From NCBI GenBank assembly GCA_900545625.1, contig UQZS01000018.1:1-31988 (forward strand): a stretch of 31,988 nucleotides of DNA, in the 5' to 3' direction. The notes under the pieces were generated by a model. It did not search any database. It worked only from the letters and a program-made list of their open reading frames with translations, and was not told where the DNA came from. Position 1 is the first letter of the stretch. Each line of letters starts with the position of its first letter. Positions 1 to 31,988 of this stretch are shown piece by piece. The DNA comes from an uncultured Oscillospiraceae bacterium (GTDB lineage: Bacteria > Bacillota > Clostridia > Oscillospirales > Acutalibacteraceae). Made by a program: the position numbers and the translations under genes.

Positions 1-48
1 TCAAAACGGCGCATTCGCCGTTTTGCCACCTCCCTCATCAGAGGGAGG
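1..48 (+). repeat. Hairpin repeat, family A (copy cut by window edge)
   Basis: Matches positions 161-208 base for base. It contains two hairpins: an A/T-and-GC stem (CAAAACGGCG / CGCCGTTTTG, loop catt) and CCTCCCTC / GAGGGAGG (loop atca). The left CTCCCTCCG end is missing because the window starts inside the element. The same architecture recurs at 83-125, 152-208, 625-681 and 18138-18187. Confidence 0.85.
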
Positions 49-82
49 AACGGTTTGTGCAGACTTTCGGCCTTTCTCCTTG

Positions 83-125
83 CCCCCTCTGACGAGGGGG
101 CTGCCGCCGCAAGGCGGCTGGGGGA
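83..125 (-). repeat. Hairpin repeat, family A variant, opposite orientation
   Basis: Same architecture as the other family A copies but reversed and with a different inner stem: CCCCCTCT / AGGGGG around gacg, then GCCGCC / GGCGGC around gcaa, then GGGGGAG. The conserved outer arms with a changed, self-complementary inner stem suggest that structure rather than sequence is kept. Confidence 0.7.
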
Positions 126-151
126 GAGATTCGTTTTGTTTCTCTTTGTCT

Positions 152-208
152 CTCCCTCCGTCAAAACGGCGCATTCGCCGTTTTGCCACCTCCCTCATCA
201 GAGGGAGG
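152..208 (+). repeat. Hairpin repeat, family A, left flank of DUF559 gene
   Basis: Full-length copy: CTCCCTCCG, inner stem CAAAACGGCG / CGCCGTTTTG, then CCTCCCTC / GAGGGAGG. It ends 23 bases beyond the stop codon of the DUF559-like gene and is a direct repeat of 625-681 on the other side of that gene. Confidence 0.9.
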
Positions 209-231
209 AACGGTTGACAGTTCGCGGCGTT

Positions 232-603
232 TTACGGCGGCATCGCTTGTTTTACCGCACGATCTATACAAGTACAAACTTCATAAAAGTTATTGTCTAT
301 ATCTAAATTACAGAACCGCAAAACTTTCAAATGGTGCTTTTTCAACCTTTCTTCCCGCTGTGCATCATATGCTTTCTGCGTTTCTGTATAGTGCCCGCCA
401 CCGTCAAGCTCAATAACCAAGCGTGCTTTCGCACAGTAAAAATCCACTATATATTGGTCGATGACTTTTTGCCTTTGAAATCGAACCGGATATCCACGCA
501 AAAAGCGCGTCCACAATTTGATTTCCCAAGGCGTCATATTTTCCCGGAGCTCTTTTGCTCGTACAATCAATTTTTTATCGTACGGTAACATAGAATACTC
601 CAT
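232..603 (-). CDS. DUF559-type endonuclease-like protein
   Basis: 123 residues. The pattern MTPWEIKLWTRFLRG, then VRFQRQKVIDQYIVDFYC, then VIELDGGGHY and a final VLRF is the layout of the DUF559 family, a small PD-(D/E)XK / Vsr-like nuclease fold; the D of VDFYC, E of VIELDG and Q of RFQRQ are candidates for the active site. The start ATG has only a weak GGGA-type ribosome binding site. The gene is an island: direct copies of repeat family A lie 23 bases after its stop and 21 bases before its start, with nothing else in between. DUF559 genes have no settled function; a role in DNA repair or in movement of the flanking repeats would be inference. Family call fairly sure, function unknown. Confidence 0.85.
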   Translation of the reverse strand: MEYSMLPYDKKLIVRAKELRENMTPWEIKLWTRFLRGYPVRFQRQKVIDQYIVDFYCAKARLVIELDGGGHYTETQKAYDAQREERLKKHHLKVLRFCNLDIDNNFYEVCTCIDRAVKQAMPP

Positions 604-624
604 TCTTTTCTGTCCCTTATGTCT

Positions 625-681
625 CTCCCTCCGTCAAAACGGCGTATTCGCCGTTTTGCCACCTCCCTCATCAGAGGGAGG
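625..681 (+). repeat. Hairpin repeat, family A, right flank of DUF559 gene
   Basis: Full-length copy that differs from 152-208 at one visible base (ggcgTattc for ggcgCattc). It sits between the stop codon of the minus-strand gene at 705-1520 and the start of the DUF559 gene, so its stems would also form in RNA and could end transcription of the upstream gene. Confidence 0.9.
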
Positions 682-704
682 AAAGACTTCGGGCTTGCCC
701 CGCC

Positions 705-1520
705 TTACTCCGCTTCTTCCGCGATGATCACCGTCTTGAAGTCCATTTTGTTCAAGGGGCGCTGCTCGCTGTCAAAGCTGAAGGTGTCGAAATGCACCAC
801 GACGTCATATTCGCCCGCGTCCAGTGCACGGTCCAGCGTGAAGCGGGAGATCGAATAGCCCGGCGGCAGCAGATCCGATGTATAGATCGTTTCGTTCGTG
901 TCGGCCAGGGTGATCGTGATCCGGAAGTAGCAGGGGTTGACCTCGGGATTGGAGAATATGTAATTCTGCTCGAGCTGCCCTGCAACAAAGTGCATTTCCG
1001 TAATGCCCGTGAACTGGATGTTCGCGCCGGCGGTGTCGATATGCTCGGGGACGTCCAATTCCCCTTCGCCGAGCTGCGCGTTCGGGTCGACCACGCCAAG
1101 CGGCGCGGTGGTGGTCTCCGGCTCCGCGCTTGCTTCGACCGCCGCGCGGATGCCGAACGCAAGCCCTGCGATGAGCGCCAGCGCCAGCAGCGCGAGCAAG
1201 ATCCACAAAAGCAGCGTATCGCGCATGACGGCGATATAATCGTCGCCGCCGACGGGTACATAGCCCGCCACGCGCTTGTGCGCGAGCTTCGCGACGCTGT
1301 AAACGACCTCCTCGCCCTCGCCGCCCGACGAAAGCGTACCGAGCTGCTCGCGTCCCGCGCCGATCTGCCCGCGGACGTTGAACCCGCCCGACGGGTACAG
1401 CGTCTTCATATCCTTGCGCTTGATATAGGAAACGGTAAAGTTTGCGGAAGAATTGTTATACGTCCCGCGCGCCTCGCCCGCGCCCGAATAATCTGCATGA
1501 AACAACAGGGGTTCTGCCAA
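705..1520 (-). CDS. Single-pass membrane protein of unknown function
   Basis: 271 residues. A TTG start is chosen because a strong GGAGGT site lies seven bases before it; no better start exists. The first 100 residues are polar and Gly/Ser-rich, one membrane segment (LLLWILLALLALALIAG) sits at about residues 105-122, and the outer part (about 150-271) looks like a beta-sandwich-type domain with alternating strands. The membrane segment in the middle suggests a cytoplasmic N-terminal region and an exported C-terminal domain, or the reverse. A good promoter lies at 1588-1617 and the gene appears monocistronic, ending in repeat 625-681. I do not recognise the family. Confidence 0.8.
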   Translation of the reverse strand: MAEPLLFHADYSGAGEARGTYNNSSANFTVSYIKRKDMKTLYPSGGFNVRGQIGAGREQLGTLSSGGEGEEVVYSVAKLAHKRVAGYVPVGGDDYIAVMRDTLLLWILLALLALALIAGLAFGIRAAVEASAEPETTTAPLGVVDPNAQLGEGELDVPEHIDTAGANIQFTGITEMHFVAGQLEQNYIFSNPEVNPCYFRITITLADTNETIYTSDLLPPGYSISRFTLDRALDAGEYDVVVHFDTFSFDSEQRPLNKMDFKTVIIAEEAE

Positions 1521-1587
1521 GTTGAATACCTCCGAATTCGGTGAAAATAGAAAATTGCGACAATAACCCTATAATTAGGGATGTATT

Positions 1588-1617
1588 ATTATACCGTCTG
1601 CGGAAACAATTTGTCAA
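1588..1617 (-). promoter_or_regulatory. Sigma-A promoter for the gene at 705-1520
   Basis: Reading the minus strand: TTGACA, 18-base spacer, TATAAT (both consensus). It is about 70 bases upstream of the TTG start, pointing at it. Confidence 0.8.
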
Positions 1618-1841
1618 TAAAATATTAAAAATTTATCGGAAAAAAACACTTATTTTTCGCGGTTTGTCGTTTCCAACTGCGCAATTTGCACAAAGTTCGA
1701 TGAGATTTTTTCACAATTCGTTCAGGTGTCTTGTATTTTATACACACAAACCGGCAGCGCGCGCCGCAGGGGGTGGACGAGCTTGCCGCCGGCCTGTGTT
1801 CGGTATCGGGCGGTTTCGCCCGTTGCCGAAGGGGATAACGT

Positions 1842-1860
1842 ATGTAACGAAATGTTACAT
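1842..1860 (+). promoter_or_regulatory. Palindromic operator 1 upstream of XRE regulator
   Basis: Perfect inverted repeat ATGTAAC-N5-GTTACAT. Same core (GTAAC-N5-GTTAC) as operator 2, with the two centres 24 bases apart, a little over two helical turns, consistent with cooperative binding of two dimers on about the same face. Likely binding site for the HTH protein encoded just downstream. Confidence 0.75.
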
Positions 1861-1864
1861 TTTT

Positions 1865-1885
1865 ATTGTAACAAATCGTTACAAT
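1865..1885 (+). promoter_or_regulatory. Palindromic operator 2 upstream of XRE regulator
   Basis: Perfect inverted repeat ATTGTAAC-N5-GTTACAAT ending 12 bases before the ATG at 1898. A -10-like TACAAT (1880-1885) lies inside it and a -35-like TTACAT (1855-1860) inside operator 1, spacing 19, so a bound repressor would cover the promoter. The promoter reading is weak; the palindromes are clear. Confidence 0.75.
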
Positions 1886-1897
1886 AAAGTCAAGGTG

Positions 1898-2128
1898 ATG
1901 CGTTTGGTTGGGTTAAAAGAAATCCGTAAACAGCGGGGCTTAAATCAACAAAAGGTCGCCATGGATCTGCACATCACGCGAGAGGCGCTCTCGCAGTACG
2001 AAAACGGCAAACGGGAACCGGGCCAGAAAATGCTTATCCGTATGTCGGAATACTTCAACGTGTCCATTCACTATCTGATCACGGGGCACGAATTCCAAAA
2101 GAAGCATCCCGACCCGCCGGGGCATTAA
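1898..2128 (+). CDS. Small XRE-family HTH regulator
   Basis: 76 residues, almost entirely one Cro/C1-type helix-turn-helix domain: GLKEIRKQRGLNQQKVA, then the recognition helix region ITREALSQYENGKREPG, then MSEYFNVSIHYLITG. This is the standard layout of short one-domain XRE repressors. Start is uncertain: the ATG at 1898 overlaps the best ribosome binding site (AGGTGAT, 1893-1899), which is better placed for the TTG at 1904, giving a protein beginning VGLKEIRKQ. Two strong palindromes directly upstream suggest autoregulation. No partner gene (toxin, integrase) is adjacent, so the regulon is unknown. Expected to bind DNA as a dimer in the cytoplasm. Confidence 0.88.
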   Translation: MRLVGLKEIRKQRGLNQQKVAMDLHITREALSQYENGKREPGQKMLIRMSEYFNVSIHYLITGHEFQKKHPDPPGH

Positions 2129-2295
2129 AACGGCAATCGGCTTCTTTCCGCGCAGGCGGGCGGTTTACGGCGCGCCCTTGTGCACGTTTTCCTGAATTTC
2201 CCAAGGTACTGTTTTGCATTTTAGCACCGCGCGGCGCCGCTTGCAAGGGATGCGGGGCGAATGACCGTGTTGCGCGTGTGAAAAGCGCGGGCGCT

Positions 2296-2316
2296 GGTCG
2301 GATGTCAGAAATCAGA
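2296..2316 (-). repeat. TCYRRNN heptamer array, 3 units
   Basis: On the minus strand three consecutive heptamers read TCTGATT, TCTGACA, TCCGACC. Left-hand array of block 1, inverted relative to 2488-2508. Confidence 0.6.
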
Positions 2317-2487
2317 GGCGGTGCGGACAGGTCTTCAGCAAAGCCACGGCTTCGCCGAAACAATTTGTTTGCAGTTGCAGTGGCGGGTTTCCATGCCCAC
2401 CCCAACGGGGTTCAGCAGAATTTTAATTGTTTTCGCAGCCGACAGGTTGCGCAAACTTTCGGATTTAATGCATCCTTTCCGTACCAC

Positions 2488-2508
2488 TTCTGACCTCTGA
2501 AATCTAAA
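2488..2508 (+). repeat. TCYRRNN heptamer array, 3 units
   Basis: Consecutive TCTGACC, TCTGAAA and TCTAAAA units (phase shifted by one base from the stated start) that run directly into the terminator hairpin starting at 2509. Confidence 0.6.
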
Positions 2509-2548
2509 AAAGGACGGTTTGTGTCGTCTCTGGCACAAACCGTCCTTT
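2509..2548 (-). terminator. Rho-independent terminator of the 2579-4848 operon
   Basis: A 15-bp perfect stem (arms 2509-2523 and 2534-2548, AAAGGACGGTTTGTG and its complement) with a 10-base loop. On the minus strand the stem is followed by a run of T (complement of 2506-2511), 30 bases beyond the stop at 2579. Confidence 0.9.
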
Positions 2549-2578
2549 ACTATGTGCATATGGTATTTCATCAACCGC

Positions 2579-3388
2579 TTACAGCGTCGTGATGTCCACG
2601 TACCACTGCATACCGATCTTCACAAGCGTACAGGTGTAGTCATACGCCTCGCCGTTCGCTGTATAGCTGTAAGTGACCTCGCACACATCCTCGACCGCGT
2701 CCGGCGAAAGGCCGAACCGCTCGTAGGTCGCGCGTGCCTCGCCGGAGAGCGCCTCGCGATAGGCGACGGTCTCCGCATCGGAGTATTCGCGCGTCACTTC
2801 CACCGAAGTCTGCTCGGCGTCCACGCCGTTTGCGGCGCTGTAGACGGCCACGCTCGCTTCAAAGCAGGTGACAAGGTCATCCTCCACCGCGCTCAGCGCC
2901 GGCTCGCCGAACACCTGTTCATAAGTCTCGACATATTTCGCCACATACAGCGTCAGCACCGTATCCAGTGTTTTGTCGGTGTTGCTCGCGATGATGTCGG
3001 CATAATACGCGTCCATCACGTCGGACATCTGATGTTCGAGCGCCCCGAGTTCTTCGGGCGTGCGCTCCGTCGTGCTTTCGCCCTCAGGCAGGACGGGCTT
3101 GATGTAATTGTCGCGGAAATAATTGCCGAGATACAGGTTTTGAATAAGCGTTGTGTATTTCAGCGAGTTGAAATCGTCCTTGCCCACGACCGCCGAAGTG
3201 CAATACTGCTCGGCGACGCGCTCGGGATAGAACATGATGTACCGCGAACGGAAATAGGTCGCGCTCACCGTGACGAGAAACGCGACGATCAGGAGGATCG
3301 CCACAGCCATATAGCCTTTGTCAAAGCGCGCGGTGGTCATGTCCTTTTCGACGATCTCTTCCGCCGGTTTTTTTGCTTTCTTCGCCAT
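2579..3388 (-). CDS. Membrane-anchored protein of unknown function
   Basis: 269 residues. A charged Lys/Glu-rich N-terminus (about 25 residues) is followed by one membrane segment (VAILLIVAFLVTVSATYF, about residues 28-46) and a largely helical, acidic exported domain. Cysteines occur at YCTSAV, VTCF, DVCEV and YTCTL. The C-terminal part, from about residue 215, ends in TCTLVKIGMQWYVDITTL, similar in flavour to NTF2/lumazine-binding-like export domains, but this is only an impression. It starts two bases after the stop of the symporter gene, with its GGAGG site inside that gene, so the two are translationally linked; a role accompanying the transporter is inferred. Family not recognised. Confidence 0.8.
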   Translation of the reverse strand: MAKKAKKPAEEIVEKDMTTARFDKGYMAVAILLIVAFLVTVSATYFRSRYIMFYPERVAEQYCTSAVVGKDDFNSLKYTTLIQNLYLGNYFRDNYIKPVLPEGESTTERTPEELGALEHQMSDVMDAYYADIIASNTDKTLDTVLTLYVAKYVETYEQVFGEPALSAVEDDLVTCFEASVAVYSAANGVDAEQTSVEVTREYSDAETVAYREALSGEARATYERFGLSPDAVEDVCEVTYSYTANGEAYDYTCTLVKIGMQWYVDITTL

Positions 3389-3390
3389 CC

Positions 3391-4848
3391 TTACGCCTCC
3401 TCCCCGTTCGCTGCGGCAAGCGCACGGCGCTCGGCAAGCTCTTTGGTGATCTTTTCTTTCTTCTTGCCTGTCAGGTCATAGAACAGGATCGGCAGCATCT
3501 GCCCGATCACGAAGATCGCGGGAATGAGCGTATAGATGAGCAGCAGCTTGTTGAGCGTGTCATCCGTTTGCGTTGCATACGCGATGTTCATATCCTGCGA
3601 CTGCACATAGCCAGACCAGATGACCAGTGCCGGCCCGAAGGACTTGGTCAACGCCGCCGCGACCTTTGAGAAAAAGCCGTAGCCCGCGTAGCAAAGTCCC
3701 TCCTGGCGTTTGCCGGTCTTCCATTCGATCTCGTCCACGCAGTCGGCGATCATGACGTTCGGCGTCAGATTGGTGTTGCCGTGCTGGAGGCCGACGAAGA
3801 AATTGATGATCAAAAACGGGATCATCAGCACGTCGGGGTTGAAGCCGATGACGCGGGAAACGACATACAGGATCGCAAGGCTCGCCGAACCGTACAGGCA
3901 GCAGACGATATACACCTTGCGCGTATCCCACATTTTGAGAAGCTTTTTGACGATCAGCATCCCGACCGCCGTGCCGATGCCCATCGGCAAAAGCAGCCCG
4001 AGCTTGAGATCCTTCGAGCCCAGCATGTAAACGGCTATGTAAATGCTCACCGTGCTGTAAACGCCGCGGCCGAAGCCCGTGAATTTCGTAAGCGAGACCA
4101 TCAGCAGGTTTTTGTTCGTGAACACGAACTTCAGGCTTTCCCACAGGCTGACCTTTTCAGCCGTATAGGGCACGCGCTCGCGGTTGTTCGTGAAGAAGAT
4201 CATACCGAACAGCACAAGCCCCAGCACGCAGACTGCCGTTGAGAGCATAAGGTCAAGGCCCTGCCCTTCCGCAGTCTTGAACTGCTGCTCACCCATGGCG
4301 GCTTTCATGATAAAGCCCACGACCGGCAGCACCACCAGCCCGCCGGACTGCCCGACGGAGCGGAAGATGCTCGCGATGGAGATTGCGTCGCTGCGCTCCG
4401 CCGGATTCGGCGTGCAGCACGCGCCGAAGCAGTTGGCGGGGCTTTCGACCGCGCAGCTGACCGCCGTATACAGCGAATAGATCACAAACATCCAAACAAC
4501 GGCGCCGAGGTAGCTGTTGGTGTTCGGCGCGATGAATACGAGCATCGCAACGACCGCCAGCGGGAGGATGCCGAACCCGATCCACGGGCGGATCTTGCCC
4601 CACCTGGTGCGGGTGCGGTCTACAAGAATGCCGATGACCAGCTCGCACGCCGCGCCCACGATACCTGCCACGCCCGTGACGTAAGGCAGGATATTCATGA
4701 TGCGCGCCGAGTCGATGTCCGTGCCCTTAAAGGCAAAGTCATTGAAGAACGTGTAGGAATAATCCGGCATCCAGCCCGTTAAAAGCGCGATGCCGAACAG
4801 CCCGATGCCGTAGGTCCAGACCTCAGACCTTTTCATGTATTTTTTCAT
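3391..4848 (-). CDS. GPH-family sugar/cation symporter (MelB-like)
   Basis: 485 residues, the usual size of glycoside-pentoside-hexuronide:cation symporters of the major facilitator superfamily. The diagnostic loop DRTRTRWGKIRPW at about residues 83-95 matches MelB-type transporters, and about 12 hydrophobic segments follow. The domain carrying NFFVGLQHGN and DEIEWKTGKRQEG is the second signature. It probably moves a glycoside or uronide together with Na+ or H+ across the cytoplasmic membrane; the substrate cannot be read. I chose the ATG at 4848 (GAGG five bases upstream) over the GTG at 4909-4911, which lies inside a leader hairpin. Expression appears to come from the promoter at 4932-4960. 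No glycosidase is beside it. Confidence 0.88.
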   Translation of the reverse strand: MKKYMKRSEVWTYGIGLFGIALLTGWMPDYSYTFFNDFAFKGTDIDSARIMNILPYVTGVAGIVGAACELVIGILVDRTRTRWGKIRPWIGFGILPLAVVAMLVFIAPNTNSYLGAVVWMFVIYSLYTAVSCAVESPANCFGACCTPNPAERSDAISIASIFRSVGQSGGLVVLPVVGFIMKAAMGEQQFKTAEGQGLDLMLSTAVCVLGLVLFGMIFFTNNRERVPYTAEKVSLWESLKFVFTNKNLLMVSLTKFTGFGRGVYSTVSIYIAVYMLGSKDLKLGLLLPMGIGTAVGMLIVKKLLKMWDTRKVYIVCCLYGSASLAILYVVSRVIGFNPDVLMIPFLIINFFVGLQHGNTNLTPNVMIADCVDEIEWKTGKRQEGLCYAGYGFFSKVAAALTKSFGPALVIWSGYVQSQDMNIAYATQTDDTLNKLLLIYTLIPAIFVIGQMLPILFYDLTGKKKEKITKELAERRALAAANGEEA

Positions 4849-4863
4849 GTATGCCTCGCTTCT

Positions 4864-4919
4864 CCGAAGCCGTGCTTCGGCAGGAAATGGAAAAGAGTGC
4901 CGCTCGGACACTCTTTTCC
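4864..4919 (-). promoter_or_regulatory. Structured 5' leader of the symporter mRNA
   Basis: Two hairpins follow the predicted transcription start. The first is an 11-bp perfect stem, arms 4889-4899 and 4909-4919 (GGAAAAGAGTG and complement). The second, CCGAAGC-acg-GCTTCGG at 4864-4880, competes with a shorter stem, GCTTC-gga-GAAGC, that would sit against the ribosome binding site. No T run follows, so it is not a simple terminator. Regulation by refolding is inference. Confidence 0.55.
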
Positions 4920-4931
4920 GCTCAATGTATA

Positions 4932-4960
4932 ATTATAAATTACGTTTGTATAACATGCAA
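4932..4960 (-). promoter_or_regulatory. Sigma-A promoter for the symporter operon
   Basis: Minus strand: TTGCAT (4955-4960), 17-base spacer, TATAAT (4932-4937). It follows the lipid kinase gene and points to the structured leader and start at 4848. Confidence 0.82.
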
Positions 4961-5000
4961 TGCACATTTTACACAAATTTTACATTTGCTTTACAGCATT

Positions 5001-5957
5001 TTAACGAGCTGCAGTGGGCTGCGGGTCGCGGTCGGCGCCTACGATCTGCTCGTATGCCTGCACATCCGGCACGACGATGCGTATGGCGCCCGGCAGCAGG
5101 GTAAACGTGCTCTCCCGCACATACTCGCACTCGCCGTCTACATTGACCGCGGCGGGTTTTTTGCTTTCGATCACCATCTTTTTGCCGCGCACAAATGTGG
5201 TGAAGTCCCAGCCGAGGTGCTCCCCGCGCTTGTATTTCCCCACCAGGCTTGCGAGCTTGAGCCTGCCGAAATCCTTGCGTACCATCACAAAATCCAAAAG
5301 CCCGTCGTCAGGCACGGCCTTGGGCGCCCCCTTGTAGCCGCCGCCGTACCAGCGGGCGTTCGCGCAAAGGGCGAAGAGCATTTTGCCCTCATAGACCTGC
5401 TTGTCGTCGATCGTGATGCGGAACTCGCTGTTGAGCCGCCGGAACAGGCAGTACACGAGCGAGAGCGTATAGGCAAGCTCGCCCGAAACGCCCGGCAGAT
5501 GCTTGAAATAGGTCTGCTTGGCGCAGACCTCGGCGTCAAGGCCCATCGAGCACTGGTTGATGGCGACCTGCTCGCCCGCCTGGATCAGATCAAAGCAGCG
5601 CATTTCGCCCTCGACCTGTGCGCCGATATCATAGAGCTTCTCGCTCTTGCCCAAAATGCGTGCAAAATCATTGCCGGAGCCGAGCGGTATAATGGCGACC
5701 TCGGCATTGGGGAATTTGTATGCGCCGTTGATGACCTCATACAGCGTGCCGTCGCCGCCGCAGGCGTAAAACCGCAGCGGTTCGCCCGTCTGCGCGCGCT
5801 CGGCAACGAACCGCTGCCCGTCGCCGGACTCGGCAGTCACATAAATTTCATAGGAAAGCTGCGGGTGGGCGGCAAAATACGCCTCGATCTCCGGGACGAT
5901 GCGCGCCTTGGCTTTGCCTTTTCCCGCGGCAGGGTTCACGATGAAAATATGCTGCAT
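5001..5957 (-). CDS. Diacylglycerol kinase family lipid kinase
   Basis: 318 residues, normal for the DgkB/YegS group. The N-terminal glycine loop FIVNPAAGKGKA (residues 5-16), the nucleotide-binding GGDGT motif (about 67-71) followed by LYEVINGA, and PLGSGNDFA (about 90-98) are all intact. The later VNVDGE near residue 270 is also typical. The protein should phosphorylate a lipid alcohol with ATP at the inner face of the membrane; in Gram-positives DgkB recycles diacylglycerol to phosphatidic acid, but which lipid is used here is not visible. A GGAAGG site lies six to eight bases before the ATG. It lies 43 bases after the methyltransferase gene, on the same strand, and probably shares its promoter. 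Confidence 0.9.
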   Translation of the reverse strand: MQHIFIVNPAAGKGKAKARIVPEIEAYFAAHPQLSYEIYVTAESGDGQRFVAERAQTGEPLRFYACGGDGTLYEVINGAYKFPNAEVAIIPLGSGNDFARILGKSEKLYDIGAQVEGEMRCFDLIQAGEQVAINQCSMGLDAEVCAKQTYFKHLPGVSGELAYTLSLVYCLFRRLNSEFRITIDDKQVYEGKMLFALCANARWYGGGYKGAPKAVPDDGLLDFVMVRKDFGRLKLASLVGKYKRGEHLGWDFTTFVRGKKMVIESKKPAAVNVDGECEYVRESTFTLLPGAIRIVVPDVQAYEQIVGADRDPQPTAAR

Positions 5958-6000
5958 GGATTACACCTTCCTTATGCACAATATGCAGAATTCGGTTTTC

Positions 6001-7116
6001 TTATTTATAATACATATACAATCGGCATTTGAGCATACCGTTATAGAGCTTCCGGCTTTTGTCCGCGCGGCGTCCGAACAGCGCTTCAAAATCGGGTTCA
6101 GGGCTGATGACGCTGTAGCTGAAGCCGTGCCGCTGCGGGAACACCCGCCCGAGCGTGCGCACAAGCTCCGCGGCTTCGCGCTTTGTCTGCATCCGCTCGC
6201 CGTAAGGCGGGTTCGTCACGACCGTGCCGTGCTGTGTTGCAGGCGCGAAATCCCGCACATCGGCGTGCGATAGGCGCAAGACTTCCGAGACGCCCGCCCG
6301 CCGCGCATTCTCACGTGCGATCTCCAAAGCAGCGCCGTCGATATCCGAGCCGAACGCCGCGAAATCCGGCGCGGGGCGGATCTCGGCCAGCGCGCGGGCG
6401 CGTTCTTCTTTCCAGACCGTTTCGGGGATCTGTTCAAAACGCTCGGCGGCAAACCGGCGCCGCAGCCCCGGCGCAATATTCTGCGCGAGCATTGCGCCTT
6501 CGATCAGGATCGTCCCCGATCCGCACATCGGGTCATACAGCGTGTGGTACCCGCGCAGATGTGACAGCGTGCACATCGCCGCCGCAAGCGTTTCTCGGAT
6601 GGGCGCTTCGTTCGCCTCGGTGCGGTAGCCGCGCTTGTACAGCGGCTCGCCCGAGGTGTCCAGATACAGATCAACGCGGTTTTTGAGGATGGAAAAGCGA
6701 AGCTGCCGCCGCGCGCCCGTTTCCTCAAACCACGAAATACCGTACTTTTCTTTCAATCGTTCGACCGCCGCCTTTTTGATGATGGACTGACAGTCGCGCA
6801 CGCTGAACAGATCGGAATTCAGCGTGTGCCCCGCAACGGGGAATGCGTCGTACCGTCCGATCCAGTTTTCCAGCGGCAGGGCGCGCACGCCTTGGAACAG
6901 TTCTTCGAAGGTGTGCGCCGTGAAGCTGCCGAGTACGACGAAGATGCGTTCGGCATACCGCACGCCGAGGTTCGCGCGCGCCAGCACATATTCGTCGCCC
7001 GCAAAGCGCACACGCCCGTTTTCAGCGGCGACGTTTTCTGCGCCGAGCGCTTTGAGCTCTTTGCTGACCAGACTTTCTAAGCCGAACAGGCACGGCGCGG
7101 CAAACTCCAAATCCAT
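6001..7116 (-). CDS. THUMP-domain 23S rRNA (guanine-N2) methyltransferase, RlmL/YpsC type
   Basis: 371 residues, the size of the YpsC/RlmL N-terminal-type enzymes. The N-terminal half (FGLESLVSKELKALGAENV...) is the ferredoxin-like plus THUMP RNA-binding region; the C-terminal half is a class I SAM methyltransferase with DPMCGSGTILIEGA (about residues 188-201), FGSDID and the catalytic NPPYGERM (about 307-314). Expected to put a methyl group on N2 of a guanine in 23S rRNA. The ATG at 7116 is preferred over the GTG three codons earlier because GGAGGT lies seven bases before it. Its promoter is at 7205-7233. Family assignment firm; the exact rRNA position is from family knowledge only. Confidence 0.9.
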   Translation of the reverse strand: MDLEFAAPCLFGLESLVSKELKALGAENVAAENGRVRFAGDEYVLARANLGVRYAERIFVVLGSFTAHTFEELFQGVRALPLENWIGRYDAFPVAGHTLNSDLFSVRDCQSIIKKAAVERLKEKYGISWFEETGARRQLRFSILKNRVDLYLDTSGEPLYKRGYRTEANEAPIRETLAAAMCTLSHLRGYHTLYDPMCGSGTILIEGAMLAQNIAPGLRRRFAAERFEQIPETVWKEERARALAEIRPAPDFAAFGSDIDGAALEIARENARRAGVSEVLRLSHADVRDFAPATQHGTVVTNPPYGERMQTKREAAELVRTLGRVFPQRHGFSYSVISPEPDFEALFGRRADKSRKLYNGMLKCRLYMYYK

Positions 7117-7204
7117 AGCGCACACCTCCGTTTCTTCTGCCGCTCGCTTCGCAGCCCGCCCTTATGCGCGGGGCAGAGCCGCGAAAGCCGTCGAATCTTC
7201 CCTA

Positions 7205-7233
7205 AGTATAAAGGCAGGCTGTAAAAAAATCAA
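7205..7233 (-). promoter_or_regulatory. Sigma-A promoter for the methyltransferase-lipid kinase operon
   Basis: Minus strand: TTGATT (7228-7233), 17-base spacer, TATACT (7205-7210). About 90 bases upstream of the ATG at 7116. Confidence 0.78.
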
Positions 7234-7319
7234 GCCAAATGTTGTTTTTTCTGTCGGTTTGTTGGATTTGCATAAAACGGACAATTTTGGCAGATCCGGC
7301 GTTTGCCCCATACGACAAA

Positions 7320-7348
7320 GCCGCCGCTGAGGCGGGCTCGGCGGCGGC
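7320..7348 (-). terminator. Probable terminator after the acyltransferase gene
   Basis: GC-rich hairpin (GCCGCCGC / GCGGCGGC arms) starting 14 bases past the stop at 7362; on the minus strand it is followed by TTTGT, a short T tract. Moderately convincing. Confidence 0.55.
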
Positions 7349-7361
7349 GTATACGGCGGTT

Positions 7362-8450
7362 TTATGGTGCGGCGGGCGGGCGCTCGGCGGGCTTCGCGGC
7401 AAACAGAGGCTTGTCGATCGCCCCGGTCAGCTTCTTGAACCCGACGGCAAGCAGCACCGTCGCCGCAAAGCTGAGGATGACGAATGCATAGACGTTCGTC
7501 ACACCGAACCGCTGCAACAGCATCATCGGGATGCGCATCAGGATATACATCTCAAACAGGTGCTTTCCGAAGAATATGAGGATCGCGTTGCACACATCCA
7601 GCTTCATGGTAGCGAACACCACCACAAGCCCCATAAACAGATATTTCAGCACATAGAAGGCAAATGCATCCCGCCTGCGGTAATGTACATACAGGAAGAT
7701 CGCGGTGCACAAAACGAACAGGACATACCAAAGCCACTTGTGCTTTTGCAGGGCGCGGTCCAGCGCCGGGCGCGCAAGTGAAAACCACATGCCCAAAGGG
7801 TACAGCAGCACGGTGTCATACCACCATGCGCCTTTAATGTCAAACAGAACGGCGATATAGACGCCCGCAAGCGCCGTGACCGCGCAGGCGGCGGGGATAT
7901 ATTTCCCGCGGCTGCCGAAGACGGCGAAAGAAAGAACCGTGGCAAGATACAGGATCAGAACGGCAAAAATATACCAGTTGCTGTTGCCGACTGCCTCCCA
8001 GCCCGTAAACGAGAGCAGGATCTCGCGCAGGCTGTACTCCTGCAAAGTACCGAGCGCAGCGTCGAGCGCGATATACAGCAGCACGGCAAGGTCGAAGTGC
8101 AGCAAGGTGCGCAGCACACGGTTTTTCGGCATGGCACGCACATAAGCGGTGCCCTTCTTTTTTATGGACTCCATGACCCCGTAGCCCGAATAAAACAGGA
8201 ACATCACGACAACGCCCTGTTCCATTTTCTCCTGCACCCAAAAATACGGTTCGTGCAGCAGCGCGGGGCCCGGGTACACGGGAATATAGCCGACCACATG
8301 GGTCAAAAATACAAGCAAAATAAAAATGCCCTTCATCGCCGTGGTGCGGTCAAAGTCTAAATAATGTTCGTTGAGCCCGGTAAGCACCGGCCGCGGCAGG
8401 CGCAGTTTATAAAAGCAAAGCGCCGCAACCAGCAGCAGAAAGATCGTCAT
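7362..8450 (-). CDS. Membrane acyltransferase (acyltransferase 3 family)
   Basis: 362 residues with about ten hydrophobic segments. The early segment DFDRTTAMKGIFILLVFLTHVVGYI (read in parts: AMKGIFILLVFLTH) carries the His that is expected to be catalytic in acyltransferase-3/OafA-like enzymes, here about residue 57. Such enzymes move acetyl or other acyl groups onto extracytoplasmic sugars, for example in the wall or exopolysaccharide; the acceptor is unknown. The ATG at 8450 has GGGGGAG five bases upstream and is preferred to the TTG-type start ten codons earlier. It lies after the ribosomal operon terminator with no clear promoter of its own, so some read-through is likely. Confidence 0.82.
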   Translation of the reverse strand: MTIFLLLVAALCFYKLRLPRPVLTGLNEHYLDFDRTTAMKGIFILLVFLTHVVGYIPVYPGPALLHEPYFWVQEKMEQGVVVMFLFYSGYGVMESIKKKGTAYVRAMPKNRVLRTLLHFDLAVLLYIALDAALGTLQEYSLREILLSFTGWEAVGNSNWYIFAVLILYLATVLSFAVFGSRGKYIPAACAVTALAGVYIAVLFDIKGAWWYDTVLLYPLGMWFSLARPALDRALQKHKWLWYVLFVLCTAIFLYVHYRRRDAFAFYVLKYLFMGLVVVFATMKLDVCNAILIFFGKHLFEMYILMRIPMMLLQRFGVTNVYAFVILSFAATVLLAVGFKKLTGAIDKPLFAAKPAERPPAAP

Positions 8451-8478
8451 CTCGTCTCCCCCTGTGTGCTTCAAAAGC

Positions 8479-8527
8479 AAAAACGGAACGGCATGTGCCC
8501 GTTTTGTGACATCGCCGTTCCGTTTTT
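8479..8527 (-). terminator. Terminator of the rplU-prp-rpmA operon
   Basis: 14-bp stem with arms 8479-8492 and 8514-8527 (AAAAACGGAACGGC and complement) that ends in a T run on either strand; 20 bases downstream of the L27 stop. Confidence 0.85.
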
Positions 8528-8546
8528 ATTCCGATTTGTTTTGCGC

Positions 8547-8831
8547 TCACTGCTCAAGCGCGTAAACGCTGACCTTTTTGCGGTCCTTGCCCATGCGCTC
8601 AAAACGGACAGTGCCGTCCACCTTTGCGAACAGGGTGTCGTCCGAGCCCTTGCCGACGTTCTCGCCGGGGTGGATGTGCGTACCGCGCTGGCGAACGAGG
8701 ATATTCCCCGCAAGCACATACTGCCCGTCGGCGCGCTTGACGCCAAGGCGTTTGGATTCGGAGTCACGGCCGTTCTTGGTCGAGCCCATACCTTTTTTAT
8801 GCGCAAAAAGCTGAATGTTGACTTTAAGCAT
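8547..8831 (-). CDS. rpmA: 50S ribosomal protein L27 with cleavable N-terminal extension
   Basis: 94 residues. Mature L27 begins [21 protein letters not shown]; before it lies MLKVNIQLF, the nine-residue Firmicute extension cut by Prp after the Phe (known for Staphylococcus aureus L27). L27 sits near the peptidyl transferase centre, and the extension would clash there if not removed. The gene follows prp by 15 bases in the canonical rplU-prp-rpmA order. The usual next gene obg is absent: a terminator follows directly. Confidence 0.98.
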
Positions 8832-8846
8832 TACAAAGCACCTCTT

Positions 8847-9155
8847 TCATTCCATGGTAATGTAGTCGGGATACTGCGTGTATAGCGCCTGCAAATGCAG
8901 CCGCAGGCCTTTGAGTACCGTCTGCGCCGCCGGCGCCTCCTTTTCGGAAAGCGAAAGCTCCAAACATCCGTCGCGCTCCGAAAGTGCGGGAGAAAGCCCC
9001 AGCACCTCGGTGACGGTGTTCGCCGCCATGTAAACGGCGGAGGAGACCGCCGCACAGACGATATCCCGCCCGCTTTCGGCAAACTGTGCGTGCCCGCGCA
9101 CGCAAAAGCCCGAAAGCTGCCCGTTACGGTTTTGCGTAAAACGGATGCGGATCAT
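8847..9155 (-). CDS. prp: Ribosomal-processing cysteine protease Prp
   Basis: 102 residues, typical for the Prp/YsxB family. The catalytic pair is visible: His22 in RGHAQFAE and Cys34 in DIVCAAVS, the motif spacing known for the family. It removes the N-terminal extension of L27, which is encoded 15 bases downstream with the expected IQLF-AHKKG cut site, so enzyme and substrate agree. It starts three bases after the L21 stop, consistent with coupled translation. Confidence 0.95.
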   Translation of the reverse strand: MIRIRFTQNRNGQLSGFCVRGHAQFAESGRDIVCAAVSSAVYMAANTVTEVLGLSPALSERDGCLELSLSEKEAPAAQTVLKGLRLHLQALYTQYPDYITME

Positions 9156-9158
9156 GCC

Positions 9159-9470
9159 TTACGCGTTGACGGCTGTGATCTCGACCTTCGTATACGGCTG
9201 ACGATGGCCTTTCTTGCGTTTCTCGTTCTTCTTGGGCTTGTAGGTGAAGACCGTGACCTTCTTTGCCTTGCCGTTCTTGAGAACCTTGGCGGTCACGCCC
9301 GCGCCCTCGACATAGGGCTTGCCGACCTTTAAGCCGTCGTCCGTGGCGACTGCGATCACCTTGTCAAAGGTGACTTCGGCGTCTGCTTCCACAGCCAGCT
9401 TTTCGACGTAAAGCACGTCGCCGGGCTGGACCTTGTACTGCTTACCGCCGGTTTCGATTACTGCGTACAT
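9159..9470 (-). CDS. rplU: 50S ribosomal protein L21
   Basis: 103 residues beginning [18 protein letters not shown], the standard L21 start; [15 protein letters not shown] at the C-terminus is the conserved rRNA-binding end. I take the ATG at 9470, not the far upstream in-frame start, because the region before it is an RNA leader. First gene of rplU-prp-rpmA, with a promoter at 9563-9591 and a terminator at 8479-8527. Confidence 0.98.
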
Positions 9471-9477
9471 AGTTTTT

Positions 9478-9552
9478 CCCTGCTTTCGATCAGTCTCGCT
9501 ATGAAAGGTGCAAAGCTGCTTACTGCGCCGAAAAGGCGCACCTTTCCTATGC
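9478..9552 (-). ncRNA. L21 leader RNA (r-protein autoregulatory element)
   Basis: The short transcript leader folds into a long-range stem, GAAAGGTGC / GCACCTTTC (arms 9503-9511 and 9538-9546 on the plus strand), enclosing a smaller hairpin (GCGCC-ttttc-GGCGC type). Position and shape fit the L21 leader known upstream of rplU in Firmicutes, thought to bind L21. The assignment rests on context plus a single strong pairing. Confidence 0.65.
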
Positions 9553-9562
9553 GGCACATGGT

Positions 9563-9591
9563 ATTTTACCAAAGTCCGCGCTTTCTGTCAA
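9563..9591 (-). promoter_or_regulatory. Sigma-A promoter for rplU-prp-rpmA
   Basis: Minus strand: TTGACA (9586-9591), 17-base spacer, TAAAAT (9563-9568), directly before the L21 leader. Confidence 0.88.
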
Positions 9592-9626
9592 CCTTTTTTT
9601 GCGTTTTGCGCGGGATCGGGAGCCTG

Positions 9627-10298
9627 TTAATTTACAAATACATATAAGTACAGCGCAAGGAAATGCAGCACGGAACCCGCCAGCACAAAAAAGTGGAACA
9701 CACTGTGGAAATATTTGTGCTTCGCGCCGATGCCGTAGATGATCGCCCCGACCGTGTAGGCAACGCCGCCCGCGATCATCAAATACGTGCCCGTGCGGTC
9801 AAAATGCTCCCAAAGCGTCTTGATCGCAACAATGATCATCCAGCCGAGCGCAAGGTATAAGATCATCTGCACAACCTTGGTCTTATTGAACAGCGTCAGC
9901 GTGATAGGCACCGCCGCCGCAACAACCGCCCATGCCACGCCGAAGATCACCCAGCCGAGCACGGGACGCACGGGCGCGATCACCAGCACCGCGAACGGCG
10001 TGATCGTGCCTGCGATCATCGGATAGATCATGGCGTGATCCACCAGCCGCATGGCGCGCTTGCCACGGTTCGGGCGCAGGGCGTGGTACACGGACGAGCA
10101 GGAATACATCGCAATCATCGTAAGCCCGTACACAAGGCCCAAAAGTGCATAATCCCACCGCCGCGCGAGGATCGCGCGCACCAAACACAAAATCAGCGCG
10201 ATTACGGAAAGCCCGCCCCCGACCATGTGGGAAATGGAATTGAGCCAGTCCTCACCCCGCGAATAGCTTGCCAGCTTGATCCTATCGAGATAGCCCAT
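9627..10298 (-). CDS. Hemolysin III / PAQR-like membrane protein
   Basis: 223 residues with seven hydrophobic segments, normal for bacterial hemolysin III-type (YqfA/YplQ, COG1272) proteins of the PAQR/CREST superfamily. The superfamily's metal site residues are visible: SHMVGGG with its early His (about residue 24), SSVYHAL with S and H near 68-72, DHAMIY (about 88), and the final pair in HKYFHSVFHFFVLAG (about 194-205). These form a zinc site in PAQR proteins. Actual function in bacteria is unsettled; related to lipid or membrane homeostasis rather than haemolysis. ATG at 10298 with AGGAGA upstream. Confidence 0.9.
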   Translation of the reverse strand: MGYLDRIKLASYSRGEDWLNSISHMVGGGLSVIALILCLVRAILARRWDYALLGLVYGLTMIAMYSCSSVYHALRPNRGKRAMRLVDHAMIYPMIAGTITPFAVLVIAPVRPVLGWVIFGVAWAVVAAAVPITLTLFNKTKVVQMILYLALGWMIIVAIKTLWEHFDRTGTYLMIAGGVAYTVGAIIYGIGAKHKYFHSVFHFFVLAGSVLHFLALYLYVFVN

Positions 10299-10932
10299 TT
10301 TAAGGTCTCCTTTCCTGGCGGCTTTTGCCGCTTCTGTTCCTAAAGTAGACCGTTTTGCAAATTTACGCCACCTACTTCGGGTTGCAGTGCAAAAATTCCC
10401 GCAACCGCAGGTTGCATGTTAGATGTTAGATACTGGAAGCTGGACGCTGGATGTGGGGTGCACAGGTTTTAGGAAAAGCCGAAAGCTTGCACAAACCTCG
10501 TGGTGACATAGCTTTCACACCTGCACCGCTAAAAACGGTACAAGCCGTAGGGACAGCCCTTGCGGCTGTCCGCTTGGCTGGCCGTTTCGTTTTTTGCTTG
10601 CTTTCGGCAGCCCTGAGCGTTAAAACGCTTCACGCGTAGTGGCAGGCTTCCATGCCTGCCGGAAAAAAGTACAGATTTTTGATTCCGTTTTCCGAGGAAT
10701 CGAGCAGGAAGTTTTCAGGGCAGTGGAAAGTTGTTCCGTTTCCCGACCGCCCTTTGGCGGGGGTGGAACCCCGCCACTACGCGTTTGTACAGCCTTCTGA
10801 AGCCTGCCCGTAGCACATCCAACGTCCAACATTGGGCGGCGGGAGCAAGCCCCCGCCCTACACCGAGAAATTTTCGGCTTTCTTAAAATTTTGCCACCCC
10901 ATATTCGGCATCTAACGTCTAAAATCTAAGAA
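10299..10932. repeat. Intergenic repeat block 2
   Basis: About 630 bases without a convincing gene. It contains at least four perfect or near-perfect hairpins: GGACAGCC/GGCTGTCC (10551-10571), GGCAGGC/GCCTGCC (10641-10660), TGGCGGGG/CCCCGCCA (10755-10776) and a GGGCGG/CCGCCC one at about 10834-10858. Short joining words such as CGTAG, GTAGTGG and CCCTAC recur beside them. Heptamer arrays in opposite orientation bound the block (10419-10453 and 10910-10937). Confidence 0.7.
10419..10453 (-). repeat. TCYRRNN heptamer array, 5 units
   Basis: Exactly five period-7 units. On the minus strand they read TCCAGCG, TCCAGCT, TCCAGTA, TCTAACA, TCTAACA (phase may be set one base either way). Left edge of block 2. 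Confidence 0.75.
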
Positions 10933-10937
10933 CTAAA
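10910..10937 (+). repeat. TCYRRNN heptamer array, 4 units, overlapping a stop codon
   Basis: Units TCTAACG, TCTAAAA, TCTAAGA and the weaker ACTAAAC, inverted relative to 10419-10453. Its right end contains the TAG stop codon (10933-10935, minus strand) of the DUF4037 gene. Confidence 0.7.
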
Positions 10938-11865
10938 CCCCTTCCATCACATGCATGGCGCGAAGTTTGCGGTCGCTGATCGAATCCTGCACCGCGAAGG
11001 CGTAGGGCTCCAAATAGTTTTCCCCCGCTTTCCGGGCGCAAAGCCCCTGACGAACGAGCTCCCCGATGATCTGCGATGCGATCTGCTCCATTACTTCCGC
11101 CGCATTTTCATCCGCCGGCGACTGCAAGAGTGAAAGCAGCCGTTCGGGGACTTGCGGCAACATCCCCGTCTCGCGTGCGGCGCGGAACTGCCACTTATAA
11201 AACGGGCTGTACCGCCGCGCAAGCAGAAAGAGCAGGTGCAGCGCGTGCGTCACAAATTCGTTGCGTGCGAGCGCCGCCGCGCCCGGCTCGCCGTGGCGCA
11301 GGCAGCGGCTGAAATTATACTGTCCGCTTTGCGCCGCCAAGCTCAGGGCGGCGGCGATCTTTTTGCGCCGCACATCCTCCGGGTAGCCCTGCAAAAGCGT
11401 TGCACGGATCGCGGAAAACGCGCCCTCGCCGTCGTAAAACACCGCGCCGTTGGAGGCATTCGCCAGCGCGTATTCGGGTGTGTAGAGCCATTCCTCATTC
11501 GTTTCGGGCGCGCGCGGAATACCTGTAAGCGTGCGGTAAAAATCCGAAATGCGGAACACCCCGACGCGGCTGTTGCCGTAGATGCTGTGCTGCTGCATTT
11601 TGACGCCGAGAAATTCCCGCGGCAATTTATTATAGGCGCGCATTAAGCGAAAGCCGAAATCGGCATCCGCTTCGTCGGTCAGCCAAAAGCAAAAGCCCGC
11701 CTCAAAATCGTGGTCGTGCGAGAGATCGTCGTCATAGCCGAAGCACTCCGAACCCAACCCCGCAAGCCCTGCCGCCACACGGGTTTTCTCTGCGGCAAAG
11801 TCGTTTTCCAAAAGCGGGATGCCGTAGGCTTCAAAATAGCGGCGCGAAAGCTCAAGCCCCTGCAT
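10933..11865 (-). CDS. DUF4037 protein, nucleotidyltransferase-like
   Basis: 310 residues. The region SECFGYDDDLSHDHDFEAGF (about residues 32-51) resembles the metal-binding signature of the nucleotidyltransferase fold, where acidic residues (DDD, DHD) follow a Ser; this is what DUF4037 proteins carry. The rest is helical, with a conserved-looking FYKW and a DRKLRAMHVMEG end. The ATG at 11865 lies within the last 14 bases of the TPR gene, so the two are coupled. Function unknown; transfer of a nucleotide to a small molecule or protein is plausible from the fold. It ends with a TAG codon embedded in a heptamer array. Confidence 0.8.
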   Translation of the reverse strand: MQGLELSRRYFEAYGIPLLENDFAAEKTRVAAGLAGLGSECFGYDDDLSHDHDFEAGFCFWLTDEADADFGFRLMRAYNKLPREFLGVKMQQHSIYGNSRVGVFRISDFYRTLTGIPRAPETNEEWLYTPEYALANASNGAVFYDGEGAFSAIRATLLQGYPEDVRRKKIAAALSLAAQSGQYNFSRCLRHGEPGAAALARNEFVTHALHLLFLLARRYSPFYKWQFRAARETGMLPQVPERLLSLLQSPADENAAEVMEQIASQIIGELVRQGLCARKAGENYLEPYAFAVQDSISDRKLRAMHVMEGV

Positions 11866-12685
11866 AGATGCGGTCCGCCCTTTCGTCGAGGTCCTTGCGG
11901 ACCTTGAAAAATCCATAGTAGCCGAACGCCTGTGCCGCTTTGCGGCAGACAAAGGCATAGTAGCCGTCGCGCACGGTGTGCTCATCGTCGAGCAGTGCGA
12001 GCGCCTCGAAAAGCAGAGCTTCCACCTGCGCCTCGTCCCGCGCTGCGGCGGCGTACAGATCGGCTAAATTGATCTTCGTCACGGCGCGGTCGGGCTCGGT
12101 ATGCCCGTTATGCTCCAAAATCGCATACGCGCGCTCATACAGTGCTTCGGCTTCGTCAAAACGTTCCAGTTCCGCAAGCGCGGTCGCCTTGTTGTTGTAA
12201 AGCCCCGCAAGCTGCAAATCATTTTCGGGCAGCTCCTTCTCATACACCGCTTCGGCGCGCGCATACAGCGTCAGCGCGCGTTCGGGGTCGCCGAACGCCT
12301 TGCAGGTCGTCGCCGCGTTCAAAAGGATCGTTGCGGCGGACACCAGCTGCCCGAGCCCGAGCGTGTCGATAAGCTCCAGCCCGCGCTCCACGGCAGCCAT
12401 CCCCCAGCCGCGGTCATTCGTCTTGCGCGCAAGCCCCATGATCTCGCTTTGCACCGAAAGCTCGCCGCGTTTATCCTTGAGCGCCGCAGCCTCGTCTATC
12501 CAATATTTCAGCAGCCGCTTCGCGCCGTCGTAGTCCTCACGGGCAAGCAGGCTGTCCAGTTTTTCCGTGATATTGGCGACGGGGATGTGCCCGTCGGGCG
12601 CTTCCGGGTCCGGGTAATAAAAATCCTTGCCCGAGCAAAGCGGGCAGGCGGGTTCCTTGTAATCAAATGCATCGATCGAAGCCAT
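11852..12685 (-). CDS. Tetratricopeptide-repeat protein with N-terminal CxxC
   Basis: 277 residues. After an N-terminal FDYKEPACPLCSGKDF segment (one CxxC pair, perhaps half a zinc knuckle), about five TPR-like helical hairpins run to the end, for example NNKATALAELERFDEAEALY and KINLADLYAAA. Such domains bind other proteins. It overlaps the DUF4037 gene by 14 bases; the two families are often adjacent, as I recall, so they probably act together. The ATG at 12685 has its ribosome binding site (GGAG, 12711-12714) separated by a small hairpin. The promoter at 12795-12823 gives a leader of about 100 bases. Role unknown. Confidence 0.8.
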   Translation of the reverse strand: MASIDAFDYKEPACPLCSGKDFYYPDPEAPDGHIPVANITEKLDSLLAREDYDGAKRLLKYWIDEAAALKDKRGELSVQSEIMGLARKTNDRGWGMAAVERGLELIDTLGLGQLVSAATILLNAATTCKAFGDPERALTLYARAEAVYEKELPENDLQLAGLYNNKATALAELERFDEAEALYERAYAILEHNGHTEPDRAVTKINLADLYAAAARDEAQVEALLFEALALLDDEHTVRDGYYAFVCRKAAQAFGYYGFFKVRKDLDERADRIYAGA

Positions 12686-12694
12686 AGTATTATT

Positions 12695-12714
12695 CGCGCC
12701 CTGCGGCGCGCTCC
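12695..12714 (-). promoter_or_regulatory. Ribosome binding site with a hairpin in its spacer
   Basis: Minus strand order: GGAG (12714-12711), then a 6-bp hairpin CGCGCC-gcag-GGCGCG (12710-12695), then nine bases, then ATG at 12685. Unfolded, the Shine-Dalgarno is 25 bases from the start; folding brings it to about nine. Confidence 0.5.
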
Positions 12715-12794
12715 TTTCCGATGTTCTAAAGCTTTGCGTGCCCTCTGCGCATCTTTGTAAACGCGACCCACGGGCTTGGCTTTTTCCGCCTTTC

Positions 12795-12823
12795 ATCATA
12801 CCGAATTTTTCCCGGTTTGTCAA
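12795..12823 (-). promoter_or_regulatory. Sigma-A promoter for the TPR-DUF4037 operon
   Basis: Minus strand: TTGACA (12818-12823), 17-base spacer, TATGAT (12795-12800). Confidence 0.85.
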
Positions 12824-12969
12824 TAAATGATAATAGGAACTTTTACTGATAAGTGTAGGGAAAACCAATCCTTATAGCAATCCGCATCTTTATAAGGACG
12901 CGCTTTTTGGGATACCTAAAAGCCCCTGCCAAAACAGGGATCATCCCTTACCGTGTGGGAAGCATAAAA

Positions 12970-13560
12970 TCATGCTTCCTGCCCCGCATCTCCCGCTTGG
13001 CTCGATTTTTGCTGCTTTTGCGCTACTACGGCATCCAGATTATCCAAAACGAACTGCTGTGCCGCTCGACTATAAAAAATCCCCGTATAGATTCCGCTTT
13101 TCCCCTCTCTTCGCTCCTCCGTAATGCCGAGCCGCGCGCCGTCGGGCGTTGGATGGCGCACGGTTTTCCCGTCTGAACGAACAGCCGTTGAAAGCGCACC
13201 GAGTTCAATCATCCAGGCCAAAAGATCCTTATAGCTCAATTTTTGCATGGCCGTCTCGTCGATCAGTGCATTGATACGTCGCGTTATTTCGCTGACAGAT
13301 ATAGGTGTTTCTGAAAACCGAAACTTCTCCCGTGATTCTTGGCTGAGTTGAAACGGCGCCTTCTTGGTCTGCTTTTTGCGTTCTCTGCCGTTTTCATCGA
13401 GTTGCCTTAAAACATCCGCAACATAGAATAGGCAGCGGGATATTCGCACATCGTTGATAACCTCAGTCTCCGGGACGGCCTGCCCCGTCAAGGGGTTGAT
13501 GCCGTTTGCTAAGTGTTCTACATAGGTTCTTGCACGCTTGATCTTGTCTGCTTCGTTCAT
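12970..13560 (-). CDS. Conserved-looking cytoplasmic protein, function unknown
   Basis: 196 residues, no signal or membrane segment. It opens with ADKIKRARTYVEHLANGINPLTGQ and VRISRCLFYVADVLRQL, a helical module, then a basic linker (RERKKQTKKA), then a winged-helix-like C-terminal half (SEITRRINALIDE, LSYKDLLAWMIELGAL, GIYTGIFYS). I have an impression of similar short Firmicute proteins but cannot name the family; nucleic-acid binding would fit the basic linker. The ATG has GGGAG five bases before it. Promoter at 13678-13706; no neighbour shares its transcript. A short hairpin (GGAAGCAT / ATGCTTCC, about 12958-12979) overlaps its stop. Confidence 0.75.
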   Translation of the reverse strand: MNEADKIKRARTYVEHLANGINPLTGQAVPETEVINDVRISRCLFYVADVLRQLDENGRERKKQTKKAPFQLSQESREKFRFSETPISVSEITRRINALIDETAMQKLSYKDLLAWMIELGALSTAVRSDGKTVRHPTPDGARLGITEERREGKSGIYTGIFYSRAAQQFVLDNLDAVVAQKQQKSSQAGDAGQEA

Positions 13561-13677
13561 AGTTTCTCCCCTCGCTTAGGCAATCTGCATTGCTTTGCAA
13601 CGCCGCTTTCTTTTGCCGTTTGCTTTTTTCATACCGAACGGATGCAACACGAAAACCCCTTGTTCCGTTCCGGTTTC

Positions 13678-13706
13678 ATTATACACTTTCAAATGCACAA
13701 ATGCAA
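13678..13706 (-). promoter_or_regulatory. Sigma-A promoter for the gene at 12970-13560
   Basis: Minus strand: TTGCAT (13701-13706), 17-base spacer, consensus TATAAT (13678-13683). Confidence 0.82.
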
Positions 13707-13753
13707 ACCCCGAACCGCTTTGCGCAGCGGGATTTCATCCGCGCAATCTTTGA

Positions 13754-13782
13754 TTTACTTTTCCCGAAAAATGTAGTATAGT
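13754..13782 (+). promoter_or_regulatory. Sigma-A promoter for the GDPD-walJ-rlmH operon
   Basis: TTTACT (13754-13759), 17-base spacer, TATAGT (13777-13782). Predicted start of transcription is near 13789, which rules out the in-frame ATG at 13786 as the translation start of the next gene. Confidence 0.72.
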
Positions 13783-13839
13783 AGTATGCAGCAAATACGC
13801 TGTGCCGTCTGCGGGCGGCCGGCATCGGGAGGTCTTGTT

Positions 13840-14733
13840 ATGAGTTCGGCATGGAAGAAGCTTGCCATGGCGGGTATGGCTGCCGTCGCGTCCAGTGCGC
13901 TCGGCGGGGTCATTTACCGCCGCATGCGTTACCAGAAGATCAAGCCAAAGCCCTTAAAGGCATTTGACGAGCTGCGCCCCGACGACACGCGCGAGCTGCA
14001 TTTGACCGCGCACCGCGGGCTTTCCGCCATCTTTCCCGAAAACACCGCCGAAGCGTTCACCGCGGCGGGCAAAGCGGGCTTTTACGCGATCGAGTGCGAC
14101 ACGCACTGCACGACGGACGGCGTGTGGGTGGTGCTGCACGACGGGCAGATCAAGACCATGTTTGACGGCACGGGCGACGTAAAAAGCTATTCCTACCCCG
14201 AAATGCTCGAAAAGAAAATGGTCAACGGCGCGAACATCGAAAATTACCCCGACGCGCGCATCTGCACCTTGCAGGAGTACATCGACATCTGCAAGGCCTA
14301 CGGCTGCCGCCCGATGATCGAGGTCAAGGACCGGCGTATCGAAAAAATGCAGTCGCTTTACGACCTGCTCGTGCAAAACGACATCCTCAAAAGCTGCATC
14401 ATCATTTCGTTCCACATCTCGGTGCTGCGTAAGCTTCGTGAGATCGACCAAGCCCTTGAAATGTGGTATCTTGTGGAATACATCACCGACAGGAAGATCG
14501 CCGCCGCCAAAGAGATCAACGCCGGCGTGGCGTTTTGCGCGCAGTACAATTCCCCGCGCCCCGAGGCGATCGGGAAGATCCACGACGCGGGCCTTACCGC
14601 CGCGTGCTGGACGGTAGACTCCAAAGAACTTCTGGAAAAGATGATGGATGCAGGCGTGCACTATGTCACGACCAACTCCATTTTGCCCTGCGCTGCGGCG
14701 CGGGAAAAAGTCTCGACCGCGGAGAATAGATAA
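13840..14733 (+). CDS. Glycerophosphodiester phosphodiesterase, membrane-anchored
   Basis: 297 residues. The GDPD signature is complete: TAHRGLSAIFPENT (His at about 58, Arg next to it, later Glu-Asn), AIECDTHCTTDG (Glu85 and Asp87) and VVLHDG (His100), the residues known to form the metal and catalytic site. An N-terminal hydrophobic stretch (LAMAGMAAVASSALGGVIY) suggests anchoring in the membrane with the domain on one side of it. It hydrolyses glycerophosphodiesters to glycerol-3-phosphate plus an alcohol. ATG at 13840 with GGGAGGT six bases upstream. First gene of a three-gene operon. Confidence 0.92.
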   Translation: MSSAWKKLAMAGMAAVASSALGGVIYRRMRYQKIKPKPLKAFDELRPDDTRELHLTAHRGLSAIFPENTAEAFTAAGKAGFYAIECDTHCTTDGVWVVLHDGQIKTMFDGTGDVKSYSYPEMLEKKMVNGANIENYPDARICTLQEYIDICKAYGCRPMIEVKDRRIEKMQSLYDLLVQNDILKSCIIISFHISVLRKLREIDQALEMWYLVEYITDRKIAAAKEINAGVAFCAQYNSPRPEAIGKIHDAGLTAACWTVDSKELLEKMMDAGVHYVTTNSILPCAAAREKVSTAENR

Positions 14734-14736
14734 TTT

Positions 14737-15540
14737 ATGACTACATTTTGTCCCCTGTTTTCTTCCAGCAAAGGCAATTCTATTTACATCGGCGCAGAGG
14801 GCGGCGGCGTGCTTGTGGACGTCGGGCGTTCCTGCCGCCAAACGGAAGCGGCGCTGCACAACATCGGCGTTGCACCCGACAGCATCCGCGCGGTATTCGT
14901 TACGCATGAGCATACCGACCATGTCGCGGGGCTGCGCGTATTTGCCGCAAAATACGATACGCCCGTTTATGCGACGCCGGGTACCCTGGAGGCTCTCGAC
15001 GATATGCGTGTTTTAGACGGGCGCTTTGACGCGTTCGTCTTGGGTGAAGCGGGCACGGACTGCGGCGCGCTGTTCGTGCAGTCGTTTTGCACCCCGCACG
15101 ACAGCCGCGAGAGCTGCGGCTATGTACTCACGGCGGAGGACGGTTCGCGCGTTGCCGTTGCGACAGACCTCGGGGAGATGACCGACACGGTGCTTTCGGC
15201 GATCCGCGGCTGTGAGACCGTGCTGCTCGAATCCAACCACGATGTGCGGATGCTGCAAAGCAACCCGCAGTACCCGTATCCGCTCAAAAACCGCATTCTC
15301 GGTACGCATGGGCACCTGTGCAACGAAGCGTGCGCCGAAGCTGCCTGCACGCTGGTGGAAAGCGGGACGCAGCATCTGTTTTTAGGGCATTTAAGCGAGC
15401 AAAATAACCTCCCCGCGCTCGCGTACCGCGTGACGTCGGACGCGCTTCAGGCGCGCGGCGCGCAAGCGGATGTGGATTTCACCCTCACGGTGGCAAGCCC
15501 CGTTTGGGCACAAAAGGCGGTGCAGCTGTGCTCGCGGTAA
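14737..15540 (+). CDS. walJ: MBL-fold hydrolase, WalJ/YycJ family
   Basis: 267 residues. VFVTHEHTDHVAG (residues 53-65) supplies the HxHxDH metal-binding motif of metallo-beta-lactamase-fold enzymes; later HDSRESCGYVL, ATDLGEM and GHLSEQNNLPALA carry the remaining metal ligands. Length and the opening CPLFSSSKGNSIYI match YycJ/WalJ, a probable exonuclease linked to DNA repair and, in Bacilli, encoded with the WalRK wall-stress system. Here no walRK is present: it lies between GDPD (gap of three bases) and rlmH, and the walJ-rlmH neighbourhood is also seen in other Firmicutes. Overlaps rlmH by 13 bases. Confidence 0.9.
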   Translation: MTTFCPLFSSSKGNSIYIGAEGGGVLVDVGRSCRQTEAALHNIGVAPDSIRAVFVTHEHTDHVAGLRVFAAKYDTPVYATPGTLEALDDMRVLDGRFDAFVLGEAGTDCGALFVQSFCTPHDSRESCGYVLTAEDGSRVAVATDLGEMTDTVLSAIRGCETVLLESNHDVRMLQSNPQYPYPLKNRILGTHGHLCNEACAEAACTLVESGTQHLFLGHLSEQNNLPALAYRVTSDALQARGAQADVDFTLTVASPVWAQKAVQLCSR

Positions 15541-16010
15541 CGATTTTGGCGCTCGGCAAATGCAAAGAGCGGTATATGCGCGACTTTTGCGCCGAATACG
15601 AAAAACGGCTCTCGGCATTTTGCCGCCTGCGGACGGTCGAGCTTACTCCCGAACCGCTGCCCGAAAGCCCCTCGGAAGCGCAGATCCAAAAAGCGCTGGA
15701 ACGCGAGGGCGCGCAGATTCTCGCGAAAATCCCGAAAAGCGCTTATGTATTTGCGCTGTGCATTGAGGGCAAAACGCTTTCCAGCGAAGCGTTTAGTCAA
15801 AAAATGTCTGTGCTCGCTTTGGACGGCAAAAGCGAGCTTGTTTTTGTGCTCGGCAGCTCTTACGGGCTGTCCGACGAGGTCAAGCGGCGGGCGGATTTTA
15901 GGCTTTCGATGTCCGAAATGACCTTTCCGCACAGACTCGCGCGCGTGATGCTCTTAGAGCAGATCTACCGCGCGTTCCAAATCCAAAACGGCGGGAAATA
16001 CCATAAGTAG
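15528..16010 (+). CDS. rlmH: 23S rRNA (pseudouridine-1915-N3) methyltransferase
   Basis: 160 residues with a SPOUT-type C-terminal knot: FVLGSSYGLSDEVKRRAD (SAM-binding loop, about residues 103-120), LSMSEMTFPHRLARVMLLEQIYRA and the RlmH hallmark end GGKYHK. It methylates pseudouridine 1915 in helix 69 of 23S rRNA as a homodimer on assembled ribosomes. I chose the GTG at 15528, which gives LAVTILALGKCKERYM, matching the family's beta-strand start and length; AAAGGCGG is a fair ribosome binding site. The start overlaps walJ. The TAG stop is the first TAG of a heptamer array. Confidence 0.93.
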   Translation: MLAVTILALGKCKERYMRDFCAEYEKRLSAFCRLRTVELTPEPLPESPSEAQIQKALEREGAQILAKIPKSAYVFALCIEGKTLSSEAFSQKMSVLALDGKSELVFVLGSSYGLSDEVKRRADFRLSMSEMTFPHRLARVMLLEQIYRAFQIQNGGKYHK

Positions 16011-16042
16011 ATGTTAGATGTTAGACGTTAGATATTAGACAT
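16008..16042 (-). repeat. TCYRRNN heptamer array, 5 units, starting at the rlmH stop
   Basis: On the plus strand five TAGAYRT-type heptamers follow each other (TAGATGT twice, TAGACGT, TAGATAT, TAGACAT). The first TAG is the stop codon of rlmH (16008-16010). Confidence 0.85.
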
Positions 16043-16170
16043 GGTGCGGGCGGGTTTTCTGCGCGACCGAAAGTTAGCCCCGCCCCTACGAGACTGTGCA
16101 GATTTTTCATTGTTTTCGTAGCCGAAAGGCTGTATCAACATTCGGCTTTCATGTAACTTTCCCATGCTGT

Positions 16171-16205
16171 TTCTGACCTCTGGCATCTGTATTCTGAACT
16201 CTGTT
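16171..16205 (+). repeat. TCYRRNN heptamer array, 5 units
   Basis: Five TCTG-NNN units in a row (TCTGACC, TCTGGCA, TCTGTAT, TCTGAAC, TCTGTTC), phase shifted by one base from the coordinates given. Confidence 0.78.
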
Positions 16206-16295
16206 CGCGGGCGGGCGCTTAAGCCCCGACCCTACGGCTGCAAGATTTACCGTTTCAGCGCAGCCGTAGCCTCACCTAAACCCTACCTACTCCAC

Positions 16296-16330
16296 TTCTG
16301 ACTTCTGATTTCTAACGTCTGACATCTGAG
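16296..16330 (+). repeat. TCYRRNN heptamer array, 5 units
   Basis: Five units: TCTGACT, TCTGATT, TCTAACG, TCTGACA, TCTGAGC, phase shifted by one base. Confidence 0.8.
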
Positions 16331-16391
16331 CGGAGCCCCCGCCCTACGATTCGCACATACCTTTGGTTTTTCGCTCACTTCCCCCTCGCGC

Positions 16392-16426
16392 ATCTAAAAC
16401 CCAGCATCTAATCTCTGCCGTCTAAA
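16392..16426 (+). repeat. TCYRRNN heptamer array, 5 units (one degenerate)
   Basis: Units TCTAAAA, CCCAGCA, TCTAATC, TCTGCCG, TCTAAAA; the second is degenerate. Right edge of block 3 and inverted relative to 16008-16042. Confidence 0.65.
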
Positions 16427-16497
16427 ACGGACAAATTCTGTTTGCCGTGCGTCTTACTTTACAGAAACCGACTTTTGAAGTCTGAAAGGGGATCGCG

Positions 16498-17373
16498 ATG
16501 AAATTTCAAAACGTGGCGATCTGCGATCTGCGCAGCTACAACACGCCCGAAGCCGCTTCGTCGGTCGAGGCGGTGCACAACGCGGCGCTGGTGATCCTGC
16601 CGAAAAACTGTGACGAGCAGACCCGCGCGGCACTTGCGAAAATCGACATGAAAAACGTCGCGTCCACTGTCTATGCGGACGCGGACACCACCTTGCTCAC
16701 GTTCAACGGCGAAACGGTTTTGAGCGACAACAACCTGCCCGACGGCGACAGCGTTTGCATCATCAACGGCACCGCCGTCATTCTGCCGCTTTCCGAAAAC
16801 AAACAGGTTTCGTTGATCGTCAACGGCAAAGCGGTCTGTGACAAGGGCAGCCGAAACGGCGGGCAAATCAATCTGTTATGCGTCAACGGCAAGGTAGATA
16901 CCATTGACCTTGCCGGCGTGGAATTTTTGCAGGAAGGGGCGATCCTGCCCGCCGAACGCTTTTTAGGCGACGGCAAGAACCGCTACTACGGCAAGCTCGT
17001 TTTTGTGCAGGCGGTCCCCGCAGAGGCGCACGGTGAAATAATGGCAAATCTGGTCGTGGCGCATCCGAGCGTGCAGAAAAGCGCGCTTTCTTTAAGCGCG
17101 GGCGAAGTCGTGTACTCGAATACAGACGGCGCTATTCTTTTTAAAAAGGATCTGCCCGAATTCCGCGTGACCAAAACGCTTTTGGAAAATGTCCCCGGCA
17201 AGCTCGTGCTGATGGACATTGCGAAGCTCTATATTGAAAAGGACGTGACCGCCGAGCTGCTGCTCGAAAAGGTCTGTCTGATCGCAGATGTTGCGCAGAT
17301 CCGCGCGACTAAGGAGACGTTTGACGTGGTGCAGCTCTTGGCGCACGACGTTGCGAAGATTCGGAGACGATGA
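16498..17373 (+). CDS. Unknown protein, probable beta-solenoid, ECF operon
   Basis: 291 residues, no signal peptide or membrane segment. Short strand-turn units recur, several with an Asn-Gly turn: LTFNGETVL, CIINGTAVI, LIVNGKAVC, LCVNGKVDT, which suggests a right-handed beta-solenoid (bactofilin-like shape), although no named family is recognised. A later part (about 195-291) looks like three more strand-helix units ending in DVAKIRRR. AAAGGGG lies before the ATG. The last codons overlap the ECF sigma gene (ATGA), so synthesis of the two is coupled, which makes it a candidate partner or regulator of the sigma factor. Confidence 0.75.
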   Translation: MKFQNVAICDLRSYNTPEAASSVEAVHNAALVILPKNCDEQTRAALAKIDMKNVASTVYADADTTLLTFNGETVLSDNNLPDGDSVCIINGTAVILPLSENKQVSLIVNGKAVCDKGSRNGGQINLLCVNGKVDTIDLAGVEFLQEGAILPAERFLGDGKNRYYGKLVFVQAVPAEAHGEIMANLVVAHPSVQKSALSLSAGEVVYSNTDGAILFKKDLPEFRVTKTLLENVPGKLVLMDIAKLYIEKDVTAELLLEKVCLIADVAQIRATKETFDVVQLLAHDVAKIRRR

Positions 17374-17876
17374 ACGCGCAGGAGAAAAACGAAGCGTTTG
17401 ACACGGTTTACGACGCGCTGTTTCCGGACGTGTACGCCTATTTCAACGTCTGCTTCGGCGCGCAGGAGGCGGAAGACCTCGCGCAGGAGATCTTCCTGCG
17501 GGTATGGCGCGCGATCCAAGACGGCAAAACGCCCGACAACTGGCGCGCATGGGTATTCCGCTGCGCTGTGAACCTGAAAAACGACTTCTTGCGGCGTGCT
17601 TATGCTTCGCGCGAGACGCAGCCGCTCGACGAAGCACAGCAAGACTTTTCCGCCGCGCCCGACGATATGACACGCCTGGCGGTACAGCGCGCGTTTGCGG
17701 CGCTGCCTAAAGACTGTGCCGAGCTGCTGACTTTGAAAAGCTTCGGCTTTAAAAGCGAAGAGATCGGAACGATGCTCGGCGTGACGGCTTCTGCCGTGCG
17801 CACGCGGCTGCAAAAGGCGAAGGGTTTATTTTCAGAATATCTGGAACGGGAGGAAAAGGCGGATGAACCTGCATGA
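17370..17876 (+). CDS. ECF-type RNA polymerase sigma factor
   Basis: 168 residues with the two expected domains. Region 2: YDALFPDVYAYFNVCFG, then AEDLAQEIFLRVWRAI and NWRAWVFRCAVNLKNDFLRR (about residues 13-72), which binds the -10 element and core polymerase. Region 4: ALPKDCAELLTLKSFGFK then SEEIGTMLGVTASAVRTRLQKAKGLF (about 110-155), a helix-turn-helix for the -35 element. No sensor or anti-sigma domain is fused. It overlaps the gene before by four bases and the gene after by 14. Target promoters are unknown; no classical anti-sigma (ZAS or RsiW-like, membrane-spanning) is encoded beside it. Confidence 0.92.
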   Translation: MNAQEKNEAFDTVYDALFPDVYAYFNVCFGAQEAEDLAQEIFLRVWRAIQDGKTPDNWRAWVFRCAVNLKNDFLRRAYASRETQPLDEAQQDFSAAPDDMTRLAVQRAFAALPKDCAELLTLKSFGFKSEEIGTMLGVTASAVRTRLQKAKGLFSEYLEREEKADEPA

Positions 17877-18063
17877 TACGGACGCATTACTGAAAACGGC
17901 GGTGGACGCCTACCGCCCGAGCACACGCATTTTCGAGCGGGTACGCACACGCATTCGGCGGGAACACGGCGGCGTGAAGGTGCTGTTCGTCAGCGCCGAC
18001 AGCGCCAAGATCCTCGAAAAGGTGTTCAAAAAATATGACGCGTGGATGCAGAAAATCGCGTAA
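17863..18063 (+). CDS. Small basic protein downstream of ECF sigma
   Basis: 66 residues, soluble, helical: LHDTDALLKTAVDAYRPSTRIFERVRTRIRRE then VKVLFVSADSAKILEKVFKKYDAWMQKI. The first half looks like the start of anti-sigma-like proteins, but the membrane segment that would follow is missing. Its ATG lies within the sigma gene (GGAGG-like AGGAAAAGGCGG upstream), so it is very likely translated with it. It could be a small anti-sigma or co-factor; that is inference from position alone. Codon use and overlap make it a real gene. Confidence 0.65.
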   Translation: MNLHDTDALLKTAVDAYRPSTRIFERVRTRIRREHGGVKVLFVSADSAKILEKVFKKYDAWMQKIA

Positions 18064-18083
18064 CGCGCAGGTAAATAAACGTA

Positions 18084-18121
18084 GAGCGGCAATCTGATTT
18101 TGGCTTGCCGCTCTCAGATTG
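18084..18121 (+). terminator. Hairpin after the ECF operon, two competing folds
   Basis: Stem GAGCGGCAA / TTGCCGCTC (18084-18092 with 18105-18113). An alternative stem, CAATCTGA / TCAGATTG (18090-18097 with 18114-18121), shares bases and excludes it. A T-rich stretch (18133-18137) follows a little further on. Probably the operon's end. Confidence 0.5.
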
Positions 18122-18137
18122 TCAATTCAGTCTTTTT

Positions 18138-18187
18138 CCTCCCTCTGACGAGGGAGGTGGCACGCGCTTTGCGCGTGACGGAGGGAG
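18138..18187 (-). repeat. Hairpin repeat, family A
   Basis: CCTCCCTC / GAGGGAGG, an inner stem CACGCGC / GCGCGTG, then ACGGAGGGAG: the reverse orientation of 152-208 with a different inner stem. Confidence 0.8.
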
Positions 18188-18194
18188 AGAATCA

Positions 18195-18340
18195 GTGAAA
18201 TATCAAGGTTTTCGACTACCCCAAGGCTTACTTCGCTCGACAGCCGCTGGCGGCGGCCGTCCCCTTTGTCGCTTCGCGACATTTCCCCGCACTGCGGGGA
18301 ATCACCCCTGACACGGGGAGCAAAGTCCCTTTTTTGACAC
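18195..18340. repeat. Cluster of short hairpins, second repeat family
   Basis: Adjacent to the family A copy, this non-coding stretch holds GTCGC/GCGAC (about 18269-18281), CCCCGC/GCGGGG (about 18286-18300) and CCCC/GGGG around tgacac. The spacing of small perfect hairpins resembles dispersed repeats of other Oscillospirales. No gene. Confidence 0.5.
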
Positions 18341-18346
18341 ACTCTA

Positions 18347-18378
18347 AGGGCAGCAAGCCGAAATCGGCTTGCTGCCCT
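18347..18378. terminator. Bidirectional terminator between convergent operons
   Basis: A perfect 14-15-bp stem (AGGGCAGCAAGCCGA and complement) with a very short AT loop, followed on the plus strand by CTTTTCTTATCTTTT. It ends the plus-strand ECF side and lies 27 bases past the stop of the minus-strand operon. Confidence 0.8.
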
Positions 18379-18404
18379 CTTTTCTTATCTTTTACCCGCA
18401 GGCT

Positions 18405-19094
18405 TTACATCCCCGCGCGTTTGAAATGCAGCTCGCGCATCCCCTCCACCTCGTCGCAGACGGGCTTCAGCTTGCAGGTGCTGCAATCGAAGTTGACGCT
18501 GTTCATGATGTGATTGAGCGCTTCGGTCACGGCGTGATTTTTGACTGCGATTTTTTCAAGGCTTGCATAGTCCAGCGTTTCATCGGTCAAAAACAGAATT
18601 TTTACGCCCTTGACTGCCGGGTTCTTGAGATACGCCCCGATCAGCAGATCCCCGACCTTTTCAAAGCTGATCCCGCCCTGCACAGCGGTTTTGCCCACGC
18701 GGACGGCCTCTTTGTGGCTGCGCGAGGCGGTACGCATCATATACCCTTCCGGGAAGCAGTGGTATTTTGTATACTCGATCTTGCGGATCAAATCATAGGC
18801 TTCCTGCTCGTCTTTTGTGTCGTCAAGCCCGATCAGGCAGACCCTTGCAAAGCGCCTGCTGCCGTGTATAGCATAAAGCTCATCGCCGTAGACGCCGATG
18901 CCGTTTTCGACCGGCTCGGACGTGATAAGGTTGAAGCCGACGCCGTTTAATTCCACCGCCGTGTCCCGCTGCAAAATGACCTCGTTGCGCCCGATGTCCC
19001 GCCATGCTTTTCCCGGCGTATACGGATAGTCGCGGCGCTTAGCCCCTTGCAGCAGGTCGGTCGTGTCCCGGATCAGATCCTTAAAGAAATCCAT
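18405..19094 (-). CDS. Unknown Cys-motif protein, last gene of the CooC/dehydratase operon
   Basis: 229 residues, soluble. A C-terminal FDCSTCKLKPVCDEVEGM (Cys204, Cys207, Cys213) looks like three ligands of an iron-sulfur or other metal centre; two other Cys occur (RVCLIGL, KYHCFPEG). Middle parts include KAWRDIGRNEVILQRDTA and GISFEKVGDLLIGAYLKN. I have a faint memory of related proteins being annotated as CO dehydrogenase/acetyl-CoA synthase-like, but the acetyl-CoA synthase A-cluster spacing (C-x2-C-x8-C-x9-C, recalled for Moorella AcsB) is not matched, so this should not be called AcsB. Its ATG overlaps the stop of the 52-residue gene (TAATG), so it is in the same transcript. Confidence 0.7.
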   Translation of the reverse strand: MDFFKDLIRDTTDLLQGAKRRDYPYTPGKAWRDIGRNEVILQRDTAVELNGVGFNLITSEPVENGIGVYGDELYAIHGSRRFARVCLIGLDDTKDEQEAYDLIRKIEYTKYHCFPEGYMMRTASRSHKEAVRVGKTAVQGGISFEKVGDLLIGAYLKNPAVKGVKILFLTDETLDYASLEKIAVKNHAVTEALNHIMNSVNFDCSTCKLKPVCDEVEGMRELHFKRAGM

Positions 19095-19252
19095 TACAGC
19101 CTTTTATCTCTCTTTATATTGTCGTAGTGCGTTTGCAGCGCGACATAGATTTTGTGTACGAGCTTCATGTCCAGATTGAACCAATAGATCGTGAACGTGA
19201 GCCCGAAAAACACCGCCAAAGCGGTCAGGAGCTTTGCAATCGCTTTTCTCAT
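19094..19252 (-). CDS. 52-residue single-pass membrane peptide
   Basis: A short frame of 52 codons: MRKAIAKLLTALAVFFG, then LTFTIYWFNLDMK, then a polar, basic tail ending NIKRDKRL. A membrane segment runs from about residue 8 to 25, preceded by Arg/Lys (inside-positive), so the tail probably faces outwards or lies along the membrane. AAGGG lies five bases before the ATG. It fits between the activase stop (19267) and the next gene, overlapping that start as TAATG, so position and ribosome site support translation. It may tether the otherwise soluble dehydratase machinery to the membrane. Family unknown. Confidence 0.7.
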   Translation of the reverse strand: MRKAIAKLLTALAVFFGLTFTIYWFNLDMKLVHKIYVALQTHYDNIKRDKRL

Positions 19253-19266
19253 ACTCGCCCTTCCCC

Positions 19267-20067
19267 TCAACCGGCTTTCGCCATGCCTTTTTGCCGTGCG
19301 TATTCAGCGGCGCCCAGCGCTCCCATGAGCTGCGGGTCGGTCGAGAGCTCGACCACCTTGATCTTGAGCACCTTTTCGATTGCCTGCTTGAGCCCGTCGT
19401 TTTTGGCGCAGCCGCCCGTTAGGGTGATGCTGTCCGTCGCGCCGGCCTTTTTCGCCATGACAAAGCAGCGTTTCGCGACCGCAAGCTGGATGCCGGCGGC
19501 GATCTCGTCCATCGGCTTGCCCTCGCCGACAAGGGAGATGACCTCGCTTTCGGCGAACACGGTGCACTGCGCCGTGATGGGGATCGTGTTTTTGGCGCTC
19601 AGCGAGAGCTTGGAGAATTCCGGCAGGCTCATTTCAAACGCATTCGCCATTGCCTCATAAAACCTGCCCGTGCCTGCGGCGCATTTGTCGTTCATGGCAA
19701 AGTTTTTGACCGTGCCGTCCGTGTCGATGGAAATGCCCTTGACATCCTGCCCGCCGATGTCGATGATCGCCTTGACCTCGGGGTTGGTCACATGCACACC
19801 CATAGCGTGACAGCTGATCTCGGAAATGTTCTCCTCGGCAAACGGGACCTTATTGCGGCCGTAGCCCGTGCCGATCAGATAAGCAAGATCCTTTGCGCTG
19901 TGCAGGTCATCGACCTGCGCGACTGCATCGTCGAGCGCGATCTGCGCGGACTGGACGGGATTTATTTTGCTGCGGTTCGTGACCGCCGCGACCATTTTGC
20001 CGTTTTCGTCTAAGATGACGCATTTTGTGTATGTAGAGCCTACATCACAGCCGCCGAAATATTTCAT
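19267..20067 (-). CDS. Acyl-CoA dehydratase activase (HgdC/FldI-type, [4Fe-4S] ATPase)
   Basis: 266 residues, the normal size of the 2-hydroxyglutaryl-CoA dehydratase activator. ASKHA-fold phosphate loops are seen at GGCDVGSTYTK (residues 5-15), IIDIGGQDVKGI (101-112) and LTGGCAKN (216-223). Cys129 (NDKCAAGTGRF) and Cys168 (AQCTVFAESE) are the two ligands that, one pair per homodimer, hold the bridging [4Fe-4S] cluster in this family. On ATP hydrolysis the activase passes a strongly reducing electron to the dehydratase. Its partners are encoded upstream (alpha and beta). RBS is AAAGGG with long spacing. Strong assignment. Confidence 0.95.
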   Translation of the reverse strand: MKYFGGCDVGSTYTKCVILDENGKMVAAVTNRSKINPVQSAQIALDDAVAQVDDLHSAKDLAYLIGTGYGRNKVPFAEENISEISCHAMGVHVTNPEVKAIIDIGGQDVKGISIDTDGTVKNFAMNDKCAAGTGRFYEAMANAFEMSLPEFSKLSLSAKNTIPITAQCTVFAESEVISLVGEGKPMDEIAAGIQLAVAKRCFVMAKKAGATDSITLTGGCAKNDGLKQAIEKVLKIKVVELSTDPQLMGALGAAEYARQKGMAKAG

Positions 20068-20123
20068 ATGGATTCACATACCCTTTCTATCCAAATAGAT
20101 TGCAACGTAACAAACCGGCTTAC

Positions 20124-21740
20124 TCACCAGGCGAGGTCGTCTTCAAAGTCCAGCAGCGTGGGGTCGACGGGCTCTTCCTGCAAAACGGTCTGCATGTATT
20201 GATTCACCTGGTCGCGCATATCGCGCCGCGAAATCGTACGCGGATCCATCAGATCCTGCTTGACCCAGATGAAGTGGACGTTGTGTTCTCTCGCCTGATC
20301 GTCGAAAATGCCGTTTAAGCCGTCCATGCCCTTGCAGGAGATCTGGTCATACATAATGACCGTATCGACCCGGTATTCCTCGACGATGCGCCAAAGCTCA
20401 TCCACGACGTTGCGGTAGCCGCCCTTGGTGTGCTTGCGCATAATAGAGCGCTGATAGGTTTTTGCAAGATCGCGCAGCGCCTGTTCTTTGTCGTCGGCGC
20501 TGATCTCTAAGTATGAGATCATCGTTTCCATATCCATGACGACGTTGATGCCCCAGCAGTTTTCCAGCCAGTTGGCGAAGCTCGTGTAATAGTTCGCCGG
20601 GCAGGACCACACGACGGCGCGGTGGCGCATCGCTTTGGAGACGGGCGTTTTCTTTTCATACGCCTGCATCATGATCTTGTTGACTTTTTTGTCCACCTTC
20701 AAAAAGCGCTTGTTGGAGCCGCCCGACAGGTTGAAATAGTAAATGCGGTACAGCCAGAAGCACGCGCCGGTCATCTGCGGGTAATCGGTCTTGTTCACGT
20801 CCCATTTCTGGAGCTCGTAATCAAGCTGCTCGTTGTAGTCCCGCATTTTGGAGAAAAAAGCGTCCCAATCGAATTTTTCACCGGTCTGCTGCTCGATATA
20901 CGAGATCAGGGACTTGATCTCATCCACGCCGTATTCCTGCACATCCTCGTCGTTGTAGCGCAGCGGCACGCCGAAAACGTGCGACGGCAGCTGCAGGCGG
21001 CGGTCAAGGAAGGACGTGTTCATAATGGAGCCGTCGCAGGGCATGTTGGTGGAGATCATGCAGCAGCCGATCTTCGGATAGTCATCCTCAATGGCGACGC
21101 CCGCTTCTGCGCTCGGCAGCGGGCAGACATCCGCCGGCACGCCGTAGCTTTCGGTGACCTCGAGATACGGCGGCGTGATCTGCTGATCCACCATGGACGC
21201 CAAGAAGATCGGCAGCGTTTGCAGCGGGATGGGGATCAGGTTCGGGAAGCCCGTAAAGACCTCGTTCGGGACGATCTCATCCATCAGCACGATCCTTTTG
21301 GACAGCTTGTTGCCCGGGTGGAACCGTTCATCCGCGCGCATCGAAATGCCGATGAGCTTCGTGGTGTGCTTGATGATCATGTTATAGTGGAGATGCGCCA
21401 TCCGCAGCTGCGGCCCGCGAAGCCCCATCACGTGGCGATCCACAAAGGCGGGCGCAGAAAGATAGGAGGCGAACCAGCGGTACCGCATCAAGCCCTTCAC
21501 GCACGACACGGGGGCTTTGCCGACCATGACGATCATGTCTTTCCAGTTGACAAGCCAGCGGTAGTAGTCATATATGGTGTCGCCCGCGCCGCGCCATTCT
21601 CTGTGCTTCAACAGGGCGGTATGCTCGCGGTACAGGTCGCCCAAGCCCTCCGGTTTCCCGAACATATCAACGGCATACGCCTTGATCTTTTCGGGCTCGA
21701 TCTTGATAGCTTTCAGCTTTTTCAGCTTATCCTTGAACAT
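20124..21740 (-). CDS. 2-hydroxyacyl-CoA dehydratase family, large subunit
   Basis: 538 residues, HgdA/HgdB-like (COG1775, benzoyl-CoA reductase/2-hydroxyacyl-CoA dehydratase family) but longer than the usual 400-480. Candidate cluster cysteines: Cys206 (PADVCPLPS), Cys226-Cys227 and Cys235 (TNMPCDG), and Cys469 (YDQISCKGMDG), the last matching the C-terminal cluster ligand region. It lies inside a soluble cytoplasmic complex that takes one electron from the activase. ATG at 21740, GGGAGG nine bases upstream and within the beta gene, overlapping it by 14 bases. Whether it is a classic dehydratase, a reductase, or a double-cubane-cluster protein relative cannot be read here. Confidence 0.9.
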   Translation of the reverse strand: MFKDKLKKLKAIKIEPEKIKAYAVDMFGKPEGLGDLYREHTALLKHREWRGAGDTIYDYYRWLVNWKDMIVMVGKAPVSCVKGLMRYRWFASYLSAPAFVDRHVMGLRGPQLRMAHLHYNMIIKHTTKLIGISMRADERFHPGNKLSKRIVLMDEIVPNEVFTGFPNLIPIPLQTLPIFLASMVDQQITPPYLEVTESYGVPADVCPLPSAEAGVAIEDDYPKIGCCMISTNMPCDGSIMNTSFLDRRLQLPSHVFGVPLRYNDEDVQEYGVDEIKSLISYIEQQTGEKFDWDAFFSKMRDYNEQLDYELQKWDVNKTDYPQMTGACFWLYRIYYFNLSGGSNKRFLKVDKKVNKIMMQAYEKKTPVSKAMRHRAVVWSCPANYYTSFANWLENCWGINVVMDMETMISYLEISADDKEQALRDLAKTYQRSIMRKHTKGGYRNVVDELWRIVEEYRVDTVIMYDQISCKGMDGLNGIFDDQAREHNVHFIWVKQDLMDPRTISRRDMRDQVNQYMQTVLQEEPVDPTLLDFEDDLAW

Positions 21741-22938
21741 GGCGCTTCGCCTCCCTTTCCCTTGCGATCTTTTTGATCTCCAGGCTCTCCACAAACGCCT
21801 GCACGCGCGTGCGAAGCTGCCCGGAGGAGGAAGCCGTATACTGCCGGTCCACGGACGCGGACGGCACGCCGTATTCCTCGTTCATGATGTGCGACGCGAG
21901 CGCGCGCTCATAGCCCCAGTATTCGCAGAATTTGATCTGCTCGTACAGTACGCCGTCGGCGTGGTATTCCTTTACGAGCCGTCTTACGGTGTCGCGGCGT
22001 TCCTGCACCTTTTCGTGGCTCATGTAGCGCGGGCATTGGCTCGTGACCATATAGTGCTTGCAGATCTGCGTCAAAATATCCTCGTTCGGGTCGATGTGGA
22101 TCTCCTCCCTGCCGGGGATAGAACCGAAGCAGTAGCGGTCCGCCACGACCAGCGCGCCGCTTTCTTCGATCAGCTTCGTGAAATCGGGATCGTCCATTTC
22201 CGAACCGACCACCACGATCTTCGCGCGGTAATTCTTCTTTTCGTCCGGCTTTCGGGTCTTTAATTCCTCGGCGGTCTCGCGCAGCCTGTCAAGGATGAGC
22301 GACTTCGGACAGCAGTATGTAACCAAATTCAAAACGTGGTATTCATAGCCTGTGATACGCGGGTTTTCCTCCTTGCGGTAGCTGCCGATCTCCGTCATCA
22401 GGCGGCATACCTCGTTGTGTTCGGCAATGGCTTTCAAAAGTGCCTCGTCCGAAAAGTCCACGTTGTATTTTTCTGAAAGCGGACGGATGATCTTATCCCT
22501 CGCCTGCTTGACATAGTGCCGGACGGTGTGGGGCTCGATCTTAAAGGGGACATCCATGAAGCTCACAAAAAAGTTCGGGTTTTCCACAAGATGCAGCAGC
22601 TCAAAATGCTCCAAGGCGCGGTTCATCTCGGAGCAGGTCTCCGAGCCCAAAAGCGCGTCCAGAAAATTATAGCCGCCCTCGATGGCGCGTTCCAAAAGCG
22701 CCTTGGAATACCCGCAGAGGAAGTTGCTCATGTAATAGGTCGCGATGTCCAAAGAGCCCGTCCGCGGGGCACGAAGCCGCACGGAAAAACAGCCCGGGCA
22801 GTTGAGCAGCACCTCCGGGATGTGGTAACAGGTGTAGCCGAGTGCGAGCTTTCCCTGCGCCTTTGCCTCCCGGACAAGCTCGTTATTCGCTTCCTGCAGC
22901 AGATTTTCAAACTCGTAAAGATATTTCAGATCTTTCAT
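21727..22938 (-). CDS. 2-hydroxyacyl-CoA dehydratase family, small subunit
   Basis: 403 residues. YTCYHIPEVLL (Cys37), MSNFLCGYSKALLE (Cys75), GSETCSEMNRALEHFELL (Cys102) and the late EQIKFCEYWGYERAL (Cys338) are the conserved places of the family; the last corresponds to the third cluster ligand of HgdB/BcrB-type subunits. DRQYTASSSGQLRTRVQAF near the end is the typical family tail. The ATG at 22938 has AAAGGAG five bases before it. It is the first of the two catalytic subunits after cooC in the operon and would form a heterodimer with the 538-residue subunit. Extra cysteines (Cys47, Cys50, Cys209-210, Cys270) are notable. Confidence 0.93.
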   Translation of the reverse strand: MKDLKYLYEFENLLQEANNELVREAKAQGKLALGYTCYHIPEVLLNCPGCFSVRLRAPRTGSLDIATYYMSNFLCGYSKALLERAIEGGYNFLDALLGSETCSEMNRALEHFELLHLVENPNFFVSFMDVPFKIEPHTVRHYVKQARDKIIRPLSEKYNVDFSDEALLKAIAEHNEVCRLMTEIGSYRKEENPRITGYEYHVLNLVTYCCPKSLILDRLRETAEELKTRKPDEKKNYRAKIVVVGSEMDDPDFTKLIEESGALVVADRYCFGSIPGREEIHIDPNEDILTQICKHYMVTSQCPRYMSHEKVQERRDTVRRLVKEYHADGVLYEQIKFCEYWGYERALASHIMNEEYGVPSASVDRQYTASSSGQLRTRVQAFVESLEIKKIAREREAKRHVQG

Positions 22939-22961
22939 AGGAACTCCTTTGAATAAGCAGC

Positions 22962-23726
22962 TTAAATGATCTCCATCTTCCGAAGTGCTTCGGCGACGCC
23001 CTTCACAATGTTGGAATCGTCCGGAAGCTGCGTGATATTTTTGCCCTCGATATCATACACGGCAAGGTTGGGGTCCGAAAGGATATAAGAAAGCACCGGG
23101 ATGTCGCCGGTATCGATGTACGAGATCACGTCCTCGCTCGGCAGGCGGTTTATAATCGCCCCGATCTTTTCATACATGACCAGCTCGTCGGCAACGCTCT
23201 TGATCGTCCCGATCACATGCGTGCCCTTTTTGCTCGCATCGCTGACCAAAAGCAGGTGGGTCACTTTTTCCATGACGCGGCGGTTGATCTGCTCGATGCC
23301 CGCCTCGCCGTCGATCACCACATAATCAAATTCCTCGGAAAGCAGGCTGATAACTTCCTTTAAGTACGAGTTGATCTTGCAGTAGCAGCCTGCGCTTTCG
23401 GGCCGGCCAACGGCGATAAAGGCAAAACCGTCGGTTTCGACCAGCGCGTCAAAGATCTTATACCGCGCGTCGCCGAGCAGCTCGATGGCAGCTTTCGTAT
23501 TGCCGTCCTCGACGGTGGAAACGATCTCCTTGCGGATGTCGTCGATCGTCGTCTGCACATCGATGCCCAGCGCCGTGGAAAGGCCGACGGCCGGGTCGGC
23601 GTCGATCGCCAGGATCTTTTTGTCGGGATAGTTTTCCGTAAGCAGCTTTACGATGGTTGCGGATACAGACGTTTTGCCCACGCCGCCTTTGCCCGCGACA
23701 GCGATGATTTTTGCATGGTCGTTCAT
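22962..23726 (-). CDS. CooC-type nucleotide-binding maturation ATPase
   Basis: 254 residues from the ATG at 23726 (an upstream TTG is possible; GAGG precedes both). Deviant Walker A GKGGVGKTS (residues 13-20), IDADPAVG (41-48), VVIDGEAGIE as the Walker B/switch II region, and the CooC hallmark GRPESAGCYCKIN with a CxC pair at Cys114 and Cys116. In CooC1 of Carboxydothermus that pair binds metal in the dimer, and the ATPase matures the nickel site of CO dehydrogenase. Here it heads an operon of dehydratase genes with no CO dehydrogenase in the window, so the client may be the dehydratase-like complex or the last gene. Promoter at 23766-23794. Confidence 0.9.
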   Translation of the reverse strand: MNDHAKIIAVAGKGGVGKTSVSATIVKLLTENYPDKKILAIDADPAVGLSTALGIDVQTTIDDIRKEIVSTVEDGNTKAAIELLGDARYKIFDALVETDGFAFIAVGRPESAGCYCKINSYLKEVISLLSEEFDYVVIDGEAGIEQINRRVMEKVTHLLLVSDASKKGTHVIGTIKSVADELVMYEKIGAIINRLPSEDVISYIDTGDIPVLSYILSDPNLAVYDIEGKNITQLPDDSNIVKGVAEALRKMEII

Positions 23727-23765
23727 CAAGTCCTCATCCTCTTGTTAAAAAAATAACTAAGAAAC

Positions 23766-23794
23766 AGTATAGCAAATTTTGTCGTATATTTCAA
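23766..23794 (-). promoter_or_regulatory. Sigma-A promoter for the CooC/dehydratase operon
   Basis: Minus strand: TTGAAA (23789-23794), 17-base spacer, TATACT (23766-23771), followed by a short leader to the start at 23726. Confidence 0.82.
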
Positions 23795-23845
23795 GCAAAA
23801 CCGCAGCAAAACCGGCGGCTGCCCGCATTTTCCCGCAAAAGAACG

Positions 23846-23878
23846 CCCCGCCCGGGGATTAAAAAATTCCGGGCGGGG
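23846..23878 (-). terminator. Terminator after the P-type ATPase gene
   Basis: 10-bp GC stem CCCCGCCCGG / CCGGGCGGGG (23846-23855 with 23869-23878), 22 bases past the stop at 23900. T residues lie in its loop and after it (CGTTCTTTT). Confidence 0.65.
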
Positions 23879-23899
23879 TACTGCCGCGTGCCTGCGGCT

Positions 23900-26569
23900 T
23901 TATTTTTTCTGTTTTTTCCGCTTGATCGCGGCACGCTCGATCGCCTTGACGATCTCTACAAGCGGCACGATGGCAAACGCGAGTGCCACAGCGATGACGT
24001 ATTCGAGCAGGCTGATGTGCTCGAACTCAAACGCCTCGCTCAAGAACGGGATATAGATGACCGCAGTGGTCGTCACGAAAGAGGCGAGCGTCGAGAGCGC
24101 CAGATATTTGTTGTGGCTGCCGTGCACACCCATGGAGAAGATCGAACCGCGCTGCGAGCGCATGTTCAAAGAGTGGAAGATCTCGCACAGCGACATCGTC
24201 AGGAACGCCATGGTCATGCCGTCGGGGCTGTCTACAATTTCCCATTTCCCCGCTTCAATGAAATGTCCGACGAAGTATGCCGCAAGGGTCAGCAGCGTAA
24301 CCAAAAGGCCCTGATAGGCGATGTCGCCGCCCACGCCGCCTGCGAAAATGCCGTCGGTGGTCTTGCGCGGCGGGCGCTTCATGATGTCGCGCTCGCCCTT
24401 TTCCATGCTCAGCGCCAGCGCCGGGAAGGAGTCGGTCACGAGGTTGATCCACAGCAGGTGCACGGGTCGCAGAATCGTGAAGCCCAAGAGGTTCGCGAAG
24501 AAGATCGCCAGCACCTCGCTTAGGTTGGACGCGAGCAGGAACTGGATGGATTTGCGGATGTTGTCGTAAATGCGGCGGCCTTCGCCGACGGCGGAGACGA
24601 TCGTCGCAAAGTTATCATCGGCAAGCACCATGTCCGCGACGTTTTTCGTCACGTCCGTGCCGGTGATGCCCATGCCCACGCCGATGTCCGCGCTCTTGAT
24701 AGACGGCGCGTCGTTCACGCCGTCGCCCGTCATGGCGGTCACCATGCCGCGTGCGCGCCAGGCGTTGACGATACGCACCTTGTGCTCGGGCTGCACGCGC
24801 GCGTACACGGAATACTGCGTGACCTTTTCCTTGAATTCCTCGTCGGAAATATCGTTGAGCTCCGCGCCCGTGATGGCCTCGGACGCATCCTCGATGATCC
24901 CGAGCTCCTTCGCGATGGCGACGGCGGTGTCCTTATGGTCGCCGGTGATCATGATCGGGCGGATGCCCGCGCTGCGGCATTCCTCGATCGCCGCCTTGAC
25001 CTCCGGGCGCACGGGGTCGATCATGCCCGTAAGCCCCACAAAGGTCAGGTCGTGCTCGATCGCCTCGGGGCTTTGATCCTCGGGCACGGCCGAATGCGTC
25101 CGGAACGCCCCGGCAAGCACGCGCAGCGCACGGTCGGCAAACGCCTTGTTGGCGGCGAGCACCGCTTCGCGGTCTGCTTCAGTCATGGGGACGGATTCGC
25201 CGTTCTTAAAGATGTGCGTGCAATGCCCCAGCACCACGTCGGGCGCGCCTTTGGTAAACTGCAATACACCGTCGGCGGTCTTGTGGATGGTAGACATCAT
25301 TTTGCGCGAAGAATCGAACGGCGCTTCGCCCACGCGCGGGGCGGCGGCAAGCAGGTCGTTCTTATTCATGCCCAGCGTCATGGCGTACGCCACGAGCGCC
25401 GCCTCGGTCGGTTCGCCCACAAGGTTGCCTTCGTGGTCGACGTTGACGTCGGTACAAAGCGCCATGCACTGCGCCAGCAGCTTTTCGTCATCGCCGTAGT
25501 GCTCGACCACGGTCATTTTGTTCTGCGTGAGCGTGCCCGTCTTATCCGAGCAGATGATCTGCGCACAGCCGAGCGTTTCGACGGCGGTCAGTTTGCGGAT
25601 GATGGCGTTCTTCTTCGACATGTTCGTCACGCCGATGGAAAGCACCACCGTCACCACCGCCGCAAGCCCCTCAGGGATGGCGGCGACCGCCAGCGACACG
25701 GCGATCATAAAGGAATTCAGTAGGAAGTCGAAGTCCGGCACCCCGCCCGTCACATAGCGGCGGACGATGTCGAACACGAACATGAACACGCAGATGCCGA
25801 GAACGATGTAGCTCAGGATCTTGGAGAGCTGGGCAAGCTTCAGCTGTAAGGGCGTGCGGGATTCCTGCGCCGCTGACAACGCGCCCGCGATCTTGCCCAT
25901 TTCGGTGTCCATGCCGGTGGCGGTTACGACCGCGCGCCCGCGCCCGTACACGACCGAAGAACCCATGTACATCATGTTTTTGCGGTCGCCCAGCGGCACG
26001 TCCTTCCGGTCGCCGAGCCCAAGGGCGCCTATCACCTTATTGACCGGCACGGACTCGCCCGTCAGCGCCGCCTCCTCGATCTTGAGGCTCGCACATTCAA
26101 AAATACGCGCGTCCGCGGGAACGGCGTCGCCCGCTTCAAGCAGGATCACATCGCCCACGACCAGCTCCGCGCTCGGGATCTGCTTGACCTCGCCGTTGCG
26201 CAGGACCTTGGAGGTCGCCGCCGCCATTTGCTGCAGCGCCTCGATCGCCTTTTCGGCCTTGCTCTCCTGATAGACGCCTAACACCGCGTTGATGATGACC
26301 ACCGCGAGGATGATGATGACGTCTGTGGGGAACTCGCTTTCCATTGCCGCCGTGATCCCGGAGACCACCGCCGCCGCGATGAGGATGATGATCATCGGGT
26401 CGGCAAACTGCTCTAAGAACCTGCGGGCAAGCGATTTCTTTTTCCCCTCCTGCAGCTTGTTCTCACCGTTTTCGGCAAGACGTTTTTCCGCTTCGGCACG
26501 TGAAAGGCCCTGTTGGGAGCTTTGTACCGCGTCAAAGACCTCCTGCGGGGACTGCAAATAGGATTGCAT
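23900..26569 (-). CDS. P2-type cation-transporting ATPase, probable Mn2+/Ca2+ exporter
   Basis: 889 residues, the standard length of P2A (Ca2+-type) pumps. Actuator TGES at about 173-176 (ALTGESVPVNK), the phosphorylation site CSDKTGTLTQ (Asp about 343), the hinge TGDGVNDAPSIKSADIG (about 620), and the transmembrane PEGL motif at AAIPEGLAAV, which fits Ca2+/Mn2+ pumps. Ten membrane segments; KRKKQKK end. A yybP-ykoY (manganese) riboswitch lies in its leader and the same riboswitch controls the P-type ATPase YoaB of Lactococcus lactis, so Mn2+ export is the best reading, though Ca2+ cannot be excluded. AGGAGG seven bases before the ATG. Confidence 0.93.
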   Translation of the reverse strand: MQSYLQSPQEVFDAVQSSQQGLSRAEAEKRLAENGENKLQEGKKKSLARRFLEQFADPMIIILIAAAVVSGITAAMESEFPTDVIIILAVVIINAVLGVYQESKAEKAIEALQQMAAATSKVLRNGEVKQIPSAELVVGDVILLEAGDAVPADARIFECASLKIEEAALTGESVPVNKVIGALGLGDRKDVPLGDRKNMMYMGSSVVYGRGRAVVTATGMDTEMGKIAGALSAAQESRTPLQLKLAQLSKILSYIVLGICVFMFVFDIVRRYVTGGVPDFDFLLNSFMIAVSLAVAAIPEGLAAVVTVVLSIGVTNMSKKNAIIRKLTAVETLGCAQIICSDKTGTLTQNKMTVVEHYGDDEKLLAQCMALCTDVNVDHEGNLVGEPTEAALVAYAMTLGMNKNDLLAAAPRVGEAPFDSSRKMMSTIHKTADGVLQFTKGAPDVVLGHCTHIFKNGESVPMTEADREAVLAANKAFADRALRVLAGAFRTHSAVPEDQSPEAIEHDLTFVGLTGMIDPVRPEVKAAIEECRSAGIRPIMITGDHKDTAVAIAKELGIIEDASEAITGAELNDISDEEFKEKVTQYSVYARVQPEHKVRIVNAWRARGMVTAMTGDGVNDAPSIKSADIGVGMGITGTDVTKNVADMVLADDNFATIVSAVGEGRRIYDNIRKSIQFLLASNLSEVLAIFFANLLGFTILRPVHLLWINLVTDSFPALALSMEKGERDIMKRPPRKTTDGIFAGGVGGDIAYQGLLVTLLTLAAYFVGHFIEAGKWEIVDSPDGMTMAFLTMSLCEIFHSLNMRSQRGSIFSMGVHGSHNKYLALSTLASFVTTTAVIYIPFLSEAFEFEHISLLEYVIAVALAFAIVPLVEIVKAIERAAIKRKKQKK

Positions 26570-26597
26570 ACTGTCGCCTCCTGAAATTTGTTATATG

Positions 26598-26640
26598 AAA
26601 AAAGACCTTCAGGCAAACGCACAACGTTGCCGAAGGTCTT
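26598..26640 (-). terminator. Riboswitch-controlled intrinsic terminator
   Basis: Stem AAGACCTTC / GAAGGTCTT (26602-26610 with 26632-26640) followed on the minus strand by a T6 run. The 5' arm is also the 3' side of the aptamer's closing stem, so aptamer folding and termination exclude each other. Confidence 0.85.
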
Positions 26641-26750
26641 GCTACCTGCAAAAACCAGGCTCGCCGGCCAGCCGAAAACGGCAAGATGTTGACCGGCGGG
26701 TTTCGGCAAAGAGGCAAAGACCTTTGCCGGAAAGCTACTCCCCTTCTGAG
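26630..26750 (-). ncRNA. yybP-ykoY manganese riboswitch aptamer
   Basis: Minus strand: GAAGGGGAGTAGC at the 5' side (26734-26746) and GTAGCAAGACCTTC at the 3' side (26632-26645) are the two conserved ends of the yybP-ykoY aptamer; they resemble those I recall for the Lactococcus aptamer. Between them are several G/C stems, including GGCAAAG/CTTTGCC. The 3' end is shared with a terminator arm, predicting an ON switch: Mn2+ stabilises the aptamer, frees the terminator and raises ATPase expression. Confidence 0.9.
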
Positions 26751-26767
26751 GGCTTTTTTCTGCCTTC

Positions 26768-26795
26768 ATTATACCACTAAATCAACACTTGTCAA
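26768..26795 (-). promoter_or_regulatory. Sigma-A promoter for the riboswitch-ATPase transcript
   Basis: Minus strand: TTGACA (26790-26795), 16-base spacer, TATAAT (26768-26773), both consensus. Transcription would start about 10 bases before the aptamer. Confidence 0.88.
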
Positions 26796-26814
26796 GTATT
26801 TTTATCCGCCCTGC

Positions 26815-27438
26815 TCAAAAGAACGCGGGCAGTTCTTTTTCCTTAAATACGTTATATTTATAGTTTGCGCGCATAAATTCCAAGATCGTTTCGGGCGCGA
26901 TGCATTTTTCGAGCCGCTTGCGCTCGAGCGGCCAAAACAGCATAAACACGGCCGCCGCCGCTGCGTCGAGCAGCAGCTCCAAGCCGATCCCCGAGGCCGC
27001 GTAGAACAAACTGCGTACTTTATACACCGCGCGGCACGCCTCCATGAATTCCGCTTCGTTCTCCACATGGCACAGGGTGATCTCCGCCGTCGCGCCGTGT
27101 GCAAAAAGCGTAAACACATGGTAATACACCGGCCGCCCGCGCGGACTGTCCCATACGCCTTCGTTTTTTACGACCAGTTCGGTTTCGGGCGTGCAGCCGG
27201 TCACACGATAGGTGCAGGTGACCGCCGCCGCGAAGTGGTTCGGATAGAGCCAGGCGCCGCCCGTGCACCGCTCCAGCACCGCCTGCGGCACCGGGGAGTG
27301 CGCCAAGAATACCAGCGTACAGTCGGTCGTTTCTCCGATATCGACCAAAACGTCCGCGCCGTGCGCGCAAGCCACCTCGGCGCCGTCGCAGAAAATGCGC
27401 GCCAGCCCCTCGGCGCGGTTGTAAAGCCGGATCTGCAT
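26815..27438 (-). CDS. Membrane protein of unknown function, last gene of the Rnf-like operon
   Basis: 207 residues. The N-terminal half is a beta-rich soluble-looking domain (IRLYNRAEGLARIFC, VLVDIGETTDCTLVF), and one hydrophobic stretch (YAASGIGLELLLDAAAAAVFMLFW, about residues 146-169) is bordered by Arg/Lys. Cysteines in CTYRVTGC and LCHVENEAEFMEAC might pair. Starts 22 bases downstream of the glycoside-hydrolase-like gene, with GGGGGGA before the ATG, so it is in the operon. I do not recognise it; being co-transcribed with the Rnf-like subunits may hint at a shared role. Confidence 0.72.
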   Translation of the reverse strand: MQIRLYNRAEGLARIFCDGAEVACAHGADVLVDIGETTDCTLVFLAHSPVPQAVLERCTGGAWLYPNHFAAAVTCTYRVTGCTPETELVVKNEGVWDSPRGRPVYYHVFTLFAHGATAEITLCHVENEAEFMEACRAVYKVRSLFYAASGIGLELLLDAAAAAVFMLFWPLERKRLEKCIAPETILEFMRANYKYNVFKEKELPAFF

Positions 27439-27460
27439 GCCGTCCCCCCTTTTTTACCGC

Positions 27461-28645
27461 CTACTGCGTATCGGTGTCTGCCGTGCGCAGGTATATATAT
27501 CTATGTATACCCGCATTCTCGAGGTTTGATACATCCGTACCCTCCTCGAGCACGGGCAGGAACCCTTCGGTGCGGTAGTTTTCCGAAAGCCGCGCCTCCA
27601 GCGCCGCCGCCGCGGCGGAAAGGAACGAAGCCTCGTCCATGTCGGCAAAATAGGCTGTGCTCCCCAGCATCGCGCCGTCTGTAAGCCCCGTGCGCGTGAG
27701 CGTGACCGCCGCCATATCCGCCGCAGAATCAAAGATCCCGCCGCCGTAAGCAGCCGTATCGCCGAACAGCGCCGCCGACAGCGGCATGGCGACCGCCAAA
27801 GGCACATCCCCCACCTGTGCTTTGGCACGCTCGATGAAGCTTTGCAGGATCGCGTTGCGGCTGTAAGTGCTTTCCGTTTCCCCGGGATACGTTGCGCGCG
27901 CGGCAAGGTCGCCTGTCGGGAACTGCACACTGTCGAGCAGTATTACATCCGCGCCGAAATCGACTGCGCTCCTGATCACGCCGAGCAAATAGAGCTGTGC
28001 CGTCTCGGAATAGGGGTTGAGCCACGGCTGACCGCCGTTGCGGGCGCTGTCATCCAGCCAAACGGTCGTACCGTCCGCATCGGTCACCGCCGCTTCGGGA
28101 AGCTGCGAAGCCGCAAGCGGATCTTTAAAGCAATGGATGCGTGCAATGATCCTGTAGCCCTGCGCTTTGAGCCTTGCTACCGTGTCCGCTGCTGCCGCGT
28201 TTGCCGCTGAAGCGCCAAGCTCTCCCGCTGTGTCTGCACCCGTATCAGTGCAAAGCTCGCCGGATTCATTTTTGTAATCCAAAAGCACCGCATTTGCACC
28301 GCTTTCCGAAAGCTGCCCGAAAAACAGATCGAACGCAATGCCGCCGCCGAGCTCATCGGCGGTGATATACTGCGCGCGGTAATCGCCGTCGAAGCTGACC
28401 GCCGTGTCACTGCCGTCGTCAATGGGACGCTCATACAGCGAGATGGCGACAAACGTCACCGCAAAGACCACCACGAACACCGCAACGAGCGCCACGGCGT
28501 ATGCGACGTTGGCGTGCCGTTCCTTTTCGCGGCGCGCACGGCTTTCCCCGATGGCGTAGGTTGTACCCGTGCGCCGGCTCGGATAGTTTTTGGAAAACGG
28601 ATAATAGCTTTTTTTCCGAGGCTTTACATCCCGGTTTTTGAACAT
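27461..28645 (-). CDS. Membrane-anchored putative glycoside hydrolase (DUF4015-like TIM barrel)
   Basis: 394 residues. A basic cytoplasmic start (NRDVKPRKKSYYPFSKN), one membrane anchor (AYAVALVAVFVVVFAVTFVAI, about residues 48-68), then an exported barrel-type domain. DUF4015/GHL-type landmarks: ANAVLLDYKNESGEL, RIIARIHCFKDPLAA, QPWLNPYSETAQLYLLGVI and ADVILLDSVQFPTGD; family proteins have QFDYVRFP at the last. The D of LLDSVQ would be the nucleophile/acid candidate. It lies 13 bases after rnfA. Substrate unknown; a peptidoglycan or surface-polysaccharide target is plausible. ATG at 28645 with a weak GGGAAAG site. Confidence 0.82.
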   Translation of the reverse strand: MFKNRDVKPRKKSYYPFSKNYPSRRTGTTYAIGESRARREKERHANVAYAVALVAVFVVVFAVTFVAISLYERPIDDGSDTAVSFDGDYRAQYITADELGGGIAFDLFFGQLSESGANAVLLDYKNESGELCTDTGADTAGELGASAANAAAADTVARLKAQGYRIIARIHCFKDPLAASQLPEAAVTDADGTTVWLDDSARNGGQPWLNPYSETAQLYLLGVIRSAVDFGADVILLDSVQFPTGDLAARATYPGETESTYSRNAILQSFIERAKAQVGDVPLAVAMPLSAALFGDTAAYGGGIFDSAADMAAVTLTRTGLTDGAMLGSTAYFADMDEASFLSAAAAALEARLSENYRTEGFLPVLEEGTDVSNLENAGIHRYIYLRTADTDTQ

Positions 28646-28658
28646 GGCTCTTTCCCTT

Positions 28659-29252
28659 TCAAACGCCGAGGCCCGTGCCCGTAAGCCCCGTAAACGCGAG
28701 CGCGAGAATAGACACATAAATAAACACGGCAGGCGTGCCCTTAAAGCTTTTCGGGATCTGCTCGTTTTTGTCAAGCGCGCGCAGACCGAAGTTGATAAGC
28801 AGTACGGCGATGACAAAGGCAAAGCCCGCGCCGATCCCTGCACCGATCGCCTCAAACACGCCGAACGCCGCACGATAGTTGATGAACGGAACGGCAAGCA
28901 CCAGCGTGTTGAATGCCGCAACGCCGAGCCGCCGCACAGTGCGCGGCTTTGCGCGAAAGAAAAGCAGCACGGCAAACAGTGTGACAAGATACAGCACGAC
29001 GAGCACGCCGACGAACAGGAGCGCGTGCCAGAACACATTGCTGTTGCGCACGGCGGCGTTTTGCTCTAAAAGTACACAGATAAGCGATCCGAGCGTCGAA
29101 AAATACATAATGAAGATGGTCAGCGGGAAAAGCTGTTTGGGCTTTGCCGCCATACGGATCGCTTCATCCGCCCCGTAGCCGCCCGAAAAGATCAGGTTTT
29201 GGAACAGGCAGGCATACAGCGCCGCCGAGAAAAGGCTGCCTAAAATACTCAT
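28659..29252 (-). CDS. RnfA/NqrE-like membrane subunit lacking iron-sulfur cysteines
   Basis: 197 residues with six membrane segments, the size of RnfA. Late region KSFKGTPAVFIYVSILALAFTG aligns with RnfA's (K)PFKG...LMSLAFMGFSG end, and FNTLVLAVPFINYRAAFG with TNCAVLGVALLN. But RnfA's two conserved cysteines are absent: the first helix motif LGxCPFLG reads FSGGYGADE, and the TNC motif reads FNT (Thr116). Those Cys hold, with RnfE's, the [2Fe-2S] centre within the membrane. So the fold looks kept but not the redox site. ATGA overlap with the gene before. Confidence 0.82.
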   Translation of the reverse strand: MSILGSLFSAALYACLFQNLIFSGGYGADEAIRMAAKPKQLFPLTIFIMYFSTLGSLICVLLEQNAAVRNSNVFWHALLFVGVLVVLYLVTLFAVLLFFRAKPRTVRRLGVAAFNTLVLAVPFINYRAAFGVFEAIGAGIGAGFAFVIAVLLINFGLRALDKNEQIPKSFKGTPAVFIYVSILALAFTGLTGTGLGV

Positions 29253-30382
29253 GACGTTTCCCCGCCTTTCGGATCCTCCGCGCCGCCGGATGCGGGCGTT
29301 TGTGCGTTGTCCGCCTTATCCGCGTTGTCGGGCATCTCGTATTTTTCGCGGTATGCGTCGAGCTCCGTCAAAATCTCGTCGAATTCCGACAGATAATCCA
29401 CCGGTTCGGCACGGCGCGCCCGCTGCGGCGGCTGCTCGGCAGCACCGGCTTTCGGCGCGTCCAACGGCGCCTGCGCCGCTTTTGCCGCCTTGCCGTGCGG
29501 CGCTTTTTCGGGCTTCGCCCGCTTTTTCGTTTTCTTTTCTGCCTTTTTCGTCTTCCGCGCGGTCATTTCCGACACCGCGGCATCCGGCGCTTGTGCAGGC
29601 AGCCCCGAAACAGGCGCATCCTGCTTTTTGCGCCGTTTTTCCGTCCTGCCGCGCGGGGCGGATACGGGGGATTCCTCCTCATCATAGGGGTTGAAATCCG
29701 TATCCAGCAAATTGCGCAGCTTTCCGACGTGCGACTGCGAGATCTCGCGCATATCAAACGCCTGCTCGGGGTGTGCATCGGGATGGCGGTGCAAGATCAG
29801 CGCCTTAACGCCCGCCGCAAGGAAGCCCAGCAGCAAAAGCCCGCCGAACGGGTACAAAAAGCCCGGCAGCTGCACGGGAAGCTTTAAATCGACGGAATAG
29901 ATCGTCCCGCTGCCCAAAATCTCGCGCACTGTGCCGACCAGCAGCACCACCAGCGCATAGCCCGCACTCGCGGAGACCGCGTCCACAAACGTTTTGCCGA
30001 AGGGATTTTTCACCGCGAACCGCTCGCAGTGCAGCGCCACCAAGGAATTGACGGCGAGCAGCGGCAGGAAAATGCCTGCATTCTGCGTCTCGTTGGGCGC
30101 AAAACGCTCAAAGAGCATGAAGATCGGGATATTGATCAGCACCCCGAGCACCGCATATGCAGCAACGCGGAAATAGCTTTTGATGTGCTTTAAAGCCAGA
30201 CACGCGAGCAGCTCGATGATGACCAGCTCCGCACATGAAACGACCGCCAGAATGATCGCGGATTTCAAGGACACCGCCATAGCCGCGACAGGCGCGAGCC
30301 CGATCGCTTCAAACAGAACAGGGTTTTTTACGACGGCGCTGTCACGGATCCCTTTGAGCAGTTCTTTCCCACGGTCATGCAT
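29249..30382 (-). CDS. RnfE/NqrD-like membrane subunit with long C-terminal tail
   Basis: 377 residues: a core of about 210 (typical RnfE size) plus a tail of about 165. The core carries NPVLFEAIGLAPVAAMA (RnfE normally GLCP, here Ala30), LAVNSLVALHCERFAVKN (normally VNC, here Ser113) and VGTVREILGSGTI, a near-exact match to the RnfE end motif. Both cluster cysteines are thus replaced. The tail is cytoplasmic by hydropathy: Lys/Ala/Pro-rich in the middle (KKAEKKTKKRAKPEKAP) and acidic at the end (YLSEFDEILTELDAYREKYE), possibly a coiled-coil or partner-binding region. ATG at 30382 with GGAGG eight bases upstream, inside rnfD. Confidence 0.85.
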   Translation of the reverse strand: MHDRGKELLKGIRDSAVVKNPVLFEAIGLAPVAAMAVSLKSAIILAVVSCAELVIIELLACLALKHIKSYFRVAAYAVLGVLINIPIFMLFERFAPNETQNAGIFLPLLAVNSLVALHCERFAVKNPFGKTFVDAVSASAGYALVVLLVGTVREILGSGTIYSVDLKLPVQLPGFLYPFGGLLLLGFLAAGVKALILHRHPDAHPEQAFDMREISQSHVGKLRNLLDTDFNPYDEEESPVSAPRGRTEKRRKKQDAPVSGLPAQAPDAAVSEMTARKTKKAEKKTKKRAKPEKAPHGKAAKAAQAPLDAPKAGAAEQPPQRARRAEPVDYLSEFDEILTELDAYREKYEMPDNADKADNAQTPASGGAEDPKGGETS

Positions 30383-31469
30383 CCGCAGCACCTCCCTTAT
30401 CCGGCAGCGCCGTTTCCGTCTCGGAACGATCCTTGCGCCGCCTGTGCGCCTGCAAGCGCCGCGCAAACCCTGCGTCGGGCAGCCGGTTGAACACGCCCGA
30501 AAGCGCCTGTGTGAGCAGCACGGCGAACATCACGCCTTCCTCGAACGCGCCGAACCGGCGGAACAGCATGCAGAACACGCCGCCGCAGATCCCGTAAACG
30601 AGCCTGCCGTAAAAGGTCTTCGGCAAAAACGGCTCCTCCGACAAAAGGAACAGCGCCCCGAACACCAGCATCCCGCCGCACAGCTCCATGGCGACGGACT
30701 GTCCGCGCCCGGCTGTGGTGCGCGGGAACAGCAGCGCAAATATCGCCGCTGCCGCCAAAAATCCGACGGCGGCCGTAAACTGCTTCGGGCGGCGCAGCAG
30801 CAAATAGAGCAGCGCGCCGAACAGCGCGACCATGCAGCCCGTGCCCATCGCGCCCGCATGCGCGCCAAGCAGAATATCCAAATAATTTGCAAGCTCGCCG
30901 CCCACAGACGCGCGGTTTTGCAGCATTTGCGTCAACGATACGCCTTCCGTAAACGCGGAGCTGCCGAATACCGGTGCGCTCTCCCCCGCCGCGGGCAGCG
31001 CCGGGTAGGCGAACACATACTGCGGCAGACAGACCGTTACAAAGGCAAGCCCCGCCGCCGCAGGAGAAAACAGGAGACTGCGCGCCGTACCGAACGGCAG
31101 CTTCGCCGCAAGGATAGCAAACGAAACGGCGAGCACCACAAGCCACGCGGGCGAGGAGGCAGGCAGACAAAGCGCCACGGTCGCGCCGGTGACCACGGCT
31201 GAAAGGTCGCGCAGCGTCGGATGCTGTCCCAGAATCTTCATGCCGAGCCCCTCGCACACCGCGGCGGTCAGCACCGCGATGCACACAAGCCACAGCGCGC
31301 GCGAGCCGTAATAATACCACGCCATGACTGTCGGCGCGAACAACATGACCAGGCGGTCGAGCATCTGCTTTTGCGTCGTGCGAATCTCCGCCTTCATTTC
31401 GGAGGTAAACAGACGGCCGTCTGTCGGGTTCTGCATTTCCTGACGCAAAAAAACCACCTCGTTTTCCAT
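30375..31469 (-). CDS. RnfD/NqrB-like membrane subunit, degenerate FMN motif
   Basis: 364 residues, about ten membrane segments. The family's landmarks are seen: PTLRDLSAVVTGATVALCLP, ILLGAHAGAMGTG, GGMLVFGALFLLSEEPFLPKT, RRFGAFEEGVMFAVLLTQALS. The position of the covalent FMN motif SGAT reads EGVSLTQML (residues 175-183), so a Thr is there but the S(G/A)AT context is lost. Start is uncertain: the ATG at 31469 has no ribosome site, whereas a TTG at 31448 follows GAGGTGG by five bases. First gene of a five-gene operon, overlapping rnfE by eight bases; no room for rnfG between them. Confidence 0.85.
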   Translation of the reverse strand: MENEVVFLRQEMQNPTDGRLFTSEMKAEIRTTQKQMLDRLVMLFAPTVMAWYYYGSRALWLVCIAVLTAAVCEGLGMKILGQHPTLRDLSAVVTGATVALCLPASSPAWLVVLAVSFAILAAKLPFGTARSLLFSPAAAGLAFVTVCLPQYVFAYPALPAAGESAPVFGSSAFTEGVSLTQMLQNRASVGGELANYLDILLGAHAGAMGTGCMVALFGALLYLLLRRPKQFTAAVGFLAAAAIFALLFPRTTAGRGQSVAMELCGGMLVFGALFLLSEEPFLPKTFYGRLVYGICGGVFCMLFRRFGAFEEGVMFAVLLTQALSGVFNRLPDAGFARRLQAHRRRKDRSETETALPDKGGAADA

Positions 31470-31478
31470 AAATTTTGC

Positions 31479-31503
31479 ATTGCAAAACCCGGGGCTTTGC
31501 AAT
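31479..31503. promoter_or_regulatory. Palindrome upstream of the Rnf-like operon
   Basis: ATTGCAAA-N9-TTTGCAAT, an 8-bp perfect inverted repeat (31479-31486 with 31496-31503) with a GC-rich core, placed in the divergent region between the Rnf-like operon and the mecA-like gene. May be an operator or a leader hairpin. I see no good promoter here. Confidence 0.5.
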
Positions 31504-31595
31504 AGGATGAATTAGGTGACCGCTGTCTCTTCCGCGGTCTCGCAAAAAGCGGCAGCGCCCTCGGGCGATATGCCGCGCAAAGGGGGCTTTACCGA

Positions 31596-31988
31596 ATGGA
31601 ACTGCATAAAACATCCGCCGCGGTCCTGCTCGCCGCGCTCACGCGTGAGGAGCTTTCCGCCTATCGCCTTTCGTTTGACGAGCTCGCCGCCGACAGCGCG
31701 CAGACCGCGCGCGTTGTGCGCGAGATCCTGCTTTGTGCGCGGCGCACGCTCGACTTCTTCGTCCCCGCGAGGGGGAGACTGCGCATCGACGTGCTGCCCG
31801 AGCCCGGCGGCGGCTGTATCTTTCTGTTTACCGCGCGCAAAACGCGGCTGCGCGTGCTGCACACGGGGCGCTCGCTGCTGTTCTGCACGCAGGACGCCGA
31901 CGCGTTTTTAGACCTGCTAAAGTTGCTTTCCCGCCCGCCGCTTTGCCGTGCGAAACAGACGCTTTACCGCACAAGTACGGGCTTTGCC
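31596..31988 (+). CDS. MecA-like adaptor protein, cut by window end
   Basis: 131 codons, open to the last base. LTREELSAYRLSFDELAADSA, then VREILLCARRTLDF, then LRIDVLPEPGGGCIFLFTA is the N-terminal domain pattern of MecA (LTxxDLexxgLs...ID.IPx.dGGceixv), which recognises substrates for the ClpC ATPase. The GGGGG site nine bases before the ATG supports the start. If it is MecA, the missing C-terminal domain (binding ClpC) lies beyond the window. Some Clostridial relatives have lost that part, so the function is likely but not certain. Confidence 0.75.
   Translation, partial: MELHKTSAAVLLAALTREELSAYRLSFDELAADSAQTARVVREILLCARRTLDFFVPARGRLRIDVLPEPGGGCIFLFTARKTRLRVLHTGRSLLFCTQDADAFLDLLKLLSRPPLCRAKQTLYRTSTGFA

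Follow-up and report, generated by a model that had tools for sequence, protein, structure and literature searches.

What does an Rnf-like membrane core do when the residues that should hold its central cluster are gone and its partner genes are not at hand? The question is raised by three genes, here called D', E' and A', in a stretch of 31,988 nucleotides (the window; contig UQZS01000018.1, assembly GCA_900545625.1) from an uncultured Oscillospiraceae bacterium of the family Acutalibacteraceae. In published structures the four cysteines of RnfA and RnfE form the cluster site at the membrane centre (accessible part of PMC9588780), and alternating access in Rnf and Nqr is driven by the redox state of this cluster (PMC12174285, as far as its text was available).

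Gene content and family identity of the locus

The positions of the genes and of the diagnostic residues are collated in Table 1. The tight overlap of RnfD-, RnfE- and RnfA-like genes described in the initial annotation was confirmed by the Pfam matches and by overlaps of 8 bp (D'/E') and 4 bp (E'/A'). These overlaps leave no space in which rnfB, rnfC or rnfG could be hidden between the genes, and no RnfC, RnfG or RnfB was found at the window locus; the rnfG of the nearest genome is part of its canonical operon. The divergent mecA-like gene reported upstream was also recovered, although its fragment in the window (31596 to the window end) matches PF05389 weakly (16.3 bits versus a cut-off of 22.5); homologues from two relatives reached 28.5 bits (L008) and 46.5 bits (L062), and that of L058 gave no PF05389 match. 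Across relatives the D'E'A' locus is conserved, separate from canonical rnf and with rpe and the mecA-like gene as neighbours. An ORF at 26815-27438 was dropped as a locus member, the matching stretch in relatives being 19 residues only.

Table 1. Features of the D'E'A' locus in the window.
Feature	Position	Strand	Basis
D', RnfD/NqrB-like membrane protein, 364 aa	30375..31469	-	PF03116, E 1.9e-58
D' Ser178, column of the FMN-bearing Thr (Thr153, C. tetanomorphum RnfD)	30936..30938	-	alignment
E', RnfE/NqrD-like core with long charged C-terminal tail, 377 aa	29249..30382	-	PF02508, E 4.2e-29
E' Ala30, first RnfE cluster Cys column (GLCP)	30293..30295	-	alignment, PDB chains and relatives
E' Ser113, second RnfE cluster Cys column (VNC)	30044..30046	-	alignment, PDB chains and relatives
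E' tail, low complexity, charged, typical of close relatives	29252..29770	-	mostly pLDDT under 50
Conserved predicted helix in E' tail (YxxEFDEILSELD motif)	29342..29395	-	model helix 330-347, pLDDT about 71-75
A', RnfA/NqrE-like membrane protein, 197 aa	28659..29252	-	PF02508, E 1.8e-12
A' Asp29, first RnfA cluster Cys column (LGxC), then Glu30, Arg33	29166..29168	-	alignment
A' Thr116, second RnfA cluster Cys column (TNC)	28905..28907	-	alignment, PDB chains and relatives
DUF4015 glycosidase-like protein, one N-terminal hydrophobic segment	27461..28645	-	PF13200, E 8.7e-26

The best PDB sequence match of D' is RnfD (7zc6_D, 1.4e-25). Against the NCBIfam models rnfD (TIGR01946), rnfE (TIGR01948) and rnfA (TIGR01943), D', E' and A' scored 139.7, 74.8 and 43.7 bits (cut-offs 207.05, 213.4 and 229.3), and against the nqrB, nqrD and nqrE equivalogs (TIGR01937, 01939, 01940) 59.1, 54.5 and 21.7 bits (cut-offs 349.9, 244.85 and 247.55), so that all three fell under every Rnf and Nqr family cut-off tested. 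A canonical second Rnf was ruled out by these scores together with the non-Cys residues at the cluster columns. The predicted A' model matches RnfA 7zc6_A (TM 0.73) and 8ahx_A (TM 0.70), and the folds of RnfA, RnfD and RnfE are predicted to be retained, A' by this model match and D' and E' by sequence homology. With Rnf (RnfCDGEAB, e.g., C. tetanomorphum 7zc6) the locus shares homologous D, E and A subunits, the order D..E-A and the A' fold, and differs in lacking B and G, the four [2Fe-2S] cysteines and the FMN-bearing Thr, which is Ser. Na+-NQR (NqrABCDEF) has homologous membrane subunits in NqrB, NqrD and NqrE, whereas the window locus lacks NqrA, C and F and the equivalent cysteines, and its scores lie far under the equivalog cut-offs.

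Of 300 genomes in the family to which the nearest genome belongs, 100 carried the divergent system by score, among the matches listed. The division into close (43 genomes, over 150 bits) and distant (57 genomes, 67-117 bits) types reflects a chosen score threshold; weaker or partial matches (about 61 bits in G626 and G484, for example) were assigned to neither type. The gene-order survey comprised 30 matches, and 14 new in f5 and one in f90 were left out of the reading.

The hydrolase noted downstream starts 13 bp past A' and by its likeness to DUF4015/PF13200 proteins (PDB 4s1a, uncharacterized) belongs to the DUF4015 family; compared with the 4s1a family, the window protein has an N-terminal hydrophobic segment. 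A homologue was found in 17 of 19 loci (L007-L025), in four loci carrying an RnfC-like gene (C'; L139-L142) and in nine of 29 small close loci (L066-L094), whose DNA stops about 1.5 kb past A'. Eight of 14 aligned rows retain the Asp of the DYxRFP strand, which makes catalysis doubtful as a common role. A function as enzyme partner was set aside on the six rows without the Asp and the 20 small loci in which the gene was not found.

Cluster and flavin sites

The initial annotation had assigned Ala30 and Ser113 of E' to the GLCP and VNC cysteines of RnfE and had found the LGxC and TNC cysteines missing from A'. The former was borne out by alignment with PDB chains and relatives, the latter by Asp29 and Thr116 in those columns, and none of the four cluster cysteines is retained in the window. 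In the sequences read, the first RnfA cysteine (Cys25) and the second RnfE cysteine (Cys109) were each found in 0 of 75 divergent rows versus 23 of 23 canonical rows; canonical rows kept all four (23/23 for A, 23/23 for E), and both RnfA cysteines were absent from all 47 close A' rows. Among 74 divergent loci with both A and E rows, 36 kept no cluster cysteine, 36 kept one and two kept two (the maximum), as counted in fetched loci only, which are fewer than the 100 score-defined carriers. Of the 75 divergent rows, 72 were distinct for A and 72 for E, and of the 23 canonical A rows 22 were distinct; the E' row of L062 and the truncated A' row of L025 were left out by the length filter. As judged from these alignments, cysteine loss was confirmed as a family trait, beyond one local oddity.

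Directly after the lost A' cysteine, all 47 close rows have Glu (Pro in 22 of 23 canonical rows), and at +4, where canonical proteins have Gly, all 47 carry Arg or Lys. In distant rows Arg occupies these two positions in 16 and 17 of 28, and the Glu/Arg pair is not fixed there.

The reported alteration of the RnfD FMN motif proved correct: Ser178 of D' falls in the column of Thr153 of C. tetanomorphum RnfD, the residue that carries FMN according to the accessible part of PMC9588780. All 20 close D' rows have Ser or Ala in this column, and five of 24 distant ones retain Thr; at the Asp248 position, 22 of the 24 distant rows have an acidic residue. Of the residues proposed to line the Na+ path of RnfD, neither Asn90 nor Glu185 survives in any of the 44 divergent D' rows, and Asn124 is missing from all 20 close ones, which argues against an unchanged Rnf-type Na+ path, the canonical side of the RnfD Na+-path and FMN comparison consisting of two full-length rows.

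Gene sets of relatives and alternative readings

In most distant-type relatives, C' adjoins D' upstream, as RnfC does in Rnf, and it lies within 5 kb of A' in at least 51 of 57 genomes, a lower bound (in G450 the 3.35 kb contig with A' breaks off within D', and in G466 a contig begins with a piece of C'). The FMN/NADH loop of RnfC (GxGGxGFP) is missing from all 36 C' rows read. Both [4Fe-4S] sets (CxxCxxCxxxC) are kept in 35 of 36, which suggests that some electron transfer persisted in these relatives. Beside D'E'A' in the 43 close genomes no RnfC-like gene was found among the matches listed. The absence of C described in the initial annotation holds for the branch of the window and fails for most distant-type relatives. 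Second rnfC-like matches (195-209 bits) were seen in seven close genomes, on contigs other than the A' contig.

Since the fuller locus of the family includes an RnfC-like Fe-S protein, the history of the locus looks like a reduction series and not like a bare D-E-A core from the outset. In the window branch, the RnfC-like gene has disappeared together with the four cysteines, and E' has gained its charged tail. Long E' tails coincide with the absence of C' in close loci; the motif of the predicted helix occurs in 17 of 18 loci (L008-L025, the exception being L024), the helix itself coming from an E' model of low overall confidence.

Ten of the 57 distant-type genomes (completeness 87-100%) carry the divergent A/E pair only, canonical A/E being absent among the matches listed. 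None of the ten contained rnfG, compared with four of four controls (one below the cut-off), and searches for rnfB returned ferredoxin-repeat and weak partial matches only, none convincing; the match in G465 passes the cut-off through summed repeats. One of the ten appears to be strain BL-6, for which 'only four' Rnf genes were noted by its authors, without explanation in the accessible part of PMC7764203.

The Fe-S sets and the position of C' would suit a shortened redox device, in which the D' flavin and the [4Fe-4S] pair of C' still connect a cytoplasmic protein electronically with the membrane, with no need of the A/E cluster; the lineage of the window would then have lost C' or would borrow another donor. 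The transfer of electrons from RnfD riboflavin to the Fe-S centres of RnfC in Rnf (PMC9588780, accessible part) points the same way, as do the acidic Asp248 column and the residual FMN Thr of distant rows. We nevertheless consider this reading unlikely, given the missing loop, the replaced FMN Thr of close rows, the lack of C' in the window branch and the lack of RnfG and of a convincing RnfB in the ten genomes.

All 43 close genomes contain a canonical-scoring PF02508 gene and an RnfC over the cut-off (among the matches listed), so D'E'A' may act on the canonical complex, swapping into it or blocking or aiding its assembly while borrowing B, C and G. Such a modifier is improbable, however, because the divergent set has its own conserved locus and persists in the ten genomes that lack canonical A/E, rnfG and a convincing rnfB.

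Near-invariant new cysteines of the close branch (A' 59, 46/47 rows; E' 119, 47/48; D' 147, 19/20; D' 101, 17/20; D' 212, 19/20), found in 1/23, 0/23, 0/2, 0/2 and 1/2 canonical rows, respectively, could form a relocated metal or disulfide site. To this we assign an equally small likelihood: A' and E' have gained one new cysteine each, and among distant rows A' 59 is Cys in 1/28 and E' 119 in 2/27, whereas D' 147 is Cys in 17/24.

Decay or mis-assembly of rnf genes would fit the reduced gene set, the lost cofactor sites and single in-frame stops inside a few distant matches, but is barely credible in view of the open frames of the window branch, the fixed replacements, the conserved locus and the number of carrier genomes by score among the matches listed, and it is refuted for the window branch by purifying selection: for D', E', A' and the DUF4015 gene, comparison with five relatives gave dN/dS values of 0.08-0.37 (dS saturated at 2.74 in one E' pair).

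Proposed role and significance

The D'E'A' gene set cannot provide the canonical electron route across the membrane. With the cluster ligands and RnfG gone and the system kept in ten genomes without canonical A/E, there is strong support for the proposal of the initial annotation that the fold has a use outside the ferredoxin:NAD route; that the fold itself has been retained agrees with the A' model match and the dN/dS values. Since the parts needed for electron carriage are lost, the complex probably now works, along the lines of the example given in the initial annotation, as a transporter or ion conduit free of cofactors, and to this account of D'E'A' as an Rnf-derived membrane complex without the Rnf electron route we give about an even chance.

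More tentatively, the redox pump core may have become an alternating-access transporter in which the A'-E' hinge is kept, the cluster is replaced by Ser/Asp-Glu-Arg, and movement is driven by an ion or solute gradient, or controlled by the E' tail, instead of by electrons. The A'-E' dimer, which in Rnf and Nqr alternates between inward-open and outward-open states around [2Fe-2S], would then alternate around polar residues, with Ser or Asp at the Cys position and Glu and Arg where Pro and Gly stood. D' would retain an ion path, the E' tail could succeed the lost C' subunit in cytoplasmic docking, and the DUF4015 protein, where present, might act as outer partner, topologically where RnfG would sit. 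As a first guess, the substrate would be a cation (Na+ or H+, for example).

No earlier description of the D'E'A' family was found in a literature search that had most subscription papers outside its reach, nor in the accessible parts of PMC4014512 and PMC10579323. For Acutalibacteraceae, a genome record of 'rnfA/C/D/E present' need not mean energy conservation, as the case of strain BL-6 cautions. Rnf and Nqr are usually regarded as redox machines, and a conserved, selected relative without the central cluster amounts to a natural uncoupling experiment: D'E'A' could reveal if hinge movement in A/E and ion passage through D are possible in the absence of electron flow, and so inform the question of how Rnf and Nqr couple the two.

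Gene set and relatives

In the window, genes for RnfD-, RnfE- and RnfA-like proteins (D', E' and A') are followed by a gene for a glycosidase-like PF13200 protein (DUF4015 protein). By profile search, D', E' and A' gave PF03116 and PF02508 matches over the Pfam cut-offs; with the NCBIfam Rnf and Nqr models, their scores fell far under the cut-offs. The nearest solved chains were RnfD, RnfE and RnfA from C. tetanomorphum and other bacteria. For A', modelled with AlphaFold at a mean pLDDT of 77.8, the fold search returned six PDB matches with E≤0.001, and because all six were RnfA or NqrE (TM 0.60–0.73), the fold of A' is taken to be kept. The locus proteins are under purifying selection (dN/dS 0.08–0.37) and therefore matter.

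Coordinates of the gene set and of neighbouring features in the window
Feature	Position	Strand	Remarks
D'	30375–31469	minus	PF03116 match above Pfam cut-off
E'	29249–30382	minus	shares 8 bp with D'
A'	28659–29252	minus	shares 4 bp with E'
DUF4015 protein	27461–28645	minus	starts 13 bp after A'
207-aa ORF	26815–27438		between DUF4015 gene and ATPase; no Pfam match
P-type cation ATPase	23900–26569		Ca2+-type
Dehydratase-related set	20124–23729		two 2-hydroxyglutaryl-CoA dehydratase D-component proteins adjoining a ParA/ArsA-like ATPase

The related-locus search from the window returned 19 named loci, mostly from uncultured Clostridia MAGs, and A' was detected in all 19 by tblastn. When ORFs of the window and these loci were clustered (n=20), the DUF4015 protein was counted in 18 loci, and E' and the P-type cation ATPase in 17 each, some genes having been missed by greedy ORF picking. 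Matches above approximately 65 bits in the class survey (391 genomes) were confined to the family of the nearest genome (f1) and to a second family of the same order (f5). The order survey (295 genomes) gave 30 genomes with a match at ≤1e-16 (12 in f1, 17 in f5, one in a further family, f90), the sequences being read for three in f5. The divergent family formed by D', E', A' and their relatives spans two or more bacterial families. No earlier description of it as such was found in the literature searched. From the family survey (300 genomes), 43 close (>150 bits) and 57 distant (67–117 bits) carriers were obtained by score, with a chosen threshold and among the matches listed. In trees of 98 rows each, one branch parted all canonical (ordinary Rnf) from all divergent rows, with support of 100/100 for A and 100 for E, the root being left unfixed in both.

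Cofactor sites and canonical Rnf genes

In C. tetanomorphum Rnf, the metal site consists of RnfA Cys25 and Cys113 and RnfE Cys26 and Cys109 and lies where an hourglass shape is narrowest; FMN is borne by RnfD Thr153 (PMC9588780). According to a 2025 review, the four Cys hold a [2Fe-2S] cluster, the redox state of which drives alternating inward and outward access (PMC12174285). In the alignment, these four columns are occupied in the window by Asp29 and Thr116 (A') and Ala30 and Ser113 (E'), and the FMN Thr column by D' Ser178. The initial annotation of an Rnf-like D-E-A core devoid of its cysteines was thereby borne out: none of the four is present, and the genes overlap (8 and 4 bp).

Among the loci gathered, both Cys were kept in all canonical rows (23/23 for A, 23/23 for E). 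Close A rows had neither the first (0/47) nor the second (0/47), and close E rows kept the first in 24/48 and the second in 0/48. The corresponding counts for distant rows were 0/28 and 10/28 (A) and 7/27 and 0/27 (E). The 74 divergent loci with both A and E rows had none of the four Cys in 36 cases, one in 36 and two in 2 (L129, L138). In all 47 close rows of A, the residue following the lost Cys was Glu, and the +4 Gly column had changed to Arg or Lys. In D', the Asn90 and Glu185 columns were lost in 44/44 divergent rows; the Asn124 column was lost in 20/20 close and kept in 21/24 distant rows, and the Asp248 column was acidic in 13/20 close and 22/24 distant rows.

The nearest genome, with an A' 98% identical to that of the window, carries a complete canonical rnfCDGEAB operon on a different contig from A'. 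Among the matches listed, all 43 close genomes had a PF02508 gene at no less than 202 bits and an RnfC over the cut-off (43/43). Exactly two PF02508 matches, both weak and representing the divergent pair only, were listed for 10 of the 57 distant genomes. These ten, to which G630 belongs, are 87–100% complete, and for two of them the assembly comprises one or two contigs. The search for RnfG gave no match in the ten (0/10), compared with 4/4 controls (one below the cut-off). The RnfB N-terminal domain was strongly matched in the four controls only; the search for RnfB in the ten gave just ferredoxin-repeat and weak partial matches, one genome (G465) exceeding the cut-off solely through summed repeats.

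Neighbouring genes and the RnfC-like protein

Upstream of the set, the relatives carry rpe (PF00834, 4.6e-70 in L007), a mecA-like gene in divergent orientation, and genes of the amino acid kinase and aldehyde dehydrogenase families that were named proA and proB by eye; the end of the window falls inside the mecA-like gene. Of the 20 loci in the comparison, the window among them, 17 have the P-type cation ATPase gene after that for the DUF4015 protein; the ATPase may possibly be tied in function to D'E'A'. The 207-aa ORF, which close relatives match across only 19 residues, is either a recent gain or has been lost in relatives. The dehydratase-related set looks like one of the 2-hydroxyacyl-CoA dehydratase type. 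In L056 (G229), an NADPH-dependent FMN reductase/flavodoxin-fold gene (9619–10185) immediately follows A'.

In distant carriers, a gene for an RnfC-like protein (C') usually sits immediately before D'. A C' match was present anywhere in the genome in 55/57 and within 5 kb of A' in 51/57; the contig of L144 stops inside D', with the upstream C' region absent from the sequence. The gene row of L141 reads rpe, mecA-like (opposite strand), C', D', E', A' and DUF4015, and L142 has the same row without the mecA-like gene. The named C' homologues came from Anaeromassilibacillus senegalensis, an organism placed in the Acutalibacteraceae whose homologue shares the cluster of the query (G283), and from Faecalispora anaeroviscerum (43% identical). 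A small lipoprotein-like gene, recognised by eye, lies near A' in several C'-carrying genomes (L057, L058, L125, L127).

Two CxxCxxCxxxC sets were kept in 35 of the 36 C' rows read, the exception (L103) being a cut sequence. The GxGGxGFP loop, which we take to be the FMN/NADH loop of RnfC, was present in 0/36 of these rows versus both canonical rows (2/2). In C. tetanomorphum RnfC, FMN is held in the NuoF-like part (PMC9588780). Close loci lack C', and their E' bears a charged tail; among L008–L025 (18 loci), 17 showed a motif near FDEILSEL in this tail, and the C'-carrying loci had none. Neither C' nor the tail was present in L133 or in three f5 loci (L061–L063), the latter having D'E'A' and the DUF4015 gene.

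Electron route and possible function

Because cluster ligands, G and B are all absent at the locus, the canonical route (RnfB to [2Fe-2S], RnfG, the RnfD flavins, RnfC and NAD) is predicted to be unable to run in D'E'A'. This barred route, together with purifying selection, favours the earlier proposal that the fold has been kept for a non-Rnf role; its extension to transport stays conjectural. An A'–E' dimer with alternating access, combined with a path through D', may serve cofactor-free transport, and a soluble partner may dock at the E' tail. Against such transport stand the loss of Na+-path residues in D', new conserved cysteines and the Fe-S motifs retained in C' of relatives. The divergent family is Rnf-derived and without the complete cluster Cys set (none in the window); judged by the features that define Rnf, it lies outside Rnf.
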